Positions 1-64,000 of a DNA stretch of 64,000 bases are shown in pieces. The notes beneath the pieces are model-generated. The model was not told the DNA's origin and did not search any database. It worked only from the letters and a program-made list of their open reading frames with translations. Made by a program: the position numbers and the translations under genes. Source of the stretch: a virus. Position 1 is the first letter of the stretch; every line of letters begins with the position of its first letter. The stretch spans positions 1-64,000 of IMG/VR virus record IMGVR_UViG_3300050821_002494, one strand, 5' to 3'.

Positions 1-1054
1 GCCACTGGTAGGCGTTGGCAGTATTAGATGCCCAGCCGGCGGTCTGGTACGGCCACTGCACGCCCGCCTCGAACTGCTGATAGGCGGCCGTGAGCGGGTT
101 CTGCGCGTTCTGCTGCATCTGGTTGCCAGTCTGCAGCAGCGCGTTCGCGCCGAGGAGGTTGTTGCTGAGGTAGCCGGTGCCGAGGCCCGCGTAGGCGTTG
201 GCATTGTTGATGTTCGCCTGATTGCCGGTCGCGGCGGTGTTGCCCATAGCTGAGCCGAGGCCGGTGTAGGCAGACAGCTGACTGTTCGCGAGAGAGCCCG
301 CCGAGCTACCGATGCCGGCCTGACGCGAGAGGTCGGTCTGGGCGTTGTTCATAGAGTTCTGGTAGCTGGACTGCAGCGCCGCCTGATCCGTGTTGCCGAG
401 GTTCTGATTGAAGTTGGTGAGCGCCCAGTTGCCGGCGTTGGCGGTCTGCGGCGAGAAGAGGCCGCCGCCGGAGGTCACGGCGTTGCTGGTGAGGCCCGGC
501 AGAGTGTTCTGCAGGAAGTTCTGCGTCTGCAGCTGATTGCCCGCCGCCACCGTGTTGTTGACGTTGGGGTTCAGATACGAGTTGATGACCGAGGGCGCGG
601 TCTGGTTGCCCTCGCCGAAGTACGGGTTCGCAGTGTTGAGCGCTGACGGCGTCGAAGACGCCGAGCCGTAGCCCGACGAGCCGGCTGCGACTGGATTAAA
701 TGAGGGGTTTTGGTTGTTGCCGAGGGCGTTGGCGGCTTGACCGAAGTAGGGCTGCCACGAGTTCTGCGCGTTCGCTACCTCGCCGAAGGCTTGGTTCTGT
801 GTGCCGTTGAGCGGCGCAAACATCGAGTTGACGTCGTAGGGACTGAACGGCTGCGTCGAGAGACCAGAGATATTGTTGAGCTGCTGGTTCTCGAAGTTGA
901 GATAGGGCGTGCCGAGCGCGGGGCCGCTCTGCTGCGAGGTGCTGCCGCCGCTTGCGGTCTGTCCCTGAGTTGTGCCCGAGCCGCTGAACAGCTTAGGGAC
1001 GAGTGAGGAGCCGACTGCGCCAGCTACGCCGGCTGCGGCTGCGATGCCAGTCAT
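1..1054 (-). CDS. Asn/Gln/Ala-rich virion protein, partial (possible DNA-ejection/tail protein)
   Basis: The reading frame is open for 351 codons from an ATG at 1054 to the window edge, so the C-terminus is missing. A GGGAG ribosome site lies 7 nt before the ATG, which follows the stop of the previous gene by one base. The sequence is low in charge and rich in Asn, Gln, Ala, Gly and Ser, with repeated NANAY/NNA-type segments. Such composition is common in podovirus ejection or tail-associated proteins that follow the fibre and nozzle genes. I see no enzymatic motif. The role is inferred from position and composition only. Confidence 0.6.
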   Translation of the reverse strand, partial: MTGIAAAAGVAGAVGSSLVPKLFSGSGTTQGQTASGGSTSQQSGPALGTPYLNFENQQLNNISGLSTQPFSPYDVNSMFAPLNGTQNQAFGEVANAQNSWQPYFGQAANALGNNQNPSFNPVAAGSSGYGSASSTPSALNTANPYFGEGNQTAPSVINSYLNPNVNNTVAAGNQLQTQNFLQNTLPGLTSNAVTSGGGLFSPQTANAGNWALTNFNQNLGNTDQAALQSSYQNSMNNAQTDLSRQAGIGSSAGSLANSQLSAYTGLGSAMGNTAATGNQANINNANAYAGLGTGYLSNNLLGANALLQTGNQMQQNAQNPLTAAYQQFEAGVQWPYQTAGWASNTANAYQW

Positions 1055-1055
1055 A

Positions 1056-1574
1056 CTATGCTCCCGTAATGGTCACGACGTGCTCCCACTCATGCGAGAG
1101 TGGCGGCAGCTGGTCGTACTCGTCGGTGAATTCTTTCTGGGCGGTCTCTACGTCTTTCGCGTCGGACGGGAATGACATAGTCGCCTGCAGCTCGCTGCGG
1201 GTGATCAGAGCGATCTTGCGGCCGGCGGCGCACGGCACGACGACGTGCGGGCCATTGACCTCGATCAGCTCATCGTTCGAGTAGACGGTGCAGGCACCGG
1301 AGATGATGAGTGACGTCGCGCGCTTGAACAGCACGGCGGCAACGAGTGTGTTGGCGGGCAGGCGCACGGTGCGGAGGTACTGACCGCCGTGCAGGAGGTG
1401 CTCAGTCACGAAGGGGACGGCAGGCAGGCGCTCGCGCATCGCGACGGTGAGGCGATTGACCTTCTCGATAGCCTCCGGCGTCGAGGGCTCGATGCTGACG
1501 TTGCGCCGCGCGGGGAGGCGTGTCGGCGTGTGAGGGACGACGATGCCGGGGCGAATGGGGACGAGTTCGTTCAT
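1056..1574 (-). CDS. Cupin-like conserved phage protein
   Basis: 172 aa. Residues about 58-135 contain HLLHGGQYLRTVRLPAN, then KRATSLIISGACTVYSNDE, then VVVPCAAGRK. This is the alternating strand and turn pattern of a small cupin-like barrel seen in podovirus accessory structural proteins. No full metal-binding HxH set is evident, so a structural or sugar-binding role is as likely as catalysis. It sits between two low-complexity virion proteins in the late leftward operon. Confidence 0.6.
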   Translation of the reverse strand: MNELVPIRPGIVVPHTPTRLPARRNVSIEPSTPEAIEKVNRLTVAMRERLPAVPFVTEHLLHGGQYLRTVRLPANTLVAAVLFKRATSLIISGACTVYSNDELIEVNGPHVVVPCAAGRKIALITRSELQATMSFPSDAKDVETAQKEFTDEYDQLPPLSHEWEHVVTITGA

Positions 1575-2666
1575 TTACGATCTCCCCTTCAGGTAGGCGC
1601 CCGGTGCCTTAGCGTCCGGTGAGAAGTGACCCTTCGCGAGGGCCTGACCCTTCTGCTTGCGAATGTTCTGCCTCATATGTTCAAGCTCGCGCGCTCCGGC
1701 GTCGCTGTCGCCGTTGCCGAGCAACGCAACCGTCTCTGCGTCCATCACGAACTCGCCGGGCGAGAGGCGCGCATCGACGTGATCTGAGCGGCCGTCGCCT
1801 TGGCCGTCGCTGGGCACGGGGCCCTCGTGTGCGTGTCGCTGAGGCATGCCCATCTCAAGGGGCGGATATCCGCCGCGCATCATGCGCAGCGCGCCGCCTC
1901 GGAAGTAGCCGAGGCCGGGCGGGAGAGCGGAGGGGCGGGCCTGCTGTAGCGGCTGCTGCATGATCGGGATGCCGGGGCCCTGAGGTGCCGGCGCACCGCC
2001 CTGCTGAGGCGCAGGAGCCGGCGCAGTGCCGGGCGCGCTAGCGCCGAACTTGCCACCGCCGAAGGTGTTGCCGCCGAACGTATTCCCACCGAAGGTGTTG
2101 CCGCCGTGACGCTGGTTGCCGTAGGGAGACTGCGCCGGAGGCGGCGCCTGCATGCCGGCCTGAGGAGGCGCGAGGGAGTTCTGGCCCTGCTGGAGCTTCT
2201 TCAGGAACTCCGGCATGGTGAGCTGCGTGCCGGGCACGAGCGGCTCGCCGTTGCCGTTGTGTGAGGCGGGGCCGTTGAGCAAGTTCGAGATGGTCTTCAC
2301 GAGGCCGGGCCCAGAAGAGAGCGGGCTGGCGTGCGCCGCCGACAGCTCGGTCGGCGGGTTGTAGATGTCGGAGGACGGCTCCGTCGAGGCTGTGGTCGTC
2401 GCGGTCGGGTTGGCTGGCGTCTTCGGCGCGTCTGGGGCGGGATTGACGGTCGTCGGGTCGGCGACGGTCGGCATGCCGGTCGAGGCCTCTAGTGCGGCCT
2501 GCTGGACGTCCTTCTTGTTGGCGCCACCGAAGAGGCGCTTGAAGATACCGTCGCTGGAGAACTGGCCGGGATTGCTGGCAGACAGGCGGTCGTAGTCGGC
2601 GGCGGCGTTATTCGTCGTGCCTGAGTAGACGTCTGCGTCCTGACCTGATGTATCGAAGAAACCCAT
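1575..2666 (-). CDS. Low-complexity virion-associated protein with conserved C-terminal domain
   Basis: 363 aa. The first 270 residues are Pro/Ala/Gly/Gln-rich and hold a short tandem repeat (three NTFGG units in a row). The last 85 residues are ordered and contain DARLSPGEFVMDAETVALLG followed by ANIRKHKG-like and HFSPDAKAPGAYL motifs. From memory this C-terminal block recurs in structural clusters of large podoviruses. Its function is not established. AGGAG lies 9 nt before the ATG. A likely extended -10 promoter sits just upstream. Confidence 0.65.
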   Translation of the reverse strand: MGFFDTSGQDADVYSGTTNNAAADYDRLSASNPGQFSSDGIFKRLFGGANKKDVQQAALEASTGMPTVADPTTVNPAPDAPKTPANPTATTTASTEPSSDIYNPPTELSAAHASPLSSGPGLVKTISNLLNGPASHNGNGEPLVPGTQLTMPEFLKKLQQGQNSLAPPQAGMQAPPPAQSPYGNQRHGGNTFGGNTFGGNTFGGGKFGASAPGTAPAPAPQQGGAPAPQGPGIPIMQQPLQQARPSALPPGLGYFRGGALRMMRGGYPPLEMGMPQRHAHEGPVPSDGQGDGRSDHVDARLSPGEFVMDAETVALLGNGDSDAGARELEHMRQNIRKQKGQALAKGHFSPDAKAPGAYLKGRS

Positions 2667-2747
2667 AGCGCACTGCTCCTGAAGGATCGAATGCCTTCAC
2701 AACAGCGCAAAGCCTCCAGAAGTGGGGCCTACCAGTGCTAGGCATTT

Positions 2748-2757
2748 ATTGTACCAC
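2748..2757 (-). promoter_or_regulatory. Extended -10 promoter inside an inverted repeat
   Basis: On the minus strand the bases read GTGGTACAAT, an extended -10 (TG-n-TACAAT). It is flanked by inverted CTAGGCA/TGCCTAG arms (about 2738-2767). It sits in the 97-nt gap before the 2666 gene. No clear -35 is seen. A 5-bp-loopless hairpin or operator role is equally possible. Confidence 0.4.
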
Positions 2758-2763
2758 AATTGC

Positions 2764-2979
2764 CTAGCTGCCGAGAACCAGCTTCAGGGCGGCCGCCCAC
2801 TCCTGCCATGTCTTATAGAGACCATCCCGGGGCGCCTGCGGCGTGATGATCGCTAGCCGTCGAGCGAAGGCGTGCCACCCCATCTGGGGATGCAGCACCT
2901 GAGAGTATGTCGGATTGAAGCCCGCGACGGTGGAGGCCCACGCCGTCCATGTCAGGCCCTCGGGGTCCGGGATGACCAC
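2764..2979 (-). CDS. Small protein of unknown function
   Basis: 71 aa from a GTG that shares its first base with the TAG of the upstream 647-aa gene (TAGTG), which implies translational coupling. AGGA lies 8 nt upstream. It is Trp-rich (DPEGLTWTAWASTVAGF and TWQEWAAALK). Such a short WxxWxxxL protein after a nozzle gene is common in podoviruses, but I cannot assign a role. Confidence 0.6.
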   Translation of the reverse strand: MVIPDPEGLTWTAWASTVAGFNPTYSQVLHPQMGWHAFARRLAIITPQAPRDGLYKTWQEWAAALKLVLGS

Positions 2980-4922
2980 TACGTCGTCCTGCGGTCGTCG
3001 GCCGGCATCATGTGGATCAACGGCGCGCCAGCGAAGTAATTGCCGCCGGTCACGTTCGAGGTGACCTTGAAGCTGGTTAGGCGCTGCGTCCACTGAAAGG
3101 TGATGCCGTCCGGCTCGGTCGGTGTCGGCGCCGCCGGAACCGTATAAGGCGACGTGTCGGGGCTGATGATGTTGGGGTCGCGGGCGGAGGAGCGCGAGTA
3201 GACGTCGAGCGTGAGGTTGCCGACCTGATTGAAGTCGGGCTCCATGACGCCGAAGGATACGCGCTTCGTGCTGGCTACTTGGCCAATCTGTGAGGGCTGG
3301 ATGAGGTTGAATTCGTGCGTCTGGAAGAACGCCATGATGGCCTTAGGCGTAGAGGCGGGTCCACTCACTTCGTCGAGGCCGAACTCGTGCTGCCAGATGC
3401 TGGTCGCGTTTGGACCGACGTCGGGGTTCGTCGCGACGCCGGCCATGATCGGGAAGTTGTAGGTGTTGTCGTAGAAGGCGGCGCTGCGGCCCGAGTTGGG
3501 CAGCGGCGTATCGAACCAGTAGTTCTTCTCGTAGTTAAAGATGACGGCGTGATTGCACTCCGTCGAGTTGCCGAACGGGAAACACCACCACAGCTCCTTC
3601 CACTGCGGTATCTTGAAAGCGAAACACTTTTGCCTTGCCGCGAAGTTCAGGTTCTGCAGGAAGTACTGCTGATTGTAGTCGTTGGGTATGTCGGCCATCG
3701 TGCCGGCGAACATCACGAAGCCGGAGGTCGTCGCCCAGTAGTAGACGCCGTTGTGCTCGATGACGGCGTTCTGCGACAGCAGCGAGCCCTCGGTGCTCAC
3801 GGTGTAGAAGTTCCAGAGGTTCGTGCCGCCGACGAAGTTGCCGACGATCAGCGACGACAGCGACCAGAAGATCGCGGCGGGGGCGGACTGACCGCGCAGC
3901 GGCAGGCCCTTGATGATCTTGTCAGGGACGGGCCGCGAGGAGCCGGCGAGGCCGGGGCTCGTAAAGTCGAGCGGGAAGCCGGGGTTACTCCACTGGATCA
4001 GGCCGTTCGCGCCGTAGAGGAATAGGTAGGGCCCGACTACGCAGAGGCCGCCCGTCGTAGCTAGCGGCGCGGAACCAGCGGCCCATCCGACCGAGATCGT
4101 GTTGGCACCCGAGCTGCCGGATATGAAGACGGAGGTTATCGTGCCGAATTGGCTACCGACGCTCGCTGTTGCGTTATTGGGCAGCGCGGCGGGGCCGACC
4201 GTGAGAGGCGCACCTGCGGGGTTCGTGCCGGTGATCGTGTAGTTGAGAGCCGTCAGGTTGCCGTTCGTCGTCACGGTGATGTTGCCGGCGCCGACAGGGA
4301 TGGGGGAGTTGACGGACAGAATGAGGTTGCCGGCACCTGAGATGGTTTGAGTGAAGGCAACGCCAGCAACTGACGCAACGATGGTGTTGATGGCGGGCTG
4401 CAGCTGCGCGGCTGATAGCACGTCGCCGTAGTAGACGGGTACAGACACGACGGCGGTGATGTCGTTCAGTGACTGAGGTGCAGCCGCGAAGATGTAGGTC
4501 GTGCCAGCCGAGGTGAGGTATATCTCGTCGCTGACCCATAGCGCATTAGGAGAGGAGACGTAGCCAGAGGGCGTGCGATCCACGAGGCCAGTGTTAGTGC
4601 CGTCCACGAGGCTAATCGAGTAGCGCTCGAAGGCGAGCGTGGAGCCCCCGTGAACATAGGAGAAGCCGCCTGAACCGAAGACGTTAAGGTGTCTGCAGAC
4701 GCCGGAGAAGTTGCGAACCTGCTCACGGTAACCGAGCATCTTCAGTGGCTTGTCCAGCCAGAAGCGGTTCCACTGCATATCGATGTAGGTCTGCTTCGCG
4801 AACTTAGTGCCGTCGCGGATACAGCCCGGCTGGGATAGCATCAGCTGCGGCTGATGCGTCGGCATCTTCTGCATCGCCTCTAGGAAGGCGGCGCTGGGGT
4901 CCTGCTGCGGCTGCGGTGGCAT
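2979..4922 (-). CDS. Tail nozzle-like (beta-propeller type) virion protein
   Basis: 647 aa. The N-terminus has QPGCIRDGTKFAKQTYIDMQW and a KMLGYREQVRNFSG segment. The second half repeats Trp/Gly/Tyr-rich blades (SSLIVGNFVGGTNLWNFY, EHNGVYYWATTSGFVMF, NYEKNYWFDTPLPNSGRS). This resembles the phage nozzle/stabilisation family and is comparable in size and position to T7 gp12. It follows the fibre gene by 4 nt. The propeller fold is inferred from blade-like repeats and not proved. It would form the distal tail channel. Confidence 0.55.
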   Translation of the reverse strand: MPPQPQQDPSAAFLEAMQKMPTHQPQLMLSQPGCIRDGTKFAKQTYIDMQWNRFWLDKPLKMLGYREQVRNFSGVCRHLNVFGSGGFSYVHGGSTLAFERYSISLVDGTNTGLVDRTPSGYVSSPNALWVSDEIYLTSAGTTYIFAAAPQSLNDITAVVSVPVYYGDVLSAAQLQPAINTIVASVAGVAFTQTISGAGNLILSVNSPIPVGAGNITVTTNGNLTALNYTITGTNPAGAPLTVGPAALPNNATASVGSQFGTITSVFISGSSGANTISVGWAAGSAPLATTGGLCVVGPYLFLYGANGLIQWSNPGFPLDFTSPGLAGSSRPVPDKIIKGLPLRGQSAPAAIFWSLSSLIVGNFVGGTNLWNFYTVSTEGSLLSQNAVIEHNGVYYWATTSGFVMFAGTMADIPNDYNQQYFLQNLNFAARQKCFAFKIPQWKELWWCFPFGNSTECNHAVIFNYEKNYWFDTPLPNSGRSAAFYDNTYNFPIMAGVATNPDVGPNATSIWQHEFGLDEVSGPASTPKAIMAFFQTHEFNLIQPSQIGQVASTKRVSFGVMEPDFNQVGNLTLDVYSRSSARDPNIISPDTSPYTVPAAPTPTEPDGITFQWTQRLTSFKVTSNVTGGNYFAGAPLIHMMPADDRRTT

Positions 4923-4926
4923 GGGT

Positions 4927-6894
4927 TTACAACTTCACGAAGACGTTCATCACCAGCGTAGACTGCACGATGCCGAAGGAGGCGGTTGTGCCGGACGACG
5001 TACCGCCGAGAGTGTTGCCGCCGTTGCTGGTGATGGCGGCCGTCGAACCGGACGCGGTGACGCCGTCACCAATGCCAGCAGCAAATATGACGCCGCCGGG
5101 GGCCGCGAGGCCGACGCTGGCCGCCGTGACTGAACCACCGACGGTTACTGATACGCCGCCACTATTCACCGTGACTGTGCCGGACACAGTCGCAGAGCCG
5201 GAGTAAGTCGTGGAGGTAGTGCCATTATTAGACAGCTGTGCGCCCGGCGTCGAGCTAGCAAACAGAGACGACAGGCGGTTCGCGTTGGCAGACGTGCCGA
5301 GCGTGTCCATGCCCGCGAGCACGACGCCACGAAGATCGGGGACGGTGATGGTCTTGTTGGCAGCGAAGTCAGCGGCAGCCGACGCGCCTCGGCCGCCCGA
5401 TACGGTAGCCTGCGCGTTGGCGTAGTTGTTCCACAGCGCCGTGAATAGATTGACGGTGTCTGCGGCGGCGCGGAGTGTAGCGACAGATGCGGCGTTGCCG
5501 ATAGTCAGGCCGTTGGAGAGCACCCAGCCGGGCTTCGATGAAGCGATGGAGTACTTGATGTCGCCGGGCTGGTCGCCGCCGTTGATGGACGGCACTAGGC
5601 CGTTGGCATCGAGCTGCAGCATGAGGCTGGCGTCCGCGAGGCCGACGCCAGCAGACTTGTTAACCGGCGCGGAGGTGCCGAGTGCGGCCGTGGTGACGGT
5701 CGTCAGTCGGCCGAAGGCATCGACCGTGATGACCGGGACGGCGGCGTTTGAGCCATAGGTGCCGGCAGTAACACCCGGATTTGACAGCTCGACAGAGCCC
5801 GTCGTGGTAAGTGTGAATGGGCCACCAGCGAAATTGGCAGAGAAGTTGATCGAGGTGACGGTACCGACTGCGCCAGAGAACGCAACGGCGACGTTAGAGC
5901 CGTTGCTGCGTAGGATAGAGAACGAGCCCTGCGGCACCGATACGCCGGGGTCGCTGCCGTTGGTCTGGAAGCTCAGTGAGAAGGCGCCGCTCGTGTTGTT
6001 GCGCACGAACCAGTAGCCGACGCCTGTGCCGAGCTGAACCATCACGTTGTTGACGAGCAGGCCGGAGTAGTCCTGAACCTGCGCGGCGATCTGGATGGAC
6101 GACAGCGGGAACGGCGTCGCTGCACCAGTCATGTTGATGGTGGTTCCAGTCACGGTGCTGACCACCGCGCGGCCGTAGCCGAGAGACCAGAAGTTGGTGC
6201 CGTCACTGAAGATGACGGCGCTCTCGGTGGGGTTCAGTATCTTGGTGGCGTTGTTGTCGATGAGCGCGCCGCCCGACGGCGTCCACGTCAGCGTGCCGGT
6301 GCCCTGATTGATGACGTACACGAACCAGCCGTTGCCCAGCGTAGCTGGCGCAGCGGGCGTGAACACCGTGGCGCCACCCTCTTCGAGCAGCACCTTAGCT
6401 CGGTCGGCGGGGCCCGGCGAGTAGTTGGAGATCAGGGTGACCGTCTGTAGGCTCTGGTTGAGCTGAGTGACGATGGCTTGCAGGCCCGCGCCGGCAAGCG
6501 CGGCGGCGTTGGCGTTAGAGACACCCGCACCGAACTGAACGCCTGCCCAGACGCCGGCCGCCGAGGTGTTGATCAGCAGCCAGAAGTACCACGCCTGCCC
6601 AGATGCGACGGTGCCGATGACGTTGCCGGCGTTGTCGGTGACCATGTAGGTATTGGCTCCGGTGTTACGGAAGAGAACGTCCTGACCCACTGAGACCTGT
6701 GTGGCGTCGGGCAACGCGACCTGCAGGTTGGTCGACTGCGCGAAGACGTCAATCTTCGATGCGGCGGGGTTGGAGCCCGGCGGCGCATTCATCGGCCACG
6801 TCAACGCGAGGTTGGCGTTGATGGTGTAGCTAACGTAGCTCAGCTGAGCGGGATCGATGGTCAAGCCACCGAAGAGTTCATTAAAGTTGGTCAT
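4927..6894 (-). CDS. Tail fibre / collar-domain protein
   Basis: 655 aa. The N-terminal 150 residues are a beta-rich attachment-like region. The middle is Thr/Ser/Gly/Asn-rich, including the fibre motif VITVDAFGRLTTVTT. The C-terminal part has GDIKYSIASSKPGWVLSNG and TITVPDLRGVVLAGMD, typical of a phage tail-collar domain, ending in a Gly/Thr-rich tip. It is likely the receptor-binding fibre. Its ATG overlaps the preceding stop (TAATG). Confidence 0.7.
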   Translation of the reverse strand: MTNFNELFGGLTIDPAQLSYVSYTINANLALTWPMNAPPGSNPAASKIDVFAQSTNLQVALPDATQVSVGQDVLFRNTGANTYMVTDNAGNVIGTVASGQAWYFWLLINTSAAGVWAGVQFGAGVSNANAAALAGAGLQAIVTQLNQSLQTVTLISNYSPGPADRAKVLLEEGGATVFTPAAPATLGNGWFVYVINQGTGTLTWTPSGGALIDNNATKILNPTESAVIFSDGTNFWSLGYGRAVVSTVTGTTINMTGAATPFPLSSIQIAAQVQDYSGLLVNNVMVQLGTGVGYWFVRNNTSGAFSLSFQTNGSDPGVSVPQGSFSILRSNGSNVAVAFSGAVGTVTSINFSANFAGGPFTLTTTGSVELSNPGVTAGTYGSNAAVPVITVDAFGRLTTVTTAALGTSAPVNKSAGVGLADASLMLQLDANGLVPSINGGDQPGDIKYSIASSKPGWVLSNGLTIGNAASVATLRAAADTVNLFTALWNNYANAQATVSGGRGASAAADFAANKTITVPDLRGVVLAGMDTLGTSANANRLSSLFASSTPGAQLSNNGTTSTTYSGSATVSGTVTVNSGGVSVTVGGSVTAASVGLAAPGGVIFAAGIGDGVTASGSTAAITSNGGNTLGGTSSGTTASFGIVQSTLVMNVFVKL

Positions 6895-7565
6895 TACTGG
6901 CTCGTCCTAGTCTGCGTCCGGTCGACGATCTTCGCGATCTCCTCGGCGTTGAGTGCATTCAGCTCCTGATCGAGCAGGAACTTCCACGTCGGGATACGAC
7001 TGTCGTCCTTCAAGAACGGTGCGAGATAGAGGAGGCACTGGAAGAGCAGCGCGTTGGGGATGAAGTCGGTGAGGTAGTTCGTCTGCACGCTCGCAGACAG
7101 CACGTTGGGGAGACGATAGCACGTCAGCTCGAAGGGGTAGGCTTGGTCCGGGGTCTGAGCGACGAGGAAGTTGTTGAGGTCGTAGTCGGTATAGAGCGTC
7201 GGCAGACCTACGACGGAGACGTCAGGATAGACCTGATTGATCAGCTCGAAGGAGCGCATGCGCAGGAGGTTGCGCACCGGGAATGTGCCGGTGCTAGGCT
7301 GCGTGGTGTAGTTGGAACGAACGACGAAGGTGATGGTGTTGCGCCAGCCCGTCGGCTTGACCAGCGTGCGATTGTTAGGCGTCAGCTGACCGACAACGAC
7401 GTCGCGGTAGCCCTGTATCTTCAGGCGATTGGCGAGCGAGAGCTGCGCCTGCGTGATGATCTGCGGGATTTGCTGCGCCAAGATCGTGTTGCTGACTGAG
7501 GACTGCTCGGAGTACTGCTGCAAGTCCTGAACCAGCGAACTGTAGGTCATACCATTCGCGGTCAT
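6894..7565 (-). CDS. Head-tail adaptor / tail tubular A-like protein
   Basis: 223 aa. Key stretches are PTLYTDYDLNNFLVAQTPDQ, AYPFELTCYRLP and FLKDDSRIPTWKFLLDQEL. They match the pattern of T7 gp11-type adaptor proteins (about 200 aa), which form the ring below the portal. Its place beside the fibre and nozzle genes fits. The start chosen gives MTANGM; MTYSSL six codons later is an alternative. Confidence 0.65.
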   Translation of the reverse strand: MTANGMTYSSLVQDLQQYSEQSSVSNTILAQQIPQIITQAQLSLANRLKIQGYRDVVVGQLTPNNRTLVKPTGWRNTITFVVRSNYTTQPSTGTFPVRNLLRMRSFELINQVYPDVSVVGLPTLYTDYDLNNFLVAQTPDQAYPFELTCYRLPNVLSASVQTNYLTDFIPNALLFQCLLYLAPFLKDDSRIPTWKFLLDQELNALNAEEIAKIVDRTQTRTSQ

Positions 7566-7567
7566 GT

Positions 7568-7924
7568 CTAGCTCGGTGGATCGTCAGGAGGGAAGGGCTC
7601 GCTCGGATCAGGCGTCACCAGCCAGTCGGGCTCGGGTACGAGGCCGTCATTGAGCGGAGTGTCGGGTCGCACGAACGGGAGGTTTATGACGTCGGCCTGA
7701 CGCGCAGGCATGCGATAGGGATCGAAGTCGTCGCGGTCGGCCTCGCACACCATCAGGCCCGGTATGTTGGGGTCCGGCTTCAGCATATTCAGCGGGAACT
7801 TAAAGCTGCAGCGGCCACAGATACCGATGCCCAGCGTCTGGTTCCCAGTCGTATCGAGGAAGCGTCCACTCGGGCGATCAGTGCGGCCGCCGCCGTGGGG
7901 CTTAGAGGTCCAGTCATTAACCAT
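7568..7924 (-). CDS. Conserved phage protein with CxxC...C metal-site pattern
   Basis: 118 aa. It has IGICGRCSFKFP, then PGLMVCEADRDDFDPYRMP and VRPDTPLNDG. Two close cysteines and a third 24 residues on suggest a small metal knuckle. The C-terminus is Pro/Asp-rich. Small proteins of this shape sit between adaptor genes in related podoviruses. The role is unknown, perhaps virion assembly. Confidence 0.6.
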   Translation of the reverse strand: MVNDWTSKPHGGGRTDRPSGRFLDTTGNQTLGIGICGRCSFKFPLNMLKPDPNIPGLMVCEADRDDFDPYRMPARQADVINLPFVRPDTPLNDGLVPEPDWLVTPDPSEPFPPDDPPS

Positions 7925-7932
7925 AGCAATTC

Positions 7933-9006
7933 CTATGCGGTGTAGTAGCGAACACCGAGATCGTAATTTACCGGCGCGATGTCTCGCTCCTCACTCTCAG
8001 CCAACCATACGGCCTCCTTCTCTTCGTTGACCAGCGTCTCGTAGCGCGAGAAGTCGGCCTCCTTGGGGAGGGAGCGGCATAGGCGCCGCGCAAGCATCGC
8101 AGTCAGGGCGTCGAACCAGCGCTGAGGCACCGGCAGGCCCTGCGTAAGCTGCGTCACCTGATCGAGGTACTCCGTAGTCCACACCACGAGCGTATCATAT
8201 CTCGCGGTCATGTCGGGAGTGGGCCACACGTAGAGCACGCTCGCTGAGATGTTGCGCTGCTGGTAGTAGTTGACTACCTGACCCGTCGCGAACTTGTTGG
8301 GCATGTTGCTGTAGTCGTCGAGGTTCCACGAGCCGAGGTAGATTTCATTGGGGTTGTTGCCGAAGAACAGCTCCTCGACCGAGAACGGCACGGTGCCGGA
8401 GGAGCGGACGCGCCAATAGAGCGCGCCAGACACCGGAGTACCTTGCATATCGAACCACTCCCACTCGCCTGCCTGATCAAAAGTGACAGTAGCTGAGGAG
8501 ACGGTCGTCCATGTGATGTTGTCATTGGAGTACTCGAAGAAGACGCCGAAGGAGCCGGCGCCGCCAGAGAGGATGCCTATCTGGGTGCAGACGGTAGCGG
8601 TCGCGCACTGGATGCCAATCGCGCCGTTGGGTGCCGTCTGAGTGCAGATGGTGGCGAAGTTGTCGTCAGTCGCGTTCGCGGCGACGCCGCCGCTGTCAGA
8701 GAAGGCGGTGCCGGCAATGCGGCTGAGAGAACGACGATTGAGCGTGGTGACGAGATTGGTTCCGGCCGGCAGCTGTATCTGATTGACCATCAGGTAGCAC
8801 GGCAGGATCAGCTGCTGCCGCTTCCACAGCTGGATGCCACGGTTCAGCAGCTGCGTCAGCGTTAGGTTGAGCTGATCGAGGAACTTGAAGACGACCTCGC
8901 CCGTGATCTTCTCGGGCGAGATGCCGGCGCGGCCACAGGCCTCCTCAAGTAGATTGAGTGCGGTGTAGGGGAGCAGAGCCCCGGTATTCGATCCTGAGAG
9001 CGACAT
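7933..9006 (-). CDS. Adaptor-like virion protein with an inserted beta-sandwich domain
   Basis: 357 aa. Residues 1-85 are helical and then reach QLPAGTNLVTTL. Residues about 90-235 look like an inserted carbohydrate-binding or discoidin-like sandwich (ATDDNFATICTQ, WTTVSSATVTF, YWRVRSSGTVPFSVEELFFG). The adaptor-like part resumes with NKFATGQVVNYYQQ, LVVWTTEYLDQV and VPQRWFDALTAMLARRLC. Strong GGGAGGGG ribosome site. It is likely part of the portal-tail connector, with the insert exposed. Confidence 0.6.
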   Translation of the reverse strand: MSLSGSNTGALLPYTALNLLEEACGRAGISPEKITGEVVFKFLDQLNLTLTQLLNRGIQLWKRQQLILPCYLMVNQIQLPAGTNLVTTLNRRSLSRIAGTAFSDSGGVAANATDDNFATICTQTAPNGAIGIQCATATVCTQIGILSGGAGSFGVFFEYSNDNITWTTVSSATVTFDQAGEWEWFDMQGTPVSGALYWRVRSSGTVPFSVEELFFGNNPNEIYLGSWNLDDYSNMPNKFATGQVVNYYQQRNISASVLYVWPTPDMTARYDTLVVWTTEYLDQVTQLTQGLPVPQRWFDALTAMLARRLCRSLPKEADFSRYETLVNEEKEAVWLAESEERDIAPVNYDLGVRYYTA

Positions 9007-9021
9007 CGCGATGCCCCTCCC

Positions 9022-9336
9022 TTAGAGCACACCCTGTACTGTAGCCAACCCGGTCGTGCCGGTCTTCGTCACCTGAATGAACGGCCACGGGATAGTCCAT
9101 GTGACCTGACCGGGCGCGGTGAGCGCGGCGCCGATGGGCACGAAGGTGATGTTGTCGATTGAGCCGCTGACCTGAATGCTGTCGGCGGCGTTCACCACCA
9201 GCACCTGCACGAAGCGGGTCTGGGTCTGAACGTCGTTGCGGAAGTCGGTGGGGAACACTACGCTCCCCGCCGCCGTCTGGTTCATGAGGCCCGGTGTGCC
9301 GGTTGCGACGTCGGGCCGTGGCTTGAGGACGCCCAT
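9022..9336 (-). CDS. Small beta-rich structural protein
   Basis: 104 aa with RFVQVLVVNAADSIQVSGSI and FVPIGAALTAPGQVTWTIPW. Hydrophobic strands alternate and there are no catalytic residues. It lies between two virion genes in the late operon. A minor capsid or decoration part is plausible but unproven. Confidence 0.55.
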   Translation of the reverse strand: MGVLKPRPDVATGTPGLMNQTAAGSVVFPTDFRNDVQTQTRFVQVLVVNAADSIQVSGSIDNITFVPIGAALTAPGQVTWTIPWPFIQVTKTGTTGLATVQGVL

Positions 9337-9348
9337 GGCGAGCCTCCC

Positions 9349-10113
9349 TTAACCGATGGTCTGGTTATTCGTGAACGGTGACTGCCTGACCTTCGAGACG
9401 AAGAAGTAATCCACGATCAAAGTGTGAGCGGCGGCGCTCGCGTTGAGCAACGCGATGGTCATCGTCAGCGGGTTGGTTGAGGTGCCGGCAGACTGCGCGG
9501 CAGTCAGCGAGCCCTGATAGTTGGCGTTGACCCACGCGCGCCAGATGCCATCGACGGCGGTGTAGGCGAGGACGCAATCGTACTGCGTCGCGGCCACAAC
9601 CGCACCGAGGTTGGTGCACGGGATCGTCACGGTCGTGCCGCCCGACTTGAACTGAGCCACGAGGGCGGTGCCGCCCGAGGCCTTGTAGAAGCCGACGCTG
9701 TCGAGGAAGGTGAACGGGGTCGCCGTTACCTGTTCGAGACCGAGGAAGACGCTGGAGTTCGTGGCGTCGTCCACATTGAAAGTGAACTGCAGGAACATAT
9801 CGAACGACGCACCCCACGCCCACGTAGTAACGGAGGCGCCTGAGCCGCCCGCCCACTGCATGTAGGAGAAGTCGGTCGCGCCCGCGCCCGCGTTGTTGAG
9901 CTTGAGCAGCCCGCCGTCACCCGAGACGATGACAGGAGCAGACGAGCCGGCGCTCTTGGTGACGGTGAAGTCACCCGAGATCAGGTCGTCGAAGTCATTC
10001 CAGTAGTCGTGATAGCGGAAGGGGCGGTAGCCGGCGTAGTCGCCGAGCGGCCCGACCTCTTGGCTGTCAGACTGACCGTTAGGAATGCGAGTTACGAAAC
10101 GATTGGCGGTCAT
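9349..10113 (-). CDS. Virion-associated beta-sandwich (lectin-like) protein
   Basis: 254 aa. It contains YHDYWNDFDDLISGDFTVTKS, a long set of strands (GASFDMFLQFTFNVDDATN, SVFLGLEQV), and DGIWRAWVNANYQGSL near the C-terminus. The pattern resembles concanavalin-type jelly rolls found in phage head or fibre decorations. It lies directly after the major capsid gene but beyond a hairpin terminator, which should lower its expression relative to capsid. Confidence 0.55.
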   Translation of the reverse strand: MTANRFVTRIPNGQSDSQEVGPLGDYAGYRPFRYHDYWNDFDDLISGDFTVTKSAGSSAPVIVSGDGGLLKLNNAGAGATDFSYMQWAGGSGASVTTWAWGASFDMFLQFTFNVDDATNSSVFLGLEQVTATPFTFLDSVGFYKASGGTALVAQFKSGGTTVTIPCTNLGAVVAATQYDCVLAYTAVDGIWRAWVNANYQGSLTAAQSAGTSTNPLTMTIALLNASAAAHTLIVDYFFVSKVRQSPFTNNQTIG

Positions 10114-10137
10114 GATGAACCTTCGTATAAAAGTGGT

Positions 10138-10182
10138 GAGGGAGAGAGCCGTTAGGCTCCGGGACTTCCGGCTCTCTCCCTC
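10138..10182 (-). terminator. Hairpin downstream of major capsid gene
   Basis: A perfect 14-bp inverted repeat (GAGGGAGAGAGCCG / CGGCTCTCTCCCTC) encloses a 17-nt loop between the capsid stop and the next start. There is no long T run on the minus strand. It may be an attenuator or mRNA stabiliser rather than a full terminator. Confidence 0.65.
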
Positions 10183-10209
10183 GGGACCTCACTTACGCGA
10201 GGCTATTCA

Positions 10210-11124
10210 TTACGCGCCGGGCGTGCCGTAGAGAGCACGGAAGTTCGTCCAAGACGTATCCCAACGCGAGGTCACCTTGTACCTCATGCTGTCCGTCTCG
10301 AAGTCGCCTTCCATGGACTTCTCGGCCATGCGACGGGTCACGAACTGGAGACCCATGCGCTCGTCGGTGACGATCCACCAAGCGGTGGTAGACGTCAGTC
10401 GAGTGATGACCGTATAACCCTTCGGCAGGATTTTCGTGCTCATCACGGGGTTGATGTCGTTGTTCGCCTGACCAGTACGAAGCGCGGACTTGGTGATCAC
10501 CTCGGCTTGGAATTCGTTGTCCGGGGAGACCACGAGGCCCTGCGGCGAGATACGCACCTTCTTCGTGTCGTTGTCCTGAGCCTTGCGGATTTGGATCAGC
10601 AAGTTCTCGACAGACGTCTGCGAGAGTGCAGCGTTCGTCGGCAGAATGTTGGAGACCGTGCCACCCGAGATCGGATGCGCAGAGTTCACCATCGAGACGC
10701 CGTCGCCACCCGGGAACGAACCCGAGAAGCTGTTGTTCAGCACGTTCGCCGTAGCGGTCTCTTCCGTCTCGATCATCGCCTGACCGAGCTGCTCGGCGAA
10801 AATCTTGCCGAGATTGATATGATCACCGTCCTCGACCAACACCTTCGTCAGAGCGAAGGCGCAGCCATAGACGCGGAAGACGTAGCGCTTGTCGAACAGG
10901 ACGCCACCCGACTTGTAGGTGACCGGCATTCCGTCCGGCATAACCGGCGCGGCGCCGAGACCGAACAGCACGGGCTCGTCATGGTAGGCTCTCTTGATAC
11001 CGGGCTTCACGCGGAAAATCTGTCGATACTCGTCCTTACGAATATCGTAGACGCCGTTGAAGTGCTGGTTCAAAATTGGTTCCACGATCACGCGGAACTG
11101 GGTGGAATTCATCGGGGCAGCCAT
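10210..11124 (-). CDS. Major capsid protein
   Basis: 304 aa, in the HK97-fold size range. The order is an N-terminal helix (MNSTQFRVIVEPILNQHF), a central region with ISPQGLVVSPDNEFQAEVI, then STKILPKGYTVITRL, WWIVTDERMGLQF and the C-terminal block DFETDSMRYKVTSRWDTSWT. The RYK..SR..TSW.N.R..YG.PG ending is typical of podovirus capsid proteins. It lies behind scaffold and the PYGLRPV protein, as in many phages. Its C-terminal block is partly duplicated in a small gene at 32903-33184. Confidence 0.85.
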   Translation of the reverse strand: MAAPMNSTQFRVIVEPILNQHFNGVYDIRKDEYRQIFRVKPGIKRAYHDEPVLFGLGAAPVMPDGMPVTYKSGGVLFDKRYVFRVYGCAFALTKVLVEDGDHINLGKIFAEQLGQAMIETEETATANVLNNSFSGSFPGGDGVSMVNSAHPISGGTVSNILPTNAALSQTSVENLLIQIRKAQDNDTKKVRISPQGLVVSPDNEFQAEVITKSALRTGQANNDINPVMSTKILPKGYTVITRLTSTTAWWIVTDERMGLQFVTRRMAEKSMEGDFETDSMRYKVTSRWDTSWTNFRALYGTPGA

Positions 11125-11154
11125 TTTACATACTCCTCAAAAAGCAGCCGCCGA

Positions 11155-11730
11155 CTAGGCGATCTGGCCCTGATAGGTCGATATTGCGACGCGCAGCTCA
11201 GTGAAGGCGTCGCCCCACTGGTTGAAGTCGTAGGGCGCGCGGTCCTGCACGATGAAGGTGGCGGCGCTGGCGCCGGTCACAGTCGCGTTGAGGGCCTGCG
11301 TGGAGATGCCGTTGGTGCTGGTGTTGCCAGTAACCGAGCCGACGAGGTTGACGCCCTGACCGACGGCGGTAGCAGCGACCGAACCGTTAGCCTGAGCCTC
11401 GAAGATCATGCCCTTGTCGTAGTTGTAGTAGGCTCGCATCGGACCGAGGGCGTCATACGTCTGACCCGAGGGCCAATACGGCAGGACGAAGTAGCGGCCG
11501 GCGCTGGAGAACATGCAGCCAGCGAAGACGCCGATGCAGACGTCCGCGCCCGCGACGCACGCAATCAGCGTGCCGGGGTTCGTGGTGCCGTCAAACTTGA
11601 CGGGGGTCTGCGTAAAGAGAGAGCTGGAAGACATGCCGGAGGCGACGCCGTTGAGCAGCTCGACCTGACGGATGGTGCCCGACGGATGGGCAACGGGGCG
11701 AAGCCCGTATGGATTGAGCGTAGCAGTCAC
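11155..11730 (-). CDS. Head structural protein (PYGLRPV family)
   Basis: 191 aa. It begins TATLNPYGLRPVAHPSGTIR, a start seen repeatedly in podovirus head clusters between scaffold and capsid genes. Cysteines occur in IACVAGADVCIGVFAGC. The rest is beta-rich and low in charge. It is probably a capsid decoration or assembly protein. The enzyme-free assignment is by position and N-terminal motif. Confidence 0.6.
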   Translation of the reverse strand: MTATLNPYGLRPVAHPSGTIRQVELLNGVASGMSSSSLFTQTPVKFDGTTNPGTLIACVAGADVCIGVFAGCMFSSAGRYFVLPYWPSGQTYDALGPMRAYYNYDKGMIFEAQANGSVAATAVGQGVNLVGSVTGNTSTNGISTQALNATVTGASAATFIVQDRAPYDFNQWGDAFTELRVAISTYQGQIA

Positions 11731-11883
11731 TGTGGTAACTCCTAGGAATGGGATTGAGAAGACGAAACACCAACCGAGCGCGCACGCTCAGCTTGCCTGT
11801 TCCAGCTACCAACCTGCCTAGAGTTACACCGCCTTACCGGAGGGCGACGCCTACACTACTCAGTGAGCCCGAATACTAGCTAC

Positions 11884-11900
11884 CATTAATCGTTGCATAT
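11884..11900 (-). promoter_or_regulatory. Late motif ATATGCAACGATTAATG (copy 1)
   Basis: The minus strand reads ATATGCAACGATTAATG, matching the motif at 15561-15577 at 16 of 17 positions. It lies 154 nt before the 11730 start and just downstream of a terminator. A promoter or activator site is inferred from the repeat and its place. No other copy was noticed. Confidence 0.4.
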
Positions 11901-11912
11901 GTCGGCGGACAA

Positions 11913-11953
11913 AGTAAAGGCCCCGGGTCTTTCACACCTACGGGGCCTTTACT
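11913..11953 (-). terminator. Perfect 13-bp stem between the 208-aa gene and capsid genes
   Basis: AGTAAAGGCCCCG and CGGGGCCTTTACT pair around a 15-nt loop in the 281-nt gap. The outer end of the stem is A/T-rich, as in rho-independent terminators. With the motif just downstream it would separate scaffold transcripts from capsid transcripts. The rest of the gap holds no ORF. Confidence 0.7.
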
Positions 11954-12011
11954 GACGGAGACGACGCGCTATTGTCCGGGGCGCTCGGCCGAAGCCTTTT
12001 TACTCCGCCTA

Positions 12012-12638
12012 CTACTCGAATTGCTTCGGCTGTCGCCTGAACTTCTGCATTTCCTTGAAGCCGTCGCCGACCATCATCCGGCCACCCTGATCCATCGCGC
12101 GCTCTCGCAGCTCGGCCAGCGGCTCGTAGATGTCGCGGGCCATGTCGCGCGGCATGTCGTGATGGAACTCACGCATATAGTCTTGGTAGTACTCCTCGGG
12201 GCACTCCATGCCGATCATCTCGCGCCAGCGCACGGCGCCGTCGAGAGAGCCGGCGTCCTTAACAGACGACGCCTCGGGGGCCCAACCGGCACCCTCGGCC
12301 ACCAGCTGTTCGAGCTTCAGGATGCTGAAGCCCAGCGCGAGGCGGCGAGCGGGGGTGTCGGTCGGGTGGGAGGTGCTCACCCAGCAGCGATGGAAGCCCT
12401 CCCTCTTCGGGAGGTTGGGGAGGTGGGACTGCGCCCACTTCTCGCGGAAGGCACGCCTGCGGGCGCTGTCAGTCGGGGCGTTGGCGTTCTCCCAGTCGCG
12501 GTTCGAGTACTCGCGGCTGTTATAGCGCGAGCCGCGATCTTCGTATTCGTCGTCGCGGTCGCGGCGGTTGAGGCGCTCGTCTTGCTCCTCCGCGCCCTCG
12601 GCCGTCATGTCGTCGTCCAGCTTGCGTCTGACCATCAT
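12012..12638 (-). CDS. Conserved protein next to scaffold
   Basis: 208 aa. It starts with an acidic, Arg/Asp-rich tract (RLNRRDRDDEYEDRGSR). A folded part follows, with FHRCWVSTSHPTDTPARRLA and a helical C-terminus ending RRQPKQFE. HRCW.ST.H.TD.P.RR is a recurring motif of podovirus proteins encoded beside scaffold. No known activity; head assembly is likely. Confidence 0.6.
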   Translation of the reverse strand: MMVRRKLDDDMTAEGAEEQDERLNRRDRDDEYEDRGSRYNSREYSNRDWENANAPTDSARRRAFREKWAQSHLPNLPKREGFHRCWVSTSHPTDTPARRLALGFSILKLEQLVAEGAGWAPEASSVKDAGSLDGAVRWREMIGMECPEEYYQDYMREFHHDMPRDMARDIYEPLAELRERAMDQGGRMMVGDGFKEMQKFRRQPKQFE

Positions 12639-12644
12639 TAACTC

Positions 12645-13847
12645 CTACAGCTTGCCTTCGGCGCGGGCTTTCTTGAGGCCCTTCCGCCATGTGTTGATGT
12701 AGCCCTGCCGCTCCTTCAGCTGGTCCTCATTGAGGCCATCCTTCTCAAGCAAGCCGAGGGCGTCGAGAGTTTCCTTCGCCAGAGGCGGGAGGTCACGGTC
12801 GCCTGCGTTGTTGCCGCCACGATTGCCACCCGAGCCTCTGCGGCTGCGGGGAGGCAGGCCACCAGAGCGGCGCTGCGGCGCGACGCGGCGCGGTGCGGGC
12901 TCGTCGTTATCGTCATCGTTGTGGTCGTAACTCACTTCGGCACCCAATCCTCTAGCGCGCACGCGGCTCTCAAGCTCGACCCAGTAGCGCTTGGTGCGGG
13001 GGTTGTAGCCTTCATTTACCAGCGTGTCGTCGATGGCCTTGACCATCTGGCTGTCCTCGTCGGTGTTATCCTTCGGATCGAACCAGTCGTGGCGCTTCAT
13101 GAAGATGCGGCTATATCGCTCGGCGTCGGGATCGACGTCGACTACGCCTTGGCGCTGCTGGCGCTGTTGTGTCTGCTGGCCCTGTGGTACCTGCTGCGCG
13201 ACCACTTCGAGGCGACGACGCTCTGCCCCCAATAGTGCGAGGCGCGCGTTGGCCTCGTCGCGGAGCTTCAGGGCCTTGCGCATCAATGCGCCGTTCTGCT
13301 CCGTCATAGCGCGCTCTACGGCACCATCGATGGTCTCAAGCTGGCCTTGGATGCCTGCGATCTGGGCGTCGATGTCTCCGGCATGGAGGCCAAGCTGGGC
13401 GCGACCCATGTCAGTGACTGCGCCCTCCAGCTGACGGATGCGTGCCTCCTGCTGCTGGATAACGGCCGCGCTTTGGCTGCGGGCCTCCCGGCGGGCGCGG
13501 TTGCGGCGCGCCCGGCGCGAGCCGCGCGGGGCGTCGTAGTCGTCGTCCTCGTCGTCATCATAAGCAACACGGGCCTCGATCTCGTCGTCTACGTCGCCGT
13601 CCTCGTCGTCGACCTTGCCGCCGCGAGCCTTATTGCGGCGAGCCTCGTCGCGGGCGGCCTGCTCGCGGGCGATGCGGTTGTCGTCGCCCTCATCGAAGTC
13701 GTCGTCATCCGTCAGGGTGTCGTCGTTCGAGAGGTCGGTGTCCTTGACCAATGTGCCGTCGGCGTTGAAGTCGCCAGCCTTCTTGGAGGTCTTGTCGTCT
13801 GTACCGAAGTCGTCGTCTTCGACTTCGCGTTCGCGCTGGCGGGCCAT
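12645..13847 (-). CDS. Scaffolding protein
   Basis: 400 aa. The N-terminal 130 residues are strongly acidic (DTLTDDDDFDEGDDNRIA). A coiled-coil follows at about 130-215 (QQEARIRQLEGAVTDMG, KALKLRDEANARLALLGAER). The C-terminus is basic (TWRKGLKKARAEGKL). This acidic-coil-basic order is the hallmark of phage scaffolds, whose basic tail contacts capsid. It lies two genes upstream of the capsid cluster. GGAGTAGCC precedes the ATG. Confidence 0.7.
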   Translation of the reverse strand: MARQREREVEDDDFGTDDKTSKKAGDFNADGTLVKDTDLSNDDTLTDDDDFDEGDDNRIAREQAARDEARRNKARGGKVDDEDGDVDDEIEARVAYDDDEDDDYDAPRGSRRARRNRARREARSQSAAVIQQQEARIRQLEGAVTDMGRAQLGLHAGDIDAQIAGIQGQLETIDGAVERAMTEQNGALMRKALKLRDEANARLALLGAERRRLEVVAQQVPQGQQTQQRQQRQGVVDVDPDAERYSRIFMKRHDWFDPKDNTDEDSQMVKAIDDTLVNEGYNPRTKRYWVELESRVRARGLGAEVSYDHNDDDNDEPAPRRVAPQRRSGGLPPRSRRGSGGNRGGNNAGDRDLPPLAKETLDALGLLEKDGLNEDQLKERQGYINTWRKGLKKARAEGKL

Positions 13848-13857
13848 CGGCTACTCC

Positions 13858-14325
13858 TTACGAGGTCTTGATAGTGAGCGGATCGCCGACCACGGGGGCC
13901 ACGGCGTCTGCGTCTTTGATGAACATGAAGGTGACCTTCTGGCCGCCGACACCAAGCTCGATGTCGAAGCGGTCGCCGCCATACATCGGGCAGCGGATGA
14001 AGTCGCCGGGCTTGTACCACGCGCCCTCGGACCACGGCTTGCCGTTCTGGCGGTCGTGGAAGGCCATCGGTGCGCAGGCTCGCACGAGGGCGGACTGGGT
14101 GCGGTACTGCTCGATGTCCTTCACGTCGTCGGGCATGAAGAAGCTGCCGACCTTGTCGCGTGGCATGCGGAGCTGCAGGAGCGCGAGGTAGCCGAAGGGC
14201 ACGCCATACGGGAGCGGCACGTCGGGGAAGGCCTGCTTCATCTCTGCGGTGTAGCGGTCGCCGAGAACTTCGGCGACAGTCGGCACGAGCTTAAAGGACG
14301 TAGCCGGCGTCTTTGTCTTCGTCAT
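13858..14325 (-). CDS. GroES-like (co-chaperonin fold) protein
   Basis: 155 aa from the ATG at 14325 (GAGGAACACC upstream), nested in the end of the previous gene. The pattern VGSFFMPDDVKDIEQYRTQS, ALVRACAPMAFHDR, YKPGDFIRCPMYGGDRFDIE and VTFMFIKDADAVAPVVGDP runs parallel to GroES (mobile loop, VGDIV.F..YGG, ...DILA.V). At this place it could assist GroEL-dependent capsid folding. The match is by pattern only. Confidence 0.5.
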   Translation of the reverse strand: MTKTKTPATSFKLVPTVAEVLGDRYTAEMKQAFPDVPLPYGVPFGYLALLQLRMPRDKVGSFFMPDDVKDIEQYRTQSALVRACAPMAFHDRQNGKPWSEGAWYKPGDFIRCPMYGGDRFDIELGVGGQKVTFMFIKDADAVAPVVGDPLTIKTS

Positions 14326-14551
14326 TGGTGTTCCTCTTCTCTCGGAGCGATAGGGACAGGTCGTCCCCATCAGAAGTGTCACGTTGATTTACTGCGTCGT
14401 TGAAACGCTCGACCATCTCGTTGATGGCCTTCATCTGACCGTGGAGTGTGCCGAAGCCAAACTCGGTCGGATTGCCGGGCGAGGCGAGGCCATCGATAGT
14501 CTCAGCTCGTAATGCGTCCAAGATAGCGAGGACGAGTTCTAAGGGGATCAA
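14291..14551 (-). CDS. Small protein of unknown function
   Basis: 86 aa if the TTG at 14551 is used. No good ribosome site is visible, and an internal ATG (MKAINEMVERF) could be the true start. It is helical with a charged tail (LREKRNTNDEDKD). It overlaps the GroES-like start by 35 nt, so coupling is likely. Confidence 0.45.
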   Translation of the reverse strand: MIPLELVLAILDALRAETIDGLASPGNPTEFGFGTLHGQMKAINEMVERFNDAVNQRDTSDGDDLSLSLREKRNTNDEDKDAGYVL

Positions 14552-14575
14552 GGGTTTCGGAGCCTTTGAGGGGTT

Positions 14576-14761
14576 TTAGCGGTTAGAGCCGCGCGAGAGG
14601 TCCTTCTTGCTGCCGCCGATGCGGCGCTCGGATCGGCTTTGCTCAAGGCTCTCGCCAGTCGCGAGCGTCTTGTGCGGATCGACCGGGCCGGCGGGGTACT
14701 TGCCGGGGTTCACCTTCGAGCTTGAGAACTTCGCTTCGTTCTTGTTCTTACGGAAAGTCAT
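14576..14761 (-). CDS. Small basic protein
   Basis: 61 aa, rich in Lys, Arg, Ser and Gly (MTFRKNKNEAKFSSSKV, SRSERRIGGSKKDLSRG), and probably disordered. It is the first of four small basic head-cluster genes. It could bind DNA or portal, but nothing in the sequence decides. Confidence 0.5.
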   Translation of the reverse strand: MTFRKNKNEAKFSSSKVNPGKYPAGPVDPHKTLATGESLEQSRSERRIGGSKKDLSRGSNR

Positions 14762-14772
14762 CGGAGCCTTTC

Positions 14773-14982
14773 TTAGAGTATGCCCTTGCCTTTGAAGCCG
14801 CGCTGAGTGTGCTCATCGCCGCCGTAGGGCTTGGACTGCGGACCCGGATCGGGAACGCGGGTTGCGGTGTCGCGGCCGACGCCGCCCTTGGTTGAGGCCT
14901 TCGGCTTCGCGTTATTTCCCACGCCGGATTTGCGGAGTTCCGCGCCGCCGGCCGGGGTCTTGTAGGAGAAGCCCGACGCCAT
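14773..14982 (-). CDS. Small basic protein, paralog A
   Basis: 69 aa with GFSYKTPAGGAELRKSGVGN then KASTKGGVGRDTATRVPDPG. It aligns with the next gene upstream (GFPTKNPVGGVESRKSASGN, KAS...GRGRDT), so the two arose by tandem duplication. It looks disordered and basic. Likely virion-associated by position only. Confidence 0.55.
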   Translation of the reverse strand: MASGFSYKTPAGGAELRKSGVGNNAKPKASTKGGVGRDTATRVPDPGPQSKPYGGDEHTQRGFKGKGIL

Positions 14983-14984
14983 GA

Positions 14985-15233
14985 CTACTTGACGCCTTTA
15001 TCGCGAAAGCTGCCGCCCGAACCGGGCCAGCTATTTTCCTTGGTCGCCTCGCCGGCATACTTGCGGGCGAACTCGGCAGCAGAGAGGCCGGTGTCGCCAC
15101 CAGTCTTCAAGCCGGTGTCGCGGCCACGGCCACCGTCGCGGAGATTGGCCGAGGCCTTGTCCCGCTTGTCGTTGCCGCTCGCTGACTTACGGCTCTCAAC
15201 ACCCCCAACGGGGTTCTTGGTCGGAAAACCCAT
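14985..15233 (-). CDS. Small basic protein, paralog B
   Basis: 82 aa from the ATG at 15233, chosen because AGGAG lies 7 nt upstream. It shares the GF..K.P.GG.E.RKS..GN...KAS...GRDT pattern with the 69-aa neighbour and has an extra C-terminal segment (AAEFARKYAGEATKE). Function unknown. Confidence 0.55.
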   Translation of the reverse strand: MGFPTKNPVGGVESRKSASGNDKRDKASANLRDGGRGRDTGLKTGGDTGLSAAEFARKYAGEATKENSWPGSGGSFRDKGVK

Positions 15234-15235
15234 GA

Positions 15236-15544
15236 CTAGCTCCTGCCTCCGCGACACATCTTGGCGAAGTGCGCGTCACTCGAATTGAACCCGTTCTCGC
15301 CACGTGAGCGTGACATCTTGGCGTCGTCGTGATAGTGGGCTACCTTGCCGCCGCGCCGGAAGGCGGCACCGGGAACCTGCGTCTGGAGGCCCTGCATCGG
15401 GCCCGCGCCGCCGCCGGGAATGCCGGAGGGCTGGCCGAGCGCGCCTGCGCGAGCTGCGCCGGCCGGATGGGGCATCACGCCCTTGGACGCCAAGCCCATA
15501 TTGGGCGGACGACCTACGCGTGCGAAGACGTTTTTCCTAGCCAT
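15236..15544 (-). CDS. Small Gly/Pro-rich basic protein
   Basis: 102 aa. It has AGALGQPSGIPGGGAGPMQG, then AAFRRGGKVAHYHDDAKM and a CRGGRS tail. The RRGGKV element recalls the GG-linkers of the 1222-aa protein. TCAGGAG precedes the ATG and the late motif ATATGCAACGATAAATG lies a few bases further up. Unknown role in the head cluster. Confidence 0.55.
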   Translation of the reverse strand: MARKNVFARVGRPPNMGLASKGVMPHPAGAARAGALGQPSGIPGGGAGPMQGLQTQVPGAAFRRGGKVAHYHDDAKMSRSRGENGFNSSDAHFAKMCRGGRS

Positions 15545-15560
15545 TCAAAAATACTCCTGA

Positions 15561-15577
15561 CATTTATCGTTGCATAT
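15561..15577 (-). promoter_or_regulatory. Late motif ATATGCAACGATAAATG (copy 2)
   Basis: Same motif as at 11884-11900, here 17 nt upstream of the 15544 start and just after the portal stop. Two near-identical copies in otherwise compact DNA suggest a regulatory site for the head genes. Confidence 0.4.
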
Positions 15578-15592
15578 TCCGGGGTCTGAAGT

Positions 15593-18364
15593 CTACTTCG
15601 CGGGCTTGGGCTTGGGCTTCGCTTTCGCGGCCGCGACCTTGGCCTCGTTGTTCTTGTCGGCGATCTCCAGCTTCACGGCGTTGTCCTCGCGTGTCTGCTG
15701 GAGGTCGGCGGCCGTCGTGTGGGCGGCGATGGCCTGCTTGCTGCCTTCGGCATCGGCCGCAGTTGCGGCTTGCGTCTGCTGGCCATGGATGGCGACGTGG
15801 GCGTTGACCATCCCGGCCTCGGCTTCTGCGTCCGCATTCGACTGGTCGACGACGGCCTTACGCTCGGCCTCCTCCGATTTCTGCTGGAGTTCACCCTGCG
15901 CGATGCCGTCCTTGTGCTGCAGCTCGGCCTGCTTAAGCTCGGTCGTGTCGGCCTGATCCTTCGCAGCGAGGGCGTTCTTCTGCTGGCTGTCCTGCGACTT
16001 GTGCTGCAGGTCGGCCTGATCCTTCGCGGCCTTGGCCTTGTCGGCCTCGGTCTGGCGCTCGACGTCCTTCATCGCGACGATGGAGGGGTCCATCGGCTGC
16101 GGGGGCTGCAGCTGCTTCAGCAGCGCCTGTGCCTTCTGGATAGTCTGAAGGATGGGCGACAGCTCCTGCTTGGCGTGGTTCATCACGGCCGGAGTGAGAA
16201 TTGCCATAAGGCGGTCGAGCTGCACCTCAAGGCCGGAGACGGTCTCCAGCGCATCGACGGTTATGCGGGGGTCGTGGAGCTTCTGACGCAGGACTTCGTT
16301 CATCGAGAGCTTCATGGCGTTGTCATACCACAACGCTAGATGCTCCCCAAGGTGCGCGATGAGCGGCGGTAGCAGCTTCATGGCCACGATCTGATTGGAG
16401 CCGAAGATGGGGCTGTCGATGAATGCAGAGTGCTGCGCGAGGTGGGCCTCGTGGTCCTGACCCGGGTAGGCCTTGATCGGCAAACCCATCGCGGCGGCGA
16501 CGTTCTCGCTGGCGGCTGTCATCTGCGTAGGCTCGGGAGCGTCGGAGAGGAACTGCTCGGGGTCCGGCACCTTCGCGTTGCGCATCAGGAACAGCTCTAC
16601 CTCGCGGGCCTTGTAGAGCGGGATGCCGGCGGTGGTGTAGACCTGTGCGCGGTTGGCGACGAGCTGCGCACCCGCCATACGCTGCGCGTCTGTGAAGATG
16701 TTGGGGTCAGAGACCGGCACCACAGTCATCGGGCCCTTGAAGTCGTCCTTCGTGACGACAAGCTCGCCGAAGTCGTCGACGATCTGCTCGTCTTCGACTG
16801 TGTGCTGATTGATGTACCAGAGCTGATTGAGGAAGCGGCGCAGCGCGCGGTGCTGGCGGCCATAGATCGAGCCGAAGGTTGTGAGGCCCTGCTCGATCAT
16901 CATGTTGGCGGTGCCGACCGGCATCTCGCCATTCATCTTGTTGAACTCGTCGAAGGTGGTGCGGACGACGCCCTTGCCTGCGTCAACGAGGAAGCCCAGC
17001 AGCTGGAACAGGACCGTATTCGGCTCTGGGAACGGCAGCGGCATGTAGGTCTTGCGGATGTCGGGGTCCTGCGCGAGCGAGCCCTGAACCTCAGTAGTCT
17101 GGGCGGGGTTCACGCGGATATTCTGGCCGCCAACCGTCGTGCCGCCCTTGAGCTTCACACCCGTCTGCATGCAGTTGAGGAAGGCGGCGTCGAGTAGGGC
17201 GCGCAGCGCACCAGATGCGGCACCAGAGAGGCCGCCAATCATGCGGCCGAAGCCGATGGGGTAGCCGCCGCGCCACGGAATGAAGGGCCACTCGATCAGG
17301 AAGTCGAGGCGGAAGTAGTTGGGGTCGCCCTCCTTCCAGTTGCGGTAGATCGCGAGCACCTTCTGCGTCTGCTCGTCGATGGTCAGCAGGTACGGCAGCA
17401 CCTTGGTGTCCTCCTCGATGTCGCTCTCTGGATCGAGCGCCATGCGGGTGGAAATCTCGTAGACGGTGCGGTTCTCGTCGATGTTCTGGATCGGCTGGTT
17501 CTGACCGATGATGCGGTCGTTGGCGGTCTCGGCGTCCGTCAGCTCCAGCATGTCGTGCGACGTCTCGGGATTGAGCGCATCGAGCCAGAGGCCGCTCTCG
17601 ACGTTGTCGCGGAATGTGTGCTTGTCGACCAGCATCTCGTGGGTGATGCGGTTCTGCGTGTAGAAGTCTCCGTCACCCCACGGGCGGTGGACCTTATCGG
17701 AGAACACAACCTCAAGAGCGGGCTTGCCGTCGCCGACAACCATCTTGGTGTAGAAGGCGCCGGAGAGGGCCTCCTGCGGCAGGCCGACCTCGATCTCGTT
17801 GTAGGCCGACTGCATCTGCTGCGTCAGCTGCCAATTCATGTAGCGGGCGACGCGGTCACCCTGTGAGGTCTTGTCGTTGGTGTACTTGCCGACCACGACC
17901 GCCGACTTGACTGGACCGCCAGCCGGCAGCAGCTCGCGCACGACACGCGCCGAATAGTCGACGATGGCCTCGGTGAGCATGGGATGGACGGCGCGGGAGG
18001 CGCCGCTGAAGGGCGCGCCACCGGGCGCGTCGTCACCTAGCCCGGTGCGTCGAAGGGCGTCCTCGTAGTGCTTATCGGACTTCTTGTGGGCCTCGATGTC
18101 GATGTCGACCATATCGAGATAGTCCATCGCGATGGCGGTCAGGCGCTCTGGCGACAGGAACTCAGCGAGGTTCTCGGCGTGGTCGTCTTCTGCGGCGTCT
18201 TCGCTCTTGTTGGGCTCATCGACGATGGTCATCGAGCCGTCGTCGTTCAGCGTGAGCGTAGAGCCCTCTGGCTCGGCCGGCTTGATGCGGGAGGCGGGAT
18301 CGGAAAGTGTCTCGGCGTAGGGATCGGATGCGGTGGCGTCGCGGCCTTCACGAATATCTGACAT
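15593..18364 (-). CDS. Portal protein
   Basis: 923 aa, long for a portal. The core (about 40-690) has EAIVDYSARVVRELLPAGGP, GVVRTTFDEFNKMNGEMPVG, GRQHRALRRFLNQLWYI and MIEQGLTTFGSIYG, typical of large podovirus portals. Residues about 700-923 form a Gln/Ala/Lys-rich helical barrel-like tail (QPPQPMDPSIVAMKDVERQ, ending AAKAKPKPKPAK). The dodecamer would gate DNA and seat the terminase and adaptors. AAGG precedes the ATG at good spacing. Confidence 0.8.
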   Translation of the reverse strand: MSDIREGRDATASDPYAETLSDPASRIKPAEPEGSTLTLNDDGSMTIVDEPNKSEDAAEDDHAENLAEFLSPERLTAIAMDYLDMVDIDIEAHKKSDKHYEDALRRTGLGDDAPGGAPFSGASRAVHPMLTEAIVDYSARVVRELLPAGGPVKSAVVVGKYTNDKTSQGDRVARYMNWQLTQQMQSAYNEIEVGLPQEALSGAFYTKMVVGDGKPALEVVFSDKVHRPWGDGDFYTQNRITHEMLVDKHTFRDNVESGLWLDALNPETSHDMLELTDAETANDRIIGQNQPIQNIDENRTVYEISTRMALDPESDIEEDTKVLPYLLTIDEQTQKVLAIYRNWKEGDPNYFRLDFLIEWPFIPWRGGYPIGFGRMIGGLSGAASGALRALLDAAFLNCMQTGVKLKGGTTVGGQNIRVNPAQTTEVQGSLAQDPDIRKTYMPLPFPEPNTVLFQLLGFLVDAGKGVVRTTFDEFNKMNGEMPVGTANMMIEQGLTTFGSIYGRQHRALRRFLNQLWYINQHTVEDEQIVDDFGELVVTKDDFKGPMTVVPVSDPNIFTDAQRMAGAQLVANRAQVYTTAGIPLYKAREVELFLMRNAKVPDPEQFLSDAPEPTQMTAASENVAAAMGLPIKAYPGQDHEAHLAQHSAFIDSPIFGSNQIVAMKLLPPLIAHLGEHLALWYDNAMKLSMNEVLRQKLHDPRITVDALETVSGLEVQLDRLMAILTPAVMNHAKQELSPILQTIQKAQALLKQLQPPQPMDPSIVAMKDVERQTEADKAKAAKDQADLQHKSQDSQQKNALAAKDQADTTELKQAELQHKDGIAQGELQQKSEEAERKAVVDQSNADAEAEAGMVNAHVAIHGQQTQAATAADAEGSKQAIAAHTTAADLQQTREDNAVKLEIADKNNEAKVAAAKAKPKPKPAK

Positions 18365-18372
18365 GCGCTACC

Positions 18373-21300
18373 TTAAAACTGCGATAGGTGATGCAGATCG
18401 AGGTCGTCGTCGATCCTACTCTTCAATGGTACCACATTGCCGCCTCTTGCGTAGAATTGGCTCACGCGGTGCAGATCGAGGTCGCCATCAACCCGGCCGC
18501 CCTTGGCGAACGGGGGCTGCCACGAGCCGGCGCCGCCGATACGGCCCTGCAGCAGCAAGTCGCGGGCCTCCTCGGGGTGGATACCGAGCTTGTCGGCGGT
18601 GTCCTTCATGTAGTCCGAGATCATCTCCAGCTTCGAGGGCCCGATGTAGCGCACGCCCGTCTGTGGGCCGCCGAGGTTCCACAGCATCGCCTGCGCGTCG
18701 CGGGGTCGGAGGTCAGTCGCATCAGCGACGTGCTTGTTGAACCACGGCACGATGTCGCTGTACTCAGTCAGTGACGGTACTCCGTTGCGCACCGACTTCG
18801 TGGAGGCGGTGGCGACATCCGGGTAGCCGAGGATGCGATTGAAGTGGCTATCGGCCACAGGGCGCGCGGAGTAGGGGTCCCTCGGATCGGTCGCGGCGGC
18901 GTAGGTCGGTACCTTGTGGATACCCTCGCCCGGCCAAAGTCTGCCTGAAGTTTCGTTGTCCAGCAAACCCGGCACTTGAGCGCTCTCGTGATAACTGTGA
19001 CCCTTCAGGTCCCGCAAATCGTGCGGAAACCAGTCGCCGCGATCCTCGTCTTTAACACCGCCGTACTTTACGAAGTCTTCTAGGCGGCCCTCGTTGGCTA
19101 GCCAGTTAGCGTGGAAGCCGCGATTGATCTCTGTACGAGGGTCACTGCCGGCAGACATCACGGCCATTCGGTTGTTGAGATTACTCATGCCACGGTCGCC
19201 GAGACCAAGATCGTTCATGCGATCCCACAGCGGAGACATCTCGTACCAAGAACGAGTGCGAGCTAGCTCTGGGTCCTTCAATCCCTCACCAAGCATGTCG
19301 ACGAGACGTCCCGCGTTCTTGGGGAGCAGAACCCGGGGACTTGTCTTGGCCGTACCACTCAGATTGACGGGATGACGCGGCCCAAGTAAAGGTTGAATGC
19401 TATCGAGGTCGCGGTTGCCCTGCGCTAAGTCGTCTAGGCTCTCTCGGGTGTGGCCGAAGAGCTGATACATGGGGCCCTCTTTGCCGGGGTCCTCAACAAG
19501 ATGGCGCCGTGCCTCAGATGCAATAACGTCTGGGTCTTTGTAGATGCCGGGGAAGCTCTCACGCACGGGGTTCTTGAGGAAACGCTTCGCGAGCTTCAGC
19601 GCGACGTCGCCGCCTTCGCGGTAGCCGGGTCGTCGCAGAAAGTCGTCGGCGGTATCGTAGCCCATCGCCTTCGGATATTCTTTAAGCAAGTCCTGCAGAG
19701 GCACGCCACCAGAGGCCGTACCGGCTGGGTCCATAGATACATCGAGACCGAAGCGACGGGAGAGGGCGTCGTTTATCATGGCGGCGTAGCCGGAGTGGTC
19801 CGCCTCATTCATCCCGAGGGTGTTGTTGGCTTTCTGCATCAGGTCACGGCTCTCGCGAGTGGGTATATTGCGATTGACCCAATTTACGGCGCCACCTACG
19901 TCCGACTTATCGCCCTGCTGTTGCAGCAACACCCGCACGTCAGGCGAGCCGGCACCTTCAATCAGCGATGAGAACGAGGGGCCAAGTCGGCCTAGAAGCG
20001 ACAAGTCAGCCGGAGACGGATACACCATGCCGGGCGTGCCCGTCTCCTTCATAAACTTCGCGCCGGTCTTGGCGTTTATGTTGCGATTGTTCAAATGAGA
20101 CGCGATGGGCATATTAGAGATGACCGGATGCGGATGCGCGATGAAGAACGGCTTGCGCTGTGTCGCTAGGGCGATCAAAGTGGCGGCATCGTCGCCCTTA
20201 ATAGAGGTCTCGGTCTGTCGGCCCTTTACGAAGCCAACATTCTCTGGGTCGTAGTCTGGTGTGCCCCACGACGACGCCTCGCGCCCCGTCTTCTCTGCGT
20301 GAGCGCGAACCTTCGCGGCTGCGGCCTCACCAGCGGGGCCAAGCCTCTCACTTACCAAATTGCTCAGCCACTTTATTGGGCCGCCTGCAACCACGCCGCC
20401 GTCGGCGTAGCCGGGGCCGTAGGTTTCCGGGACGCGCAGTGGCTCGCCAGTGCCACCGACATCAATCGAGTTGAAATTGTTCAAATCGAAGATCGCCTTC
20501 TGATTAGCGGCGCGGCCGATGTGAGCTATTTCTTGTTCATCAGGACCAACCTTAGATACATCTAAATATACGTTGTGGCTCTCTGGATCATGCCACGCCC
20601 CCAAGTGATGTCCCGGATCGCGCAACAAATCGTAGTTGCCCATCTGATACTTCCACAACTCTTCGGCTGTAACTTTATCGGCGGGCAATATCTTACTGCG
20701 CTCTGGATAAGGCGAAACGGCGTAGCCACCAGACGGCTCATGCGGTTCATGGAATGGCTGATAGGTAAACCCGCCATCGGGTTTCTTGAGCCGGTCCACA
20801 AGCGCCTTAAATGCGGGCTTCACAGTTCGCTCTATCACCTTGCCACCATCGGCGTATGGCTCGCTGTAGATCGGACGTGGTAGACGGGGCTGGGTCTCCA
20901 TTTTACCGCTACTGGTGCTGAATGCCCCATAGCCTTCCGGCACAACTAGTTGGCCGGACCCGTGAGGGAAATACTTTTGCATCAACCAGTCAGTATGCTC
21001 TTCAGGGTCCATCGACTTCCAATCGAATGGACGTTGATTGGCACGCAGCTGCACCAAAGAGCGATCATCGCCCATGCGATCCATAGCCATCATGCGATGT
21101 CGGCCTTCGTGCTGGATCACATTCGTCAGATCATCGTTGGTGCGACCTATAGCCAACTCGGGCGCCGCATACATGCCCTTTGTGTCGAGCAGATCACGCA
21201 TTTTGTCTAGGTACCAATCCTGCGTCTGCTGATCTTTTGGCACGCGGCCCACACCCGGCACATTGTGAGCCCTCGGATATGGAGCACTGGCCGCTACATT

Positions 21301-22041
21301 AGGCGGAATTCGGTTAGCGTAGTCTTGAAAATCGGAGGGCGGCATGCTCACGAACAAGCTGTTATCACGAGGATTGAACATCGACTTCAGTCCCTCGGGA
21401 TGTATGCGTTCGAGGTTCGTCTCGTCGGCGGCACGCTCCATACGGGAGGCTTGGTAGTCGCCGAACTTGTTTGCGACAGAGCGGATAATCTTGGAGACCT
21501 TGCCGCCGTCGGCGTAGCCCTGTTCGCGCCAGCCGAACATGCGCTCGGCGGCCTCGGGGGTCTTCATCAGGCCGCGCACAAGGGGCGTGGCGGCGCCAGC
21601 GAGCAGCTTCTGGCCGCCCTCCATGCCGGGGATCATGTTGGCGGTGGTGCTGAGGGCGTCAGCAAATTGGCCGGGCAGGCCGTACTTGTCACCAAGCTCG
21701 TGATTGGGGGCCGCGAGGTCGGCGGCGGCGCGCGCAATCTTGTCGGCGTCGTAGATGTTGTTCTCGCCTTGACTGGCGGCACCTGCGGAGTTGTCGAGGC
21801 GGCTCAGCGCCTCCATGCCATAGCTGAGGGGATTGAAGCCGTGGACATCACGGAGGCGGTCCCACTCCTCGCTGCGCTCGGGGACGTGGGTGGCGTGGCG
21901 GCTCTCGCGCAGGGCGGCGCGTTCGGCGGGCGTGCGAGAGATGCGGCCCTCGGCATCGCCGGATCGCTGATCGATGGCGTCGTCGAGATGCTTGGCGTAG
22001 ATGCCGTGCAGCTGGGAGACATCAGGCAGGAGGTCAGACAT
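18373..22041 (-). CDS. Large multi-module protein with repeated GG-linkers (polyvalent-type)
   Basis: 1222 aa. Modules are separated by near-identical linkers: GYADGGKV (about 175), PYADGGKV (about 400), GYADGGVV, GYREGGDV and FAKGGRV/YARGGNV near the end. Module 1 has VIQHEGRHRMMAMDR, a ParB/polyvalent-type motif. Module 2 has HHLGAWHDPESHNVYLDVSK and a following ANQKAIFDL. Module 3 has KPFFIAHPHPVISNMP. The C-terminal module has YEMSPLWDRMNDLG and PWFNKHVADATDL. It ends in two DLDLH..SQF repeats. Encoded between terminase and portal, it is probably packaged and delivered with the DNA. No module has a proven activity here. Confidence 0.6.
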   Translation of the reverse strand: MSDLLPDVSQLHGIYAKHLDDAIDQRSGDAEGRISRTPAERAALRESRHATHVPERSEEWDRLRDVHGFNPLSYGMEALSRLDNSAGAASQGENNIYDADKIARAAADLAAPNHELGDKYGLPGQFADALSTTANMIPGMEGGQKLLAGAATPLVRGLMKTPEAAERMFGWREQGYADGGKVSKIIRSVANKFGDYQASRMERAADETNLERIHPEGLKSMFNPRDNSLFVSMPPSDFQDYANRIPPNVAASAPYPRAHNVPGVGRVPKDQQTQDWYLDKMRDLLDTKGMYAAPELAIGRTNDDLTNVIQHEGRHRMMAMDRMGDDRSLVQLRANQRPFDWKSMDPEEHTDWLMQKYFPHGSGQLVVPEGYGAFSTSSGKMETQPRLPRPIYSEPYADGGKVIERTVKPAFKALVDRLKKPDGGFTYQPFHEPHEPSGGYAVSPYPERSKILPADKVTAEELWKYQMGNYDLLRDPGHHLGAWHDPESHNVYLDVSKVGPDEQEIAHIGRAANQKAIFDLNNFNSIDVGGTGEPLRVPETYGPGYADGGVVAGGPIKWLSNLVSERLGPAGEAAAAKVRAHAEKTGREASSWGTPDYDPENVGFVKGRQTETSIKGDDAATLIALATQRKPFFIAHPHPVISNMPIASHLNNRNINAKTGAKFMKETGTPGMVYPSPADLSLLGRLGPSFSSLIEGAGSPDVRVLLQQQGDKSDVGGAVNWVNRNIPTRESRDLMQKANNTLGMNEADHSGYAAMINDALSRRFGLDVSMDPAGTASGGVPLQDLLKEYPKAMGYDTADDFLRRPGYREGGDVALKLAKRFLKNPVRESFPGIYKDPDVIASEARRHLVEDPGKEGPMYQLFGHTRESLDDLAQGNRDLDSIQPLLGPRHPVNLSGTAKTSPRVLLPKNAGRLVDMLGEGLKDPELARTRSWYEMSPLWDRMNDLGLGDRGMSNLNNRMAVMSAGSDPRTEINRGFHANWLANEGRLEDFVKYGGVKDEDRGDWFPHDLRDLKGHSYHESAQVPGLLDNETSGRLWPGEGIHKVPTYAAATDPRDPYSARPVADSHFNRILGYPDVATASTKSVRNGVPSLTEYSDIVPWFNKHVADATDLRPRDAQAMLWNLGGPQTGVRYIGPSKLEMISDYMKDTADKLGIHPEEARDLLLQGRIGGAGSWQPPFAKGGRVDGDLDLHRVSQFYARGGNVVPLKSRIDDDLDLHHLSQF

Positions 22042-22089
22042 TCAGGGCACTCAGGAAGGGCTTAGAGGACCCTTCCAGCGTACCATAAT

Positions 22090-22794
22090 TTAGGCCTTCG
22101 GAGCTATCTGCTTGATGTAGCGAGCGATGCCTTGGCCGGCAGCAATCATGGCCTCACGGCGCCGCTTGTCCTCGACTGCCTTAGCGAGGCGGTCGTAGAT
22201 TGTGAAGTCGTGGGCGTAGCTGGAGACGGCGGCTGCGATGGCCTCGCTGTCGTTGTAGCGCAGCGTCCCGGTCGTGTAGTCGTCAATGTGTGAGATCAGG
22301 CGGGACGGCTTGTCGAAGCCGACGCGGTCGGCGCAGAAGAACTCCCACACGAGGCGGCAGAGAGACTTCTTGCTGTCGTGAACGCCGCAGACCTTACCCA
22401 GCGACGCCATCGTCTCGATGCCGAAGGGCTGCGTGCGCTTCCAGTTGCGGTACGGCAGCGGCGCGAAGGGCTGCGTATCGCATCGCATGAACGTCAGCAG
22501 AGACTTGCCGAACGTGCCAGCCGGGAAGCCGTCGTCACAAATTGAAATCCAGTTGCGGCCAAGGATTTCCTTGGGCTCGGGCTGGAATATCATCTCTGCG
22601 CCCTTGTTGACGAACTCGACAGGGATTTGGTCTCGTCTGGCGATCTGCGAAACAATCCAAGCAGCAGTAAAGCCATCCATACTATCAGGATAAGATACGA
22701 GAAGGACGTCAGTCGGATTAGGCTCCACAGGACCCTGAAGACTAGGGCGCGGAGCAGGAGCGTCCGAAGTAAGCGCACTGTGGCGGTCCTCCAT
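22090..22794 (-). CDS. DHH-phosphoesterase-like protein, degenerate active site
   Basis: 234 aa. LVSYPDSMDGFTAAWIVSQI matches the N-terminal DHH-family pattern (H.n.PDGf.AAW). GVHDSKKSLCRLVWEFF stands where DHH-K-S is expected, and PSRLISHIDDYTTGTLRYND resembles the following I.D.D.W...DSE block. The key DHH triplet reads VHD, so metal catalysis may be lost or changed. The gene lies between TerL and the large module protein, where such an enzyme is not expected. The ATG has GGAGGAG upstream. Confidence 0.55.
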   Translation of the reverse strand: MEDRHSALTSDAPAPRPSLQGPVEPNPTDVLLVSYPDSMDGFTAAWIVSQIARRDQIPVEFVNKGAEMIFQPEPKEILGRNWISICDDGFPAGTFGKSLLTFMRCDTQPFAPLPYRNWKRTQPFGIETMASLGKVCGVHDSKKSLCRLVWEFFCADRVGFDKPSRLISHIDDYTTGTLRYNDSEAIAAAVSSYAHDFTIYDRLAKAVEDKRRREAMIAAGQGIARYIKQIAPKA

Positions 22795-22795
22795 T

Positions 22796-23158
22796 TTAGT
22801 ACTCCTCCTGCTTGTCGTCGGTGCCGCCGATGCCGGCGAAGGGGTCGGGCTTGGGCGTAGGCGGCGTGGGTTCTGCGACGAATGGCACGACGTGGGGGTT
22901 CACGATCTCGCATCGGACAGGCGGCTGGTCGGGCTGCGTGAGATGGAACTGCGAGGCGATCAGCTCGAAGGCCTCACTCACCTCGAAGGGGCTCTCGGTC
23001 GCCAACCCCTCGATCAGGTGGAGGATGGCCTCCCTGTAGATGCGGTTGCGGGCGCGACGCGGCTTGCTGAGGTGCTCGTCGTCACTCAGACGCGAGATAT
23101 TGCGGCGGACGTGGTCATCGAATTCCCACGCATTGTCGATTGCTGATGGATTGAACAT
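22796..23158 (-). CDS. Small protein of unknown function
   Basis: 120 aa. Helical N-terminal half (DDHVRRNISRLSDDEHLSKP, REAILHLIEGLA) and a Pro-rich C-terminus (EPTPPTPKPDPFAGIGG). GGAGG 7 nt before ATG. It overlaps the next start by a base or two. Unknown; it is co-transcribed with terminase. Confidence 0.55.
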   Translation of the reverse strand: MFNPSAIDNAWEFDDHVRRNISRLSDDEHLSKPRRARNRIYREAILHLIEGLATESPFEVSEAFELIASQFHLTQPDQPPVRCEIVNPHVVPFVAEPTPPTPKPDPFAGIGGTDDKQEEY

Positions 23159-23185
23159 TTGGGAGCCTCCTATGCCATGGTAGGC

Positions 23186-24814
23186 CTAGCCGTATGGATT
23201 AGTCAATTCCTCGTCGTAGCGCGATAGGTCGCCGGGGATGTGGTCTTCTCCATCGATGAATTCCGGGTTGTCCCCCGTCGCCATGTTGAAGTGGACCTTC
23301 TGGCTGTCGGCGACGTGCATGCCCTCATAGCCGGCGGTCATCCAGTTGTCAGCGAAGAAGCGGGACGCCATCGACCAGCAGTCTACGTCATCGTCGTGCT
23401 CAGTCGTGCCGGGGCCGGAGTAGGTGCAGACCTCAGCGAGGCAGGGCTCGTACCACGACTTCGGATTGCCGGGGCCGCCGTGGCCGTGCTTGTCAGGCTT
23501 GGACATATCGCTCTCAAGTAGCCAGCAGCGGCCGCGTGTGCCTCTGAAGACGCCGTCGCGGTCTGGTCCACCGGAGGCGACGTGCGAGGAACCATGTAGA
23601 CGAGAGAGCTTGTCGGCCTTGCCGGGGTTGTAGGGGAAGCACTCGATGCCCTCGTTGGCGAGCATCTGACGCAAAGAGATGCCGGAGCCCTTGTCTTCCA
23701 CAATCAGGATGTCGGGACGCTTCTCTTGGTAGGCGGCGGAGAACGTCTCGCCCAAGATCGGGTTGCCGAACGACGGGAGGTCGCGGCTTCCATAGACGTG
23801 TTTAAGCTCCTGCTTGGCGCGCTTGATCAGCTCGGGCATGCCGACGTGGTCTTTCCAGTGCTGCAGCAGCATCATATTCCAGCGGCGGTCGTGACTGAAT
23901 ACGCCCCACACCTGACACGCCGTCGGATCAGCCTTAAATTCTTTTTTGTCGAATGTCTTCTCAGTCAGTGCGGTGTCCATCACGATCATGATGTAGTCGA
24001 ACCATGGGAGGGCCTTGTCATGCGGCCAGAGACGCAGCCAGCTGCGCTTGATGATCGCCGCCTCGCCGGGATCGAGCATCTCGCCGTAGATTTCTTGGCG
24101 GCCAATCTCGGTGCCTTCGTATTGCTGGATGTCGCGGAAGAAGTCTTCGGCGAGGTTCTCGCGGTTCTCATACGTCGAGCCGATTATCTCGATGTCGGCG
24201 CGCTTGATCAGCTTCGCCAGCCAGTCGAGCGGCTTCGGTGTAGTGGTGTAGAGCTTCTGCGGCTGCACGAGCGTGCCGTCGGCGCACTTGTAGGCGATGC
24301 GGGTGCTCATATCGATGTTGCTGAGGGTGTCCTTCGCCTTCTGCTTGCCGTTGGCGGCCCACGCCGCGATCTCGTCGCCCCACAGCATCGTACATTGCGG
24401 GCCGCGCAGTCGCTCGGGGCTCTGGGCGGAGAAGCCGCGCACGATGGAGCCGTTCCTGAATTTGATCACCGGGATGGCGGCAGACACGTTCACGCTCTCG
24501 ATCAGCTCGGGCGGGCAGACGGCAACGATGCCAGATATGCCGTTGAACATCGTGCCTGTTAAGTCGGCGTGCGATGGCGCGACGGCGTGGATGATGATGC
24601 CGGGATAGAGACCCGCCTGTCGGACGATCCAGTTGGCGCCGACCTCGGTCTTACCCCAGCCGCGACCGGCGCGTGCTATGGCTAGGTTCCAGCCATCAAT
24701 GGGCAGGACTTGCTTGTCTCGGGCCTTTGATAGCCACTTCTGCTCGCGATCTAGGAACGCCAGAGCGAGCGGGTCGGTCAGCTCACCAACCCGCCCAATT
24801 AGGTCATCGTGCAT
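23186..24814 (-). CDS. terL: Terminase large subunit
   Basis: 542 aa. Walker A is at residues 47-56 (ARAGRGWGKT). The Walker B-like stretch is CTMLWGDEIAAWAANGK. Further blocks are TPKPLDWLAKLIKRADIEII and the nuclease-domain acidic motifs IMIVMDTALTEK and ILIVEDKGSG. It drives DNA into the prohead through the portal and cuts the concatemer. The candidate small subunit is encoded about 1 kb upstream. The ATG is the only in-frame start after a stop. Confidence 0.85.
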   Translation of the reverse strand: MHDDLIGRVGELTDPLALAFLDREQKWLSKARDKQVLPIDGWNLAIARAGRGWGKTEVGANWIVRQAGLYPGIIIHAVAPSHADLTGTMFNGISGIVAVCPPELIESVNVSAAIPVIKFRNGSIVRGFSAQSPERLRGPQCTMLWGDEIAAWAANGKQKAKDTLSNIDMSTRIAYKCADGTLVQPQKLYTTTPKPLDWLAKLIKRADIEIIGSTYENRENLAEDFFRDIQQYEGTEIGRQEIYGEMLDPGEAAIIKRSWLRLWPHDKALPWFDYIMIVMDTALTEKTFDKKEFKADPTACQVWGVFSHDRRWNMMLLQHWKDHVGMPELIKRAKQELKHVYGSRDLPSFGNPILGETFSAAYQEKRPDILIVEDKGSGISLRQMLANEGIECFPYNPGKADKLSRLHGSSHVASGGPDRDGVFRGTRGRCWLLESDMSKPDKHGHGGPGNPKSWYEPCLAEVCTYSGPGTTEHDDDVDCWSMASRFFADNWMTAGYEGMHVADSQKVHFNMATGDNPEFIDGEDHIPGDLSRYDEELTNPYG

Positions 24815-24820
24815 CCCTCA

Positions 24821-24830
24821 ATTCTAGCAC
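24821..24830 (-). promoter_or_regulatory. Extended -10 promoter at the terL start
   Basis: The minus strand reads TGCTAGAAT (TG-n-TAGAAT) just 6-7 nt before the terL ATG. A T/A-rich stretch lies upstream. If used, transcription would start about at the ATG, giving a leaderless mRNA. Confidence 0.4.
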
Positions 24831-24837
24831 GATTTTT

Positions 24838-25080
24838 TTAATCTATGTCGTACCTCACCGGCACTCGCCGGAGGCCGCCGTCGTATAAGGCCTCGTAGCT
24901 GGGGTCCTTAGCCGGCCGGTTGTCGCCTTCGAGGTCGTTCAGGTCGTCGAAGACCTTCTGCTCGACCGTCCATGCGCGCTCGATCTCTTGATCGATCAGG
25001 ACGTCTCGCGAAGTACGGACGCGACGCTGAACGTGGTTCTTGCGTCCGTACCACGGGTGGTCCGGTCTGGGCGTCGGCAC
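24838..25080 (-). CDS. Small protein of unknown function
   Basis: 80 aa, charged, starting PTPRPDHPWYGRKNHVQRR and containing DQEIERAWTVEQKVFDDLND. It ends a base before the terL promoter and directly follows the 87-aa gene. No known motif. Confidence 0.5.
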   Translation of the reverse strand: MPTPRPDHPWYGRKNHVQRRVRTSRDVLIDQEIERAWTVEQKVFDDLNDLEGDNRPAKDPSYEALYDGGLRRVPVRYDID

Positions 25081-25344
25081 TTAGGCGACGCCGCCCTTTC
25101 CAACGAACACATCGCGGGTGGCTCCATGACGCGGCTTGTCCAGCAGCGACAGCTCGACGGTGTGGTCCTTATTGAACCGAATGCCGAGGCCCTTGTTGCC
25201 CAGCATCTCTTCGAGATCGGCGAGAACGATCTTCGCCTTCTGGCCCGGCAGCGGCGCCAGCACGGCGGCGATCAGCATGTGCAGGAACTCGGGGTTGCTG
25301 GTGGCTTGGTTCAGCGTGTCTTCCGCCTGTTCAGGTGTCATCAT
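25081..25344 (-). CDS. Small protein, helix-then-strand family
   Basis: 87 aa from an ATG 6 nt after AGGAG. Pattern: FLHMLIAAVLAPLPGQ, KAKIVLADLEEMLGN, GIRFNKDHTVELSLL. The same layout (helix, short GG-type turn, V.hTh.E strand-helix) recurs in five small proteins between 35.4 and 38.8 kb. Unknown function. Confidence 0.55.
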   Translation of the reverse strand: MMTPEQAEDTLNQATSNPEFLHMLIAAVLAPLPGQKAKIVLADLEEMLGNKGLGIRFNKDHTVELSLLDKPRHGATRDVFVGKGGVA

Positions 25345-25346
25345 AG

Positions 25347-25571
25347 CTAGCTCCTCACTTCTGATCCACACCGCTCACACCAGATGACTGCTCGGTCGCG
25401 GCGTCTCTCGTAGCAGCCTCCGCACGCCTCGCAGCGTACAACTTCTCTGATCGACGAGCGATCAGCATCACTATGCCCAGCGTAGCCAAGCCGCACAGGG
25501 CGAGTGTACTCAGCGTCACCGCCCCTACGAAGACAGCCAAGACGGCGCACCAATGCCTCGCTAGGTCGCAT
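25347..25571 (-). CDS. Possible zinc-ribbon protein overlapping a membrane-protein frame
   Basis: 74 aa. VRCEACGGCYERRRDRAVIW then CERCGSEV give CxxCxxC...CxxC. The ATG at 25571 has GGAG 7 nt upstream, a better site than the competing frame. The N-terminal half is Arg-rich and looks like shadow sequence. One or both of the overlapping frames may be used. Confidence 0.4.
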   Translation of the reverse strand: MRPSEALVRRLGCLRRGGDAEYTRPVRLGYAGHSDADRSSIREVVRCEACGGCYERRRDRAVIWCERCGSEVRS

Positions 25572-25576
25572 GTCAC
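25355..25576 (-). CDS. Possible single-pass membrane protein overlapping the zinc-ribbon frame
   Basis: 73 aa from GTG. A clean hydrophobic helix (about residues 9-38: VLAVFVGAVTLSTLALCG...) is followed by charged residues (RRSEKLYAARRAEAATRD). The GTG overlaps the previous stop, but its ribosome site is only 2 nt away. The membrane profile is strong. Confidence 0.45.
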   Translation of the reverse strand: MTCDLARHWCAVLAVFVGAVTLSTLALCGLATLGIVMLIARRSEKLYAARRAEAATRDAATEQSSGVSGVDQK

Positions 25577-26172
25577 TTCTCCACCTTCACGAGTTTTGCC
25601 TCTACGTCGATGGCGTCGACTTGTTTGTCCCGGATGCGGGCGTCGGTAAGGGCGCGTACCGTCTGGTCGACGATGGCGCGCGTCTCGCGGGCTCGCTGGG
25701 GATCAGATGGGTCTATGTCGTCCCTGCGCAAGCCCGCCTTGCCCTCAATTCGGTCGGCGATCTGCTGGAAGGCGGAGGCGTCACCCTTCAGCGCCTGCGC
25801 CACGAGGCGGCGCGCAATGGAGACGATGGCGGGCTTGTGGCTGCCATCAACCACGCGGGTGCCGGTCACCAGCGCCTGCCGGAAGCGGCGATCCATCTCG
25901 TCGTCGTAGAGGACGTCGCTATCGTCGCTCAGCAGAGCGAGCCAGAGCGCGTCCGTCATGGGGTTGTGTCTCTCCAGAAACTTGATGTGGTCTCGCTGCA
26001 GCGCCTTGAGACGGGCGTCGGTCGCATCGATCTTCGGGTTGGCGGGCGACTTCGCTGCGCCCTTGCGGAAGCCCTCGGTGCAGAATAGCTCGGTGGCACG
26101 GCGCCACGCCTCGATCTCTTGCGGCGTGGCGTTCTCTGGGCAGGGCCCGGGGTCTGGATACTCTTTGGTCAT
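25573..26172 (-). CDS. Probable terminase small subunit
   Basis: 199 aa. The N-terminal helical half leads to RRLVAQALKGDASAFQQIAD and RIEGKAGLRRDD. ALKGD..A...IADR.EGKA is the pattern of small-terminase-like proteins (DUF5681 type) found one to four genes before terL. A charged tail ends KLVKVEK. It would recognise the packaging site and hand DNA to TerL. Assigned from pattern and gene order. Confidence 0.5.
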   Translation of the reverse strand: MTKEYPDPGPCPENATPQEIEAWRRATELFCTEGFRKGAAKSPANPKIDATDARLKALQRDHIKFLERHNPMTDALWLALLSDDSDVLYDDEMDRRFRQALVTGTRVVDGSHKPAIVSIARRLVAQALKGDASAFQQIADRIEGKAGLRRDDIDPSDPQRARETRAIVDQTVRALTDARIRDKQVDAIDVEAKLVKVEK

Positions 26173-26387
26173 GCAGAGAGCCTACCATATTTCTTGGCCC
26201 AGCCGGGAGTGATCGGCGCACCGACGGCGGTGTCGCCCTTGAACTGGTTGCGATTGCGCGGTACGTAGGCTGAGGTATCATTCTTCGCGGCGTCGTTGAT
26301 GCCGAGATGAACGGGGCACTGCTTGCGGAGGTCTCGTCCCCTGACGTTGGGGACGCGAGCTACAGTTACTTGCCGAATGCCGCGCAT
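26169..26387 (-). CDS. Small basic protein of unknown function
   Basis: 72 aa from the ATG 2 nt after the upstream stop. Contains RGRDLRKQCPVHLGINDAAK and APITPGWAKKYGRL. Basic and probably folded only in part. It is likely coupled to the 159-aa gene and the small-terminase candidate. Confidence 0.5.
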   Translation of the reverse strand: MRGIRQVTVARVPNVRGRDLRKQCPVHLGINDAAKNDTSAYVPRNRNQFKGDTAVGAPITPGWAKKYGRLSA

Positions 26388-26389
26388 GA

Positions 26390-26869
26390 CTACTCGGTGG
26401 CGCCGGCCGCGAGCAGGCGTTCGATCATCGCATCGAAGGCGGCGTTCTCGATGGCCTCGTAGGCCTCCGGGGTCGCGAACTTCTGATGAATGGGGCCATC
26501 TGGGTCTTCGACTTCGCGGGTGCCGCAGATGAAGCATTCCGGCAGCGCGCGGACCTCATTCGGGACGTCGTCGTCCTGCTGGCCGACTGGCATCTCGACG
26601 TCGTCTGGCGACACCGGGTTCGTGCCGAGCGGGCCCGTCACGTCGCGGGCGAAGCGGCCGGTCGAGGGCTCGTAGAATTCGAGCGGCTTGCCGGCGATGG
26701 CACGCACGCCGAGGCCGTCGGGGACGTCGATGGAGCCGTTGTGGTAGTCGATGGCGACTTCCCAGCCGTTGGCGCGGAAGGCGTCTTCGATGGTCTTGAG
26801 CGACTGCTTGAACTGCCCGAGGCCGAGGGCGTCGAGGGTCTCGTCGGCGTACTGCTGCATGGTTCTCAT
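26390..26869 (-). CDS. Protein of unknown function
   Basis: 159 aa. Helical N-terminus (MQQYADETLDALGLGQFKQS), a beta segment (GWEVAIDYHNGSIDVPDG), ECFICGTREV (single CxxC), and a helical end AIENAAFDAMIERLLAAG. Unknown. Confidence 0.55.
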   Translation of the reverse strand: MRTMQQYADETLDALGLGQFKQSLKTIEDAFRANGWEVAIDYHNGSIDVPDGLGVRAIAGKPLEFYEPSTGRFARDVTGPLGTNPVSPDDVEMPVGQQDDDVPNEVRALPECFICGTREVEDPDGPIHQKFATPEAYEAIENAAFDAMIERLLAAGATE

Positions 26870-26900
26870 GTGATGTTCCTCTTCACGGTTGCGCTGGGGA

Positions 26901-27044
26901 TTACTTGATGCAGAACTCGGTCACCGACCCCAGCAGGGCGATGATGACAGCGAACTCTCCAAGCACGAAGCCCAGAGAGATGTTTAGTGCGCGCTGATGG
27001 CGCTCGATGGCTTGCCGGTAGTTGTCATCGATTTTAGACAACAT
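26901..27044 (-). CDS. Small single-pass membrane protein
   Basis: 47 aa from the ATG at 27044 (AAAGGA upstream). A cytoplasmic-like charged start (DDNYRQAIERHQRA) leads to one helix (LGFVLGEFAVIIALLGSV). It overlaps the 72-aa gene by 11 nt. Membrane role unknown. Confidence 0.5.
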   Translation of the reverse strand: MLSKIDDNYRQAIERHQRALNISLGFVLGEFAVIIALLGSVTEFCIK

Positions 27045-27252
27045 CTTGGTTTCCTTTCGATGAGTAGTCTTCCAGAGCCCAAGCCACATGGAGGGCGGCC
27101 TCGGCGGCGCGGGCGAGCAGGCTCTCCTGCTGTGCCTTGTTGGGCCACTTAGTGCTGTCGACTACGTCGGTCGTCGGCAGGTGGCTGATGCGGCTCGCCA
27201 TATGCTGGGCAAGTTCGATCAGCTGGCCTGCGGTCATGGTCTCGATGTTCAT
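27034..27252 (-). CDS. Small helical protein
   Basis: 72 aa, starting MNIETMTAGQLIELAQHMAS after GGGGAAGTGAG. Includes NKAQQESLLARAAEAALHVA. All helical. Unknown. Confidence 0.5.
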   Translation of the reverse strand: MNIETMTAGQLIELAQHMASRISHLPTTDVVDSTKWPNKAQQESLLARAAEAALHVAWALEDYSSKGNQDVV

Positions 27253-27253
27253 C

Positions 27254-27478
27254 TCACTTCCCCTTGTACTGCATGTCGAGCTTCTCGTGTTCCTTCCACC
27301 ACTCCTCAAGCTCGGCGATGGTGACGCCGGATTGCTTCTCGTCGTAGTCCGAGAGGGTGAGACACTCGGTGGCGTGGAGAACCATACAGAGCATCGCCTC
27401 CGTCTTCCTCAGCTTGCGCTGGAGTTCGTTGTGGATGCGTCGATCTTCGTCTTCGGCTTGTGCGTCGTAGCAAGGCAT
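27254..27478 (-). CDS. Small charged coiled-coil-like protein
   Basis: 74 aa beginning MPCYDAQAEDEDRRIHNELQ, a start seen in other small phage proteins, then RKLRKTEAMLCMVLH and a Lys-rich tail. Probably helical. Unknown function. About 165 nt of mostly empty DNA lies upstream. Confidence 0.5.
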   Translation of the reverse strand: MPCYDAQAEDEDRRIHNELQRKLRKTEAMLCMVLHATECLTLSDYDEKQSGVTIAELEEWWKEHEKLDMQYKGK

Positions 27479-27643
27479 CTCGGGCTCCTGTGTTCTAGGC
27501 GGCTAGCGCGGTGTGCCTTCGCGAGGGCGCGGCGTCGCTGCACTGGCGTGGAATTGGAGCTAAGCACCCCTAAGGGCTTGGTGGTGGCAGGGCGGCTCAG
27601 CTGCGCCCCCGGAAGGTGGAGAAGGCCTCCCATCGGGTGATCC

Positions 27644-28012
27644 TTAGTAAACGCAGGAGCGGCTATAGGCGGGGCTGTCCTTGTCGACTTCCTCCGGGAC
27701 AATGCGTATCGAACTGTAGGTGCCGAAGTCGAGGCTCTCAGCAAACTTCTGGGCGTCGGTGCGGCTCCGATACGGAGCAAAGTGGCCGAGCTTCTCCTCG
27801 ACGGCGGCGCGATGATTTAAGGCGACGCGGACGTGGTAGATCATGGCCTTCTCGGGCACCTTTGGCAGCTGCGCCAGCCGCTCGCGGGCGGCCGCGAGTA
27901 GCGTCTGCATGTGCTCGTAGCCGGGGTTGTCGCGGTGCTCGTACTCCGCGATGGCGGCGGCAAGCAGCTTCGCGCGGATTTGGTCTGTGCTCATTTTGAA
28001 ATCTGATTGCAT
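27644..28012 (-). CDS. Protein of unknown function
   Basis: 122 aa from the ATG after AAAGGAG. Helical (STDQIRAKLLAAAIAEYEHR, LLAAARERLAQLPKV) and then RVALNHRAAVEEKLGHFA. Unknown early or middle protein. Confidence 0.5.
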   Translation of the reverse strand: MQSDFKMSTDQIRAKLLAAAIAEYEHRDNPGYEHMQTLLAAARERLAQLPKVPEKAMIYHVRVALNHRAAVEEKLGHFAPYRSRTDAQKFAESLDFGTYSSIRIVPEEVDKDSPAYSRSCVY

Positions 28013-28023
28013 GGTGTGCTCCT

Positions 28024-28224
28024 TTACTTCTGTGGATAGCCGCCGGGCCACGGCTGGCTTGAGGTGATGATCGAGCCGATCATCGCGACGTTGCCGTCGC
28101 GGTCGCGGCCCATCACGGGCTCTACTCGGGCGACTTGTCTGCCCCAGTAGTTGTTAATGATGCGCGCCCAGTCGTGGTTGGTACGATGCTGGGCGACGTT
28201 CATGCGGACGAGGTTCTCGGCCAT
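28024..28224 (-). CDS. Small protein of unknown function
   Basis: 66 aa with NVAQHRTNHDWARIINNYWG and VARVEPVMGRDRDGNVAMIG. Mixed fold. Immediately follows the 66-aa gene at 28226. Confidence 0.5.
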   Translation of the reverse strand: MAENLVRMNVAQHRTNHDWARIINNYWGRQVARVEPVMGRDRDGNVAMIGSIITSSQPWPGGYPQK

Positions 28225-28225
28225 G

Positions 28226-28426
28226 TTACTTCAGCTGCCCGTCGGTGGCGATCTGTTCGAGGCGAGCGCATACGGCGCTCCAGAAGTCTGCGCCTTCGGC
28301 AGTCTTGTAAAACGGGAAGGCGCCATAGATGTTGGTGGCAGCGGTGCGGAGGCTGCCCCGCTGCTTCTCCGACGGCGGCGAAGTCTCGCTGGCGGTGGTA
28401 TAGAGTGGGGCGGGGATTTTTACCAT
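28226..28426 (-). CDS. Small protein of unknown function
   Basis: 66 aa. SETSPPSEKQRGSLRTAATN then FYKTAEGADFWSAVCARLEQ. One Cys. No family recognised. Confidence 0.5.
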   Translation of the reverse strand: MVKIPAPLYTTASETSPPSEKQRGSLRTAATNIYGAFPFYKTAEGADFWSAVCARLEQIATDGQLK

Positions 28427-28450
28427 CGTGGTCTCCGTTCTTTGATTGGG

Positions 28451-28879
28451 TTACGCCGACTTCCTCGGCAGCATCGACTTCGCAGTGCGCAGCAGCTTGC
28501 GTATGTCGAGCACGCTTGCGGCACTATAGTCATTGAAACCAATGCCCGAGCCACAGGAAGTGGAGAAGCCGCTGTTGTCCAGCTTCGCTGCGGCCTTATC
28601 GAGCAGACGCTCCAGCGCCCTCTCCTGCTTGTCATTGCGGCTCACAAGATAGACACCACCGAACAAACAGAACTGGCACGCATTCGGATCGGTAACGTCG
28701 CATGCCAAGTATCCGCTCTTGTCGGCGTAGGCGGCTCTGGCGTAGGACCGTTGTGTCCAGCGCCCACCCTTCTGTGAAAACAGGCGGCTCAGAGCCGCGA
28801 GGCCGTCCGACACAGAAGTCCCCTTGGCAATGAACTTGGCCATCGGGGACTTCTTCTTGAGGTGCATAGGTGCAAACAT
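28451..28879 (-). CDS. DUF6197-like protein
   Basis: 142 aa from the ATG with GAAGGAACC upstream. RAAYADKSGYLACDVTDP, NACQFCLFGGVYL and SGIGFNDYSAASVLDIRKLL match the pattern A.D..G.....P.A..FCl.GA...I..wND.....V...lr.A. This family turns up in phages and actinobacteria. No activity is known to me. Confidence 0.5.
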   Translation of the reverse strand: MFAPMHLKKKSPMAKFIAKGTSVSDGLAALSRLFSQKGGRWTQRSYARAAYADKSGYLACDVTDPNACQFCLFGGVYLVSRNDKQERALERLLDKAAAKLDNSGFSTSCGSGIGFNDYSAASVLDIRKLLRTAKSMLPRKSA

Positions 28880-28910
28880 TTTACGGTTCCTTCTCGTTGG
28901 GGTTCTAGGT

Positions 28911-29096
28911 TCACTCGGCGATCTGGGGATCGATGGGCAGCTGCGCAAGGGCCTCCCCGTGCATTTCTTCTGCATCAAGCCAGCCGCACTCCCATCGGTC
29001 GAATACGACCGACTGCGCCATCGCGTCGTATGGGTTGGCGGTGCGGAGCTTGCCGGAGTAGAACGCGAAGAAGCCCCCCTCGTAGTCGTCCATCAC
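28911..29096 (-). CDS. Rmf/CrpP-like small protein
   Basis: 61 aa: FYSGKLRTANPYDAMAQSVV then DRWECGWLDAEEMHG. The G....NPYd......W..GW..A pattern is that of ribosome-modulation-factor-like proteins. In a phage this could touch ribosomes, but the family is broad. The pattern match is moderate. Confidence 0.45.
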   Translation of the reverse strand: MMDDYEGGFFAFYSGKLRTANPYDAMAQSVVFDRWECGWLDAEEMHGEALAQLPIDPQIAE

Positions 29097-29753
29097 TCAG
29101 CTCCTCTTCAACATTGAACGGATGGCAGACGGGCCGTAGGCCTTGCCGGAGGCGGTGACGTAGCCGTCGGTCGCAAGAATGTCAGCGACCGCGCGAAGTG
29201 ACAACAGGCCCGTCTTGTACAGACGCTGCGCCATCGCGGCGGCGGGGTCAGGTATCGTAGGCTTGCGGCCCTCGCATCGGCCGGTGGCGGCGCGCACGGC
29301 GTCGCGGGCGTGCTTCAGCTTGGCTACTAGGGCAGCCTTCTCGAATTGTGAGACGGCGCCCAAGATTTGCCGCACCAGCTCGGCGGTCGGCGAGGGGTCG
29401 GTGAAGTACGTCGGGGCGTCGACCGGGATCAGCTCGATGCCGCGCGCCTTGAGCATCGCGTGCCCGGCCAGCTGTACCGCTAGGTCGCGCGCGAAGCGGG
29501 AGGCATTCTCGACGAGGATGACCTTGACGCCGTGGGCTTCGACGTACTCCAGCATCTTCGCGAAATCTGGTCGCGTGTCGACCGGGTCCGCGCCAGAGAC
29601 GGCGGCGTCGTAGAAGCTGCACTCGATAGAGTAATCAGCGCCGGGGGCACCAGCATAAGCCCAGACGGCTTCCTTCTGTCGCCCCATGCTGTCGCCACCG
29701 ACGTTGGTGGCCGAGCTGGTGCGGTAGTAGGCGACTGCGGGGGTCACGACCAT
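29097..29753 (-). CDS. Serine recombinase (resolvase/invertase family)
   Basis: 218 aa, the usual size of small serine recombinases. AYYRTSS holds the likely catalytic serine (S13). VENASRFARDLAVQLAGHAM and SQFEKAALVAKLKHARDAV match the E-helix and following residues. The C-terminal 45 residues form the expected HTH (SLRAVADILATDGYVTASGK). It could do site-specific inversion, resolution or integration. No att site or invertible segment was found. Confidence 0.75.
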   Translation of the reverse strand: MVVTPAVAYYRTSSATNVGGDSMGRQKEAVWAYAGAPGADYSIECSFYDAAVSGADPVDTRPDFAKMLEYVEAHGVKVILVENASRFARDLAVQLAGHAMLKARGIELIPVDAPTYFTDPSPTAELVRQILGAVSQFEKAALVAKLKHARDAVRAATGRCEGRKPTIPDPAAAMAQRLYKTGLLSLRAVADILATDGYVTASGKAYGPSAIRSMLKRS

Positions 29754-30004
29754 GGTCCGACGAATACGCGATGCTGGGCCGCGACGCCGCCCTTGGTCAC
29801 CTCGACCAACTCTTTCAGCTCGACGAGGCGGTCGATGCAGGCGAGCATCGTCCAGCTGTCGCCAGTCACGCCATTCAGCAAGTTGGCAGCCATCACTGCC
29901 CCAGAGGTCTTCAGCATGGACTTGGCGTTGTCCCTGATCTTGAGGAACATCACCTGACCATCCTCGGTGAAGATGGCGGCGCGATCTCTGATGTAGTCGT
30001 ACAT
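29744..30004 (-). CDS. Small helical protein ahead of the recombinase
   Basis: 86 aa. YDYIRDRAAIFTEDGQVMFL, then AANLLNGVTGDSWTMLACID and LVELKELVEVTKG. The middle looks like a small winged helix. It overlaps the recombinase by 10 nt, so coupled. AGGAG precedes ATG, behind a long structured leader. Confidence 0.5.
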   Translation of the reverse strand: MYDYIRDRAAIFTEDGQVMFLKIRDNAKSMLKTSGAVMAANLLNGVTGDSWTMLACIDRLVELKELVEVTKGGVAAQHRVFVGPWS

Positions 30005-30023
30005 TGCGGTCTCCTAGTTAGGA

Positions 30024-30080
30024 GGGACCGAGAGCTTCGTGGCTTCTACCGTCATCGGGTGTGTCCACTCTCGGTCCCGG
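30024..30080 (-). promoter_or_regulatory. Hairpin in the leader of the 86-aa gene
   Basis: GGGACCGAGAG and CTCTCGGTCCC (11 bp, perfect) flank about 35 nt that includes inner GTGG/CCAC. The right arm ends just before the AGGAG and ATG. It may control translation or end short transcripts. Confidence 0.55.
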
Positions 30081-30098
30081 GGCGCGGCCGGTCTTCAG

Positions 30099-30127
30099 CT
30101 ACATGGGGGCTGGGCCCCGCGGTGTCA
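30099..30127 (-). promoter_or_regulatory. Sigma-70-like promoter P2
   Basis: Minus strand TTGACA, 17-nt spacer, CATGTA. It points to the 86-aa gene and recombinase. The -35 is perfect and the -10 moderate. Confidence 0.45.
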
Positions 30128-30429
30128 AGCTCTAAAGTAGTAGGCTTCCCTCATCGACCCTCTCGCGTGGAGGATTTGCACCTTGGAAGTCCGCCTTCGG
30201 CGGCCAAGCCTCGGGGGTCCTTCTTCGATATGGCCCGATCCATCTCGACGTGAGATGGCGTTGGCCTAGAACGGTCGCATGTAGGAAGCCTATCTCGAAT
30301 TCAGCATCGGTCGGCTACGCCCGCCATCGGCATCCCCTCCCACATCACCCTGACAGGCTAGAGGTCCAGAGAGGCGGGGAACGATCCCGCCGCGCATCGT
30401 GTCAGCGACTGCGCCGACCGACAGGAATG

Positions 30430-30458
30430 TATATGCTCTCATCGGGTCCAAGTGTCAA
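30430..30458 (-). promoter_or_regulatory. Sigma-70-like promoter P1
   Basis: Minus strand TTGACA, 17-nt spacer, CATATA. It would give a transcript with about 420 untranslated bases before the 86-aa gene, so a small RNA or regulated leader is possible. Confidence 0.6.
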
Positions 30459-30582
30459 CCCGTGCGGGTGAATTTTTCGCGTATTATTTTGGAGACGCGG
30501 GCGGTAGGGGGAGGTGTCGATATGGGACCCGCTCGACTTTCTCGCGAAAGGGGATGGCCGGGCGCCGGTCGTCACCTACCAG

Positions 30583-30671
30583 CGTTCAGTTGACAATCGC
30601 TCTCAACTGACCAGCGTTAAGCTGCGTGCGGGCTGCACATTAACAGTGATCACACATGAATGATCATTCAT
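30583..30671. repeat. Operator/origin-like repeats and 16-nt palindrome
   Basis: ACCAGCGTT occurs twice, CAGTTGA/TCAACTG form inverted arms, and ATGAATGATCATTCAT (30656-30671) is a perfect palindrome with a second TGATCA nearby. The segment is AT-rich for this genome. A repressor site or replication element is inferred. Confidence 0.5.
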
Positions 30672-30691
30672 TTGTTCTTGATACTCCGGTT

Positions 30692-30919
30692 TCAAGAACG
30701 TGGTGGGCGCGCACCCTCAGTGATGTAGGCGCTATCCCAGTAGGTCTCGATAGCCACGCGCGCCGCACTCAGATGCCACAGTGCCTGCTGTATCTCAGCA
30801 CTGTCGCGCGCCTCGGGGTGCAGCTCACCCAGCCTCGCCGCTACCTGCTCGATGGACTGCCGTAGCTGCCGGCGCAGATGCCCTAGCTCGCTGATGGTCA
30901 TTACTACATCTTGTGTCAT
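30692..30919 (-). CDS. Small helical protein
   Basis: 75 aa from the ATG with GAGGAATGCC upstream. TISELGHLRRQLRQSIEQVA then SAEIQQALWHLSAARVAIE. Coiled-coil-like, four-helix type. It lies between the palindrome region and the iterons, so a DNA-region partner is conceivable. Confidence 0.5.
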   Translation of the reverse strand: MTQDVVMTISELGHLRRQLRQSIEQVAARLGELHPEARDSAEIQQALWHLSAARVAIETYWDSAYITEGARPPRS

Positions 30920-30967
30920 GGCATTCCTCGTGCAAAAGGGTGGACTTATCGCAGTGGCGATGCAGCT

Positions 30968-31176
30968 GTTACGCATGTTACGCGTTACGCATCTGAGGTC
31001 TGGAGGCGCGGCGCGCGGTGTAGGGTGCTGCGCTGTGCAGGCGTAGTGCTAGCGTGTGCTCTGTCCTCACATAATGATAGGTTGAAGATGCGTAACATGC
31101 GTAACAGAGCCCTTAAATGCACGCCCGCTTGAACCCATTTGTTACGCATCGATGTGTAACAAAATAGATGCGTAAC
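30968..31176. repeat. Iteron-like array of GTTACGCAT
   Basis: Eight full or near copies of GTTACGCAT in both orientations: 30968, 30977 (GTTACGC), 30984, 31088 and 31097 (as ATGCGTAAC), 31141, 31152 (ATGTGTAAC) and 31168. A further copy is at 31310 inside the helicase gene. The 264-nt gap has no ORF. The arrangement fits a replication origin or an autoregulator array beside a helicase. Confidence 0.6.
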
Positions 31177-31183
31177 AGACCTT

Positions 31184-32902
31184 TTAGGCATCTAAGCCTT
31201 TGAATGGCAACAGCTTTTGGTCACTTGAGCACTCAGCGACATCCGTAACAACCCAGCACCTAACTAGCTTCACCTTGGATGCACGAACTGGCTGCTGCTC
31301 GAAGCCCATGTTACGCATGATGGTGGCCACACGGTTGGCCACCCTCTTGTCGTGCCGCTCAATTGGCAGCTTGAGGCACTCCTCCAAGATACGAGATGTA
31401 GTAATCACCGTCCCCCAGTGCTTATGCAATTCAAGCTCGCTGGGGTCACCAAACACCTTCGGGGCGTCGCACGTCGGCGCCCCAGTCCACAGCTCGCTGG
31501 CCTCGATCCATGACTGGATGCGGTCGTCCCATGGGTCTGCTGTCAGGTGCTCCATCACGCGCCGGTTGGCTTCCTCCTCAGGCACGACATCCCATCTCTC
31601 GCCCCTCTGGAACAGCACCATCGCCTCAGCGAATAGCTGGTCTCTGTTCTCCCTCAGCCACTCGGTGTCGCACTTGCCTTGCGTGACGATGGACCAGAAC
31701 CTGCGGCCGCCGCTCTCGTCGCCGTGCCACTTGCTGTCGTTGGTCGAGCCACACATCACTGCGGTGCGTTTGAACGTGGCGACCGTGCGGCCGTAGGGTG
31801 GCCTGTAGACATCCTCAGCTGTGCTCAGCAGCGCCTTGACGCGCGTCTTGGCTGTCCCCTTGATGGCGTCTAGCTCAGCGATCTCGGCCACCATGAGGCC
31901 TCTCAGCGACATCAGGAAGTCCTGCATCTTGTCGGCGCTCGTGTTGATGGTGGCGTACCACTTGCCACCTAGGATGCTCAGCGAGGTGGACTTGTAGTTG
32001 CCCTGAGGGCCCAGCAGAACAGGCATCGTATCGCACTTGCAGCCGGGGCTCATGATGCGCGCAACCATGCTCACAATCCAATTGCGGCCCACGGCGCGGT
32101 GGTATCCTGCGTCGTCATCCTCTACGCCATAGACCGTCATCAGCCACGTCGCTAGGCGCAGCTTGCCGTCCCACTCAAGGCCCCTCAGCCACTCCTGTGG
32201 CTCGTTGCGTTCGTCCTGATTAGCGAAGTTGTGTATCGCTGCCTCTGTCTCTGTGCGTGAGAGCCCGGTGGATAGCCTTATGTCCGACATGAGCAGCCAC
32301 TCGTATACGTTGAGTAGGAACGTGTCGTCGACCGGCCTGACAGCTATCACTCTGTCATCCTCACGGCCACCCCAATCAGTGAGATAGTTATTATGAAATG
32401 TGTCCTTCCAGATGCGTCCCTTGCGCCGCGCCTCCAGTATACCGAGCGACTTGAGATGCGTAGCATTCGACGCGAGCTTTGCCGCTAGCTCCTGCTTGCC
32501 TCCTGCGGCCCTCTCGTGCTCAGCGACCTCACTGTGTGGCACACTGGGGTCGTCATCCATCTTGTTGCGTAGCTTGATGCGTGCGCTGATGGCGGTCTGC
32601 TCAGCTAGCTGAGTGCGTATCTGCTTGGCCTTCTTGCGGTACAACATTAGGTTGAAGCGCCGCGCAGTAGGCTCTCCGTCTCCACGCAGCCTGATGGCGT
32701 CGCGGACGTGCATCTCCAGCTTGCTCAGTGCGTAGTCGTCGTTGAACGCGAGCCTGATGAGCAGCTTGTCTTGCTCGTCGCTCAGCGTCATGAGTGGGTC
32801 GCCTATCGAGCGCTGTATCGCACTCACTAGGTGAGACTTGAGGGCCTCGTAGTCATCCTCGAATATGTCTTCTGGGCGCTCGATCTGGTCTAGCTCAGCC
32901 AT
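31184..32902 (-). CDS. VapE/VirE-family P-loop replication protein
   Basis: 572 aa. Walker A: TMPVLLGPQGNYKSTSLSIL. Walker B: GLMVAEIAELDAIKGTAKTR. Arg-finger-type segment: KRTAVMCGSTNDSKWHGDES, GGRRFWSIVT. This order is that of VapE (virulence-associated E) proteins, the helicase part of phage and satellite primase-helicases. The N-terminal 150 residues are helical and carry no primase zinc motif; a separate primase lies at 51 kb. The ATG follows the upstream TAG directly, with GAGGAG. Iterons adjoin its 3' end. Confidence 0.7.
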   Translation of the reverse strand: MAELDQIERPEDIFEDDYEALKSHLVSAIQRSIGDPLMTLSDEQDKLLIRLAFNDDYALSKLEMHVRDAIRLRGDGEPTARRFNLMLYRKKAKQIRTQLAEQTAISARIKLRNKMDDDPSVPHSEVAEHERAAGGKQELAAKLASNATHLKSLGILEARRKGRIWKDTFHNNYLTDWGGREDDRVIAVRPVDDTFLLNVYEWLLMSDIRLSTGLSRTETEAAIHNFANQDERNEPQEWLRGLEWDGKLRLATWLMTVYGVEDDDAGYHRAVGRNWIVSMVARIMSPGCKCDTMPVLLGPQGNYKSTSLSILGGKWYATINTSADKMQDFLMSLRGLMVAEIAELDAIKGTAKTRVKALLSTAEDVYRPPYGRTVATFKRTAVMCGSTNDSKWHGDESGGRRFWSIVTQGKCDTEWLRENRDQLFAEAMVLFQRGERWDVVPEEEANRRVMEHLTADPWDDRIQSWIEASELWTGAPTCDAPKVFGDPSELELHKHWGTVITTSRILEECLKLPIERHDKRVANRVATIMRNMGFEQQPVRASKVKLVRCWVVTDVAECSSDQKLLPFKGLDA

Positions 32903-33184
32903 CTATCGGCTCCTCTTGAGATCACTGCATGGCCAATAGGGCGTGCAGACGCGCGCCATCCGCTTGGCTAGGTGCATCACGTAAGCTATCTGGTGGCGTC
33001 GCATGCCATCCCAGCATCGATCAGGCGTCGTGCCGTAGATCGGGCTGCCGCCGATGCAGCGCGTGTTGACGATGGCGTAGGCGATGCGCTCGCTGGCCTT
33101 GTAGCGCATGCTATCGGTCTCGAAGTCTTCGTCGAAGTCGTGTGCCATCAGACCATGGTAGCGTCGCTGCCGAGCGGCGGTCAA
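32903..33184 (-). CDS. Small protein resembling the major capsid C-terminus
   Basis: 93 aa from TTG at 33184, or 81 aa from ATG at 33148, which sits at the expected start point of the overlapping promoter. DFETDSMRYK is identical over 10 residues to the capsid protein near its C-terminus, followed by SER....NTR..GGSPIYGT like the capsid end. DNA identity over that stretch (33098-33127 against 10276-10305) is 26 of 30. The last 40 residues (RRHQIAYVMHLAKRMARVC) are different. Function unknown; a decoy or assembly modulator is conceivable. Confidence 0.55.
   Translation of the reverse strand: MTAARQRRYHGLMAHDFDEDFETDSMRYKASERIAYAIVNTRCIGGSPIYGTTPDRCWDGMRRHQIAYVMHLAKRMARVCTPYWPCSDLKRSR
33155..33184 (-). 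promoter_or_regulatory. Sigma-70-like promoter with TACCAT -10
   Basis: Minus strand TTGACC, 18-nt spacer, TACCAT. The 17 nt AGCGACGCTACCATGGT are shared exactly with the promoter at 48878-48894. Start of transcription would fall at about the ATG at 33148. Confidence 0.55.
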
Positions 33185-33610
33185 CTAGCGCTTGATCCGT
33201 CGAGGCTTGCGCACAAGGGATGGTATATAGAGATACATCGGGTCACCCTTGAATGCGTGCTTTGGTCTGCCTGCGGGATCGTAGTAGAGGGCGCCGTCAC
33301 GATAGAGCGCCATGTGGGCGGTGCCCACCGCGTGCGTGCCATAGGCTAGGTAGGTGCTCCCGCGATGTCGAGTGAAGCGCTCGCGTGTGAGCTTGTATCC
33401 CCGGCGCCTGAAGAAGGCCGCCATCGCAGCCTCCCAGCCACATCGGCCCTTATCGATGAAGTGAGGCACACGCGAGGGGTGTATGTTGAAGAAGCACGCC
33501 ACCGCGTCGCTGGCGCAGTGGCCAGCCCTAATCCTTCTGGGCTTGATCACGTTGCATCCACGCGAGTAGGGCGCCCTCGTCGCCTTGCTGCGAGGTAGGG
33601 CCACGCGCAT
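33185..33610 (-). CDS. Papain-like/C39-like candidate cysteine protein
   Basis: 141 aa. GHCASDAVACFFNIHPSRVP, HFIDKGRCGWEAAMAAFFRR, TYLAYGTHAVGTAHMALYRD and LYYDPAG follow the layout C...A..l....vPhF...W...l..G.....H..ly.dG..yDP seen in papain-fold phage proteins. Possible Cys/His/Asp triad. The start may be the GTG at 33550, since the first 20 residues overlap the zinc-ribbon gene. Role unknown. Confidence 0.45.
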   Translation of the reverse strand: MRVALPRSKATRAPYSRGCNVIKPRRIRAGHCASDAVACFFNIHPSRVPHFIDKGRCGWEAAMAAFFRRRGYKLTRERFTRHRGSTYLAYGTHAVGTAHMALYRDGALYYDPAGRPKHAFKGDPMYLYIPSLVRKPRRIKR

Positions 33611-33704
33611 TGCAGCCGAGGCAGATCACCTGACTGCGTATCCCGGTGTGCAGCACCTCATAGTAGCGGCCACCGCAGTGTGGGCAGCCCACTGGCGCGA
33701 TCAC
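33528..33704 (-). CDS. Lar-like zinc ribbon, short
   Basis: 58 aa from GTG. GCPHCGGRYYEVLHT, VICLGCNARGPTSQQ and GALLAWMQRD give CPxCGG....ICxxCxARGP....A...W, the Lar/restriction-alleviation zinc-ribbon pattern. The GTG overlaps the stop of the longer Lar-like gene. It could modify restriction behaviour of the host (known for Lar) or simply bind DNA. Confidence 0.55.
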   Translation of the reverse strand: MIAPVGCPHCGGRYYEVLHTGIRSQVICLGCNARGPTSQQGDEGALLAWMQRDQAQKD

Positions 33705-34279
33705 GGCTTCTTACCTTCGTGTAAAGGGGAGAGGGCGGCCTCAGCTAATTCCAACGCCAGCATTTGCGATGGGTCCGAGAAGTGAGGTTTCGCGAGCGCT
33801 ATTAGGTTCCGCAGCGCTTCCCTCACTCCCTCACCGTCCTCTGCTGGCGCGGATGGGCGTGCTGGGGCATCGTTAGGATCACAGTCGCACTCGCCACGAC
33901 ACGCGGGGTAACGGCAACGCGCGGATGGGCGTGTGAGAGCGCGGATGTCTCTCGTGATTGCAGCGGCAGCGGCTCGATATCCTTTGTCCCAAGGCTCAAC
34001 CGACTGCGGATTGACCACCGCATATTTCATCGACGCGCTTGCCGCCGCCTCTATCGCCTCGCCCCAGGATGGGCGTGCTTCGTCGCTGCGCTGGGCGCGG
34101 AGGTTCCAAGCGGCGATGGATGCAGCTTGCGTTGGAGCGAGAACTTGGCCCTGACAATCATCGCAAGCGACATACCATTCGGTGGCTGTGTCTGCGCCCT
34201 CCACGATGTTTGCACCACCGCAAAACGGGCACGGCTCCAGCCGCTCGACGATATCCGGCAGCTTCTTGTGCGAGGTCAT
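33701..34279 (-). CDS. Lar-like zinc-ribbon protein with long C-terminus
   Basis: 192 aa. Residues 15-63 are LEPCPFCGGANIVEG, WYVACDDCQGQVLAPTQAAS and AAWNLRA, a Lar-type ribbon. A second, Cys-rich patch (ARCRYPACRGECDCDPNDAP) sits in the middle, then a helical end (EALRNLIALAKPHF). Phage proteins of this build are common in early operons. An anti-restriction role is inferred from family only. Confidence 0.6.
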   Translation of the reverse strand: MTSHKKLPDIVERLEPCPFCGGANIVEGADTATEWYVACDDCQGQVLAPTQAASIAAWNLRAQRSDEARPSWGEAIEAAASASMKYAVVNPQSVEPWDKGYRAAAAAITRDIRALTRPSARCRYPACRGECDCDPNDAPARPSAPAEDGEGVREALRNLIALAKPHFSDPSQMLALELAEAALSPLHEGKKP

Positions 34280-34476
34280 GGGATGTCCTTGTAGCGAGCG
34301 TTCTCCAGCGCAGCGATGCGCCGCTCTAGGCGACCAAGCTCCAGATCATGCCGCAGCCCAGTGCCCCTGACGTCTTGAATAAGTGGCGCCCAGATGGTGT
34401 TGAGCTGATCGCTGGCACGACAGTAGCCTGTGTGGTGATCGAGCCCCAGCCAGCGCCTAATAGCTTCCTTGATCAT
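34276..34476 (-). CDS. Small protein of unknown function
   Basis: 66 aa from the ATG after GGAGGGATACCG. IRRWLGLDHHTGYCRASDQL then HDLELGRLERRIAALENARY. The second half is a likely coiled coil. ATGA overlap with the Lar-like gene. Confidence 0.55.
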   Translation of the reverse strand: MIKEAIRRWLGLDHHTGYCRASDQLNTIWAPLIQDVRGTGLRHDLELGRLERRIAALENARYKDIP

Positions 34477-34630
34477 CGGTATCCCTCCAATGAGCGACAA
34501 CCCAAGCGAACGGCTCACGCCACTCTGCTGCGTAAGCCATCTGCTCCAGCTTCTTGTTGGCGTACTTTGAGCGCGCGACGCTGCGACCCCACTTGATCTC
34601 TTCGAGGCTCTTGCGGGTGGTGTCTCTCAC
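34457..34630 (-). CDS. Small basic helical protein
   Basis: 57 aa from GTG overlapping the previous TGA. TTRKSLEEIKWGRSVARSKY and NKKLEQMAYAAEWREPFA. It overlaps the next gene by 20 nt. Likely DNA- or RNA-binding from charge, not proven. Confidence 0.5.
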   Translation of the reverse strand: MRDTTRKSLEEIKWGRSVARSKYANKKLEQMAYAAEWREPFAWVVAHWRDTDDQGSY

Positions 34631-34815
34631 TCGCCGCTCTCTATGCGCTCGATCATGCGCAGCTCGGCGTCACGCCGGTAGCAGGCGACGATGCGCTCCA
34701 GCTGATGCAGCTCCTCGATCAGCCGCGTCACCACTTCACGATGCAGCGCGGCTTGCTGTTCAAGCGCCCACTTTGGGTCTATCTCGGGCTCCTGCTTAGG
34801 AATTCGCTTTGCCAT
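34627..34815 (-). CDS. Small coiled-coil-like protein
   Basis: 62 aa from the ATG with GAGGAGAAC upstream. WALEQQAALHREVVTRLIEE then RIVACYRRDAELRMIERIES. Helical. Overlaps both neighbours. Confidence 0.5.
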   Translation of the reverse strand: MAKRIPKQEPEIDPKWALEQQAALHREVVTRLIEELHQLERIVACYRRDAELRMIERIESGE

Positions 34816-35002
34816 CGTTGTTCTCCTCATCAATCATCTCTATGTAGATGCGGTACGGGCGATCAGGGTGAGGCCACAGCGCATCCTCCAGCTTGTCTCG
34901 GCGGTACATCACAGGGGTGCCTCGCACATCGTCTTGTGCTCGCTGATAGAACATCACGCGGCCGGGCTCGACGTCCATCAGCTCATGCATGCGTCTACTC
35001 AT
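34796..35002 (-). CDS. Small protein of unknown function
   Basis: 68 aa: MHELMDVEPGRVMFYQRAQD then PHPDRPYRIYIEMIDEENND. Beta-rich, acidic end. The start overlaps the stop of the 100-aa gene (ATGAGTAG). Confidence 0.5.
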   Translation of the reverse strand: MSRRMHELMDVEPGRVMFYQRAQDDVRGTPVMYRRDKLEDALWPHPDRPYRIYIEMIDEENNDGKANS

Positions 35003-35297
35003 CTTTCCACCCCATGCGCTGCCTTGCGCCCTTGATGGCGCGGCTGCGTGCGTGCTTGTGCTCCTCACAGAGGCGCTTGTAGAGGCCGACTGTCTCTTGG
35101 CTGCCCGATGTCACAACGAGCGCGAGCAGTGCCGCATCGTAGGAGTTGAGTGCGTCCTCAAGCTCGGTCGTGTAGGCGTCGACCGAGAGCGGATTGTAGT
35201 CTGAGCGTGTGTTCATGCTGTCCTCGTCTATTCTGATCTTGATTTTGTCCCGCTCACACATCTCTCTGATGTTGCGCAGACACTCCTCTAGTGTCAC
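34995..35297 (-). CDS. Small protein of unknown function
   Basis: 100 aa from GTG. EECLRNIREMCERDKIKIRI, EDALNSYDAALLALVVTSG and KRLCEEHKHARSRAIKG. Mostly helical. Unknown; part of the overlapping small-gene operon. Confidence 0.5.
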   Translation of the reverse strand: MTLEECLRNIREMCERDKIKIRIDEDSMNTRSDYNPLSVDAYTTELEDALNSYDAALLALVVTSGSQETVGLYKRLCEEHKHARSRAIKGARQRMGWKDE

Positions 35298-35431
35298 AGC
35301 ATCACCACGAATATTAGTACGAACAGTGAGGCCGCCCCAACGATCACGCCGATGCTAGAGCCGACGATCATGCCGCGTAGCCACGGCGGCATATCTATGC
35401 CGCAGTCTCTGTCGTTGTCTCTATCAGTCAT
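35294..35431 (-). CDS. Small single-pass membrane protein
   Basis: 45 aa. After MTDRDNDRDCGIDMPPWLR comes one long hydrophobic helix (MIVGSSIGVIVGAASLFVLI...). ATGA overlap with the previous gene. Negative N-terminus outside or inside cannot be decided. Confidence 0.55.
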   Translation of the reverse strand: MTDRDNDRDCGIDMPPWLRGMIVGSSIGVIVGAASLFVLIFVVML

Positions 35432-35628
35432 GGCTTGCGCTCCGTTATAACTACGTCGGACGGCGTGAGGGTTACGTCCAGTGTGAATTCACCCTGCGCC
35501 AGCATCTCTCGTGGGTACTTGAGTGTGCCACCGTGTGCTCGCACGAGCGCGAGCACCACAGAGTTGATTGCTGACTGTGCGTCGAGCGGCTTCGGCTGAG
35601 GTGCCGACTTAGCCTTTGCACGAGCCAT
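35428..35628 (-). CDS. Small protein, helix-then-strand family
   Basis: 66 aa: AINSVVLALVRAHGGTLKYP, EMLAQGEFTLDVTL, PSDVVITERKP. Same helix-GG-strand layout as 36042, 37841, 38231 and 38497. Basic start (ARAKAKSAPQPKP). Confidence 0.5.
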   Translation of the reverse strand: MARAKAKSAPQPKPLDAQSAINSVVLALVRAHGGTLKYPREMLAQGEFTLDVTLTPSDVVITERKP

Positions 35629-36070
35629 ATTCGGCCTCCTCGCGCGCGGCCGCATCTTCTACGTCCTGCGCTTCCCGCTTGGCTCTGATCTCTGCTCGAT
35701 CCAGCCGCTCGATCTCCGCGATGCAGAGTGCCGCCGACTTCACGAGGTCACGTCGCGCCGTCGTGGGCTTGTATTGAGCGAAGTCCCACGAGCTAGGCCA
35801 CATCTCATAGACGCGAGAGGTGCGGCCGCTGTGATCCTGATTGAGCGCGAAGCCACGGGAGTAGTCGTTGTAGTTGGCGCCGAAGGCGTAGGTTGCGGCG
35901 GCCGCAGCAAGCTCGCGGTCGTCATTCACGTCATCATCGAATGAGGGCGTGAACTTCTCTTCGGTTGCCTGTCGCGTGCGCTCGTTGATGATCTCCTGCA
36001 CTACATTGGAGATGATCGTGGTGGTGTAGGGGACGGGCTTCTTAGCAGTCACGGCACTCTCCTTCGTCAT
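35609..36070 (-). CDS. Conserved phage protein (AELERLDR-type)
   Basis: 153 aa from the ATG with GAGGAGG upstream. EIINERTRQATEEKFTPSFD, DRELAAAAATYAFGA, WPSSWDFAQYKP and RRDLVKSAALCIAEIERLDR match a widespread phage family (ER..Q...E..tp.hDd....eLa.Aaa.YA...wp...dLvkA.Al..AEierLdR). No enzymatic role is known to me. Confidence 0.6.
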   Translation of the reverse strand: MTKESAVTAKKPVPYTTTIISNVVQEIINERTRQATEEKFTPSFDDDVNDDRELAAAAATYAFGANYNDYSRGFALNQDHSGRTSRVYEMWPSSWDFAQYKPTTARRDLVKSAALCIAEIERLDRAEIRAKREAQDVEDAAAREEAEYGSCKG

Positions 36071-36275
36071 CGCAATCCTCCTCAGGCAGCAGCGAGACAG
36101 TGACTTCGTGTTCACCACAGTCGCCGCTGAAGTAGACGCCGAGGACGTAGCCACGAGTGACTTCCACAAGCTCGTCTTCGGTTACGGTGACGTGCGGCAG
36201 CTCGCCGTCTGTGCGGCTCCGCTGAAGCAGTACGGCCACCAATGCGGACAGCAGATCGTAGTCGTCGCGTTCCAT
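36042..36275 (-). CDS. Small acidic protein, helix-then-strand family
   Basis: 77 aa: YDLLSALVAVLLQRSRTDGE, LPHVTVTEDELVEVTRGYVL, EHEVTVSLLPEEDCDDEGEC. AGGAGG before ATG. Shares helix, VT.te.El strand-helix and HxVTVSLL with paralogs. Cys-rich end. Confidence 0.5.
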   Translation of the reverse strand: MERDDYDLLSALVAVLLQRSRTDGELPHVTVTEDELVEVTRGYVLGVYFSGDCGEHEVTVSLLPEEDCDDEGECRDC

Positions 36276-36276
36276 C

Positions 36277-36450
36277 TTAGCCTCCTGTAGTCAGTGTGTG
36301 AACGAATGCGAAGTAGTTGTCGAAGAACTTGAAGAACCAGACGAGCGCCCACCACAGCCACGGCAGGATCATCAGGCAGACAGCGGCGCCACCGAAGCCT
36401 ACAGCGAGTACCTTAGCAATCCACAGCAGAGCGTCGCCTAGGGCTCTCAT
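36277..36450 (-). CDS. Small membrane protein with two helices
   Basis: 57 aa: LLWIAKVLAVGFGGAAVCLM and ILPWLWWALVWFFKFFDNYF. Two adjacent hydrophobic helices, Trp-rich. Its stop is just before the next RBS. Membrane function unknown (early, so perhaps superinfection or signalling). Confidence 0.55.
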   Translation of the reverse strand: MRALGDALLWIAKVLAVGFGGAAVCLMILPWLWWALVWFFKFFDNYFAFVHTLTTGG

Positions 36451-36629
36451 TAGAAGCCTCCGCCGGCTTTCTTCAGCGTCGCATAGAGCTTAGAGAACTG
36501 CTCTGGTGATATGCCACTGATGTTTTTAGCCTCAAGGCCACTCTTCTCGCCGAGCACGCGAGTTATCAGCTGGAACTCCTGCAGCGTTAAGCCGGTGATG
36601 ATGTAATGCGACGTTGTAACTTTTGCCAT
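36450..36629 (-). CDS. Small protein of unknown function
   Basis: 59 aa: SHYIITGLTLQEFQLITRVL, LEAKNISGISPEQFSKLYAT. ATG and stop overlap neighbours (TAATG). Folded small domain. Unknown. Confidence 0.5.
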   Translation of the reverse strand: MAKVTTSHYIITGLTLQEFQLITRVLGEKSGLEAKNISGISPEQFSKLYATLKKAGGGF

Positions 36630-36638
36630 CGTAGCCTC

Positions 36639-36932
36639 CTATTTACCGAGCTTTACCCAGCCCTGCTGCTCGATCCAGCCGAGGGCGGCACGACACATGG
36701 TGACGTAGGGGGCTCGCGCCTCGTCGCTGAGTGCAGCGAAGTGTACGGCGTCCTTGTCACCCTCCCAGCGCGCCTTGTAGATCGCGTTGGACATCTCGTT
36801 GATGACCCACTGCGGCCACGCTACGTTGGTGGCTGGTGCGTATGTGACGTCGGGGCTCGGGGCGTCGATGAGCTTCGTGGGCTCTGTGCCACGGGTGCCG
36901 TTGGTCACCATGCGTTGCTTTGCTTGTCCCAT
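36639..36932 (-). CDS. Small protein of unknown function
   Basis: 97 aa: WPQWVINEMSNAIYKARWEG, DEARAPYVTMCRAALGWIEQ. Helical C-terminal half, disordered start (MGQAKQRMVTNGTRG). MGQAKQR starts occur on several small phage proteins. Confidence 0.5.
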   Translation of the reverse strand: MGQAKQRMVTNGTRGTEPTKLIDAPSPDVTYAPATNVAWPQWVINEMSNAIYKARWEGDKDAVHFAALSDEARAPYVTMCRAALGWIEQQGWVKLGK

Positions 36933-36934
36933 GT

Positions 36935-37135
36935 CTACTCCACGTCTGTCCTGAGTGGTGTCACTAGCGTGCCGAGGCGTTCCAGCTGATCGACGTCGAT
37001 GCCAAGCTCATGCAGCAGCGCCGACGCCGTAGCGAGGTCTCGTGCCGCGATGAACTCCTCACCGAGGGCGCCTTGGCGCCTGAAGCGATAGAGGTTGGTG
37101 CGCCGCACCTTGCCGTTGAAGGTGATGTCGGTCAT
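36935..37135 (-). CDS. Small protein of unknown function
   Basis: 66 aa from the ATG with GGAAAGGCAA upstream. TDITFNGKVRRTNLYRFRRQ, FIAARDLATASALLHELGID. It may be a small ferredoxin-like fold. Overlap with the next gene upstream. Confidence 0.5.
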   Translation of the reverse strand: MTDITFNGKVRRTNLYRFRRQGALGEEFIAARDLATASALLHELGIDVDQLERLGTLVTPLRTDVE

Positions 37136-37497
37136 TTGCCTTTCCTCTTCTCTTCGTCGATCTGACACAACGCGAGGATGCGCCACGCCGCGTGAGCGAG
37201 ATGCGTCTCGCCGTCTTCCGGGTCGATCTCGTTGCGAGTGGCCATGTGACGCACGACGCAGTTGGCGTGGTCGTTGCTCTTGCCTCGCGTCCACTGCAGC
37301 GGCGTGCCTACGCCGTTGTGTTTCGCGTTGCCCTTGTAGCTCACGCGCGCCACCGCCGCGATAGCGTCGGGGAAGTAGTCGAGGACGCCCTCGCACATCG
37401 GTGTCTCTTTGCGCCGCTGGCTTTCGCTGACTGCAGAGGGCTCGCCCTTGATCTTGTAGATGATGATGTCGTCGTCGACTTTCATGGTCTTGCTCAC
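37132..37497 (-). CDS. dATP/dGTP diphosphohydrolase-like (DUF5664/MazZ-like) protein
   Basis: 121 aa from GTG (GAGGTACAT upstream), or 117 aa from the ATG at 37485. VLDYFPDAIAAVARVSYKGN, AKHNGVGTPLQWTRGKSNDH and HLAHAAWRILALCQIDEE match the DUF5664 pattern (P.Al..va....g..KHn.g..pl.W..G.s..h...lrH.......iD.e.g..HlaHaaW..laL). Related MazZ proteins hydrolyse dATP/dGTP. No PurZ gene is seen here, so base replacement is not implied. Confidence 0.55.
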   Translation of the reverse strand: MSKTMKVDDDIIIYKIKGEPSAVSESQRRKETPMCEGVLDYFPDAIAAVARVSYKGNAKHNGVGTPLQWTRGKSNDHANCVVRHMATRNEIDPEDGETHLAHAAWRILALCQIDEEKRKGK

Positions 37498-37844
37498 ATG
37501 TACCTCACCACAAGTCCGAGGGCGTTGGCGGTCGCTAATTCGGCTCGGGCGCCCTTGCTGTTTTCCCAGCCCGGCAGCAGAGCAATGCACTCCGCCTCCG
37601 CACAGATATAGGCGAGGTCTTGACCTAGCGCCACACGAAGATTGAAGCCGTGCTCCTTAGCGCTCTGGGCCTCGTCACCTGTCGCGTTGCCCTTCGAGAT
37701 GTCGGTGCCGTGGCGCTCGATGTCCTTCTCTGCGGGATTGAAGACCTCGTGGCCTTCGGCCCTCAGCTTGGCCGCCGCCGCGTGGAACGCCGGAAAGTTG
37801 AATTCCGGGATGCCACGCATGGGGCCAGCGAGATAGAACTTCAC
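37494..37844 (-). CDS. DUF4406 / nucleoside 2-deoxyribosyltransferase-like protein
   Basis: 116 aa from GTG. KFYLAGPMRGIPEFNFPAFH, RAEGHEVFNPAEKDIERHG and ECIALLPGWENSKGARAELA are textbook for this Rossmann-like family (aGPM.g....n...F......l...G..V.nP....D......i..LpgWe.S.Ga..E). It may cleave or transfer nucleoside bases. It lies next to the diphosphohydrolase. Confidence 0.7.
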   Translation of the reverse strand: MKFYLAGPMRGIPEFNFPAFHAAAAKLRAEGHEVFNPAEKDIERHGTDISKGNATGDEAQSAKEHGFNLRVALGQDLAYICAEAECIALLPGWENSKGARAELATANALGLVVRYM

Positions 37845-38221
37845 TTCTGCACCATAGACGTGCCGTCGATGGCCGGTATGGCTTCGCCGGGCTTCTTGAC
37901 GACGACGGAGAATTCTTGGCTGTCGCCGTATGGGTCACCCACCATCGCCATCGTGCAGTCGTTGATGGATTTCAGCTCGTCGTGGGTGAACGTCACCTCG
38001 CCACCGGCCTTGACGATCATCCATGCCAACAGATAGGCCGTGAGGTCGGGGTTGTTTTGGAAGATGTCGATCACCCGGCCCAGACGGCTGCCGTCTTCTG
38101 AGACGTAGTCGGCGGCCGCCGCGACCTTGTCGTTATCGAACATCGGCACCACTCCCTTCTCGGCCATCTCTTTGAGTATGCCTTGGACTACGTTTTCCTG
38201 TTCCTTGGTGAGCTTGGGCAT
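37841..38221 (-). CDS. Small protein, helix-then-strand family
   Basis: 126 aa: TAYLLAWMIVKAGGEVTFTH, DELKSINDCTMAMVGDPYGD. The middle matches the paralog layout of its neighbours. N-terminal helices precede it. Its ATG-GTG overlap couples it to the DUF4406 gene. Confidence 0.5.
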   Translation of the reverse strand: MPKLTKEQENVVQGILKEMAEKGVVPMFDNDKVAAAADYVSEDGSRLGRVIDIFQNNPDLTAYLLAWMIVKAGGEVTFTHDELKSINDCTMAMVGDPYGDSQEFSVVVKKPGEAIPAIDGTSMVQK

Positions 38222-38230
38222 GATGTACTC

Positions 38231-38500
38231 CTAGTTCAGCTGGGTTTTGCCGGGCTTGGCATTGAAAGTATAGTCGAGACCTGAGGTTGCGCGCGAGGCG
38301 GCCTCGGGGTTGGTGAGTAGCGTGATGTCCATCTTCTGCATGTCGGCGTGAGTGTGCAGACCGATGCCGTATGCGCTGGCTTCCTCCATCTCTGCCAGCG
38401 TTATCGTTACCTTCTCGGTGCCTAGGCGACGCATCAGCGCCGCACAGAGCGCGATGAAGTACTCGGGGTGCTCTTCCACGATGTTATTGTTCTGGTTCAT
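38231..38500 (-). CDS. Small protein, helix-then-strand family
   Basis: 89 aa: EYFIALCAALMRRLGTEKVT, ITLAEMEEASAYGIGLHTHA, DMQKMDITLLTNPEAA. Close in layout to the 87-aa gene at 25.1 kb. Unknown. Confidence 0.5.
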   Translation of the reverse strand: MNQNNNIVEEHPEYFIALCAALMRRLGTEKVTITLAEMEEASAYGIGLHTHADMQKMDITLLTNPEAASRATSGLDYTFNAKPGKTQLN

Positions 38501-38778
38501 TGGGCTTCACCTTGTAGTCCCCTAGCGATCACCTCTCGGATGATCTTCTCTCGCATCTCCTCCCGCGTGATGGCACCGATGTGCAGCACGTTTGGGTTGT
38601 TGGGGCTGTCGGCCAGCGTCAGCACGTAGTCTCGCATCTCCGCCAGCTCACTTTTGTTCAGCCGCAACGTGCCACCCTTTTTAATCATAAGGGCCACGAC
38701 TGCGGCCGCTATGGTCGGCTTCTCGGGCTCCGGCAGCGGCGGCATCTCGGTCGCAACCACTAGTTGATCAGTCGTCAT
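38497..38778 (-). CDS. Small protein, helix-then-strand family
   Basis: 93 aa: IAAAVVALMIKKGGTLRLNK, SELAEMRDYVLTLADSPNNP. ATGA overlap with the 89-aa gene. A clear example of the helix, KKGG, strand, EL..m layout. Confidence 0.5.
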   Translation of the reverse strand: MTTDQLVVATEMPPLPEPEKPTIAAAVVALMIKKGGTLRLNKSELAEMRDYVLTLADSPNNPNVLHIGAITREEMREKIIREVIARGLQGEAQ

Positions 38779-39073
38779 CGGGGACCTCCATCACGCCGCC
38801 GATCTGGATGCCGGTTACGCCCTCGGCCAGCCGCGCCTCGACGAAGCCACCGACGAGCCGCGCCTCGACATATTCAACTGAGCCCATGCCGTCGCCCGGC
38901 CTCTGCCAGTAGACACGGTGCTGTCGCTTCATCTTCTTCGGCAGCCTCTCGCTGACGTAGGTCATCACGCGCTGCAGTGCGCGGTCGAAGACACCGCAGC
39001 CTCGATCAACGGCGCGTACTACTCGCAGCGTCTTGAGGTCTTCGCGGACTTGCTCATCTGTGGTGAGTGGCAT
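38768..39073 (-). CDS. Protein of unknown function
   Basis: 101 aa from the ATG at 39073 (GAGGAGTAAGTG upstream). TDEQVREDLKTLRVVRAVDR, RALQRVMTYVSERLPKKMK and two VEARL repeats. Mixed fold. Unknown. Confidence 0.5.
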   Translation of the reverse strand: MPLTTDEQVREDLKTLRVVRAVDRGCGVFDRALQRVMTYVSERLPKKMKRQHRVYWQRPGDGMGSVEYVEARLVGGFVEARLAEGVTGIQIGGVMEVPDDD

Positions 39074-39399
39074 CACTTACTCCTCTTCGCAGGAAGCCCA
39101 TATAGTGCGCGCAACTCCTTTTGCCTAGTGGCTTCATGATGGAGCACGTCGGCCGCCATCTTAAGCACCTCCGCCTCTGTGTGCTTGCGCACGCCGACGC
39201 GGATGAAGCCCTTCAGCCGGGGGTCGTCGATGCCTGCATTGTAGACCTCGACGCCTGTACGCCTCAGGACGTTCTTGGCGGCCTCTAGGCGGCTGCGCTG
39301 ACCGCGCTTGGCGTCGCCTGCCTTCCGCTTCCTCCGTTGCTTGCGTGCGGCGGCGCTGCGCTGCCCCACAGTGAGGTTATTCCGGTTGCGTCCATCCAT
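39073..39399 (-). CDS. Basic, possibly nucleic-acid-binding protein; first gene of the leftward operon
   Basis: 108 aa. It starts with a Lys/Arg block (SAAARKQRRKRKAGDAKRGQ) and then RVGVRKHTEAEVLKMAADVL. As the first gene after the divergent promoter it would be made earliest from the minus strand. A regulatory role is inferred from charge and place. Confidence 0.5.
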   Translation of the reverse strand: MDGRNRNNLTVGQRSAAARKQRRKRKAGDAKRGQRSRLEAAKNVLRRTGVEVYNAGIDDPRLKGFIRVGVRKHTEAEVLKMAADVLHHEATRQKELRALYGLPAKRSK

Positions 39400-39421
39400 C
39401 TGTCCATTACTCCCATATACT

Positions 39422-39451
39422 GGGGTAAGGCCGCGCGATGGGGCTTGTCAA
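39422..39451 (-). promoter_or_regulatory. Leftward promoter of the divergent pair
   Basis: TTGACA, 18-nt spacer, TACCCC on the minus strand, matching the TACC-type -10 of other leftward promoters here. Its -35 overlaps the rightward -35 in the palindrome CTTGTCAAG. Confidence 0.5.
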
Positions 39452-39473
39452 GCGGCTGCGAGAGGCGTATATG
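39445..39473 (+). promoter_or_regulatory. Rightward promoter of the divergent pair
   Basis: TTGTCA, 17-nt spacer, TATATG. It points to the 39500 gene 27 nt beyond and thus starts the rightward early region. Confidence 0.65.
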
Positions 39474-39499
39474 GTTGGGCTCACTGCTGGAGGCAAGTC

Positions 39500-39910
39500 A
39501 TGAAGATACCCGACAGACAGCTTTATCCCGACCCCGTGACTGCCTTCGAGTTCGGGCAGCGCTGCGCCCGCAACTTCGCGGACATGGACCGCCCCGTGAC
39601 CGACTTCCGCTGGATGTTCGACAACCGCGACGGCACCGAGGGGACGTGGGAGGACTTCTGCGAGGGCTTCAACGGCTTCAGGCCCTGCACCCACTTCGTG
39701 GGCTTCAGGGGCGAGGAGTTCTGGTCAGCGGTGCGCGTGTGGGGCCGCCCCGACTTCACGCACCGCCACTGGGACCGCCGCGTGCCCGGCGACGTCGCGC
39801 CCGGCGACACGGTGGTGTTCGCGCGAGGCACCGATCAGGACCCCTTCGTGCCGTTCGTGTTCAACGACAGCGACGTGGATGTGCAGGCCTTTGAAAATAA
39901 ATCGCGCTAG
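39500..39910 (+). CDS. First rightward gene, unknown function
   Basis: 136 aa after GGAGGCAAGTC. FEFGQRCARNFADMDRPVTD, TWEDFCEGFNGFRPCTHFVG, HRHWDRRVPGDVAPGDTVVF. It has three Cys and a Trp/His-rich end. The stop TAG lies inside cassette A. Unknown host-takeover candidate from position. Confidence 0.6.
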   Translation: MKIPDRQLYPDPVTAFEFGQRCARNFADMDRPVTDFRWMFDNRDGTEGTWEDFCEGFNGFRPCTHFVGFRGEEFWSAVRVWGRPDFTHRHWDRRVPGDVAPGDTVVFARGTDQDPFVPFVFNDSDVDVQAFENKSR

Positions 39911-39943
39911 GGTGTTGACGACCCCGCCAAGAGGGAGTAAGTA
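39893..39943 (+). promoter_or_regulatory. Cassette A: promoter plus reverse terminator
   Basis: GAAAATAAATC, then a GGGT/ACCC stem around TTGACG (39915), 17-nt spacer, TAAGTA (39938). On the minus strand the stem is followed by GATTTATTTT. The promoter serves the 51-aa gene. Confidence 0.65.
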
Positions 39944-39949
39944 GAGGTC

Positions 39950-40105
39950 ATGTTTGATTTTCCCCTCGCCTTCTTCGATGCGATCCGGCTTCGGATCGAG
40001 TTCGAGATGTTCCGGTCTCTCAGCCGGAACCACCACTTCGACGACGCCACCGGCCGGAGGCACTTCGTTGCGGCCCGGCTGGCGGCCTTCAAGAGGGCAA
40101 AATAA
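39950..40105 (+). CDS. Small aromatic/basic protein
   Basis: 51 aa: MFDFPLAFFDAIRLRIEFEM then HHFDDATGRRHFVAARLAAF. GTAGAGGTC before the ATG. It ends AAA TAA in the next cassette. A short GR.HFVAA tail; unknown. Confidence 0.5.
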   Translation: MFDFPLAFFDAIRLRIEFEMFRSLSRNHHFDDATGRRHFVAARLAAFKRAK

Positions 40106-40148
40106 ATCGCGCTAGGGGGTTGCAATCCCCTAGCTTCGGGCGCATATT
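40098..40148 (+). promoter_or_regulatory. Cassette B: promoter plus reverse terminator
   Basis: An 8-bp perfect stem GCTAGGGG/CCCCTAGC carries TTGCAA (40120) in its loop, then 17 nt and CATATT (40143). The reverse strand has stem then GCGATTTATTTT, a good intrinsic terminator for leftward transcripts. Confidence 0.7.
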
Positions 40149-40176
40149 AAAGGCTCACCAGCCGGAGATCGCCACC

Positions 40177-40674
40177 ATGGCCAAGTCATTCTACGCAGTC
40201 GACCCTCAGGGCGTCGTCCACATCCGCAAGAGCCAGAACCGTACCTACGTCGCGACCGTGGTCGTCCGCGTCGGTCGTACACAGGTCGACCGCTACTTCG
40301 CCCGCGTCGAGGCCGAAGGCAAGCGGGCCGGCGAGAGCTACGACCGCACGGTCGACGAGAGCAAGGGCATCTTCCCGAAGCGCGAGCAGTGGCGCGGACC
40401 GGAGGCCCTCAAGAGCTGGCAGGACTTCGCCGTCAAGTACCTCGTCAAGCCTGACGGCTACGGCCCCGGCCGCGACGCCGCCATCGCGAAGGCGAAGGCG
40501 CACGCCCTCAAGGTGGCGGAGGAGTACGAGGCCAGCGGCCGCTGGGACCGCTATGAGAACGCCGGCTGGACCAGCCGCACTGACCTCGCGCAGAAGCTGG
40601 CGGCCCAGACGGGCGGCGAGCAGGTGGTCATCCTCGAAGCCATCGAGGGCAAGCCACCGAAGGCCGCAAAATAA
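40177..40674 (+). CDS. Protein of unknown function
   Basis: 165 aa from the ATG with GGAGATCGCC upstream. SFYAVDPQGVVHIRKSQNRT, YVATVVVRVGRTQVDRYFAR, SKGIFPKREQWRGPEAL and HALKVAEEYEASGRWDRYEN. One alpha/beta domain, Lys-rich end. Ends AAA TAA in cassette C. Confidence 0.6.
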   Translation: MAKSFYAVDPQGVVHIRKSQNRTYVATVVVRVGRTQVDRYFARVEAEGKRAGESYDRTVDESKGIFPKREQWRGPEALKSWQDFAVKYLVKPDGYGPGRDAAIAKAKAHALKVAEEYEASGRWDRYENAGWTSRTDLAQKLAAQTGGEQVVILEAIEGKPPKAAK

Positions 40675-40721
40675 ATCTCCCAGACCCCTTGTGCGGCCCG
40701 GCGAACGGGAGTACAAGGGGT
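40668..40721 (+). promoter_or_regulatory. Cassette C: promoter plus reverse terminator
   Basis: TTGTGC (40689), 17 nt, TACAAG (40712). The two boxes lie in opposite arms of a perfect 9-bp stem ACCCCTTGT/ACAAGGGGT. Reverse strand: CTCCC...GGGAG then ATTTATTTT. Confidence 0.65.
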
Positions 40722-40749
40722 CCTCGCCACCAACAACTAGGAGTTCACC

Positions 40750-41004
40750 ATGTCTGTATTCAATCGCGATATGAACCTGATGGCACGCGGCAACCCCGGC
40801 GTCGCCGAGCGCGTGCTGGGTGCCCCCGCCCTCGACCGGGACCCGATGCCGGCCTCGCCGGTCGAGCGCCTGATGAAGCAGGCCCAGACCGCCATCGAGC
40901 AGGCGATGCACGACGACGACAGCATCGAGGCGGCCATCGCCGTGGATGACGCCATGAGCTTCCTGCGGAGGGCGCAGGAGCTGATCCGAGAGGAGATGCA
41001 GTGA
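40750..41004 (+). CDS. Small helical protein
   Basis: 84 aa: NLMARGNPGVAERVLGAPAL, PVERLMKQAQTAIEQAMHDD, AMSFLRRAQELIREEMQ. The ARGN.GV start recurs in the 56-aa gene at 42645. TAGGAGTTCACC upstream. Confidence 0.55.
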   Translation: MSVFNRDMNLMARGNPGVAERVLGAPALDRDPMPASPVERLMKQAQTAIEQAMHDDDSIEAAIAVDDAMSFLRRAQELIREEMQ

Positions 41005-41186
41005 TGAGCGACCTCACCCTAGCCACCTATCTGGAGGGCAACTATCAGGCCTATGCGAGCGATCCTCGCATGGTCGTGCCCTTCACCCGTGACGTGTGGC
41101 TGCGCAGCCACACCGAGGAGCGCTACCACAACGGCCGCGTGATCCGGGTCGGCAACTGGCAGCGGATGGAGGACGTCGACGCCTGA
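41004..41186 (+). CDS. Small protein of unknown function
   Basis: 60 aa from the ATG overlapping the previous TGA. LATYLEGNYQAYASDPRMVV then RYHNGRVIRVGNWQRMEDVD. Unknown. Ends just before cassette D. Confidence 0.5.
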   Translation: MSDLTLATYLEGNYQAYASDPRMVVPFTRDVWLRSHTEERYHNGRVIRVGNWQRMEDVDA

Positions 41187-41236
41187 AAATAAATCGGGTG
41201 GGGGGTATTGCAATCCCCACCCAGAGGGTTTAAGTA
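41185..41236 (+). promoter_or_regulatory. Cassette D: promoter plus reverse terminator
   Basis: GGGTGGGG/CCCCACCC (8 bp, perfect) around TTGCAA (41208), 17 nt, TAAGTA (41231). Reverse strand: stem then GATTTATTTT. Confidence 0.7.
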
Positions 41237-41281
41237 GAGTTCTCCACCGCGTAGAGTTCCACCCCACACCGGAGTTCCCGG

Positions 41282-41830
41282 ATGTCCTACCCTCACGTCG
41301 ACAACACTCTCGCCAAGGCGACCAAGGAGATCGTCTCGGCGATCATGCCCGCCGGCTTCGATACGGCGCACGACGATGCGGCCCCCGGCTCGCTGGAGGC
41401 CTGCACCGACTACTTCAAGAGCCACGGCCGGATGTGCGTCGGTGAGGGCTTCAATGCCCGCACCTCCATCTTCGCCGACGCATGGACGACCCACGCCTTC
41501 GCGGCGTGGCACGACTTCTGCCACGTTCAGGGGCAGTGCGCATTCGACCCGGCCGGCGAGCGCCGCGTCGACGAGATCATGCAGCAGCATCTGGCTCGGT
41601 GGTGGACGACCTCCGCCCGCCCGGTGACGCAGGACGCCTTCCTGAGGGCCAGCGCGGTCCTCAAGATGTTCAATCTCGGCCGGCTGGAGTACTGGCTGGA
41701 GTACGGCGAGCAGCCGGCAGACCCCCGCCAGTTCCTCTACGGCTACCTGACGGCGCAGGCGCGCATCGCCCAGCCGGAGCCCTGCAGCAAGCAGAGCGAC
41801 ACCGTGATACCGATGGTGAGGGCCCTCTAG
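41282..41830 (+). CDS. Conserved phage protein with WHxxxH motif
   Basis: 182 aa. TTHAFAAWHDFCHVQGQCAF then PAGERRVDEIMQQHLARWW gives H....WHdfcH....F...GE..v..Q, a pattern I associate with phage proteins of unknown role that may bind metal. The first 60 residues hold DYFKSHGRMCVGEGF. No catalytic assignment. Confidence 0.55.
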   Translation: MSYPHVDNTLAKATKEIVSAIMPAGFDTAHDDAAPGSLEACTDYFKSHGRMCVGEGFNARTSIFADAWTTHAFAAWHDFCHVQGQCAFDPAGERRVDEIMQQHLARWWTTSARPVTQDAFLRASAVLKMFNLGRLEYWLEYGEQPADPRQFLYGYLTAQARIAQPEPCSKQSDTVIPMVRAL

Positions 41831-41865
41831 GCCCTCACTTCCACCCCACCCAACAGGAGATTGTC

Positions 41866-42057
41866 ATGACCAAGGAATACATGGAGCTGCTGCTCAGAGA
41901 AGCCGCAGAGGCCCACCACACCTACGAGGCCACACTCGGCCACCCCGACGAGAACTGGCAGGGCTGGTACGCCCAGCACATGGTCGAGCAGCTGGACCGC
42001 GACGCGGCCACGCTCGACGCCCCTGCCAACTTCGGCTACCGCTTCGCGAACCACTAA
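41866..42057 (+). CDS. Small helical protein
   Basis: 63 aa after AACAGGAGATTGTC: TKEYMELLLREAAEAHHTYE, GWYAQHMVEQLDRDAATLD. Unknown. Confidence 0.55.
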   Translation: MTKEYMELLLREAAEAHHTYEATLGHPDENWQGWYAQHMVEQLDRDAATLDAPANFGYRFANH

Positions 42058-42073
42058 ACCAACGGAGACTACG

Positions 42074-42616
42074 ATGATCGACCAGACATTTGCAGACGTC
42101 GCTACGCCGCTGATCCGCGCCCGGCTGGAGAAGGTTCTCGGCATCGAGTTCCCAAAGGTGCCTGTCGTCGTGAAGGAGCACCTCACATGGGAGGACAGCT
42201 GGGGCTACACCCCAGAAGACGTCGCCGAGTACCCCGCCGGCCCCGAGGGCGTCGCGATGGGCATCACCAACTTCGATCAGGACGAGGTGGCCGCCCCCAA
42301 CCATGTGATCCTGTACGCCAAGCAGCTGAGCCCTAGCTACAACATGATGGCGGCACTGATGACAGGCGTGGGTCCATTCGATGAGTACGCGTGGGCAGCT
42401 GCCGTGCTGGCGCACGAGCTGATCCACACCACCCTGCCGGCCTACTATGGCCATGTGGGAGCCTTCGTTGACCGCGCGCGCCGCGCCGGCCTCATTGGTC
42501 CCCCGACGTCTTCCTTCCCGGGGTCAGACTTCGCGCAGTGGGTCGAGCAGGTGGTCGTGCCGGCCTATAAAAAAGTGGCCAGCCCTATTGCAATCTCCCG
42601 CGTGATGGGAGTATAA
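42074..42616 (+). CDS. SprT-like metallopeptidase A
   Basis: 180 aa. VLAHELIHTTLPAYYGHVGA FVDRARRAG carries HExxH and the downstream GHxxxF of SprT/zincin-type phage proteins. The N-terminal 100 residues resemble those of the second copy at 42819. The C-terminal 15 residues (KKVASPIAISRVMGV) are encoded by cassette E, so the gene lost its usual stop. It may cut or bind a host protein. The family role in phages is unclear. Confidence 0.6.
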   Translation: MIDQTFADVATPLIRARLEKVLGIEFPKVPVVVKEHLTWEDSWGYTPEDVAEYPAGPEGVAMGITNFDQDEVAAPNHVILYAKQLSPSYNMMAALMTGVGPFDEYAWAAAVLAHELIHTTLPAYYGHVGAFVDRARRAGLIGPPTSSFPGSDFAQWVEQVVVPAYKKVASPIAISRVMGV

Positions 42617-42617
42617 G
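42567..42617 (+). promoter_or_regulatory. Cassette E: promoter plus reverse terminator
   Basis: TTGCAA (42588), 18-nt spacer, TATAAG (42612). CTCCC/GGGAG stem between them. Reverse strand: GGCTGGCC then ACTTTTTT. Confidence 0.65.
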
Positions 42618-42644
42618 AGGGCTCCAACAACGGAGTGACCCGAG

Positions 42645-42815
42645 ATGATGCTCTCTTTCGTAGCTGCCCAGATGCTCCTCGCCCGCGGCAACGCAGGCGT
42701 CGAGGCGGAGTTTGAGGCCCGCGAGCAGGCCGACATCGAGGCGCGGGCGGTGCGCAACGCGCCCGCGCAGTACTCCCGCCTGCCGGCGGCTCGTGAACAG
42801 ATGGACCCGGAGTAG
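42645..42815 (+). CDS. Small Ala/Glu/Arg-rich protein
   Basis: 56 aa from the first of two ATGs: FVAAQMLLARGNAGVEAEFE, EARAVRNAPAQYSRLPAARE. Shares M.LARGN.GV with the 84-aa protein at 40750. Helical. Confidence 0.5.
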   Translation: MMLSFVAAQMLLARGNAGVEAEFEAREQADIEARAVRNAPAQYSRLPAAREQMDPE

Positions 42816-42818
42816 ATC

Positions 42819-43340
42819 ATGCAGCTCTATCCACACATCCTGATCGACGCCATCGCCAACGCGGCGCGTCGTGACCTCTTCGAGCCGGCGGGGGTTGACC
42901 TCCCGCCGGTGCCGATCCAGATCGGGCTGGTCGGCAAGGTCAGCGCCGAGGATCGCGTCGATGCCCAGACCCAGTACATGCCGGCCCCCTCTGACATGAC
43001 GCGCCCCTCGAAGCGCGTGCTAGCGATTCTGGAGGCGGCCACTGTCCCGGTCCATGCGCCGTTCTTGCTGGCTATCACCAATGACCTAGAAGACTTCTAC
43101 GGCGGTCCCAAGGGCCGCCTCACGCTGGCCTCGACGCTGGTGCATGAGATGGTCCACACCGCCTTCGACAGCGCCGTAGGTCACGGCCCCCGCTTCGTGC
43201 GGCTGATGCACAAGGTCGGCCTCACCGGCACGCCGGAGAAGAGCGTCGCCAGCCCACGCTTCGAGCGCTGGTTCGACAAAACTGTGATGCCTGAATACGA
43301 GGCTCAGGTGGCCCGCATGGAGGAGATGATCAATGGATGA
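42819..43340 (+). CDS. SprT-like metallopeptidase B
   Basis: 173 aa. TLVHEMVHTAFDSAVGHGPR FVRLMHKVG shows HExxH plus GHGpxF, the SprT pattern. PSPRFERWFD-type C-terminal segment aligns with the FAQWVEQ segment of copy A, so they are paralogs. ATG 4 nt after the previous stop. Confidence 0.6.
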   Translation: MQLYPHILIDAIANAARRDLFEPAGVDLPPVPIQIGLVGKVSAEDRVDAQTQYMPAPSDMTRPSKRVLAILEAATVPVHAPFLLAITNDLEDFYGGPKGRLTLASTLVHEMVHTAFDSAVGHGPRFVRLMHKVGLTGTPEKSVASPRFERWFDKTVMPEYEAQVARMEEMING

Positions 43341-43638
43341 CCTGACTATCCCCGACTTCCTCCGGGGCTCCAGAGAGGGCCCCAAGCCTCGCTGGACTAC
43401 GCCGTGGAAGCGGATGGTCGCCCAGCGACCGGACTGCATCAAGTGGGATAACGCCGAGCGCTGGGAGGTGACCATTCCTAAGACCATGACTGGCGCCGGC
43501 CAGCCCGCCTTCGGAACCCGCTACGTGTGGGTGATCCCGGGCCGCAAGTGGACCGAGATCAGAGACGCCGAGGGCTACGCCAAGATCGCAACCGCCGACT
43601 GGAACCGTATGTCGGCAAAAGGAAGGAAAGTGTCATGA
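43333..43638 (+). CDS. Protein of unknown function
   Basis: 101 aa: DFLRGSREGPKPRWTTPWKR, ERWEVTIPKTMTGAG, YVWVIPGRKWTEIRDAEGYA. Beta-rich, Trp-rich. Overlaps the metallopeptidase stop. Confidence 0.55.
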   Translation: MDDLTIPDFLRGSREGPKPRWTTPWKRMVAQRPDCIKWDNAERWEVTIPKTMTGAGQPAFGTRYVWVIPGRKWTEIRDAEGYAKIATADWNRMSAKGRKVS

Positions 43639-43892
43639 ACGACAAGCTCCCGATGCGGGCCGCCGTGATGGTGCCCGGACAGAACCTCGTCGGTCTCGTG
43701 GATCGAGGCGACAAGGGCTACTACCCGATGCCTAGCTGGACGGCCAAGACTGCCGACGGCTGGAATGAACGCCACGGCGTGAGCCACGCCCAGCGCGAAG
43801 CGATGCTGGTTGGATCGATGTTCGGTTGGGATGTCCCCGGCGCGGACCCTGATCTCTACCCCAACGAGGGGCCACTGGAAGGGCGCTCGTGA
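43635..43892 (+). CDS. Protein of unknown function
   Basis: 85 aa from the ATG after AAGGAAAGTGTC: RAAVMVPGQNLVGLVDRGDK, GVSHAQREAMLVGSMFGWDV. Unknown. Confidence 0.55.
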   Translation: MNDKLPMRAAVMVPGQNLVGLVDRGDKGYYPMPSWTAKTADGWNERHGVSHAQREAMLVGSMFGWDVPGADPDLYPNEGPLEGRS

Positions 43893-44089
43893 GCGCCAAC
43901 GTCCCCTGCCGCTGCAAGCCGGTCGACCGGAGCCAGTGGCGGGTGAGGCAGCGTAAGTGCAATCACTCGGCATTCTCCGGCGGACGCTACACCCCGAGCG
44001 ACTACTCGGAGGTGACGTGCCTAAAGTGCCTCGGCAGCTGGCGCACGAAGGCGGACTACGCCGACAAGTTACCTGACTATTATATGTAG
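43889..44089 (+). CDS. Small zinc-ribbon protein
   Basis: 66 aa from GTG. NVPCRCKPVDRSQW, RKCNHSAFSGG and EVTCLKCLGSWRTKADYADK give C.C...C.H...C..C, a likely zinc ribbon. Unknown partner. Confidence 0.55.
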   Translation: MSANVPCRCKPVDRSQWRVRQRKCNHSAFSGGRYTPSDYSEVTCLKCLGSWRTKADYADKLPDYYM

Positions 44090-44098
44090 GAGAAATGC

Positions 44099-44260
44099 AT
44101 GCCAGCAGAACACAAACGTCCCGACGGATCGTGGGCTCAGGGCTATTATTGCATGCGCTGCGGCGCGGCTGGGCTCAATCTCTATGGGAGTGGCCACGAG
44201 AAGTGCCCACTCAATCCCGAGCTGGTCAAGCAATTGATCGAAGCCAACAAAAGGAAATAG
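44099..44260 (+). CDS. Small CxxC/HxxC protein
   Basis: 53 aa from the second ATG (GGAG 7 nt away). GYYCMRCGAAGLNLYGSGHE KCPLNPELV has CMRC...GH.KC, a zinc-knuckle. Lys-rich tail. Confidence 0.55.
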   Translation: MPAEHKRPDGSWAQGYYCMRCGAAGLNLYGSGHEKCPLNPELVKQLIEANKRK

Positions 44261-44262
44261 TT

Positions 44263-44592
44263 ATGCGTACCGAAATGAACGACCGCACGCTGGCGCGCTA
44301 CCTCGGGCTCGACCGCGAGGAATTCGATTGGCTGAAGCTCCGGCTGACGCCGGAGAAGCTGGAGGACTATCGGCTGCTCGCGGAGGTCGCTGTGACGCTG
44401 GAGCAGTACGCCACCCGCTACAACCGGCCGCCGAAGGCGACGGAGGAGAGCGACGCCGCCCTGATGGCCGCCCAGAGCCGCGCATTTGCCCGCCTAGAGC
44501 AAAACGCTCAGCACGGGGCCGGTCACCGCCAAGAGAGGGGCGACCGGCCTCTACGGCCAATTATGGGCGTCTGCTACCTTACGCGAAAATAA
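44263..44592 (+). CDS. Protein of unknown function
   Basis: 109 aa: RTLARYLGLDREEFDWLKLR, VAVTLEQYATRYNRPPKATE, then a Gln/Arg-rich end. Ends in cassette F (CGA AAA TAA). The helical N-terminus may be a small HTH. Confidence 0.5.
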   Translation: MRTEMNDRTLARYLGLDREEFDWLKLRLTPEKLEDYRLLAEVAVTLEQYATRYNRPPKATEESDAALMAAQSRAFARLEQNAQHGAGHRQERGDRPLRPIMGVCYLTRK

Positions 44593-44635
44593 ATCGCGGT
44601 GAGGGCTTGAAATTGGGGCCCAGAGGGCGTATCTC
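44585..44635 (+). promoter_or_regulatory. Cassette F: promoter plus reverse terminator
   Basis: TTGAAA (44607), 17-nt spacer, TATCTC (44630). Reverse strand: GGGC...GCCC stem, then GCGATTTATTTT. Confidence 0.65.
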
Positions 44636-44660
44636 TAGGTCTCGCCAACAGGAGCACCCC

Positions 44661-44864
44661 ATGGAACGCACATTCCGCGTCGACTACGATAACGGCTTCG
44701 AGGTCGTCCGCGCCAAGGACATCTTCTCCGCCGCCGCGCAGCTGAAGCGCGCCTACAAGCGGTTCTTCAAGATGCCGATCAGCATCACCGAGACCACGCG
44801 CTGCAGCGCTCCGGTTGAGCCCCGCGAGGGCATGGACAAGCCCTATCCCCGTCACGCCCGCTAG
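44661..44864 (+). CDS. Small protein of unknown function
   Basis: 67 aa after AACAGGAGCACCCC: TFRVDYDNGFEVVRAKDIFS, AAQLKRAYKRFFKMPISITE. Small alpha/beta fold, basic. Unknown. Confidence 0.55.
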   Translation: MERTFRVDYDNGFEVVRAKDIFSAAAQLKRAYKRFFKMPISITETTRCSAPVEPREGMDKPYPRHAR

Positions 44865-44873
44865 GAGCGCCAC

Positions 44874-45203
44874 ATGATCGTCTACCAGATCGCTCTGCCC
44901 ATCATGTCGAACGACGGCCTGACGGAGTACTCCCACAATCTGCACGAGTGGGAGCAGATCGCCCTCGACGAGGTCGGCGGCTATACTGACCTCGGCATCC
45001 GCCACGGTGTGTGGCGCGACGTCGGCCGCACCTACAGCGAGAACATGCAGGGCTACCAGCTCGCCATCGACAGCGACCGCCCCTTCGCGCTGGGGCGCCT
45101 GATAGACGCCGCCAAGCGGCTGTTCCCCGATCAGGTCGCCTTCTATCTGGCGAAGGTCGGCACCGCCGAAATTATTTACAACAATCAGGTCGCGGTAGCT
45201 TGA
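44874..45203 (+). CDS. Protein of unknown function
   Basis: 109 aa: EWEQIALDEVGGYTDLGIRH, RTYSENMQGYQLAIDSDRPF, RLIDAAKRLFPDQVAFYLAK. Its last base is shared with the Mom-like start. Unknown partner. Confidence 0.55.
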   Translation: MIVYQIALPIMSNDGLTEYSHNLHEWEQIALDEVGGYTDLGIRHGVWRDVGRTYSENMQGYQLAIDSDRPFALGRLIDAAKRLFPDQVAFYLAKVGTAEIIYNNQVAVA

Positions 45204-45723
45204 TGGCCGCCCGCATCCTCGCTGGAGAGGCCCTCGCGGCTGCCAAGGCGACCATACGGGCCCAGCACTACACCCACACGGTGCCGAGCGGGAAGAGCCA
45301 CTACGTGGCCTTCGGTGACGCCATCGTGGTGTGGTCGATCCCAGCGAACAAGAACATCGCCAACTACGTTGGCGGCGGCCGCGTCTGGGAGTTGGCCCGC
45401 CTGTGGGCGCCCGACGGGCACCCGCCAAACCTGTTGACGCAGGCCATATCCGCCGGCGTGAAGGAGCTTCAGCGTCTGTATCCAGACCTCGACGCCGTCG
45501 TGTCCTACGCTGACCCCAATCAGGGGCACCTAGGCGGCATCTATCGGGCTGCCACTCTGGCTCTAGGGGCATGCGCAAGGCCGAGATCGAGGCGCTGGGC
45601 TACACCCAGCTGAAGCTGCCGGGGAAGCACCGCTTCATGCGGTGCTTGTCTCGCCGCTCCAAGCGGGCCTACAAAATAATTCGTCCGGGGCTATTGATTT
45701 CTGGCCCCGGCGAGCGTATCTAG
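45203..45723 (+). pseudogene. Mom-like DNA-modification acyltransferase gene, apparently -1 frameshifted
   Basis: Frame 1 runs from the ATG at 45203 to 45613 (136 aa): AQHYTHTVPSGKSHYVAFGD, IVVWSIPANKNIANYVGGGR, VWELARLWAPDGHPPNLLTQ, VVSYADPNQGHLGGIYRAA. This is the Mu Mom-like GNAT-fold pattern (vPsGk..., EL.RL..pd..p.N..., SYADP..GH.G..Y.A). After YRAA it turns into Arg-rich shadow sequence. The expected C-terminus (GMRKAEIEALGYTQLKLPGK, FMRCLSRRSKRAYK) lies in the -1 frame from about 45560 to 45723. Either a decayed gene or a programmed -1 shift. Frame 2 ends in cassette G. Confidence 0.6.
45672..45722 (+). promoter_or_regulatory. Cassette G: promoter plus reverse terminator
   Basis: CCGGGGC/GCCCCGG around TTGATT (45694), 17 nt, TATCTA (45717). 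Reverse strand: 7-bp stem then ACGAATTATTTT. Confidence 0.65.
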
Positions 45724-45750
45724 AGCGGGCGATAACAACCGGAGACTTCT

Positions 45751-45948
45751 ATGAACGACTTCACTCTCTACAACCACGGCTCCATCGTCGTCCTGACGCC
45801 GATGACTGAGGCCGCTCGCAGCTGGATGCAGGACAACATCGACGTCGAGAACGCCCAGATGTGGGGCAAGGGCGTCGTGGTCGAGCCCCGCTACGTGGGC
45901 TCCATCCTCGACGGCCTCACGGTCGACGGCCTCACGGTGTCGCTGTGA
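45751..45948 (+). CDS. Small conserved phage protein, paralog 1
   Basis: 65 aa: IVVLTPMTEAARSWMQDNID, GVVVEPRYVGSILDGLTVDG. LTP.T..A..W...N pattern, shared with the gene two downstream. Unknown. Confidence 0.55.
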   Translation: MNDFTLYNHGSIVVLTPMTEAARSWMQDNIDVENAQMWGKGVVVEPRYVGSILDGLTVDGLTVSL

Positions 45949-46112
45949 GCGGCCCCAATGGCTACCTCTTCCAGCTGCTGACCGGCGTGCTGGTCCCGGC
46001 CGCCCTGATCGGGATGCTGGTGTGCCTCCTCGCCATGGGACGCAACTTCGTCAACGACCCCCAAATATGCACTACGTGCGGACCAACCTACAGCCAAGGG
46101 TGGACACTGTGA
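45945..46112 (+). CDS. Small membrane protein
   Basis: 55 aa from GTG. FQLLTGVLVPAALIGMLVCL LAMG is one helix, then a CTTCGPTYSQGW tail with CxxC. Overlaps both neighbours. Confidence 0.5.
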   Translation: MSGPNGYLFQLLTGVLVPAALIGMLVCLLAMGRNFVNDPQICTTCGPTYSQGWTL

Positions 46113-46348
46113 GCGACTTCCTGATCGACGACCAAGTCACGACGCTGCTGATCACGGCGCAGAACCAGAGCGCCAGCGACTGGCTCGACCACTTCATGTC
46201 TGGTCGCGGCCACGAGGGCCCCAACGCCGTCCGGGTACCGCCGGGCTACGCCGCCCACGTCATCCTGCCCGGCATGCGCGAGGCCGGCTTCACGGCCGGC
46301 GGCGACGTCAACGAGAAGGGCGAGATCGTCCTGCGGGTGCAGACATGA
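46109..46348 (+). CDS. Small conserved phage protein, paralog 2
   Basis: 79 aa from GTG. LLITAQNQSASDWLDHFMSG, VRVPPGYAAHVILPGMREAG. Same layout as the 65-aa protein. Unknown. Confidence 0.55.
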   Translation: MSDFLIDDQVTTLLITAQNQSASDWLDHFMSGRGHEGPNAVRVPPGYAAHVILPGMREAGFTAGGDVNEKGEIVLRVQT

Positions 46349-46437
46349 TCGAGCTAGCTGAAGTCCTCGGCATCTGTATCGCCATGGCGGCCTGCGGGCC
46401 GATCCTCCACTTCCTTATCTGCAGGAGCTGCAAGTGA
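46345..46437 (+). CDS. Tiny membrane peptide
   Basis: 30 aa: IELAEVLGICIAMAACGPIL then HFLICRSCK. One hydrophobic helix with four Cys. ATGA/GTGA overlaps with both neighbours support translation. Confidence 0.45.
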   Translation: MIELAEVLGICIAMAACGPILHFLICRSCK

Positions 46438-46568
46438 GCACAGTAACCACGAGATCAGTACGCCGCGTCGCCCAGAAGATGAACGGCGACATCCTAGGCC
46501 ACAAGCGCGGCGAGAAGCGCAAGCGGCCCATCGCAACCAAGCGGCGCACCAAAGGGAGGCTTGCATGA
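46434..46568 (+). CDS. Tiny basic protein
   Basis: 44 aa from GTG: TRSVRRVAQKMNGDILGHKR, EKRKRPIATKRRTKGRLA. Strongly basic, likely nucleic-acid binding by charge. Overlaps neighbours. Confidence 0.45.
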   Translation: MSTVTTRSVRRVAQKMNGDILGHKRGEKRKRPIATKRRTKGRLA

Positions 46569-46777
46569 GACCCGGACAGAAGATCGTCGCGTATCGCGTC
46601 GATGAGAAGCTAGCGAATGCACTCGCTCCATTCGTCGCGGCCTACGAGAAGGCTGCCTGCCCGGTCGGTGACAGCGACCTCTACAACGAGCAGCCGCGTT
46701 CGGTCTCCGTCACGCTCGGCGATTGCCGCCGCGCGGCGGCGGTGCTGCACGCACACCAGAAGGGAGTGCTGCGATGA
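46565..46777 (+). CDS. Small protein of unknown function
   Basis: 70 aa: KIVAYRVDEKLANALAPFVA, DLYNEQPRSVSVTLGDCRRA. Alpha/beta. Part of an overlapping run of genes. Confidence 0.5.
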   Translation: MRPGQKIVAYRVDEKLANALAPFVAAYEKAACPVGDSDLYNEQPRSVSVTLGDCRRAAAVLHAHQKGVLR

Positions 46778-46989
46778 AGACCGTCATCCATGTAAACCGC
46801 CAGAACCTCGCACGCAATCGCAAGGGCGAGAGCCTGCCGGTATTCACCGCGAAGGACTATAAGCAGAACCGGCGCGGCACGCGCGTCGAGGTGCTCGGGC
46901 CCTCCACCTTCGTCTACAGCCCAGAGAAGCCGCTCAAGTGCGGCGCCATCGCGTGGGTTGAGACCGACGCAGAAGTGAGGGTGTCATGA
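46774..46989 (+). CDS. Conserved small phage protein
   Basis: 71 aa: KTVIHVNRQNLARNRKGESL, GPSTFVYSPEKPLKCGAIAW. The pattern i.VN.......n.k....p......V...g...vy.p..PL.CGA..W is recurrent in phages. Beta-rich. Unknown. Confidence 0.55.
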   Translation: MKTVIHVNRQNLARNRKGESLPVFTAKDYKQNRRGTRVEVLGPSTFVYSPEKPLKCGAIAWVETDAEVRVS

Positions 46990-47231
46990 AAAAGCGATGG
47001 TACGTCGTGAGTTGGGAGGCCTTCAACGATAAGGAGCTGACCGACGCCAAGGGCGACCGCATCTGGACTGTGTCACGCGATCCCGACGCCACAGGCTGGG
47101 AGACGGACTGTGGCTACGACGGCTATGGCCTGACGTGGGACGAAGCCACAGAGCTTGCATCCGCCGCGAATAGCATCCATGAGATACATGAGGAGAGACT
47201 AGCATGTCTGAAGAGAGCCTCGAAGACGTGA
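46986..47231 (+). CDS. Small protein of unknown function
   Basis: 81 aa: RWYVVSWEAFNDKELTDAKG, WETDCGYDGYGLTWDEATEL. Trp-rich beta start, helical end. Unknown. Confidence 0.5.
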   Translation: MKKRWYVVSWEAFNDKELTDAKGDRIWTVSRDPDATGWETDCGYDGYGLTWDEATELASAANSIHEIHEERLACLKRASKT

Positions 47232-47446
47232 TCGCCCGCACGCTGGCGCAGCGTGACCCGGAGGCGCAGAGGCGCACCGGCAAGGCTCGCGTGGGCAGCC
47301 GGCCGCGCGGCCCCAACCACGCCCGCTACTCGCCGAGGATCGCGCAGGAGACCAACGACCGCCTCGGCATCGGGACGCCACGCAAGGTGTCGCCGAAGAC
47401 CGAAGACATCGAGCGGCACCGGGAGATGGATCGATGCGACGGCTGA
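47204..47446 (+). CDS. Small basic protein
   Basis: 80 aa after GGAGAGACTAGC: LEDVIARTLAQRDPEAQRRT, GSRPRGPNHARYSPRIAQET. Overlaps 28 nt with the previous gene. Unknown. Confidence 0.5.
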   Translation: MSEESLEDVIARTLAQRDPEAQRRTGKARVGSRPRGPNHARYSPRIAQETNDRLGIGTPRKVSPKTEDIERHREMDRCDG

Positions 47447-47799
47447 TGTTTGTGCCACCTGTGCATCCTCAGTCGGAATTTGACCCGGATGCGATTGCCG
47501 GCGTGAAGGGCGACCCGTGGCCCTTCGACGGCTCGATGACGTATCGCCAGCTGCGCGCCCGCATCGCTGGCGATCAGGAGGAATTCGACAAGCTGCCGGC
47601 ACGTTTCAAGGCGCAGGCACAGGACTTGATCACGCAGATGCTGTACGAAGAGACGCGGCCGGCGATCCCGCTTGAGTACCGCACCAACAACTTGAGGAGC
47701 ACACCATGTCCCATCACCTCGACGTCGGATACGAGAAGTACCACTTCCTCCTCGACGAGGGCATCCCGGCCTCGGAGAAGTTCCAAGCCTTTCGAGTGA
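47434..47799 (+). CDS. Protein of unknown function with odd C-terminus
   Basis: 121 aa. Residues 1-88 look normal (KGDPWPFDGSMTYRQLRARI, FDKLPARFKAQAQDLITQML). The last 30 are Ser/Thr/Arg-rich and overlap the next gene by 94 nt, so the original stop has probably been lost. Confidence 0.5.
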   Translation: MRRLMFVPPVHPQSEFDPDAIAGVKGDPWPFDGSMTYRQLRARIAGDQEEFDKLPARFKAQAQDLITQMLYEETRPAIPLEYRTNNLRSTPCPITSTSDTRSTTSSSTRASRPRRSSKPFE

Positions 47800-47918
47800 G
47801 GCACGGCCGCTTCGTCACGAAGTCCGAGAAGTTCGCAACCGAGAAGGAAGCAGACGACTGGATCGAGTTTCAGCGCACGCTTGATGAGGACGATCTCCAG
47901 AGAGCGAGGACGAAGTGA
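47706..47918 (+). CDS. Small protein of unknown function
   Basis: 70 aa: YEKYHFLLDEGIPASEKFQA, FATEKEADDWIEFQRTLDED. GAGGAGCACACC before ATG. Unknown. Confidence 0.5.
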   Translation: MSHHLDVGYEKYHFLLDEGIPASEKFQAFRVRHGRFVTKSEKFATEKEADDWIEFQRTLDEDDLQRARTK

Positions 47919-48139
47919 GCGTCAATCCAGTCTGCCGGCTGTGCGGCTTCATCCATCACAACGCAAACGTGGAGGGCGAGTGCCGCCGCTTCGGCGTCTT
48001 CACGAAGGCCGAGCTGGAGATCGCGAAGCTGCGGCAGCAGATCGACCGACTGACCTACAGGCCGTCGGGTCCGTCGTCCTCGTCTTCAGGCTCTGCGTCT
48101 GACCGCACGCCACCGCGTGGCGGAGGCGACGCGACTTGA
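47915..48139 (+). CDS. Small Cys/His protein, tail overlaps the opposite-strand gene
   Basis: 74 aa from GTG. NPVCRLCGFIHHNANVEGEC RRFGVF gives CxxC...C. The last 28 residues (Ser/Gly/Pro-rich) are antisense to the end of the minus-strand gene. The tail may be an accident of convergent packing. Confidence 0.45.
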   Translation: MSVNPVCRLCGFIHHNANVEGECRRFGVFTKAELEIAKLRQQIDRLTYRPSGPSSSSSGSASDRTPPRGGGDAT

Positions 48140-48795
48140 AGGGCCGGCATCTGGGAGAACATCCACTGCGGGATGCGCTCCGCGAGCCGTACCGCCGCCT
48201 CAGTAACGAGGACGCTGCCCGAGATGGTAGCGATGGTCGCGTCACGCGCCCGGAACTCTTCCGGCTGCTCTGTCTCGCTGTATGGCATGAAGGCTGCGGT
48301 GAATGGGAGAAGATGCGCCGCCTCGACGTCGCTGTCGGCGAGTGAGAGAGCAGCGATACCTTGCGCGACGCGCTGCTCGAAGCCGTTCACGCTCTCGGCA
48401 CCTGCCGCCGTCATGATGTCTTCAGCGATCTTGCGCCGCATGGCCTGCGCGACACCCGCCGGGTGCTGCGTCGAAATGAACTGCATCGCGTTGTTGCAGA
48501 CTTCTGCTAGCTTGGGGTCTCGGACGCCAGCCAGAGCGATTGAGGCCATGCGGAACACGCAGCGCCAGCGCGTCGCGGCGTCGACCATGCCGACACAGCT
48601 TTCGAGCTTGTCGGCCGGCGTCATGGACGTGAGCGGCGTCCCATCGACAGAGCGAATGCGGAACAACAGAGACGGTGGTGCAAGCCGCGAGGCCTCCCAT
48701 ATGTCCTGCTGTGTGAGGCGCACCGGCAAGTAGTTCGCCTTGAACTGCGCGGGCGCCTTGATGCCGGGGTAGAGCACGAAGAATGAGCGAGCCAT
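48055..48795 (-). CDS. Lone reversed gene, unknown function
   Basis: 246 aa. ARSFFVLYPGIKAPAQFKAN, WRCVFRMASIALAGVRDPKL, RKIAEDIMTAAGAESVNGFE and a Pro/Glu/Asp-rich end. Folded alpha/beta start, helical middle. The only minus gene in a 20-kb plus block, with its own promoter and GAAGGG ribosome site, so it behaves like an inserted extra gene. No family recognised. Confidence 0.6.
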   Translation of the reverse strand: MARSFFVLYPGIKAPAQFKANYLPVRLTQQDIWEASRLAPPSLLFRIRSVDGTPLTSMTPADKLESCVGMVDAATRWRCVFRMASIALAGVRDPKLAEVCNNAMQFISTQHPAGVAQAMRRKIAEDIMTAAGAESVNGFEQRVAQGIAALSLADSDVEAAHLLPFTAAFMPYSETEQPEEFRARDATIATISGSVLVTEAAVRLAERIPQWMFSQMPALQVASPPPRGGVRSDAEPEDEDDGPDGL

Positions 48796-48880
48796 TGGTG
48801 TCCCTTCTGGAATTTGGCGGCGGGGTGATCATGGTGCCACTGGCGACTGAGGCCTACGCTGCGCCTGCCCGCCAGTCACC

Positions 48881-48910
48881 ATGGTAGCGTCGCTAGGGCT
48901 CGCTTGACAA
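48881..48910 (-). promoter_or_regulatory. Promoter of the lone reversed gene
   Basis: TTGTCA, 18-nt spacer, TACCAT on the minus strand, sharing 17 bases exactly with the promoter at 33152. A TTGACA faces right in the same palindrome (48904), although its -10 is weak. Divergent layout as at 39.44 kb. Confidence 0.6.
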
Positions 48911-48986
48911 GACCCCTCGATCTGAGTTTCCATGGGAATAGCGCCAGAGACATCCCGTTAGGCGCTTAATAAATACGAGGTGCAGA

Positions 48987-49559
48987 GTGATCGATAAGAT
49001 ACCCGTCTTCAATACGCCCGCCGAGGGCGTCGACTTCCTAGATGCTGTAGATCAGCAGGAAGCCTACCTCAAGAAAGAACTTGAGGCCACCAGAGCCCTA
49101 CGCCACGAGCTTGAGACACTGCAGCTGCCGGAGCTGTTCGACCGCTTCGAGCAGCCCGAGGCGGTGTCCAACTCCGGCGCGAAGGCCATCAAGAAACTGG
49201 ACGTCGCCGGCTCGCTGCCGAAGGTGGGCGAGAAGGACACGCCTCAGGAGGCCGAGCTGCATCGACAGCAGCGCGAGGCCGCCATCAAGCTCGCCGAGAG
49301 CTACGAGTGGCAGCCCTTCATCAAGTCCACCGTCACTGCTAAGTACGACAAGGGCGACCAAGAGAAGGCCCGCGAGGCCTACCGTCTGCTGCGCGGCGAC
49401 AACTCCGCAGAGGTCGACATCACCGAAGGCATCCACGCCCAGACGCTGTGTGCGCAGGTACGCAAGCGTCTGCGCGAAGGCAAAGAGGTCGCGCTCGACG
49501 TGCTCGGCGTGACTGCGATACCGTCCGTCCTACTCACCAAGAAATCTCCGAGGAGTTAG
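48987..49559 (+). CDS. Protein ahead of SSB, unknown function
   Basis: 190 aa: FNTPAEGVDFLDAVDQQEAY, LKKELEATRALRHELETLQL, EWQPFIKSTVTAKYDKGDQE, CAQVRKRLREGKEVALDVLG. Long helical N-terminus. First gene of the replication block. Unknown, probably replication-linked. Confidence 0.55.
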   Translation: MIDKIPVFNTPAEGVDFLDAVDQQEAYLKKELEATRALRHELETLQLPELFDRFEQPEAVSNSGAKAIKKLDVAGSLPKVGEKDTPQEAELHRQQREAAIKLAESYEWQPFIKSTVTAKYDKGDQEKAREAYRLLRGDNSAEVDITEGIHAQTLCAQVRKRLREGKEVALDVLGVTAIPSVLLTKKSPRS

Positions 49560-49561
49560 CA

Positions 49562-49771
49562 ATGGCAAAGAAATCGAATACACCGAAGCAGCCGGAATTC
49601 CCATATGAGATTGTCGTCCGCTACGAGGACGACGGCGAAGGCAACTTCTATTTCGTGACCGGCAAGGACGAGGAAGACGTCGGCGTGGATGGCAGCAACA
49701 AGCCCACGCGCATCGCTCGCTACGAGCTGATCGACGAAAACGAATTCGTTCAGAAGATCGTGAGGGTTTAA
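49562..49771 (+). CDS. Small protein of unknown function
   Basis: 69 aa: FPYEIVVRYEDDGEGNFYFV, KPTRIARYELIDENEFVQKI. Beta-rich. AGGAGTTAGCA before ATG. Sits between two replication-block genes. Confidence 0.5.
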   Translation: MAKKSNTPKQPEFPYEIVVRYEDDGEGNFYFVTGKDEEDVGVDGSNKPTRIARYELIDENEFVQKIVRV

Positions 49772-49773
49772 CC

Positions 49774-50754
49774 ATGAGCAAGAAACACATCGACGTCGAC
49801 TACGAAGACACCGTCAAGGATACCTCAGCGAACGTCCCTGCGGTGCAGTCGGCCCCGAATGCGCTGGTCGTTGGAGGCCTCGCTGACGACGACCACGACT
49901 ACCTGATGGGCCAGAAGACCGACGATTTTGGCGCCGGAGATATGGTCGTGCCGTGGCTAACGCTGGTGCAGGGCACCTCCGGCTACGTCAAGCGAAACGA
50001 CCCCAACTACAACCCCGAGGCGCGCGAGGGCGACATCACCGACAACCTCACGAAGCGGCTGCGTGCGTCTCAGTCGGTGATCCTCTGCCGCTACGAGGTT
50101 CACTATACGACGTGGCGTCCGAACGGCGGCAAGATCGTCGCGCAGCACTACCAAGACCCGACGGCCTACAACGCCGCCAAGTTCCCGATCAACAAAAAGA
50201 CCGGGAAGCCGAACAACTTCGGCAAGAAGATCGATGCCGACGGCAACGAAGTGAAGCCGACGGCCGTCTACTACGTCCTCGCGGTCGACCGCAAGACAGG
50301 CGTCTTCACGCCGATGGTGTGGGGCCTCGGCTCTACGCAGTTCAGCAAGTCGAAGAAAATCAACTCGCTCGCTCGCGAGATGATGATGTCTCCGAAGGGG
50401 CCCTACATCCCGCCCATCTATGCCCGCATCTTCGATCTCACGACGTGCGGTGAGCAGGGCGAAGTCGACGGCCAGATGAAGTACTGGTCTGGCTGGGTTG
50501 CGAACCCCGGCGAGGCGGTGCTGGCCCGCGACGCCGAAGGCAACTACGTCAATCCCTATGGCAAGATGTGGCTGACGGCGGCGGTCGAGTTCCGCGACGC
50601 CGTGATGAAGGGCCAAGTGCGGCCGGCGCTGCCGGAAGAGACCGCCGAAGCGACGCCGAGCGATGACGACGACCGGGGCGACGAGCGCGACCATCAGGGT
50701 GGCCGCTACGCGCAGAAGGTGCCTGCGGTTGCTGACGACGACATCCCCTTCTAG
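49774..50754 (+). CDS. Single-stranded DNA-binding protein (phage SSB-like)
   Basis: 326 aa. FGAGDMVVPWLTLVQGTSGY, RASQSVILCRYEVHYTTWRP, VYYVLAVDRKTGVFTPMVWG, then an acidic, disordered tail ending DDDIPF, like the DDDIPF tip of bacterial SSB that recruits partners. The OB-fold is inferred. Likely coats ssDNA during replication, with the polymerase and primase encoded next. Confidence 0.6.
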   Translation: MSKKHIDVDYEDTVKDTSANVPAVQSAPNALVVGGLADDDHDYLMGQKTDDFGAGDMVVPWLTLVQGTSGYVKRNDPNYNPEAREGDITDNLTKRLRASQSVILCRYEVHYTTWRPNGGKIVAQHYQDPTAYNAAKFPINKKTGKPNNFGKKIDADGNEVKPTAVYYVLAVDRKTGVFTPMVWGLGSTQFSKSKKINSLAREMMMSPKGPYIPPIYARIFDLTTCGEQGEVDGQMKYWSGWVANPGEAVLARDAEGNYVNPYGKMWLTAAVEFRDAVMKGQVRPALPEETAEATPSDDDDRGDERDHQGGRYAQKVPAVADDDIPF

Positions 50755-50839
50755 ACCGGACCCGAGGGGAACTAACCGCCTCACCCGACGACCGCCTAAC
50801 GTCGAGATATAGAGGCGGAGAAATGTGTGGTTGATACCC

Positions 50840-50879
50840 ACCTTGAAACTGGGGCCCTGAGTACCATATTCAGGGCCCC
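50840..50879 (+). terminator. Perfect 10-bp hairpin overlapping a promoter-like site
   Basis: GGGGCCCTGA/TCAGGGCCCC (loop 9 nt) is followed by TACTTTTC. TTGAAA lies 7 nt before the stem and CATATT lies in the loop, so a promoter may overlap. Placed between SSB and primase genes. Confidence 0.6.
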
Positions 50880-50900
50880 TACTTTTCTCAGGAGAGATCG

Positions 50901-50987
50901 ATGATCAACGAATTCAGGGTCGGCTTCATTTGTGGCATCGGCTTCACTGCCGCGCTCATCGCCATCGTAACGATCTTCGGCGCCTAG
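50901..50987 (+). CDS. Tiny membrane peptide
   Basis: 28 aa: FRVGFICGIGFTAALIAIVT is a single hydrophobic helix. CAGGAGAGATCG before ATG. Sits directly before the primase, whose ATG follows the stop at once. Confidence 0.5.
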   Translation: MINEFRVGFICGIGFTAALIAIVTIFGA

Positions 50988-51923
50988 ATGGACGCAGCAG
51001 AGAACTTCGCTCGCAAGGTTGCGGCCTCGTGGCAGGCGCAACCGCAGCGCATGGGCCGCGAGTGGCGCACCTTCTGTCCGGTCCACGAGGCCGACGGCGG
51101 GATGCATAAGCCCTCGCTTGCTATCTGGCCGAACGGCGAGCGCTTCCACTTCAAGTGCATGACCGGCTGCACGAACGCCTCCGTGGCTGAGGCGCTGCGC
51201 GAGCGCGGCGTCGCGACCGGCTTCCATGGCCCGGTGACGCAGGAGAGCAAGTTCCTCGCGGCCCAGCGCCGCGAGCAGCACCGCGTCACCCAGATGATGA
51301 AGGCGCAGGAGATACTGAGCGAGGCTGAGCCGCTGCTGCCGGGCTCGGATTGCGCCTCGATGCGTTACCTTGACGGTCGCCGACTTCCGCTGGCAGCTAC
51401 TCAGCTACCTACGCTCTGTGAGGCCGTCGACCCCGTCTGGCCGAGCGGCAAGGCATTCGTGGGCGTCATCTGCGATATGACGACACTCACTGAGACGCCA
51501 CGCTGCGTTGGCCTGACGATGCTGAGCCTGCAGGGCGACGGCACGGCACGCATCGGCGACAAGACTGGCAAGAAATTCCGCTCGATCCTCGGGGCCTCGA
51601 AAGGCTTCGGCGTGCCTTACGGTGTTCCGGGACGACACCTACTTATCGCGGAGGGCGTGGAGAGCATGCTCGCTGGATTGTATCTAGAGCACATGCCCTT
51701 CGGCGTAGCGACGCTGGCGGCACCCAACATGCCGGCAGTCGTGATCCCGGAGTATGTGCGGTCGGTCACCATCTGCGCCGACAACGACACCCCCGGCATG
51801 GAGGCCGCCGCCGCGCTAGGCACCGAGCTAGGACACATCGGCCTGAAGGTCGAGATAAAGGTCTACGGTGAACCCAACAGCGGCTTCGATGCCGCAGACG
51901 AATTGAAGAGGAGGCAGTCATGA
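50988..51923 (+). CDS. DNA primase (CHC2-like zinc and Toprim domains)
   Basis: 311 aa. FCPVHEADGG, with FHFKCMTGCT, gives CxxH...CxxxC (C30, H33, C57, C61). The Toprim domain has LLIAEGVESMLAGLYLEHMP and VTICADNDTPGMEAAAALG. These are the primer-making units of phage primases. No helicase domain is fused. A VapE-like helicase lies on the other operon. Confidence 0.75.
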   Translation: MDAAENFARKVAASWQAQPQRMGREWRTFCPVHEADGGMHKPSLAIWPNGERFHFKCMTGCTNASVAEALRERGVATGFHGPVTQESKFLAAQRREQHRVTQMMKAQEILSEAEPLLPGSDCASMRYLDGRRLPLAATQLPTLCEAVDPVWPSGKAFVGVICDMTTLTETPRCVGLTMLSLQGDGTARIGDKTGKKFRSILGASKGFGVPYGVPGRHLLIAEGVESMLAGLYLEHMPFGVATLAAPNMPAVVIPEYVRSVTICADNDTPGMEAAAALGTELGHIGLKVEIKVYGEPNSGFDAADELKRRQS

Positions 51924-52177
51924 TCGAAGTCAGCATCAGGAAGTTCTACGTGATTGAGGAAGACGGCGCCGACATGGTTCCACGCGTCGGCATTAATCGC
52001 CTGCCCACGCCCGAGGAGACGGCGCAAGCCGAGAAGGTCTTCGACGACATGGCGCGCGAGCTTGGCGCCCGCGAGATGACGGACGACGAGCGTAAGGACT
52101 ACATCGCCGCCGAGCAGGCCGCCGAGGATGAGGCCGACGATGGCGTTACCAGCTTCACCTTGCGGAGGCCTGCGTGA
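51920..52177 (+). CDS. Small acidic protein
   Basis: 85 aa: IEVSIRKFYVIEEDGADMVP, EKVFDDMARELGAREMTDDE. Helical and acidic. ATGA overlap with primase. Unknown. Confidence 0.5.
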   Translation: MIEVSIRKFYVIEEDGADMVPRVGINRLPTPEETAQAEKVFDDMARELGAREMTDDERKDYIAAEQAAEDEADDGVTSFTLRRPA

Positions 52178-52914
52178 TGGACTTCATCGAATTCCCCAAG
52201 ATCGCGCGCCTGAGCCGCGATATCGTGATCACCGAGAAGCTCGACGGCACGAACGCACAGGTGCTGATCATGCCTGACGACACCGGCGGCGTAGCTTATA
52301 GCGGCGCGGCCGACGAGCGCGTCGCCACCGTTGGCAACTACCTTGTGTTTGCCGGCTCTCGCTCCCGCTGGGTGACGCCGGAGCAGGACAACTACGGCTT
52401 CGCGGCGTGGGTCCGGGAGCATGCCTACGAGCTGTTCGACGCCCTCGGCGAGGGGCAGCACTTCGGCGAGTGGTGGGGGCGGGGTATCCAGCGCAACTAC
52501 TCCCAGACGGAGCGCCACTTCTCGCTCTTCAACACGAAGCGCTGGGGCACGCACTACAACGATAAGGGCCGCGTCGGTCCCTGCCGTGTTGTGCCTACGC
52601 TCTACAAGGGCCCTCTCGAAGACCACGGCGTGATGAAGGGCCTACGCTTCGCGATGACGCAGCTGCAGAACGGGGGCTCTGCGGCGGCGCCGGGCTTCAT
52701 GAAGCCCGAGGGCGTGGTGATATATCATCCTCAGGGCAACGTCCTCTTCAAGAAGACGCTGGAGAAGGACGAGGAGCCGAAGAGTAAGGCCTCTGCACTT
52801 GGTGAACTATTGACTATGCCATTCCCCACTCGTGACCAACTAGAGAAGATGGCTCAACAGGTCGCGGATGACGAGTGGCCCGGTGCCACACAGGCGGCGG
52901 AGGGCGGACGATGA
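52177..52914 (+). CDS. RNA ligase (nucleotidyltransferase superfamily, Rnl2-like)
   Basis: 245 aa. Motif I is KLDGTN at about 21-26 (VITEKLDGTNAQVLI). Motif III-like: GEWWGRGIQRNYSQTE. IIIa: HFSLFNTKRWG. Motif IV: MKPEGVVIYHP. Motif V: LFKKTLEKDEEP. It would seal RNA (or nicked nucleic acid) ends after covalent AMP attachment to Lys. Repair of cleaved RNA is one possible role. No partner kinase gene was noticed. Confidence 0.7.
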   Translation: MDFIEFPKIARLSRDIVITEKLDGTNAQVLIMPDDTGGVAYSGAADERVATVGNYLVFAGSRSRWVTPEQDNYGFAAWVREHAYELFDALGEGQHFGEWWGRGIQRNYSQTERHFSLFNTKRWGTHYNDKGRVGPCRVVPTLYKGPLEDHGVMKGLRFAMTQLQNGGSAAAPGFMKPEGVVIYHPQGNVLFKKTLEKDEEPKSKASALGELLTMPFPTRDQLEKMAQQVADDEWPGATQAAEGGR

Positions 52915-53123
52915 GGATAGAGGGCATGGAGCTGCCGTCACCACACGACATCGCGCTAGCCAACTTCGAGGATGTCATGAAGAACGGCAGCTTTCGCCAG
53001 AAGGAGGCGCTGTGCATGGTTTTGTCTCACATGGCTCGCCTCAATGTCGGGCCGCGCTGTGCGCCGATGGCCAAGGGCATAGCTGACTACTGGCTGGCAG
53101 TGCAGAGCGGCGATATCAAATGA
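52911..53123 (+). CDS. Small protein ahead of DNA polymerase
   Basis: 70 aa: ELPSPHDIALANFEDVMKNG, FRQKEALCMVLSHMARLNVG. Helical. Overlaps polymerase ATG. Unknown. Confidence 0.5.
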   Translation: MRIEGMELPSPHDIALANFEDVMKNGSFRQKEALCMVLSHMARLNVGPRCAPMAKGIADYWLAVQSGDIK

Positions 53124-55069
53124 TCCTCAAGGGCCTCGTAGGCAACTTCACGCTCGATCTCCCGGAGCCGGCGCGCAAGATCAGGATCGCGCCGGCCGAC
53201 TGGAAGCCGATTAACGACTACCCCGAGCTGCACGGCTTCGTGGGGCTCGACACCGAGACCGATGATCCCGGCCTAGCCGGCGGCCTCGGTTCGTCGTGGG
53301 CGCGCGAGGGCGAGGGCTCCATCTGCGGCTTCTCTATCGCACAGCGCGGCATCGAGCCCTTCTATGTAGGCCTCAATCACGCCGGAGGAAACAGTGACCC
53401 AGTCAAGGCCCTCAGCTGGCTCAAGCATCAGGCAGCCAAGCCCGACGTCACGTTCGTTTACGCCAACGCCATCTACGATCTTGGCTGGCTACGCCGCAAT
53501 GGTATCGTCCCGGCGAATGCACCGATTGATGTTCAGGGCATGGCTGCGCTACTGGACAGCGAGCGATACAGCTACTCCCTCGACGCGCTCATGTGGGAGT
53601 TCCTCCAGCGCCGCAAGTCGACGGACGGACTGAAGGGGCGCGCTCGTGAGTATGGCATCATGAACCCCTACCTCCACATGCTGCGGCTGCCTGCGTGGGA
53701 CGTCGCGCCCTACGCCGTAGACGACGTCGTCGGCACACTCGATCTCTACTATCACCTGATGCCGATGATCGAGGAGCAAGACCTCGTGCGCCTCCTGAAG
53801 GTCGAGAGCGGCAACCTGCTGGTGGCGCTCGATCTGCGGTGGAACGGGGTCCGCGTCGATATGGACAAGCTCAATGACGTCCACAACCTCTTCAAGGGCA
53901 AGCGCGACGGCGCCATCGACGAGATCAAGAGACTGACCGGCGTCGCCATCGGCGTGAACGACACTACCTCCATCGCTCGCGCCCTGCAGGCCGAGAACTC
54001 CGGCGTCGAGATCGAGTACACCAGCAAGGGCGTCCCGGCGGTGCGTGTGGGCCTTCTGGACGCCCTAGGGACGCCTGTGGCGGGGCTGGTACGCGAGGCC
54101 CGCCAGTACGAGAAAGCGATTGGTACGACGCTTATGGGCCTCCAGCACTACGTTGGCCGCGACGGCAGGGTCCACGGCGAATTTCACCCACTGAGGAGAA
54201 GCCGCGATGAAGACAAAGGTGAAGGTAAGGGCACGCAAGGCGTCGGCCCGGGACGTTACGCGTCGAGCAACCCCAACCTCCAAAACATCCCGCGTCGCGT
54301 CCCGGAGATCGCCGTCCCCATCCGCGAGTGCTTCCTCCCGGAGGAAGGCGAGCGCTGGGCGAAGCTCGACTACTCCAGCCAAGAGCCGCGCCTTGCGACG
54401 CACTTTGCGTACTTGGCCGGACTTGCAGGGGCTGATGCGATGGTGGGACGCTATCGCGAAACGCCCGGGCTTTCTCTCCACAAAGAGACTGCCAAGCTCA
54501 TGGGCCTCGAAAACTACGACAAAGCCAAGATCATCAACCTCGCCATCCTCTATGGAGCGGGCGGAGCCAACATTGCCGGGCAGCTTGGCCTCCCGACGAA
54601 AGTCATCACGACGCGCTCGGGCCGCGAGCTTGAGGTAGCGGGCGACGAGGCGCAGGCGCTGATGGACCTCCACTTCAAGTCGCTGCCGTGGATCAAGAAA
54701 CTGCAGGAGCTTGCGAAGTACCGCGCCGAGACGAGAGGCTACGTCACCTCGATCCTTGGGCGCCGCCAGCGCTTCGACCGCAAGTTCGCCGACGGCCGCC
54801 GAATGTGGACGCATAAGGCCCTCAATTGGGTGATCCAGCCCTCGGCGGCCGACCAGATGAAGGTCGCCCTCGTTGGCATGAGAGACGCAGGCGTCAACCC
54901 CCTTGTAGTAGTCCACGACGATGCCAATATCTCCATCCCACAGGGCGAGGCGGGCGACCGCCTCCTCAAACAGACGAACGACATCATGGTCCACGCCATC
55001 GAGTTGGTGGTGCCCACGGTGGTGGACGCCTCGGTTGGCGACAACTGGGGCGACGTCAGCAAGAAATAG
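53120..55069 (+). CDS. Family A DNA polymerase with 3'-5' exonuclease
   Basis: 649 aa. Exonuclease: GFVGLDTETDDPGL, VTFVYANAIYDLGWL, YAVDDVVGTLDLY. Polymerase: motif A AKLDYSSQEPRLATH, motif B NLAILYGAGGANIAGQLG, motif C VVVHDDANISI. Full-length and without a 5' nuclease domain, as in T7-type enzymes. Motif A reads DYSSQEPR rather than the usual DYSQIELR, and motif C HDD replaces HDE. It copies the phage genome. Confidence 0.85.
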   Translation: MILKGLVGNFTLDLPEPARKIRIAPADWKPINDYPELHGFVGLDTETDDPGLAGGLGSSWAREGEGSICGFSIAQRGIEPFYVGLNHAGGNSDPVKALSWLKHQAAKPDVTFVYANAIYDLGWLRRNGIVPANAPIDVQGMAALLDSERYSYSLDALMWEFLQRRKSTDGLKGRAREYGIMNPYLHMLRLPAWDVAPYAVDDVVGTLDLYYHLMPMIEEQDLVRLLKVESGNLLVALDLRWNGVRVDMDKLNDVHNLFKGKRDGAIDEIKRLTGVAIGVNDTTSIARALQAENSGVEIEYTSKGVPAVRVGLLDALGTPVAGLVREARQYEKAIGTTLMGLQHYVGRDGRVHGEFHPLRRSRDEDKGEGKGTQGVGPGRYASSNPNLQNIPRRVPEIAVPIRECFLPEEGERWAKLDYSSQEPRLATHFAYLAGLAGADAMVGRYRETPGLSLHKETAKLMGLENYDKAKIINLAILYGAGGANIAGQLGLPTKVITTRSGRELEVAGDEAQALMDLHFKSLPWIKKLQELAKYRAETRGYVTSILGRRQRFDRKFADGRRMWTHKALNWVIQPSAADQMKVALVGMRDAGVNPLVVVHDDANISIPQGEAGDRLLKQTNDIMVHAIELVVPTVVDASVGDNWGDVSKK

Positions 55070-55079
55070 GAGCACGAAG

Positions 55080-55277
55080 ATGGCTAAGGATTTTGAAGAC
55101 ATCGAGATCGATATGGATGACTACGAGCTGCTGGAGCGCCGCAAGGCGGCTTTGACCGCAGCGATCACCTATACCTCTCAGTGGCATGCGCCGCCGTCGC
55201 CGCTCGAAGTCACCACAGTCGCCTCTCAGTTTGAGGCGTGGCTGAACCGGAAGGAGAAGTCAGATGGAAACGATTAG
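55080..55277 (+). CDS. Small acidic protein
   Basis: 65 aa: FEDIEIDMDDYELLERRKAA, VTTVASQFEAWLNRKEKSDG. Helical. AGGAGCACGAAG before ATG. Unknown. Confidence 0.5.
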   Translation: MAKDFEDIEIDMDDYELLERRKAALTAAITYTSQWHAPPSPLEVTTVASQFEAWLNRKEKSDGND

Positions 55278-55575
55278 GAAGAACCTCACCGAGGCCGAGA
55301 TCAAGGCTCGCTCGCGGGCCCGCATGCTCGACGCCGCGCGGCTCTACGCCAAGGCCGACCGCACCGACCCCTTCGCGATGATGCGGATGGTCACCCACAT
55401 CGACAACGGCGTCGCGTCGGTGCATCGCTCCGCGAACGCGGAGTATGAGCTGTCCCCGGGCCCGGCCTTCTACAACGCCGAGCAGCACCGCGAGCAGTAT
55501 CAGGTCTTCCAGCACGGCAGCACGACACCCGTGACTGTCGACCGCGTCGTCTATCGCAACGTGGTGCGGCCGTGA
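55264..55575 (+). CDS. Protein of unknown function
   Basis: 103 aa: KNLTEAEIKARSRARMLDAA, DPFAMMRMVTHIDNGVASVH, AEQHREQYQVFQHGSTTPVT. Mixed fold. Unknown. Confidence 0.5.
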   Translation: METIRKNLTEAEIKARSRARMLDAARLYAKADRTDPFAMMRMVTHIDNGVASVHRSANAEYELSPGPAFYNAEQHREQYQVFQHGSTTPVTVDRVVYRNVVRP

Positions 55576-55790
55576 GCTGGTTTACTGGAGCACTGTTGCT
55601 CCTCCTAGCGGCTGCGCTGTTGTTCCCTATTCCCAGTGGCGGCCGCAACGTGTCCGATGGAAACCGCGAGCTGGCGCTGCGGTGCAACCAACTGGGCGGC
55701 ACCGTGACCCGCGCCTACGTCTATGCAGACGACAACGAGAGCTACGTCTGTCTGAAGGCAGAACAGCTTCATCCGCCGGGCTGGCGATGA
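55572..55790 (+). CDS. Small exported or membrane-anchored protein
   Basis: 72 aa from GTG. WFTGALLLLLAAALLFPIPS is a signal-like helix, then RCNQLGGTVTRAYVYADDNE and YVCLKAEQ with two cysteines for a possible disulfide. Likely faces the periplasm. Unknown. Confidence 0.5.
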   Translation: MSWFTGALLLLLAAALLFPIPSGGRNVSDGNRELALRCNQLGGTVTRAYVYADDNESYVCLKAEQLHPPGWR

Positions 55791-55933
55791 ACAAGGGCCT
55801 GACGTGGGAGGCCCTCTGGCAGCTGCTGGCCCTCGCATGCGCTATACCGTCATTTCAGAAGAGGGAGGAGCCATGTCCATCATCAACGCCGACGCCAAGC
55901 ACCTCGAAGACCTCGTCAGAGAGTGGGCCTTAG
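55787..55933 (+). CDS. Possible small protein, weak evidence
   Basis: 48 aa from an ATG overlapping the previous TGA: NKGLTWEALWQLLALACAIP is a plausible helix. The C-terminal half is Ser/Thr/Pro-rich and overlaps the next gene, so it may be shadow sequence. Confidence 0.3.
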   Translation: MNKGLTWEALWQLLALACAIPSFQKREEPCPSSTPTPSTSKTSSESGP

Positions 55934-56037
55934 CGCGACGAGCGTGGCTGATCAACATCGACGAAGCTTATGGTAAATTCACCGACGCCGAGATCAGGCT
56001 AGGTGCATTCGCTCAAGAGCTTGGGTTGCTCGTATGA
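55873..56037 (+). CDS. Small helical protein
   Basis: 54 aa after GGGAGGAGCC: IINADAKHLEDLVREWALAR, DAEIRLGAFAQELGLLV. Unknown. Confidence 0.5.
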   Translation: MSIINADAKHLEDLVREWALARRAWLINIDEAYGKFTDAEIRLGAFAQELGLLV

Positions 56038-56150
56038 CCGAGCTGGCGAAAGCCATCGTGTTCGAGGCCGCGTACCAATACTGGCACGCGGTCTGTGGGT
56101 CACCCACGCGCGAGGTCTACATGCGTTCGTTTCTACAGCGAGGGAAATGA
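56034..56150 (+). CDS. Tiny protein before the helicase
   Basis: 38 aa: TELAKAIVFEAAYQYWHAVC, PTREVYMRSFLQRGK. ATGA overlaps on both sides support translation. Unknown. Confidence 0.45.
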   Translation: MTELAKAIVFEAAYQYWHAVCGSPTREVYMRSFLQRGK

Positions 56151-57901
56151 CAATCACCGTAGACGTCCAGCCCAATGCGGCTAGGATTGCGGGCCTCGAC
56201 CCGCTCGCGCTAAACGACTTGTTGATGGAAGCCCCGGAGCCGCCTCCTCCGGGGTTTGGTGCGTTGAGGCCGGTCACCTCGAACCTGCTGTACCTCTTCG
56301 AGAGGCTCCCGGGCGCCTTCTTCGATGACCCCGGCGGCTTGCTCATGCAGGCCCGCGCGCACCGCTTCATCGAGCGGCTGCACCGCGAGGAGCCCGGCGA
56401 CTACGAGAGGGACTGGCCGTTCAAAGTCACCCCGCTGCCGTATCAGCTGAAGGTCTTCACAGTCGCACGCAAGCTACAGCACTTCGCGCTCGCACCTACG
56501 GCGCCCGGCACCGGCAAGTCTAAGATGGTGATCGACATTGCTGCCGACAAATTCATGCGTGGTGAGATCGACTGCGTTGCAGTCATCTGTTCACCCCGTG
56601 GCGTGGCCCGCCAGTGGGTCAATAGAGCGATCCCGGAGCATATCACCGACAAGGTCCGGTGGTCGGCGGACTTCTGGCGCGCGACGAAGAAGCACTACGA
56701 CGTGGCGTATCCTAACACGAAGGTGTTGCGGTGGATGACGTTTCCCATAGAGGCTTTCTCGGGTACGACCGGCGCAGCGGCGGCCGCCCTAACGGCCTTC
56801 ATGCAGTCCGGCCGTTGCTTGCTCGTGGAAGACGAAAGCTCCCGCATCAAGGACCCCAAGGCTAAGCGCACGAAGGCACTCATAGGCGAGTGGAAGAGAG
56901 GCAAGCACGTTCCGGGCCTCGCGGAGATGGCGACGTGTAGAGCCATCCTCACTGGGACGCCGATCACGAAGGGCATCGAAGACCTCTGGGCGCAGTACGA
57001 ATTCGTCGACCCCCTGATCCTCGGCATGAGCAACTACAAGGCCTTCGAGGCGCGCTACTGCGTGCTGGTGCCGGCCTTCTGGCGTGCGCCCGCGTGGCAG
57101 ACCAAGGTCGCGGGCTACCGCAACACCGAGGAGTTCATCCGCAAGATCGCACCCGTTACCTTCGTCGTGCCTAAGGACGTCCTAGGGCTGCCGCCTAAGA
57201 GCTACGAGACCATCCCGGTGGAGCTGACGAAGGAGCAGCGGGCCGCCTACAAGGTGCTCCACAAGGGCACCGTGGAGGCCCTGAGAGATATGGGCATAGC
57301 GAACCCGAAGATCGCGATGACCAAGCTCACGCGCCTGCAGCAGCTGCTCTGCGGCCGCATTTACGCCCCCGGCGAGACGCTCGAAGAGCCGCCTGTCCTG
57401 AAGTCCATCCCGTCCAACCGCATCTCGACGCTGACGCAGTACATCGACGACAACGCACGCGACCGACCGACGATTGTCTGGTCTCGCTTCACGGCCGACA
57501 TCGAGGAGATCGCGGCGGCGCTGCGCAAGATGGGCCGTAACCCCGTTACCTACTATGGAGGCACAGATGACGACGCAAGAGACGCCGCAGTCGAAGCCAT
57601 CCGCCGAGGAGTTGCTACAGACTTTGTCGCGAACCCTGCTTGCGCGGGCATGGGCATCGACGGACTTCAGGAGACGGTCGAGCTGGCCATCTACTATACT
57701 AACTCGTTTAACCGTGAGCACAGATGGCAATCCGAGGATCGAATTCATCGACTGGGAATGTGTGGCACGGCCCTCTACGCTGACATGGTCGCACCCGGTA
57801 CCGTAGACGAGCTGCCACTCGCGGCCTTCAAGACGACGGCCGACTTGATCCAGTCACTGATGGATCGCCCAGAGATGATCCCCTATTTGAATGAGGACTG
57901 A
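56147..57901 (+). CDS. SNF2-type helicase/ATPase
   Basis: 584 aa from the ATG overlapping the 38-aa stop. Motif I: APTAPGTGKSKMVIDIAADK. Motif II-like: CLLVEDESSRIKDPKAKRTK. Motif III: RAILTGTPITKGIEDLWAQY. C-terminal domain: TIVWSRFTADIEEIAAALRK and HRWQSEDRIHRLGM (motif VI). This is the SNF2/DEAD-type layout used by phage replication or recombination helicases. It follows polymerase and precedes a nuclease-like gene. Confidence 0.75.
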   Translation: MTITVDVQPNAARIAGLDPLALNDLLMEAPEPPPPGFGALRPVTSNLLYLFERLPGAFFDDPGGLLMQARAHRFIERLHREEPGDYERDWPFKVTPLPYQLKVFTVARKLQHFALAPTAPGTGKSKMVIDIAADKFMRGEIDCVAVICSPRGVARQWVNRAIPEHITDKVRWSADFWRATKKHYDVAYPNTKVLRWMTFPIEAFSGTTGAAAAALTAFMQSGRCLLVEDESSRIKDPKAKRTKALIGEWKRGKHVPGLAEMATCRAILTGTPITKGIEDLWAQYEFVDPLILGMSNYKAFEARYCVLVPAFWRAPAWQTKVAGYRNTEEFIRKIAPVTFVVPKDVLGLPPKSYETIPVELTKEQRAAYKVLHKGTVEALRDMGIANPKIAMTKLTRLQQLLCGRIYAPGETLEEPPVLKSIPSNRISTLTQYIDDNARDRPTIVWSRFTADIEEIAAALRKMGRNPVTYYGGTDDDARDAAVEAIRRGVATDFVANPACAGMGIDGLQETVELAIYYTNSFNREHRWQSEDRIHRLGMCGTALYADMVAPGTVDELPLAAFKTTADLIQSLMDRPEMIPYLNED

Positions 57902-57902
57902 C

Positions 57903-58259
57903 ATGGCCGGCTTCAAGGACGAGAAGGAGATGTGGCAGTACCAGTCGAAGAAGTTCGTTGGAAAGTGGGACCGCTACGAGCTGTTCATGCCGAGCGGTCA
58001 CCCCGACGTGAAGGGCTCCTACCTGAAGGACATCTACTACGTCGAGAACAAGGTCGGGACGCCCAGCTACAACTCCCTCGAAGAGAGCCAGAAGGAGTAC
58101 CTGAACTGGCTCGTCGAGTGTCACCAGAGGGTCTACATCTGCTGGGGCAGCGCGACCGAGAAGTCGCTGCGGTTCACGTTGCTGCACCACGACTTCCTGC
58201 TGTTCCCCATCGTCACCTTCGTTGTGCCGCCCTTCTTCACGGGCAAGGTCACCCGCTAG
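57903..58259 (+). CDS. PD-(D/E)XK-like nuclease (VRR-type candidate)
   Basis: 118 aa from the ATG at 57903. SGHPDVKGSYLKDIYYVENK VG holds a D...ExK core, then SYNSLEESQKEYLNWLVECH and QRVYICWG. This is the build of small phage resolvase/recombination nucleases. Substrate unknown; branched DNA is likely in this context. Confidence 0.6.
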   Translation: MAGFKDEKEMWQYQSKKFVGKWDRYELFMPSGHPDVKGSYLKDIYYVENKVGTPSYNSLEESQKEYLNWLVECHQRVYICWGSATEKSLRFTLLHHDFLLFPIVTFVVPPFFTGKVTR

Positions 58260-58294
58260 ACAAAGCCGACAGGATCGCGTTACCATCGGATATG

Positions 58295-58349
58295 TGGGGT
58301 ACCGTAGCGCTCGCGGCTTAGGGAGGGATGCGACCTCCCGCCCCAGCCA
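58295..58349 (+). other. tRNA-3'-end-like fold
   Basis: A 5-bp stem GGAGG/CCTCC with a 7-nt loop is followed by seven acceptor-like bases, a G and CCA, and TGGGGT upstream can pair with GCCCCA. This copies the geometry of a tRNA 3' half. The loop GATGCGA is not a normal T-loop, and there is no room for an anticodon arm. It may be a tRNA relic or just a terminator. Confidence 0.35.
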
Positions 58350-58373
58350 TTCTCTAGCCTCCGAAGGAACCCC

Positions 58374-58709
58374 ATGAAGATCACCAACGCGACCCTCAAG
58401 AAGCTCGACGGCGTCGACCCGATCCAGAACTCCAGCAACCCGCCGGGCTATGAGCCCAAGACCGATGACCCCGTGCTGCTGATCTCCGACGTGGTCTCAA
58501 ACGTCTGCATGGCGCCGGTCCAGCAGGGCCACGCCCCCTACGATCCCTCGAAGGCGGCCGCCCGCTACAAGCTCGCGGTGGCGACCTTCAACCTCGCCGA
58601 GGGCGCGGAGTTCGAGGTGCCGGCGGAGATGGTGGTCGAGTTGGATCGCGACATCGCGCGCTGCTATCCGATCATCGTCGCCGGCCAGATGCATCTGCTG
58701 CTGAAGTAA
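58374..58709 (+). CDS. Protein of unknown function
   Basis: 111 aa: VLLISDVVSNVCMAPVQQGH, ARYKLAVATFNLAEGAEFEV, MVVELDRDIARCYPIIVAGQ. Mixed alpha/beta, two Cys. Unknown. Confidence 0.55.
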   Translation: MKITNATLKKLDGVDPIQNSSNPPGYEPKTDDPVLLISDVVSNVCMAPVQQGHAPYDPSKAAARYKLAVATFNLAEGAEFEVPAEMVVELDRDIARCYPIIVAGQMHLLLK

Positions 58710-59153
58710 ATGAGCCCGTGGTGGAAGGCGGCGTGGATTGCCTACGCCGTCCTCATCGTGGTCATCGTCAGCGCGTTCACGCTACTGGGCTGCGCTCCGA
58801 TCACAATCGAGGGCCCATTCGTTAACGACACCCCGATTGAGTGGAGTACGGCCTACGATCAGGCAGGCAACATATACCCCCTCGTCTGCCTAGGCCACAT
58901 CGAGGACGGCCTCGATGTGGACATTCAACCCGTCTCGCATGCGACGCTGCAGGCGATGCTGCCGCCGGGTACGCCGCCCTTCATTGAGCTGCGCGGTCAC
59001 TGGACGGGGCCCGCGAAGGGCTCCGTCCATAGAGACGGCACGATCCTGATCGACCGAGAGCTGACGCCGCATCTCTACAACGACGCCGTGAGGCACGAGA
59101 TGTGTCACGCGAAGATGTATCGCCTCACTGGCTCGGCGTCGTGGCACCCGTGA
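58710..59153 (+). CDS. Membrane-anchored HExxH metalloprotease-like protein
   Basis: 147 aa. AYAVLIVVIVSAFTLLGCAP is a hydrophobic start with a lipobox-like LLGC. RHEMCHAKMYRLTGSASWH ends the protein with HExxH and a second His. It would face the periplasm. It may process envelope or virion proteins; substrate unknown. Confidence 0.55.
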   Translation: MSPWWKAAWIAYAVLIVVIVSAFTLLGCAPITIEGPFVNDTPIEWSTAYDQAGNIYPLVCLGHIEDGLDVDIQPVSHATLQAMLPPGTPPFIELRGHWTGPAKGSVHRDGTILIDRELTPHLYNDAVRHEMCHAKMYRLTGSASWHP

Positions 59154-59365
59154 TCTACATCCTTCTGATCTTCGGCATGCACGGCACAGTCACCCCGGTC
59201 GAGATGTCCGGCCAGCTGGCGTGCGAACAAGCGAAGGCGGCCATCGTTGCCAATGGCCGCCTCAGTATCCAAGACGTGATGTGCATCCCGAAGTCGGTGC
59301 TACTTCCCGTACCGGATGCTAAGCTGCGTTCCAATCCAGCTGCCAACGGCGGCCGGGATCGCTAG
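59150..59365 (+). CDS. Small membrane/exported protein
   Basis: 71 aa from GTG: MIYILLIFGMHGTVTPVEMS, then CEQAKAAIVANGRLSIQDVM. Short hydrophobic start, two Cys. Its last 66 nt overlap the converging minus gene. Unknown. Confidence 0.5.
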   Translation: MIYILLIFGMHGTVTPVEMSGQLACEQAKAAIVANGRLSIQDVMCIPKSVLLPVPDAKLRSNPAANGGRDR

Positions 59366-59542
59366 CCAGTAGTCCGCGACTACATTCACCACCACGAAGA
59401 CGCCCACTAGGTAGAGCGCGACGGCCCAACAGCTGGCGCGATTGGCTGCTCGATCAGCGCACGACTTCGTGTATTCGCCGTAGCAGAAATCCAACACCGC
59501 CATCGCGACGCAGATCAGTGGTACAAGAATATAAATATCCAT
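59300..59542 (-). CDS. Conserved small phage membrane protein
   Basis: 80 aa from the ATG with AGGAGAGCC upstream. ILVPLICVAMAVLDFCYGEY TKSCADRAANRASCWAVALY and GTQLSIRYGK fit a family of small phage membrane proteins with a Y.EY.K motif and GT..s. end. Two or three helices. Role unknown. Confidence 0.6.
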   Translation of the reverse strand: MDIYILVPLICVAMAVLDFCYGEYTKSCADRAANRASCWAVALYLVGVFVVVNVVADYWLAIPAAVGSWIGTQLSIRYGK

Positions 59543-59715
59543 GGCTGGCTCTCCTCTAGTCGACCGAACTTGTTGCGTTGTAGACCGAGACGCGACGCCT
59601 GCTTGTCGGTGATCAGTACGGCGGGCGAGGTGTCGTAGCTGATGGCGCCACAGAGGGCGCACTTGAGGGCGTCGCTGCCTTCACGCAGAGCCTCCCAGTC
59701 GTGGCGACAGGTCAC
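59515..59715 (-). CDS. Small Cys protein
   Basis: 66 aa from GTG overlapping the previous TGA. TCRHDWEALREGSDALKCAL CG gives C...H....C..C, a small zinc site, then TDKQASRLGLQRNKFGRLEE. Unknown. Confidence 0.5.
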   Translation of the reverse strand: MTCRHDWEALREGSDALKCALCGAISYDTSPAVLITDKQASRLGLQRNKFGRLEESQPWIFIFLYH

Positions 59716-59816
59716 GGCTTGATCCTCCGCAAGAGGAAGTCGTTGATGTTCTGCGACCAAAACATTGGGCAATGCCAGTACAGTCGGTCGTGCATATCGA
59801 GCAGAAAGAACCACAT
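59712..59816 (-). CDS. Tiny aromatic protein
   Basis: 34 aa: WFFLLDMHDRLYWHCPMFWS QNINDFLLRRIKP. Very aromatic, with a basic end. ATG overlaps the previous stop. Possibly membrane-associated. Confidence 0.4.
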   Translation of the reverse strand: MWFFLLDMHDRLYWHCPMFWSQNINDFLLRRIKP

Positions 59817-60181
59817 CACTTGATCCCCCGAGCGGCGTGTAGCCGCATGATGGCCTTGTGCTCTTCGATGCCTAGCTGCTTGTCGCTCTCGGGCTCGCTG
59901 CCGCGCACATGCAGCGCGCACCAGATGACGTCGGCCAGCAGGAGATGGCATATCTCGTGGTAGGCGACGTCGCTGGGATGCATCGCGTCCTCTACGCCCA
60001 TGTTGTAGGTTATGGTGGCGTAGCGGGTCTCGCAGTCAAGGTCGGTTTCGGCCTCGTGCTGCTGATCAGGCGTGGCCTTCTCCACCTTGATGTGGATGAT
60101 CCAGTCGATCAGTCCGAAGGCCTGCTGCCAGCGGAGGCACTCGGTGCGGAAGAGTGCCGCCTCCTCGGGTTCAGTTTTCAC
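59816..60181 (-). CDS. HExxH zincin-like phage protein
   Basis: 121 aa. RWQQAFGLIDWIIHIKVEKA, ETRYATITYNMGVED, VAYHEICHLLLADV. The w...FgL.dW.i......A.i.......d.a.HEicHLLL layout is a known phage SprT/zincin-like family. Substrate unknown. Confidence 0.6.
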   Translation of the reverse strand: MKTEPEEAALFRTECLRWQQAFGLIDWIIHIKVEKATPDQQHEAETDLDCETRYATITYNMGVEDAMHPSDVAYHEICHLLLADVIWCALHVRGSEPESDKQLGIEEHKAIMRLHAARGIK

Positions 60182-61467
60182 CCCGGCACCACAAACATCT
60201 CGGGCCGCACGGTGCGTCGGTCTATCTCACCGAATTCCTTATGCAGGACGAGGGCGATCATCGCACGCTCGGACTTGTAGCCGGAGCGAGCCGCGAAGGC
60301 ATCGGACGGCGGCAGCACACTCAGCGTCTCGACCGAGCAGCCTCTGAACTCCTGTACCGACTTGTGATGGACGTGGCCAGTGAACCAGACGCGGTGCGTC
60401 GTGTCGCCCCACTCCTTCGGCCACGTCGCCGCCATAACGCTGGGCAGCTCGGCGATCTTGCAGTTGTTGCCGTGAGTGACGCCGATGAGGTTCTTACCGA
60501 AGACGAACTTGTGGTACCACGCCGGGCCGTCGTCGATATGGACGCGGGGGTTGTCACGGTAGAGGCGCTTGAGGAATTGGGACGTGACCTGCGCGGTGCT
60601 TGGGTCGTGGTTGCCCTTCTCGAATACGACGTGGACGTTGTTGTGCCGCAGCAGGGCAGCGTCTATCATGCCCTCGATGATCTCCCAGCCGACCTTGATC
60701 ATCTTGGGCATGCGGCCCTCGGCGTCGAGGAGGTTGTGGTGCTCCGGTGTCTCGGGGCGGTAGCCGTCGTAGTGGAAGAAGTCGCCCATGAAGGGGATGA
60801 AGCACGTATCACACGGCGGGCTTGTGTCCATCAGGTAGGTGGTGGCCTGCCGAATGAGAGAGGCAGTGATGGGGAGGTCCCAGTTCTCCGCCAGCGTCTC
60901 CAGTGCCCACGCCAGCATGCCGCAGTGGAGGTCGCCGATGGGATAGACCGCCAGCTGATCCTTGTAGTGGAAGGCCTGCTTCGGTGCGAGAGGCTTGACG
61001 TACTCGATGCGATTGTTCAGCTGCTCGACGAACTGCTCGAACAGCTCGACGCGCTGCGCCTCGGTGCGCTTCTCGGTCGTCCATTGACCGATCACGCGGC
61101 CCTGTCCGTTGGTATAGGTCGCGACCTTATCAACCACCTTCGGGTCCGGCATCACGAAGGCGAGCGATGGGTCCATGCCGGCGTCGCGTTCGAGCGTCCA
61201 CGTCGCGCTCTCACCCTTGCTGTTCTCGTATGTGGAGACGCCCTTAACCGCAAGGTCTGGGGCGGGCGTGGGCCGCCAGCGGTAGCCCTGCTCCCACGCC
61301 ACGTCGCCGATGGCCATGATGCTCTGACGGATGCGGCCCCGGCTGGTGCCAGCCAGCACGGCGGCTTCATTCAGGGTATCGCACTCGCACCACGCGAGGT
61401 AGTGCCGCCACTCGGTGTCGTTGGCGTAGAGGCGGAGGCCTTCGTCCAGTGTTTTGGGAGGGAGCAT
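60178..61467 (-). CDS. Metallophosphoesterase with N-terminal HTH
   Basis: 429 aa. N-terminal 60 residues include a HTH-like NEAAVLAGTSRGRIRQSI. Catalytic motifs in order: YPIGDLHCGML, FMGDFFHYDG, FEKGNHDPSTAQ, IGVTHGNN, WFTGHVHHKSV. All five metal-site blocks are present, so it should be active, perhaps as nuclease or phosphatase of the calcineurin-like family. Its place next to the lysis module is unusual. Confidence 0.75.
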   Translation of the reverse strand: MLPPKTLDEGLRLYANDTEWRHYLAWCECDTLNEAAVLAGTSRGRIRQSIMAIGDVAWEQGYRWRPTPAPDLAVKGVSTYENSKGESATWTLERDAGMDPSLAFVMPDPKVVDKVATYTNGQGRVIGQWTTEKRTEAQRVELFEQFVEQLNNRIEYVKPLAPKQAFHYKDQLAVYPIGDLHCGMLAWALETLAENWDLPITASLIRQATTYLMDTSPPCDTCFIPFMGDFFHYDGYRPETPEHHNLLDAEGRMPKMIKVGWEIIEGMIDAALLRHNNVHVVFEKGNHDPSTAQVTSQFLKRLYRDNPRVHIDDGPAWYHKFVFGKNLIGVTHGNNCKIAELPSVMAATWPKEWGDTTHRVWFTGHVHHKSVQEFRGCSVETLSVLPPSDAFAARSGYKSERAMIALVLHKEFGEIDRRTVRPEMFVVPG

Positions 61468-61525
61468 CAGGTCACCTATATTGGGCTGGAGAGAAAGGAG
61501 TTGACCTACAAAACCGGAATGTAGG

Positions 61526-61984
61526 TCATGTGCCGCCGACGGGTGGCCGCCAGCAGAATATCTGATCGGTGTAGGGGTTCTGACAGAGGTGGCCGCGTGT
61601 GCCGGTCTCGTCGGGGTTGATCTCGTGGACTTCCTTGTCTTCCGGCATCTCGATCATGACGCCGTGCTGGTCTCTCAGGAACCACTTGCCGTTGCGCAGC
61701 TCGCCGTCGGTCGGGAAGCAGTCACCGGAGCCGTCGTGCTTCTCCTTGCAGCAGGAGTTGACGTAGAGGCAAGGCTTCGGGTAGCCCGGCTGGCACCAGC
61801 CCACGTAGTGGTCGTGGAACTCGGCGTGCCCTTCATGGATGGCGCGGTCGTGCTGGCTCATGTCCCGCATCTCTGAGCCTTCTTGCGCGTGCGCGTGGTT
61901 CGTGGCGGCGATGGAGATCAGGGCGAAGGCCGCCATCGCCGCCACGCAGCACAGGATCATCAGCCAGTCGGTCAGCTTACGCAT
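61526..61984 (-). CDS. Exported Cys/His-rich protein
   Basis: 152 aa from the ATG at 61984. Signal peptide: WLMILCCVAAMAAFALISIA then cut after AHA. The mature part has HEGHAEFHDHYVGWCQPGYP, VNSCCKEKHDGSGDCFPTDG and HLCQNPYTDQIFCWRP, with seven or more Cys. Probably disulfide-bonded in the periplasm. Unknown. Confidence 0.6.
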   Translation of the reverse strand: MRKLTDWLMILCCVAAMAAFALISIAATNHAHAQEGSEMRDMSQHDRAIHEGHAEFHDHYVGWCQPGYPKPCLYVNSCCKEKHDGSGDCFPTDGELRNGKWFLRDQHGVMIEMPEDKEVHEINPDETGTRGHLCQNPYTDQIFCWRPPVGGT

Positions 61985-62333
61985 CGCCGCACCCAACCTT
62001 CTGGTACTTCTCGACGATGGGGCCTAGCCAGTTAAGTACGTGTGCGGCGCCGACGTCGCCCGCCTTCGCGGCCTCTTCGAGTGACTTGCCTAGCGCCATC
62101 AGTTCGTCGGGCGGCTTGTGGACCGTCGCGCAGAACTCGCTGTACTGCAGCTGGGCGATCTGCTTCTTGAAGAGACGCAGCTGAGCTATGCCCTGCTCGT
62201 CGAGGGTGATCGTCTTAGGCTGCTCTATATCCTTCGAGAAGGCGGTGTGTGAGCACCACCCCAGCAGGAAGTTACAGATGAAGAGCAGTGCCAATACGAG
62301 ACAGAAGGCTCGGAGAATTGGGTGTCGCTGCAT
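61977..62333 (-). CDS. Exported or membrane-anchored protein
   Basis: 118 aa. AFCLVLALLFICNFLLGWCS is a signal anchor. Helical periplasmic part (LDEQGIAQLRLFKKQIAQLQ). Overlaps neighbours. Possibly lysis-linked by place. Confidence 0.5.
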   Translation of the reverse strand: MQRHPILRAFCLVLALLFICNFLLGWCSHTAFSKDIEQPKTITLDEQGIAQLRLFKKQIAQLQYSEFCATVHKPPDELMALGKSLEEAAKAGDVGAAHVLNWLGPIVEKYQKVGCGDA

Positions 62334-62631
62334 CGGGGGCCCCCGCCTTGATTGGATTGCCGACCGTCACGGTCGCGGTCTTGCCGACGCACTTCGCGGC
62401 CTTGTAGGTGTCGTTGTGGTCGGCGATCTGCTCGACGAGCGCGCGCCACTTCTGTTCGTTGCCGAGCATCTCGTCGGCCTGATCCTTCGTGGCTTGGATG
62501 TAGCGTGCGCGGTCGCAGTAGGTGTCGCCAGATACGACGGGCGGTGTAGGACTACCGCAGCTTGTCAATAAGAGCAGGGTAAGTAGCGGAGCTATTCTTC
62601 TGCTCGACCGTAGAGCGTTGCTTGAGGGCAT
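62272..62631 (-). CDS. Outer-membrane spanin (Rz1-like) lipoprotein
   Basis: 119 aa from the ATG at 62631. APLLTLLLLTSCGSPTPPVV has a signal plus lipobox LTSC, followed by Pro residues. The start is nested in the i-spanin gene, as expected for Rz/Rz1. Longer than classic Rz1, with a YCDRARYIQATKDQADEML helix. Would bridge to the inner spanin during lysis. Confidence 0.65.
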   Translation of the reverse strand: MPSSNALRSSRRIAPLLTLLLLTSCGSPTPPVVSGDTYCDRARYIQATKDQADEMLGNEQKWRALVEQIADHNDTYKAAKCVGKTATVTVGNPIKAGAPDAATPNSPSLLSRIGTALHL

Positions 62632-62785
62632 TGGCTTGGTCCTTCTGGGCCTGCTGGAGTTGCGCATTCGACTGCTGCAGCGATCCGTTGAGCGTCAGCT
62701 GCTGGCTATAGAGGTGGAAGAGTAACGCCGCGACCCCGATAAGGATCGCGACGCCTACTGCCTCTATGACTGAGAGTGACGGCAT
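62552..62785 (-). CDS. Inner-membrane spanin (Rz-like)
   Basis: 77 aa from the ATG at 62785. IEAVGVAILIGVAALLFHLY is an N-terminal membrane helix, then a coiled coil (QQSNAQLQQAQKDQANALKQ). It overlaps the o-spanin frame. Typical i-spanin build, at the short end of sizes. Confidence 0.65.
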   Translation of the reverse strand: MPSLSVIEAVGVAILIGVAALLFHLYSQQLTLNGSLQQSNAQLQQAQKDQANALKQRSTVEQKNSSATYPALIDKLR

Positions 62786-62786
62786 C

Positions 62787-63071
62787 CTAGAAGATGTTGA
62801 GCAGGAAGTGCGGGTCGGCGAAGGCGGCCGCGCCGAGCACGACGAGCACGACGAGCACGGGGTGCGCCGCGAGCTTCTGCCAGAACGTCTGTGCCTTCGC
62901 CTCGACGGCCTTGAAGTCGGTCTCGACTTGGGCGAATATGCCGGTGTTGCCACTCACTCCGGCGGGGTTGGAAGAGACCACGACGGGGGTGGAGGGCGGC
63001 AGAGAGACGGCGGCGACCACTACGGGGGCCGGCGTAGCGGGCGGGGTAGATGTAGGAGTTGGGTCAGTCAT
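62787..63071 (-). CDS. Holin candidate with C-terminal membrane helix
   Basis: 94 aa. The first 45 residues are Pro/Ser/Thr/Val-rich; then FAQVETDFKAVEAKAQTFWQ and a single helix LVVLVVLGAAAFADP. Encoded between endolysin and spanins, the usual holin slot. Only one clear helix, so holin type is unclear. Confidence 0.5.
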   Translation of the reverse strand: MTDPTPTSTPPATPAPVVVAAVSLPPSTPVVVSSNPAGVSGNTGIFAQVETDFKAVEAKAQTFWQKLAAHPVLVVLVVLGAAAFADPHFLLNIF

Positions 63072-63087
63072 GTAGCACCTATAGTGT

Positions 63088-63732
63088 CTAGAGTGAAGAG
63101 AGCACTTTACTTATGCTCTCACTGAGAGAGGGAGCCGTCAAGGAGCGGAGGTCCCACTGAGACCACCACTTCGCGTTCTTGCTGGAGCACCAGTCGTTGC
63201 GGTTTAGCCAGCCCGTCAGGTACTGCGGCATGCCGAGGGACCGGAAGTAGGCCTCCTTCGTGGAGTGCATCAGCTGCATGGCGGCCGCCCAGCCGACGCT
63301 CTTAATCCACGCATTGTAGTGAGCTATAGTGTCGGGTCCTATAACTCCATCTGCGGTGGCGCCGCAGAGTGTCTGGGTGTGACGGATGGGGTTCGTCGGG
63401 CCAGCCATCCAGCCCCAGTCGAGCAGGGCCGCCGTTACAGGGCCCCACGCCAGCTGGTTCTCATGGACGGCCGCGAAGTACTGGCTCTCACCGATGTCCG
63501 CCGCCTCCTTCAGCGTCACCGTCTCCATCATTTCGGGCGTGACAGACGATGTGGGGATGCCTCGATGCTGCGCAAGGGCCGGCGCCGTGACGCCGTGCTG
63601 CGAGCCAATGAGGACGCCGTCGTACCAGTTGCCGCTGTCGTTGGGGTCGAGCGAGAGGACCTGACGTCCGTCCTCGTCTTCCCACGTATTGATGACGTCC
63701 TCTAAGAACGTCTCGGGTGTCGGGTTTGACAT
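63088..63732 (-). CDS. Endolysin, GH108-type muramidase
   Basis: 214 aa. NTWEDEDGRQVLSLDPNDSG holds the likely catalytic Glu, followed by NWYDGVLIGSQHGVTAPALA. The later half has the peptidoglycan-binding pattern of this family (AALLDWGWMAGPTNPIRHTQ, GATADGVIGPDTIAHYN). It should cut cell-wall glycan. No signal peptide is seen, so release depends on a holin. Confidence 0.7.
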   Translation of the reverse strand: MSNPTPETFLEDVINTWEDEDGRQVLSLDPNDSGNWYDGVLIGSQHGVTAPALAQHRGIPTSSVTPEMMETVTLKEAADIGESQYFAAVHENQLAWGPVTAALLDWGWMAGPTNPIRHTQTLCGATADGVIGPDTIAHYNAWIKSVGWAAAMQLMHSTKEAYFRSLGMPQYLTGWLNRNDWCSSKNAKWWSQWDLRSLTAPSLSESISKVLSSL

Positions 63733-63830
63733 GCCTGTGCCTTTCTGAGCTTGCGTTGATGGAAGTATTCACGCACGCCGTGACCGATAGCGAGGGCTGA
63801 CAGGACTAGAAGACTAGTCGTGCTTATCAT
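63702..63830 (-). CDS. Small membrane protein before endolysin
   Basis: 42 aa: ISTTSLLVLSALAIGHGVRE YFHQRKLRKAQACQ. One hydrophobic helix then a basic tail. AGGAGG 9 nt before ATG. It overlaps the endolysin start by 31 nt. A holin or antiholin is possible. Confidence 0.5.
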   Translation of the reverse strand: MISTTSLLVLSALAIGHGVREYFHQRKLRKAQACQTRHPRRS

Positions 63831-64000
63831 CTGGTTTGTCCTCCTTTCTCGGAGTGTCGTGGACTTTGATGTCGTCAGGAAGCTCCCGGATGGGGCGCCC
63901 CAGAACTACATCAATCCAGCGTCCTGCGGTGGTGGAGGGATGAAGTATTCCCTCGCGGAGTGCGGACATGACGTATGCGACGATCTCCATCCCTACGGAG
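63814..64000 (-). CDS. Partial gene at window edge
   Basis: At least 58 codons, open toward the right edge; the first visible ATG (63990) lacks a good ribosome site, so the start is probably outside. YVMSALREGILHPSTTAGRW, IDVVLGRPIRELPDDIKVHD. Acidic/basic end. Unknown, just upstream of the lysis genes. Confidence 0.5.
   Translation of the reverse strand, partial: SVGMEIVAYVMSALREGILHPSTTAGRWIDVVLGRPIRELPDDIKVHDTPRKEDKPDDKHD

What the first reader, a model, noticed from the sequence alone, without database searches (positions are those of the whole stretch)
18373..22041. 1222-aa multi-module protein with repeated ADGGKV-type linkers, encoded beside portal
At least five linkers of the form (Y/F)(A/R)(D/E/K)GG(K/V/D/R/N)V divide the protein into unlike modules, among them a HEGRHR-type module, a LGAW..YLDVS module and a FFIAHPHP module. 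It ends with two DLDLH..SQF repeats. The regular linkers suggest cut or hinge sites and a string of effectors that travel with the DNA. Polyvalent phage proteins are known, but this set of modules is not one I recognise as a whole.
Basis: partly seen in the sequence, partly recalled or inferred. Interest (0 to 1): 0.76.

Follow-up and report, generated by a model that had tools for sequence, protein, structure and literature searches.

The report
Plug-in effector protein beside phage portal
An uncultured phage carries, between its DNA-packaging motor gene and its portal gene, one long protein built from interchangeable enzyme-like blocks joined by the same short linker, and related phages gain or lose whole blocks exactly at that linker.

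Summary
The 1222-aa ORF (minus strand) has six [YF][AR][DEKR]GGxV linkers (shuffles give 0.0014 on average), the named modules, and two DLDLHxxSQF tail repeats, and lies between terminase and portal. It is a phage polyvalent protein in the sense of Iyer et al. 2017, but with blocks absent from Pfam: M1 probably ParB/sulfiredoxin-like, M3 a diverged JAMM/JAB-like metallopeptidase, M4 an HhH-GPD DNA-glycosylase-like fold (Z 10.1), M2 shared with Mycobacterium phages. The new part is the linker. In relatives the same modules are reordered, added or lost, and homology breakpoints fall on GGxV linkers (135 of 411 within 12 residues, 36 expected, p=2e-4). At DNA level two insertions/deletions sit on 16-nt and 45-nt linker repeats; a third joins at the GG. 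The motif also ends proteins, opens an unrelated PcfJ-type protein in the same slot, and occurs in small proteins near podovirus head genes. So the linkers are hinges and exchange joints; cleavage is unsupported. Packaging and injection with the DNA are likely by position and kinship but untested. A virion-docking role for the motif is the most novel reading not excluded.

The parts
18373..22041 (-). 1222-aa polyvalent protein, whole ORF
21517..22041 (-). N module, aa 1-175; homologue lies near the C-terminus of relatives L220, L217, L221
21496..21516 (-). linker 1 YADGGKV (aa 176-182)
20857..21495 (-). module M1, aa 183-395, HEGRHR; ParB/sulfiredoxin-like domain
20836..20856 (-). linker 2 YADGGKV (aa 396-402)
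   Evidence: pLDDT < 50
20410..20835 (-). module M2, aa 403-544, LGAW..YLDVS; shared with phrog_3170 of Mycobacterium phages, function unknown
20389..20409 (-). linker 3 YADGGVV (aa 545-551)
19624..20388 (-). module M3, aa 552-806; JAMM/JAB-like: E588, H636-x-H638-P, S676-x-x-D679
19603..19623 (-). linker 4 YREGGDV (aa 807-813)
18511..19602 (-). module M4, aa 814-1177; HhH-GPD glycosylase-like all-helical fold, K1043, D1064-x-H1066-x-x-R1069
18490..18510 (-). linker 5 FAKGGRV (aa 1178-1184), first half of C-terminal doublet
18454..18483 (-). tail repeat DLDLHRVSQF (aa 1187-1196)
18433..18453 (-). linker 6 YARGGNV (aa 1197-1203), second half of C-terminal doublet
18376..18405 (-). tail repeat DLDLHHLSQF (aa 1213-1222)
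15593..18364 (-). portal (head-to-tail connector), directly downstream
23186..24814 (-). terminase large subunit, upstream
22090..22794 (-). DHH phosphoesterase-like gene between terminase and this gene; gene of the same type in the same place in L001, L002, L004
15341..15361 (-). FRRGGKV in a small ORF (15236..15544) just downstream of portal

Best explanation
It is a phage polyvalent protein: several unrelated effector domains on one chain, made with the head proteins, probably loaded into the head and injected with the DNA. The domains are independent plug-in cassettes. The GGxV linkers are flexible joints and at the same time the places where cassettes are swapped: a short in-frame repeat of DNA around every joint lets recombination insert, delete or reorder whole modules without breaking a fold. 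Shown here by comparison: the modules, the joints, and exchange at the joints. Inferred: virion loading and injection, and the activities of the modules (M1 ParB/sulfiredoxin-like NTP or DNA enzyme, M3 JAMM-like peptidase, M4 base-excision or base-modifying enzyme of the HhH-GPD fold), together acting on host or incoming DNA and proteins early in infection.
For: Four IMG/VR relatives in the same slot carry the same modules in other orders and sets. BLASTP breakpoints across 14 such proteins: 135 of 411 within 12 aa of a linker, 36 expected from shifted linkers, p=2e-4. DNA level: L001 and L004 share nt 1-117 and then 405-866 vs 102-575, so a ~96-codon module is present or absent with a 16-nt overlap on the YAxGG codons; L003 joins L001's flanks at the GG of YADGG where L001 has the JAMM-like module; L004's extra module is flanked by a 45-nt direct repeat of which L003 has one copy. 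Third codon positions of the GG vary between copies, so the peptide rather than a fixed DNA site is conserved. ART-PolyVal at its cut-off in L190 and InPase in L237 on linker-bearing chains. The gene is next to portal in the window and in L002, L003, L004. Fold evidence: M1; M4; M3.
Against: No virion proteomics exists for this metagenomic phage. The window protein itself has no Pfam match and only one module (M2) matches a PHROG clearly. M1's Z (4.8) is low; M3 was modelled poorly (pLDDT 25-49) and its JAMM motif carries a long insert; M4 lacks the usual LPGVG hairpin, so activity is uncertain. Location beside portal does not prove packaging.
Confidence: 0.62

Rival explanations
1. The GGxV element is a virion-loading or docking peptide: each copy binds portal, capsid or scaffold, and any domain fused to it rides into the head. 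Module shuffling at the element follows because every cassette carries its own tag.
For: The motif is placed N-terminal, internal and C-terminal, and on unrelated bodies: a C-terminal doublet with 18-21 residue spacing and VDDD(M/L)L-like sequence between the copies (window FAKGGRVDGDLDLHRVSQFYARGGNV; L218 YAAGGSVDDDMLGYHVMNYAMGGYV; L220; L001; L216), and an N-terminal version MADGGLVDINSLSVAAFAEGGEV on a PcfJ-type protein of phage DSL-LC04 in the same slot. Loci found by YADGGKV hold this podovirus-type portal/TerL/MCP in 36 of 119, by YAxGGxVDDD in 20 of 46, by the permuted YAGDGKV in 0 of 57; by sequence cluster 11 of 38 vs 0 of 25, p=0.002.
Against: No binding or virion data. One family of ~100-aa proteins supplies 42 of 119 YADGGKV sites. 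One cluster looks like tape-measure-type sequence (GPGTGTSDD). A TerL (L252) also ends with FREGGLV, and terminase is not a virion part.
Confidence: 0.3
2. The linkers are proteolytic cut sites; the chain is cleaved into free effectors before packaging or after injection, perhaps by the JAMM-like module itself, since JAMM enzymes act after Gly-Gly of ubiquitin-like proteins.
For: Gly-Gly at every joint; a JAMM-like module in the chain; the polyvalent DdrB protein of phage P1 is processed (PMC5512222).
Against: L003 and L004 keep the linkers but have no JAMM-like module. No prohead protease recognised among late genes scanned; the MCP matches only the capsid part of protease-capsid families. 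The residue before GG is D, E, K, R, A or G. The window JAMM motif has a long insert.
Confidence: 0.12
3. The motif is a passive glycine-rich spacer, kept only because short repeats seed recombination.
For: Low pLDDT at the linker; exchange at repeats.
Against: The pattern is specific (aromatic, A/R, charged, GG, x, V), third codon positions vary while residues stay, and it is kept at chain ends where no exchange of modules is needed.
Confidence: 0.25

Closest known systems
Polyvalent proteins of phages and conjugative elements (Iyer et al. 2017, PMC5512222)
   Same: Many disparate domains on one chain, phage late genes with portal-terminase packaging, mosaic architectures, ART-PolyVal and InPase on linker-bearing relatives, ParB-like and JAB-clade (RadC) domains.
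   Different: None of the window's modules matches a Pfam model of a polyvalent domain; a repeated signature linker and breakpoints at it are not described in the main text (0 occurrences of 'linker' or 'domain shuffling'); 'glycosylase' has 0 occurrences.
Mycobacterium phage gp110-type protein, phrog_3170 (Bixzunavirus)
   Same: Contains homologues of module M2 and of module M5 found in L001/L003/L004.
   Different: 433 aa, annotated hypothetical, in a large phage of another group (Bixzunavirus); the other window modules are not matched there.
PcfJ-type 825-aa protein of phage DSL-LC04 (WJZ48068.1)
   Same: Same slot between terminase and portal; same GGxV doublet with similar spacing.
   Different: Unrelated body (PcfJ, PF14284) and motif at the N-terminus.
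T4 capsid targeting sequence of internal proteins
   Same: Idea of a short peptide that loads injected proteins into the head.
   Different: T4's is N-terminal and removed by the prohead protease; here position varies and no cleavage is known (comparison from general knowledge; papers listed not read in full).

Membership tests
Phage polyvalent protein | Two or more disparate globular domains on one chain | tested here: met
   N, M1, M2, M3, M4 with separate homologues in different orders
Phage polyvalent protein | Encoded in phage late genes with portal-terminase packaging | tested here: met
   TerL 23186-24814, portal 15593-18364
Phage polyvalent protein | Shares domains with the described polyvalent set | tested here: inconclusive
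   Not in the window protein itself; ART-PolyVal or InPase on chains with the same linkers, the former also with M1 (L190)
Phage polyvalent protein | Packaged and delivered with DNA | not testable with these tools
   Needs virion proteomics
ParB/sulfiredoxin superfamily (M1) | Fold | tested here: inconclusive
   AF2 pLDDT ~95; region 48-199 matched mainly Srx, ParB, Noc, Osa, SbnI, PadC, but Z 4.8 at best and Foldseek E about 0.7
ParB/sulfiredoxin superfamily (M1) | Conserved Arg in the nucleotide/active-site motif (GxHR / GERRxRA) | tested here: met
   H-E-G-R-H-R: H311, R314, H315, R316 invariant over 25 sequences
JAMM/JAB metallopeptidase (M3) | E...HxHx7SxxD | tested here: inconclusive
   Exact spacing in L214, L215, L217, L221 (HSHPTNTLSPSTND etc.); in the window E588, HPHP, SPAD present but with a long insert between
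JAMM/JAB metallopeptidase (M3) | Pfam Prok-JAB above cut-off | tested here: not met
   Only sub-threshold hits in L214, L215, L221 (E 0.01-0.12), none for the window
HhH-GPD glycosylase superfamily (M4) | Fold | tested here: met
   Top 11 VIA-align rows are all of this fold (Ogg2 3knt Z 10.1, rmsd 3.5 over 183; OGG1; MUTYH; AGOG; PUGT), next unrelated row Z 2.7; caution: helical models can give Z of this size by chance, and Foldseek itself was not significant
HhH-GPD glycosylase superfamily (M4) | Catalytic Asp in (V)DxHxxR | tested here: met
   D1064-x-H1066-x-x-R1069, at least 90% conserved; assignment by motif, not by superposition of residues
HhH-GPD glycosylase superfamily (M4) | LPGVG-type hairpin and Pfam PF00730 match | tested here: not met
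   No such string in M4; no PF00730 match at E <= 10

The most novel reading that the evidence does not exclude
A general, position-independent virion-docking peptide ([YF]AxGGxV, often doubled around VDDDxL) used by a broad group of short-tailed phages to load interchangeable injected effectors into the head, with the same element doubling as the recombination joint that lets cassettes be swapped.
Probability: 0.27. Interest if true: 0.85.

Novelty: new variant of a known kind. Interest (0 to 1): 0.6.

Why it matters
Polyvalent proteins are known to be mosaics, but how modules are exchanged in frame and how so many unlike domains are brought into a head is open. Here one short element marks the joints in proteins from many phages, and three DNA-level insertions/deletions pin the exchange to it. 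That gives a simple handle to find injected effectors in unannotated phages (look for chains cut by [YF]AxGGxV next to portal), adds three likely enzyme folds (JAMM-like, ParB/Srx-like, HhH-GPD-like) that profile libraries miss, and makes a docking-peptide hypothesis directly testable.

Tried and rejected
Pfam, PHROG and PDB sequence searches of the whole protein and of modules: only phrog_3170 for M2. tblastn of M1, M3 (L001 copy) and M4 in 50,697 phage records up to E=1: no match. Mixed multi-module alignments for AF2 failed because MAFFT placed fragments on wrong modules, so two cleaner alignments were used. The M3 AF2 model is too poor to search. M2 has too few relatives and was modelled poorly. 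Lambda K as a JAB reference is interrupted by a stop upstream of the annotated start in this record, so the profile comparison was dropped. Site-specific recombination at a fixed DNA sequence is rejected: third codon positions of the linkers vary. JAMM self-cleavage as the reason for the linkers is disfavoured: linkers persist in relatives without the module.

Full report
OBSERVATION. The ORF is on the minus strand at 18373..22041, 1222 aa. Six [YF][AR][DEKR]GGxV copies occur; shuffles of the same residues average 0.0014 with a maximum of 1. The window is part of a 69,246-bp virus record. The neighbours are terminase large subunit, a 120-aa ORF, a DHH phosphoesterase-like gene (phrog_4771), this gene, and then portal. 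Other late genes include an SU10-type adaptor and a Mu-gpT/Phage_capsid_4-type major capsid protein, so this is probably a short-tailed phage of the Pam1/HTVC023P-like kind (group name from annotation of relatives and general knowledge).

MODULES. Order in the window: N (1-175), M1 (183-395), M2 (403-544), M3 (552-806), M4 (814-1177), C-terminal tail. M1: 25 IMG/VR loci, sometimes two copies per chain. The AF2 model has pLDDT about 95; second-look alignments of its core return mainly sulfiredoxin, ParB, Noc, Osa, SbnI and PadC, though at low Z (4.8 and below). The BFVD viral library returns phage proteins named ParB/Sulfiredoxin lower down the list. H311, R314, H315 and R316 of HEGRHR are invariant. 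M2 matches the C-terminal part of phrog_3170 of Mycobacterium phages. M3: in relatives L214, L215, L217 and L221 the segment reads H-S-H-x7-S-x-x-D with an upstream invariant E, the JAMM signature; the window keeps E588, HPHP and S676xxD679 with a long insert. Pfam gives only sub-threshold Prok-JAB, and only for relatives. M4: all-helical; the eleven best VIA-align rows are all HhH-GPD glycosylases or the phage enzyme PUGT, which aligns with them, Z 10.1 to 4.2, then a drop to 2.7. The superfamily's (V)DxHxxR appears as VADSHFNR, at least 90% conserved. The hairpin LPGVG is missing and Pfam HhH-GPD does not match, so I call the fold likely and the activity open.

JOINTS. Relatives in the same slot have other sets and orders: L001/L002 (1475 aa) = extra N block, JAMM-like, ParB-like, VHDALGHF block (M5, also phrog_3170), HhH-like; L003 (1075 aa) lacks the JAMM-like block; L004 (1341 aa) has in its place a block that looks to me like an ADP-ribosyltransferase (by eye only; Pfam found nothing). 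The window's N module sits near the C-terminus of L220. Over 14 long proteins, BLASTP breakpoints fall within 12 aa of a linker 135 times of 411; shifting the linkers around each protein gives 36 on average (maximum 93 in 5,000), p=2e-4. At nucleotide level the joins are sharp. L001 nt 1-117 and 405-866 match L004 nt 1-117 and 102-575, so the two L001 stretches overlap by 16 nt in L004 exactly over the YAxGG codons. L001 ends at 866 and resumes at 1644 where L003 has 383 and 381, again at the GG. L004 and L003 differ by a module flanked by a 45-nt repeat coding for YADGGKVAKAIR-like sequence. This is the pattern expected of recombination between short direct repeats. The third codon positions of the Gly codons differ between copies, so there is no fixed DNA site.

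THE MOTIF ELSEWHERE. YADGGKV-coding DNA was found in at least 120 IMG/VR stretches (limit reached) vs 57 for the permuted YAGDGKV; clustering reduces this to 38 vs 25 groups. Portal, TerL or MCP of this phage type lies in 36/119 motif loci, 20/46 YAxGGxVDDD loci and 0/57 control loci, or 11/38 vs 0/25 by cluster, p=0.002. The C-terminal part of window, L001-L004, L216, L218 and L220 carries a doublet with VDDD(M/L)L-like sequence between the copies, and DSL-LC04 carries a similar doublet at the N-terminus of a PcfJ-type protein in the same slot. This is what makes a docking role thinkable; it is not shown.

MECHANISM. Best reading: synthesis with the head genes, incorporation in or near the head beside portal (inferred), ejection with DNA (inferred), independent domains on flexible joints (AF2 pLDDT under 50 at the M1/M2 joint) acting early on host or phage DNA and proteins (inferred from folds). 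Cassettes turn over by recombination at the joints (shown by comparison). Cleavage is possible but nothing seen here favours it.

KNOWN OR NEW. The concept is that of polyvalent proteins (PMC5512222). Membership is supported by architecture and context; delivery is untested. What I did not find described in that paper: the repeated signature joint, exchange at it, and an HhH-GPD-like module. A literature search for ADGGKV gave only unrelated papers. Hence 'new variant of a known kind'.

Noticed in passing
window 22090-22794 (-): DHH phosphoesterase-like gene (phrog_4771, E 3e-9) between terminase and the polyvalent gene; a gene of the same type is in the same place in L001, L002 and L004. Could degrade cyclic or short nucleotides, a possible counter-defence enzyme.
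   Followed up: no
L252 reverse strand, ORF 6484-7965: A terminase large subunit whose own C-terminal tail reads MRFREGGLVSLEDDYQDG, i.e. carries the GGxV motif.
   Followed up: partly
L196 6525-8777: Terminase frame runs on into an M1-containing polyvalent chain (751 aa, open at the end), whereas the closely related L193 has a normal terminase stop; deletion or assembly error.
   Followed up: partly
L190 ORF 266-2941, aa 825-892: DUF6321 at the C-terminus right after FAKGGPV, on a chain that also has M1, ART-PolyVal and DUF6973.
   Followed up: no
L017, L021, L050 and about 40 similar loci: A family of ~100-aa phage proteins (RKARRDDTDFTQYADGGKV...), often 2.4-5 kb downstream of the major capsid gene; function unknown.
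   Followed up: partly
L001 11513-12271, L003 1303-2061, L004 8662-9420 (module M5): Block with VHDALGHFGPGNPF...GQNSWVNFGP...YADQKAGLLP, also in phrog_3170 and L218; may be a metal-binding enzyme; absent from the window.
   Followed up: no
window 29097-29753 (-): Serine recombinase (Resolvase PF00239, E 2e-22).
   Followed up: no
window 12645-13847 (-): Acidic 400-aa scaffold-like protein with KARGGKV in its N-terminal third.
   Followed up: no

What the first reader, a model, noticed from the sequence alone, without database searches (positions are those of the whole stretch)
32903..33184. Small early-type gene carries a piece of the major capsid C-terminus
DFETDSMRYK is identical in this short protein and in the capsid protein, and the following SER...NTR..GGSPIYGT echoes the capsid end. 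The DNA matches at 26 of 30 positions (33098-33127 against 10276-10305). The rest of the protein is different. Some defence systems sense capsid proteins, so a free capsid-end mimic could act as decoy, or it could tune assembly. It may also be a leftover from recombination.
Basis: partly seen in the sequence, partly recalled or inferred. Interest (0 to 1): 0.75.

Follow-up and report, generated by a model that had tools for sequence, protein, structure and literature searches.

The report
Capsid scrap inside small phage gene
A small gene found only in this phage carries 14 amino acids that match a near-invariant stretch of the virus shell protein far better than chance allows, most likely a short scrap picked up by recombination; nothing found shows that it works as a capsid mimic.

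Summary
The minus-strand ORF 32903-33184 (ATG at 33148, 81 aa) abuts a VapE-type helicase/primase gene and shares DFETDSMRYK exactly with the phage's own major capsid protein. This is not chance: a profile of 61 capsid C-termini from other phages finds this ORF at E=5e-10 among 1258 six-frame window ORFs, the next best is 0.68, and 20,000 shuffles reach at most 14.5 bits against 35.5. The match extends only to DFETDSMRYKASER (14 residues). Its last four residues fit other phages' capsids (KATER/KASER), not this phage's (KVTSR). The claimed further echo (NTR..GGSPIYGT) is not supported by a tail-only profile. The 26/30 DNA identity adds nothing, because codon bias alone gives 25/30 for the same peptide. 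No homologue of the small gene was found in IMG/VR, GenBank phages, plasmids, 85,000 genomes, Pfam, PHROGs or NCBIfam. The nearest phage with a VapE gene lacks it there. The best reading is a roughly 42-nt capsid-gene patch, from a capsid unlike the present one, captured by short-homology recombination into an orphan accessory gene. A decoy or assembly regulator is possible but has no positive evidence.

The parts
32903..33184 (-). Small orphan ORF: TTG start at 33184 gives 93 aa; ATG start at 33148 gives 81 aa (MAHDFDEDFETDSMRYKASERIAYAIVNTR...). Start not determined.
   Evidence: Open frame that exactly fills the gap between the 141-aa ORF (stop 33185-33187) and the VapE gene (ATG 32902). 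GC3 0.80; best of six frames by codon log-odds, though only at the 16th percentile of real stretches and reached by 4% of open wrong-frame stretches.
33086..33127 (-). Capsid-like patch, codons 8-21: DFETDSMRYKASER
   Evidence: Profile E=5e-10, 5e-11 with all capsid ends; 14/14 identical to capsids of L003, L004, L012.
33128..33139 (-). GACTTCGACGAA (DFDE), which nearly duplicates the first 8 bases of the patch (GACTTCGA); possible microhomology at the left join
   Evidence: Read from the sequence; inference only.
10210..11124 (-). Major capsid protein, 304 aa
   Evidence: PF25209 Phage_capsid_4 E=8e-11, above cut-off; phrog_4523 E=4e-13.
10264..10305 (-). The corresponding capsid segment, DFETDSMRYKVTSR
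31184..32902 (-). VapE-like helicase/primase gene directly downstream; its AGGAG ribosome-binding site lies inside the last codons of the small ORF
   Evidence: PF05272 E=4e-62; sequence.
33185..33610 (-). Upstream 141-aa ORF of unknown function (phrog_5845)
   Evidence: phrog_5845 E=6e-13.

Best explanation
The ORF is an orphan accessory gene in the gene string just upstream of the VapE helicase/primase. Codons 8-21 descend from the conserved C-terminal segment of a major capsid gene of this capsid family. The donor was probably not the present capsid gene: the patch keeps the KA[ST]ER form that most relatives have, whereas this phage's own capsid lineage has KVTSR. The patch is only about 42 nt and its flanks are unrelated to capsid genes, so the likeliest route is short-homology (illegitimate or homeologous) recombination, perhaps at GACTTCGA, between the gene and a capsid gene of a co-infecting or ancestral phage. 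Shown: the non-random match, its 14-residue limit, the closer fit to other phages' capsids, and the lack of homologues in the collections searched. Inferred: the copying event, its mechanism, expression of the product, and that the patch has no capsid-related role (a passenger inside whatever the small protein does).
For: Profile of independent capsid ends: E=5e-10, next ORF 0.68; reversed-ORF control nothing below 0.65; shuffles at most 14.5 bits vs 35.5. ASER fits the capsids of L003/L004/L012 at 14/14 and the ATER majority, not the own-clade VTSR. Match stops after ASER. Only capsid C-termini, no second copy of the gene, in 50 records, in GenBank phages and in IMG/VR pattern scans; none in plasmids or genomes. 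G005, the one record with a related VapE (31%), has another ORF at that place. Patch codons are somewhat closer to preferred usage than the rest (top 6% vs top 70% of redraws), as a capsid origin would allow.
Against: No donor DNA or junction was found. The best capsid DNA is 29/30 over the 10-mer (L055), and that capsid is of the VTSR type. DNA identity does not exceed what codon bias gives to a shared peptide, so copying of DNA is not shown directly. No relative without the patch exists to prove an insertion.
Confidence: 0.55

Rival explanations
1. Functional capsid-peptide mimic: the small protein displays the conserved capsid segment to occupy a capsid partner (host sensor, assembly factor, or another phage's capsid) as a decoy or regulator.
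For: The segment is the most invariant part of the capsid C-terminus and is kept letter for letter in the small gene; the ORF is intact. Bacterial systems that sense capsid protein exist: CapRel-SJ46 (PMC9712102) and staphylococcal Thoeris (PMC11312562).
Against: No homologue, hence no sign of selection. Only 14 residues. The described sensors depend on other features: CapRel escape maps to L114/I115 of Gp57, and Thoeris is reported to sense the hexameric capsid form. The lone-sequence model makes the segment helical while the capsid model has strands there; both models have low confidence. No defence-related family hit.
Confidence: 0.15
2. Spurious ORF: the patch lies in DNA between two genes and the frame is not translated.
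For: No clear ribosome-binding site before ATG 33148 or TTG 33184. Codon log-odds outside the patch are low (0.08), and 4% of open wrong-frame stretches score as high as the whole ORF.
Against: The frame exactly fills a 282-nt gap between abutting genes, is the best of six frames, and its score is like that of neighbouring early ORFs. A protein-level match in frame to the capsid also suits a translated segment.
Confidence: 0.17
3. Convergence: an unrelated protein evolved or drifted to the same 14-residue motif without any copying of DNA.
For: DNA identity is no higher than codon bias predicts for the shared peptide.
Against: About 2e-4 shared 10-mers expected in the proteome, and A[ST]ER is only 1 of 19,242 four-mers in the gene set. 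No family of the small protein is known in which such a motif is conserved.
Confidence: 0.1

Closest known systems
Mosaic / chimeric phage genes made by illegitimate or homeologous recombination (discussed in PMC2327257)
   Same: Short segment of one gene found in an unrelated gene, abrupt ends, unrelated flanks, found in one phage only.
   Different: The segment is very short (about 42 nt) and comes from the most conserved part of the capsid gene; no donor or parental gene was found.
Phage_capsid_4 (PF25209) major capsid proteins
   Same: 14 residues of the conserved C-terminus.
   Different: Everything else: 81 aa instead of 304, no capsid fold predicted, gene lies by the replication genes.
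Satellite capsid-remodelling proteins such as TcaP of PLE (PMC10945586)
   Different: No sequence or structural link was found here; the gene sits in an ordinary phage-sized record (69 kb) that has its own capsid gene.

Membership tests
Phage major capsid protein (PF25209 / phrog_4523) | Whole-protein match to the family profile | tested here: not met
   No Pfam or PHROG hit for the small protein at E up to 1 and 10, while the true capsid hits both.
Phage major capsid protein (PF25209 / phrog_4523) | C-terminal segment GDFETDSMRYKA[ST]ERY...R..YGTPG | tested here: inconclusive
   First 14 residues present; the remainder is not recognisable (tail-only profile).
Capsid-derived decoy / anti-defence protein | Binds a capsid sensor or blocks its activation | not testable with these tools
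   Needs binding or infection assays.
Capsid-derived decoy / anti-defence protein | Conserved as an intact gene in relatives under selection | tested here: not met
   No homologue in 50 related records or in the large collections; but no close relative is held.
Recombinational patch (mosaic gene) | Segment related to another gene with abrupt loss of similarity on both sides | tested here: met
   Similarity spans codons 8-21 only.
Recombinational patch (mosaic gene) | Donor or patch-free ancestor identified | tested here: not met
   None found; best capsid DNA 29/30 over the 10-mer (L055), of the wrong VTSR type.
Diversity-generating retroelement template/variable repeat pair (considered) | Long near-identical repeat pair differing at adenines | tested here: not met
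   The repeat is 31 nt at 87% and is the only pairing of the gene in the genome.

The most novel reading that the evidence does not exclude
The small protein is a dedicated capsid-peptide mimic that this phage makes from its replication region to occupy a host sensor or another phage's capsid machinery, built from a capsid type other than its own so that it does not disturb its own assembly.
Probability: 0.07. Interest if true: 0.8.

Novelty: new member of a known kind. Interest (0 to 1): 0.3.

Why it matters
It gives a clear case in which a highly conserved capsid peptide has entered an unrelated small phage gene, useful for thinking about how orphan phage genes form and about how small recombination patches can be. 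If it proved to be a mimic it would be a new way to deal with capsid sensing, but present evidence does not carry that.

Tried and rejected
(1) Samunavirus tblastn match to residues 30-64: out of frame within an annotated gene, hence chance. It also shows that single-genome E-values near 5e-5 can be chance once many records are searched. (2) IMG/VR scan for RCW[DE]GMR: 16 loci, none similar outside the pattern. (3) YGTTP..CW scans of IMG/VR and genomes: 0 and 14 loci; those 14 share only the pattern itself and are unrelated frames. (4) Alignments running past the capsid stop in G022 and G025: the translations show no similarity there. (5) Scans with the VapE and the 141-aa neighbour to find the same neighbourhood elsewhere: none. 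(6) AlphaFold of the small protein (pLDDT 58) and of the capsid (pLDDT 36): too weak for a fold comparison, so no fold search was run. (7) DHH-like gene 22090-22794 with a weak 20-residue match to the small protein (E=0.06): not beyond chance in an all-against-all comparison. (8) Solved structures: nothing meaningful. (9) Diversity-generating repeat pair: rejected.

Full report
What is there. The window is most of a 69,246-base virus record. On the minus strand, in a string of small genes, the frame 32903-33184 is open: TTG at 33184, ATG at 33148, stop at 32903-32905. It fits exactly between a 141-aa ORF (stop 33185-33187; phrog_5845) and a VapE-like helicase/primase (ATG 32902; PF05272 E=4e-62), whose AGGAG lies in the last codons of the small ORF. 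The capsid gene is 10210-11124 minus (PF25209, phrog_4523). Codon statistics favour the small frame over the five others. They are modest outside the patch (0.08 bits per codon against 0.02 and -0.07 for two neighbouring early ORFs), and no clear ribosome-binding site precedes either start. I take it as probably, not certainly, a gene.

Is the resemblance real? DFETDSMRYK is shared exactly with the phage's own capsid. With this proteome's composition about 2e-4 shared 10-mers are expected; own-genome blastn gives E=3e-5 and blastp within the proteome 9e-5, or roughly 0.01 after counting all genes. A stronger test does not use the phage's own capsid at all: 61 capsid C-termini from other phages, fetched with the capsid and not with the small protein, make a profile that scores this ORF E=5e-10 among 1258 six-frame ORFs, with the next best at 0.68. 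With all capsid ends included it is 5e-11, and reversed ORFs give nothing below 0.65. The best of 20,000 shuffles reaches 14.5 bits against 35.5. One caution: the capsid set was fetched with patterns from the own capsid, one of which was MEGDFETD, so the sampled ends lean towards that motif.

How far does it reach? A profile of the capsid tail after MRYK gives no reportable domain in the ORF, so the NTR..GGSPIYGT echo has no statistical support. The DNA match is not extra evidence: redrawing codons for the same peptide with this genome's usage gives 25.1 of 30 identical bases on average and at least 26 in 40% of draws. The best capsid DNA found, L055, has 29 of 30 (3% of draws) but encodes the VTSR form. 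So the shared thing is a 14-residue peptide, codons 8-21 (33086-33127).

Relatives. Small-protein searches of IMG/VR, 50 related records, GenBank phages, plasmids and 85,000 bacterial and archaeal genomes, and patterns from its second half, returned only capsid ends or chance matches. Pfam, PHROGs, NCBIfam and PADLOC have nothing. The one related record with a VapE relative, G005 (31% identity), has another ORF at that place. No close relative of this phage is held, so absence in relatives is weak evidence, and no test of selection is possible.

Mechanism. I think a short stretch of a capsid gene of the common KA[ST]ER type was copied into this accessory gene. The short length, abrupt ends and lack of homologues fit patchwork recombination, and the near-duplicate GACTTCGA at the left edge (DFDE-DFET) could be the microhomology used; that is inference from the sequence. 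Patch codons are slightly closer to preferred usage than the rest. Expression of the product and any role are unproven. A capsid mimic remains possible, since capsid-sensing defences exist (PMC9712102, PMC11312562). Those systems, however, depend on other capsid features, and the models made here are too weak to show that the segment keeps any capsid shape.

Verdict. Interest is modest.

Noticed in passing
39894-39912, 40099-40117, 44586-44604 (+): A-rich repeat AAAATAAATCGCGCTAGGG, two exact copies and one with two mismatches, where 0.02 are expected by chance; possibly a phage promoter or operator.
   Followed up: partly
42074-42616 and 42819-43340 (+): Two neighbouring paralogous genes with HELIH / HEMVH motifs that look like zinc metallopeptidases (blastp E=1e-9 between them).
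   Followed up: no
33528-33704 and 33701-34279 (-): Two adjacent ORFs with a Lar-like (restriction alleviation) zinc-ribbon segment; only the longer one passes the Pfam cut-off.
   Followed up: no
12645-13847 (-) and 26390-26869 (-): An exact 8-mer ETLDALGL shared by a charged protein coded close to the capsid gene and a small gene elsewhere; by the same formula about 0.05 expected, possibly chance.
   Followed up: partly
L038:1880-1963 (-) and 4095-4178 (+): One 5.2-kb contig carries two capsid ends of this family on opposite strands (KATER and KASER types), perhaps a misassembly or two capsid genes.
   Followed up: no
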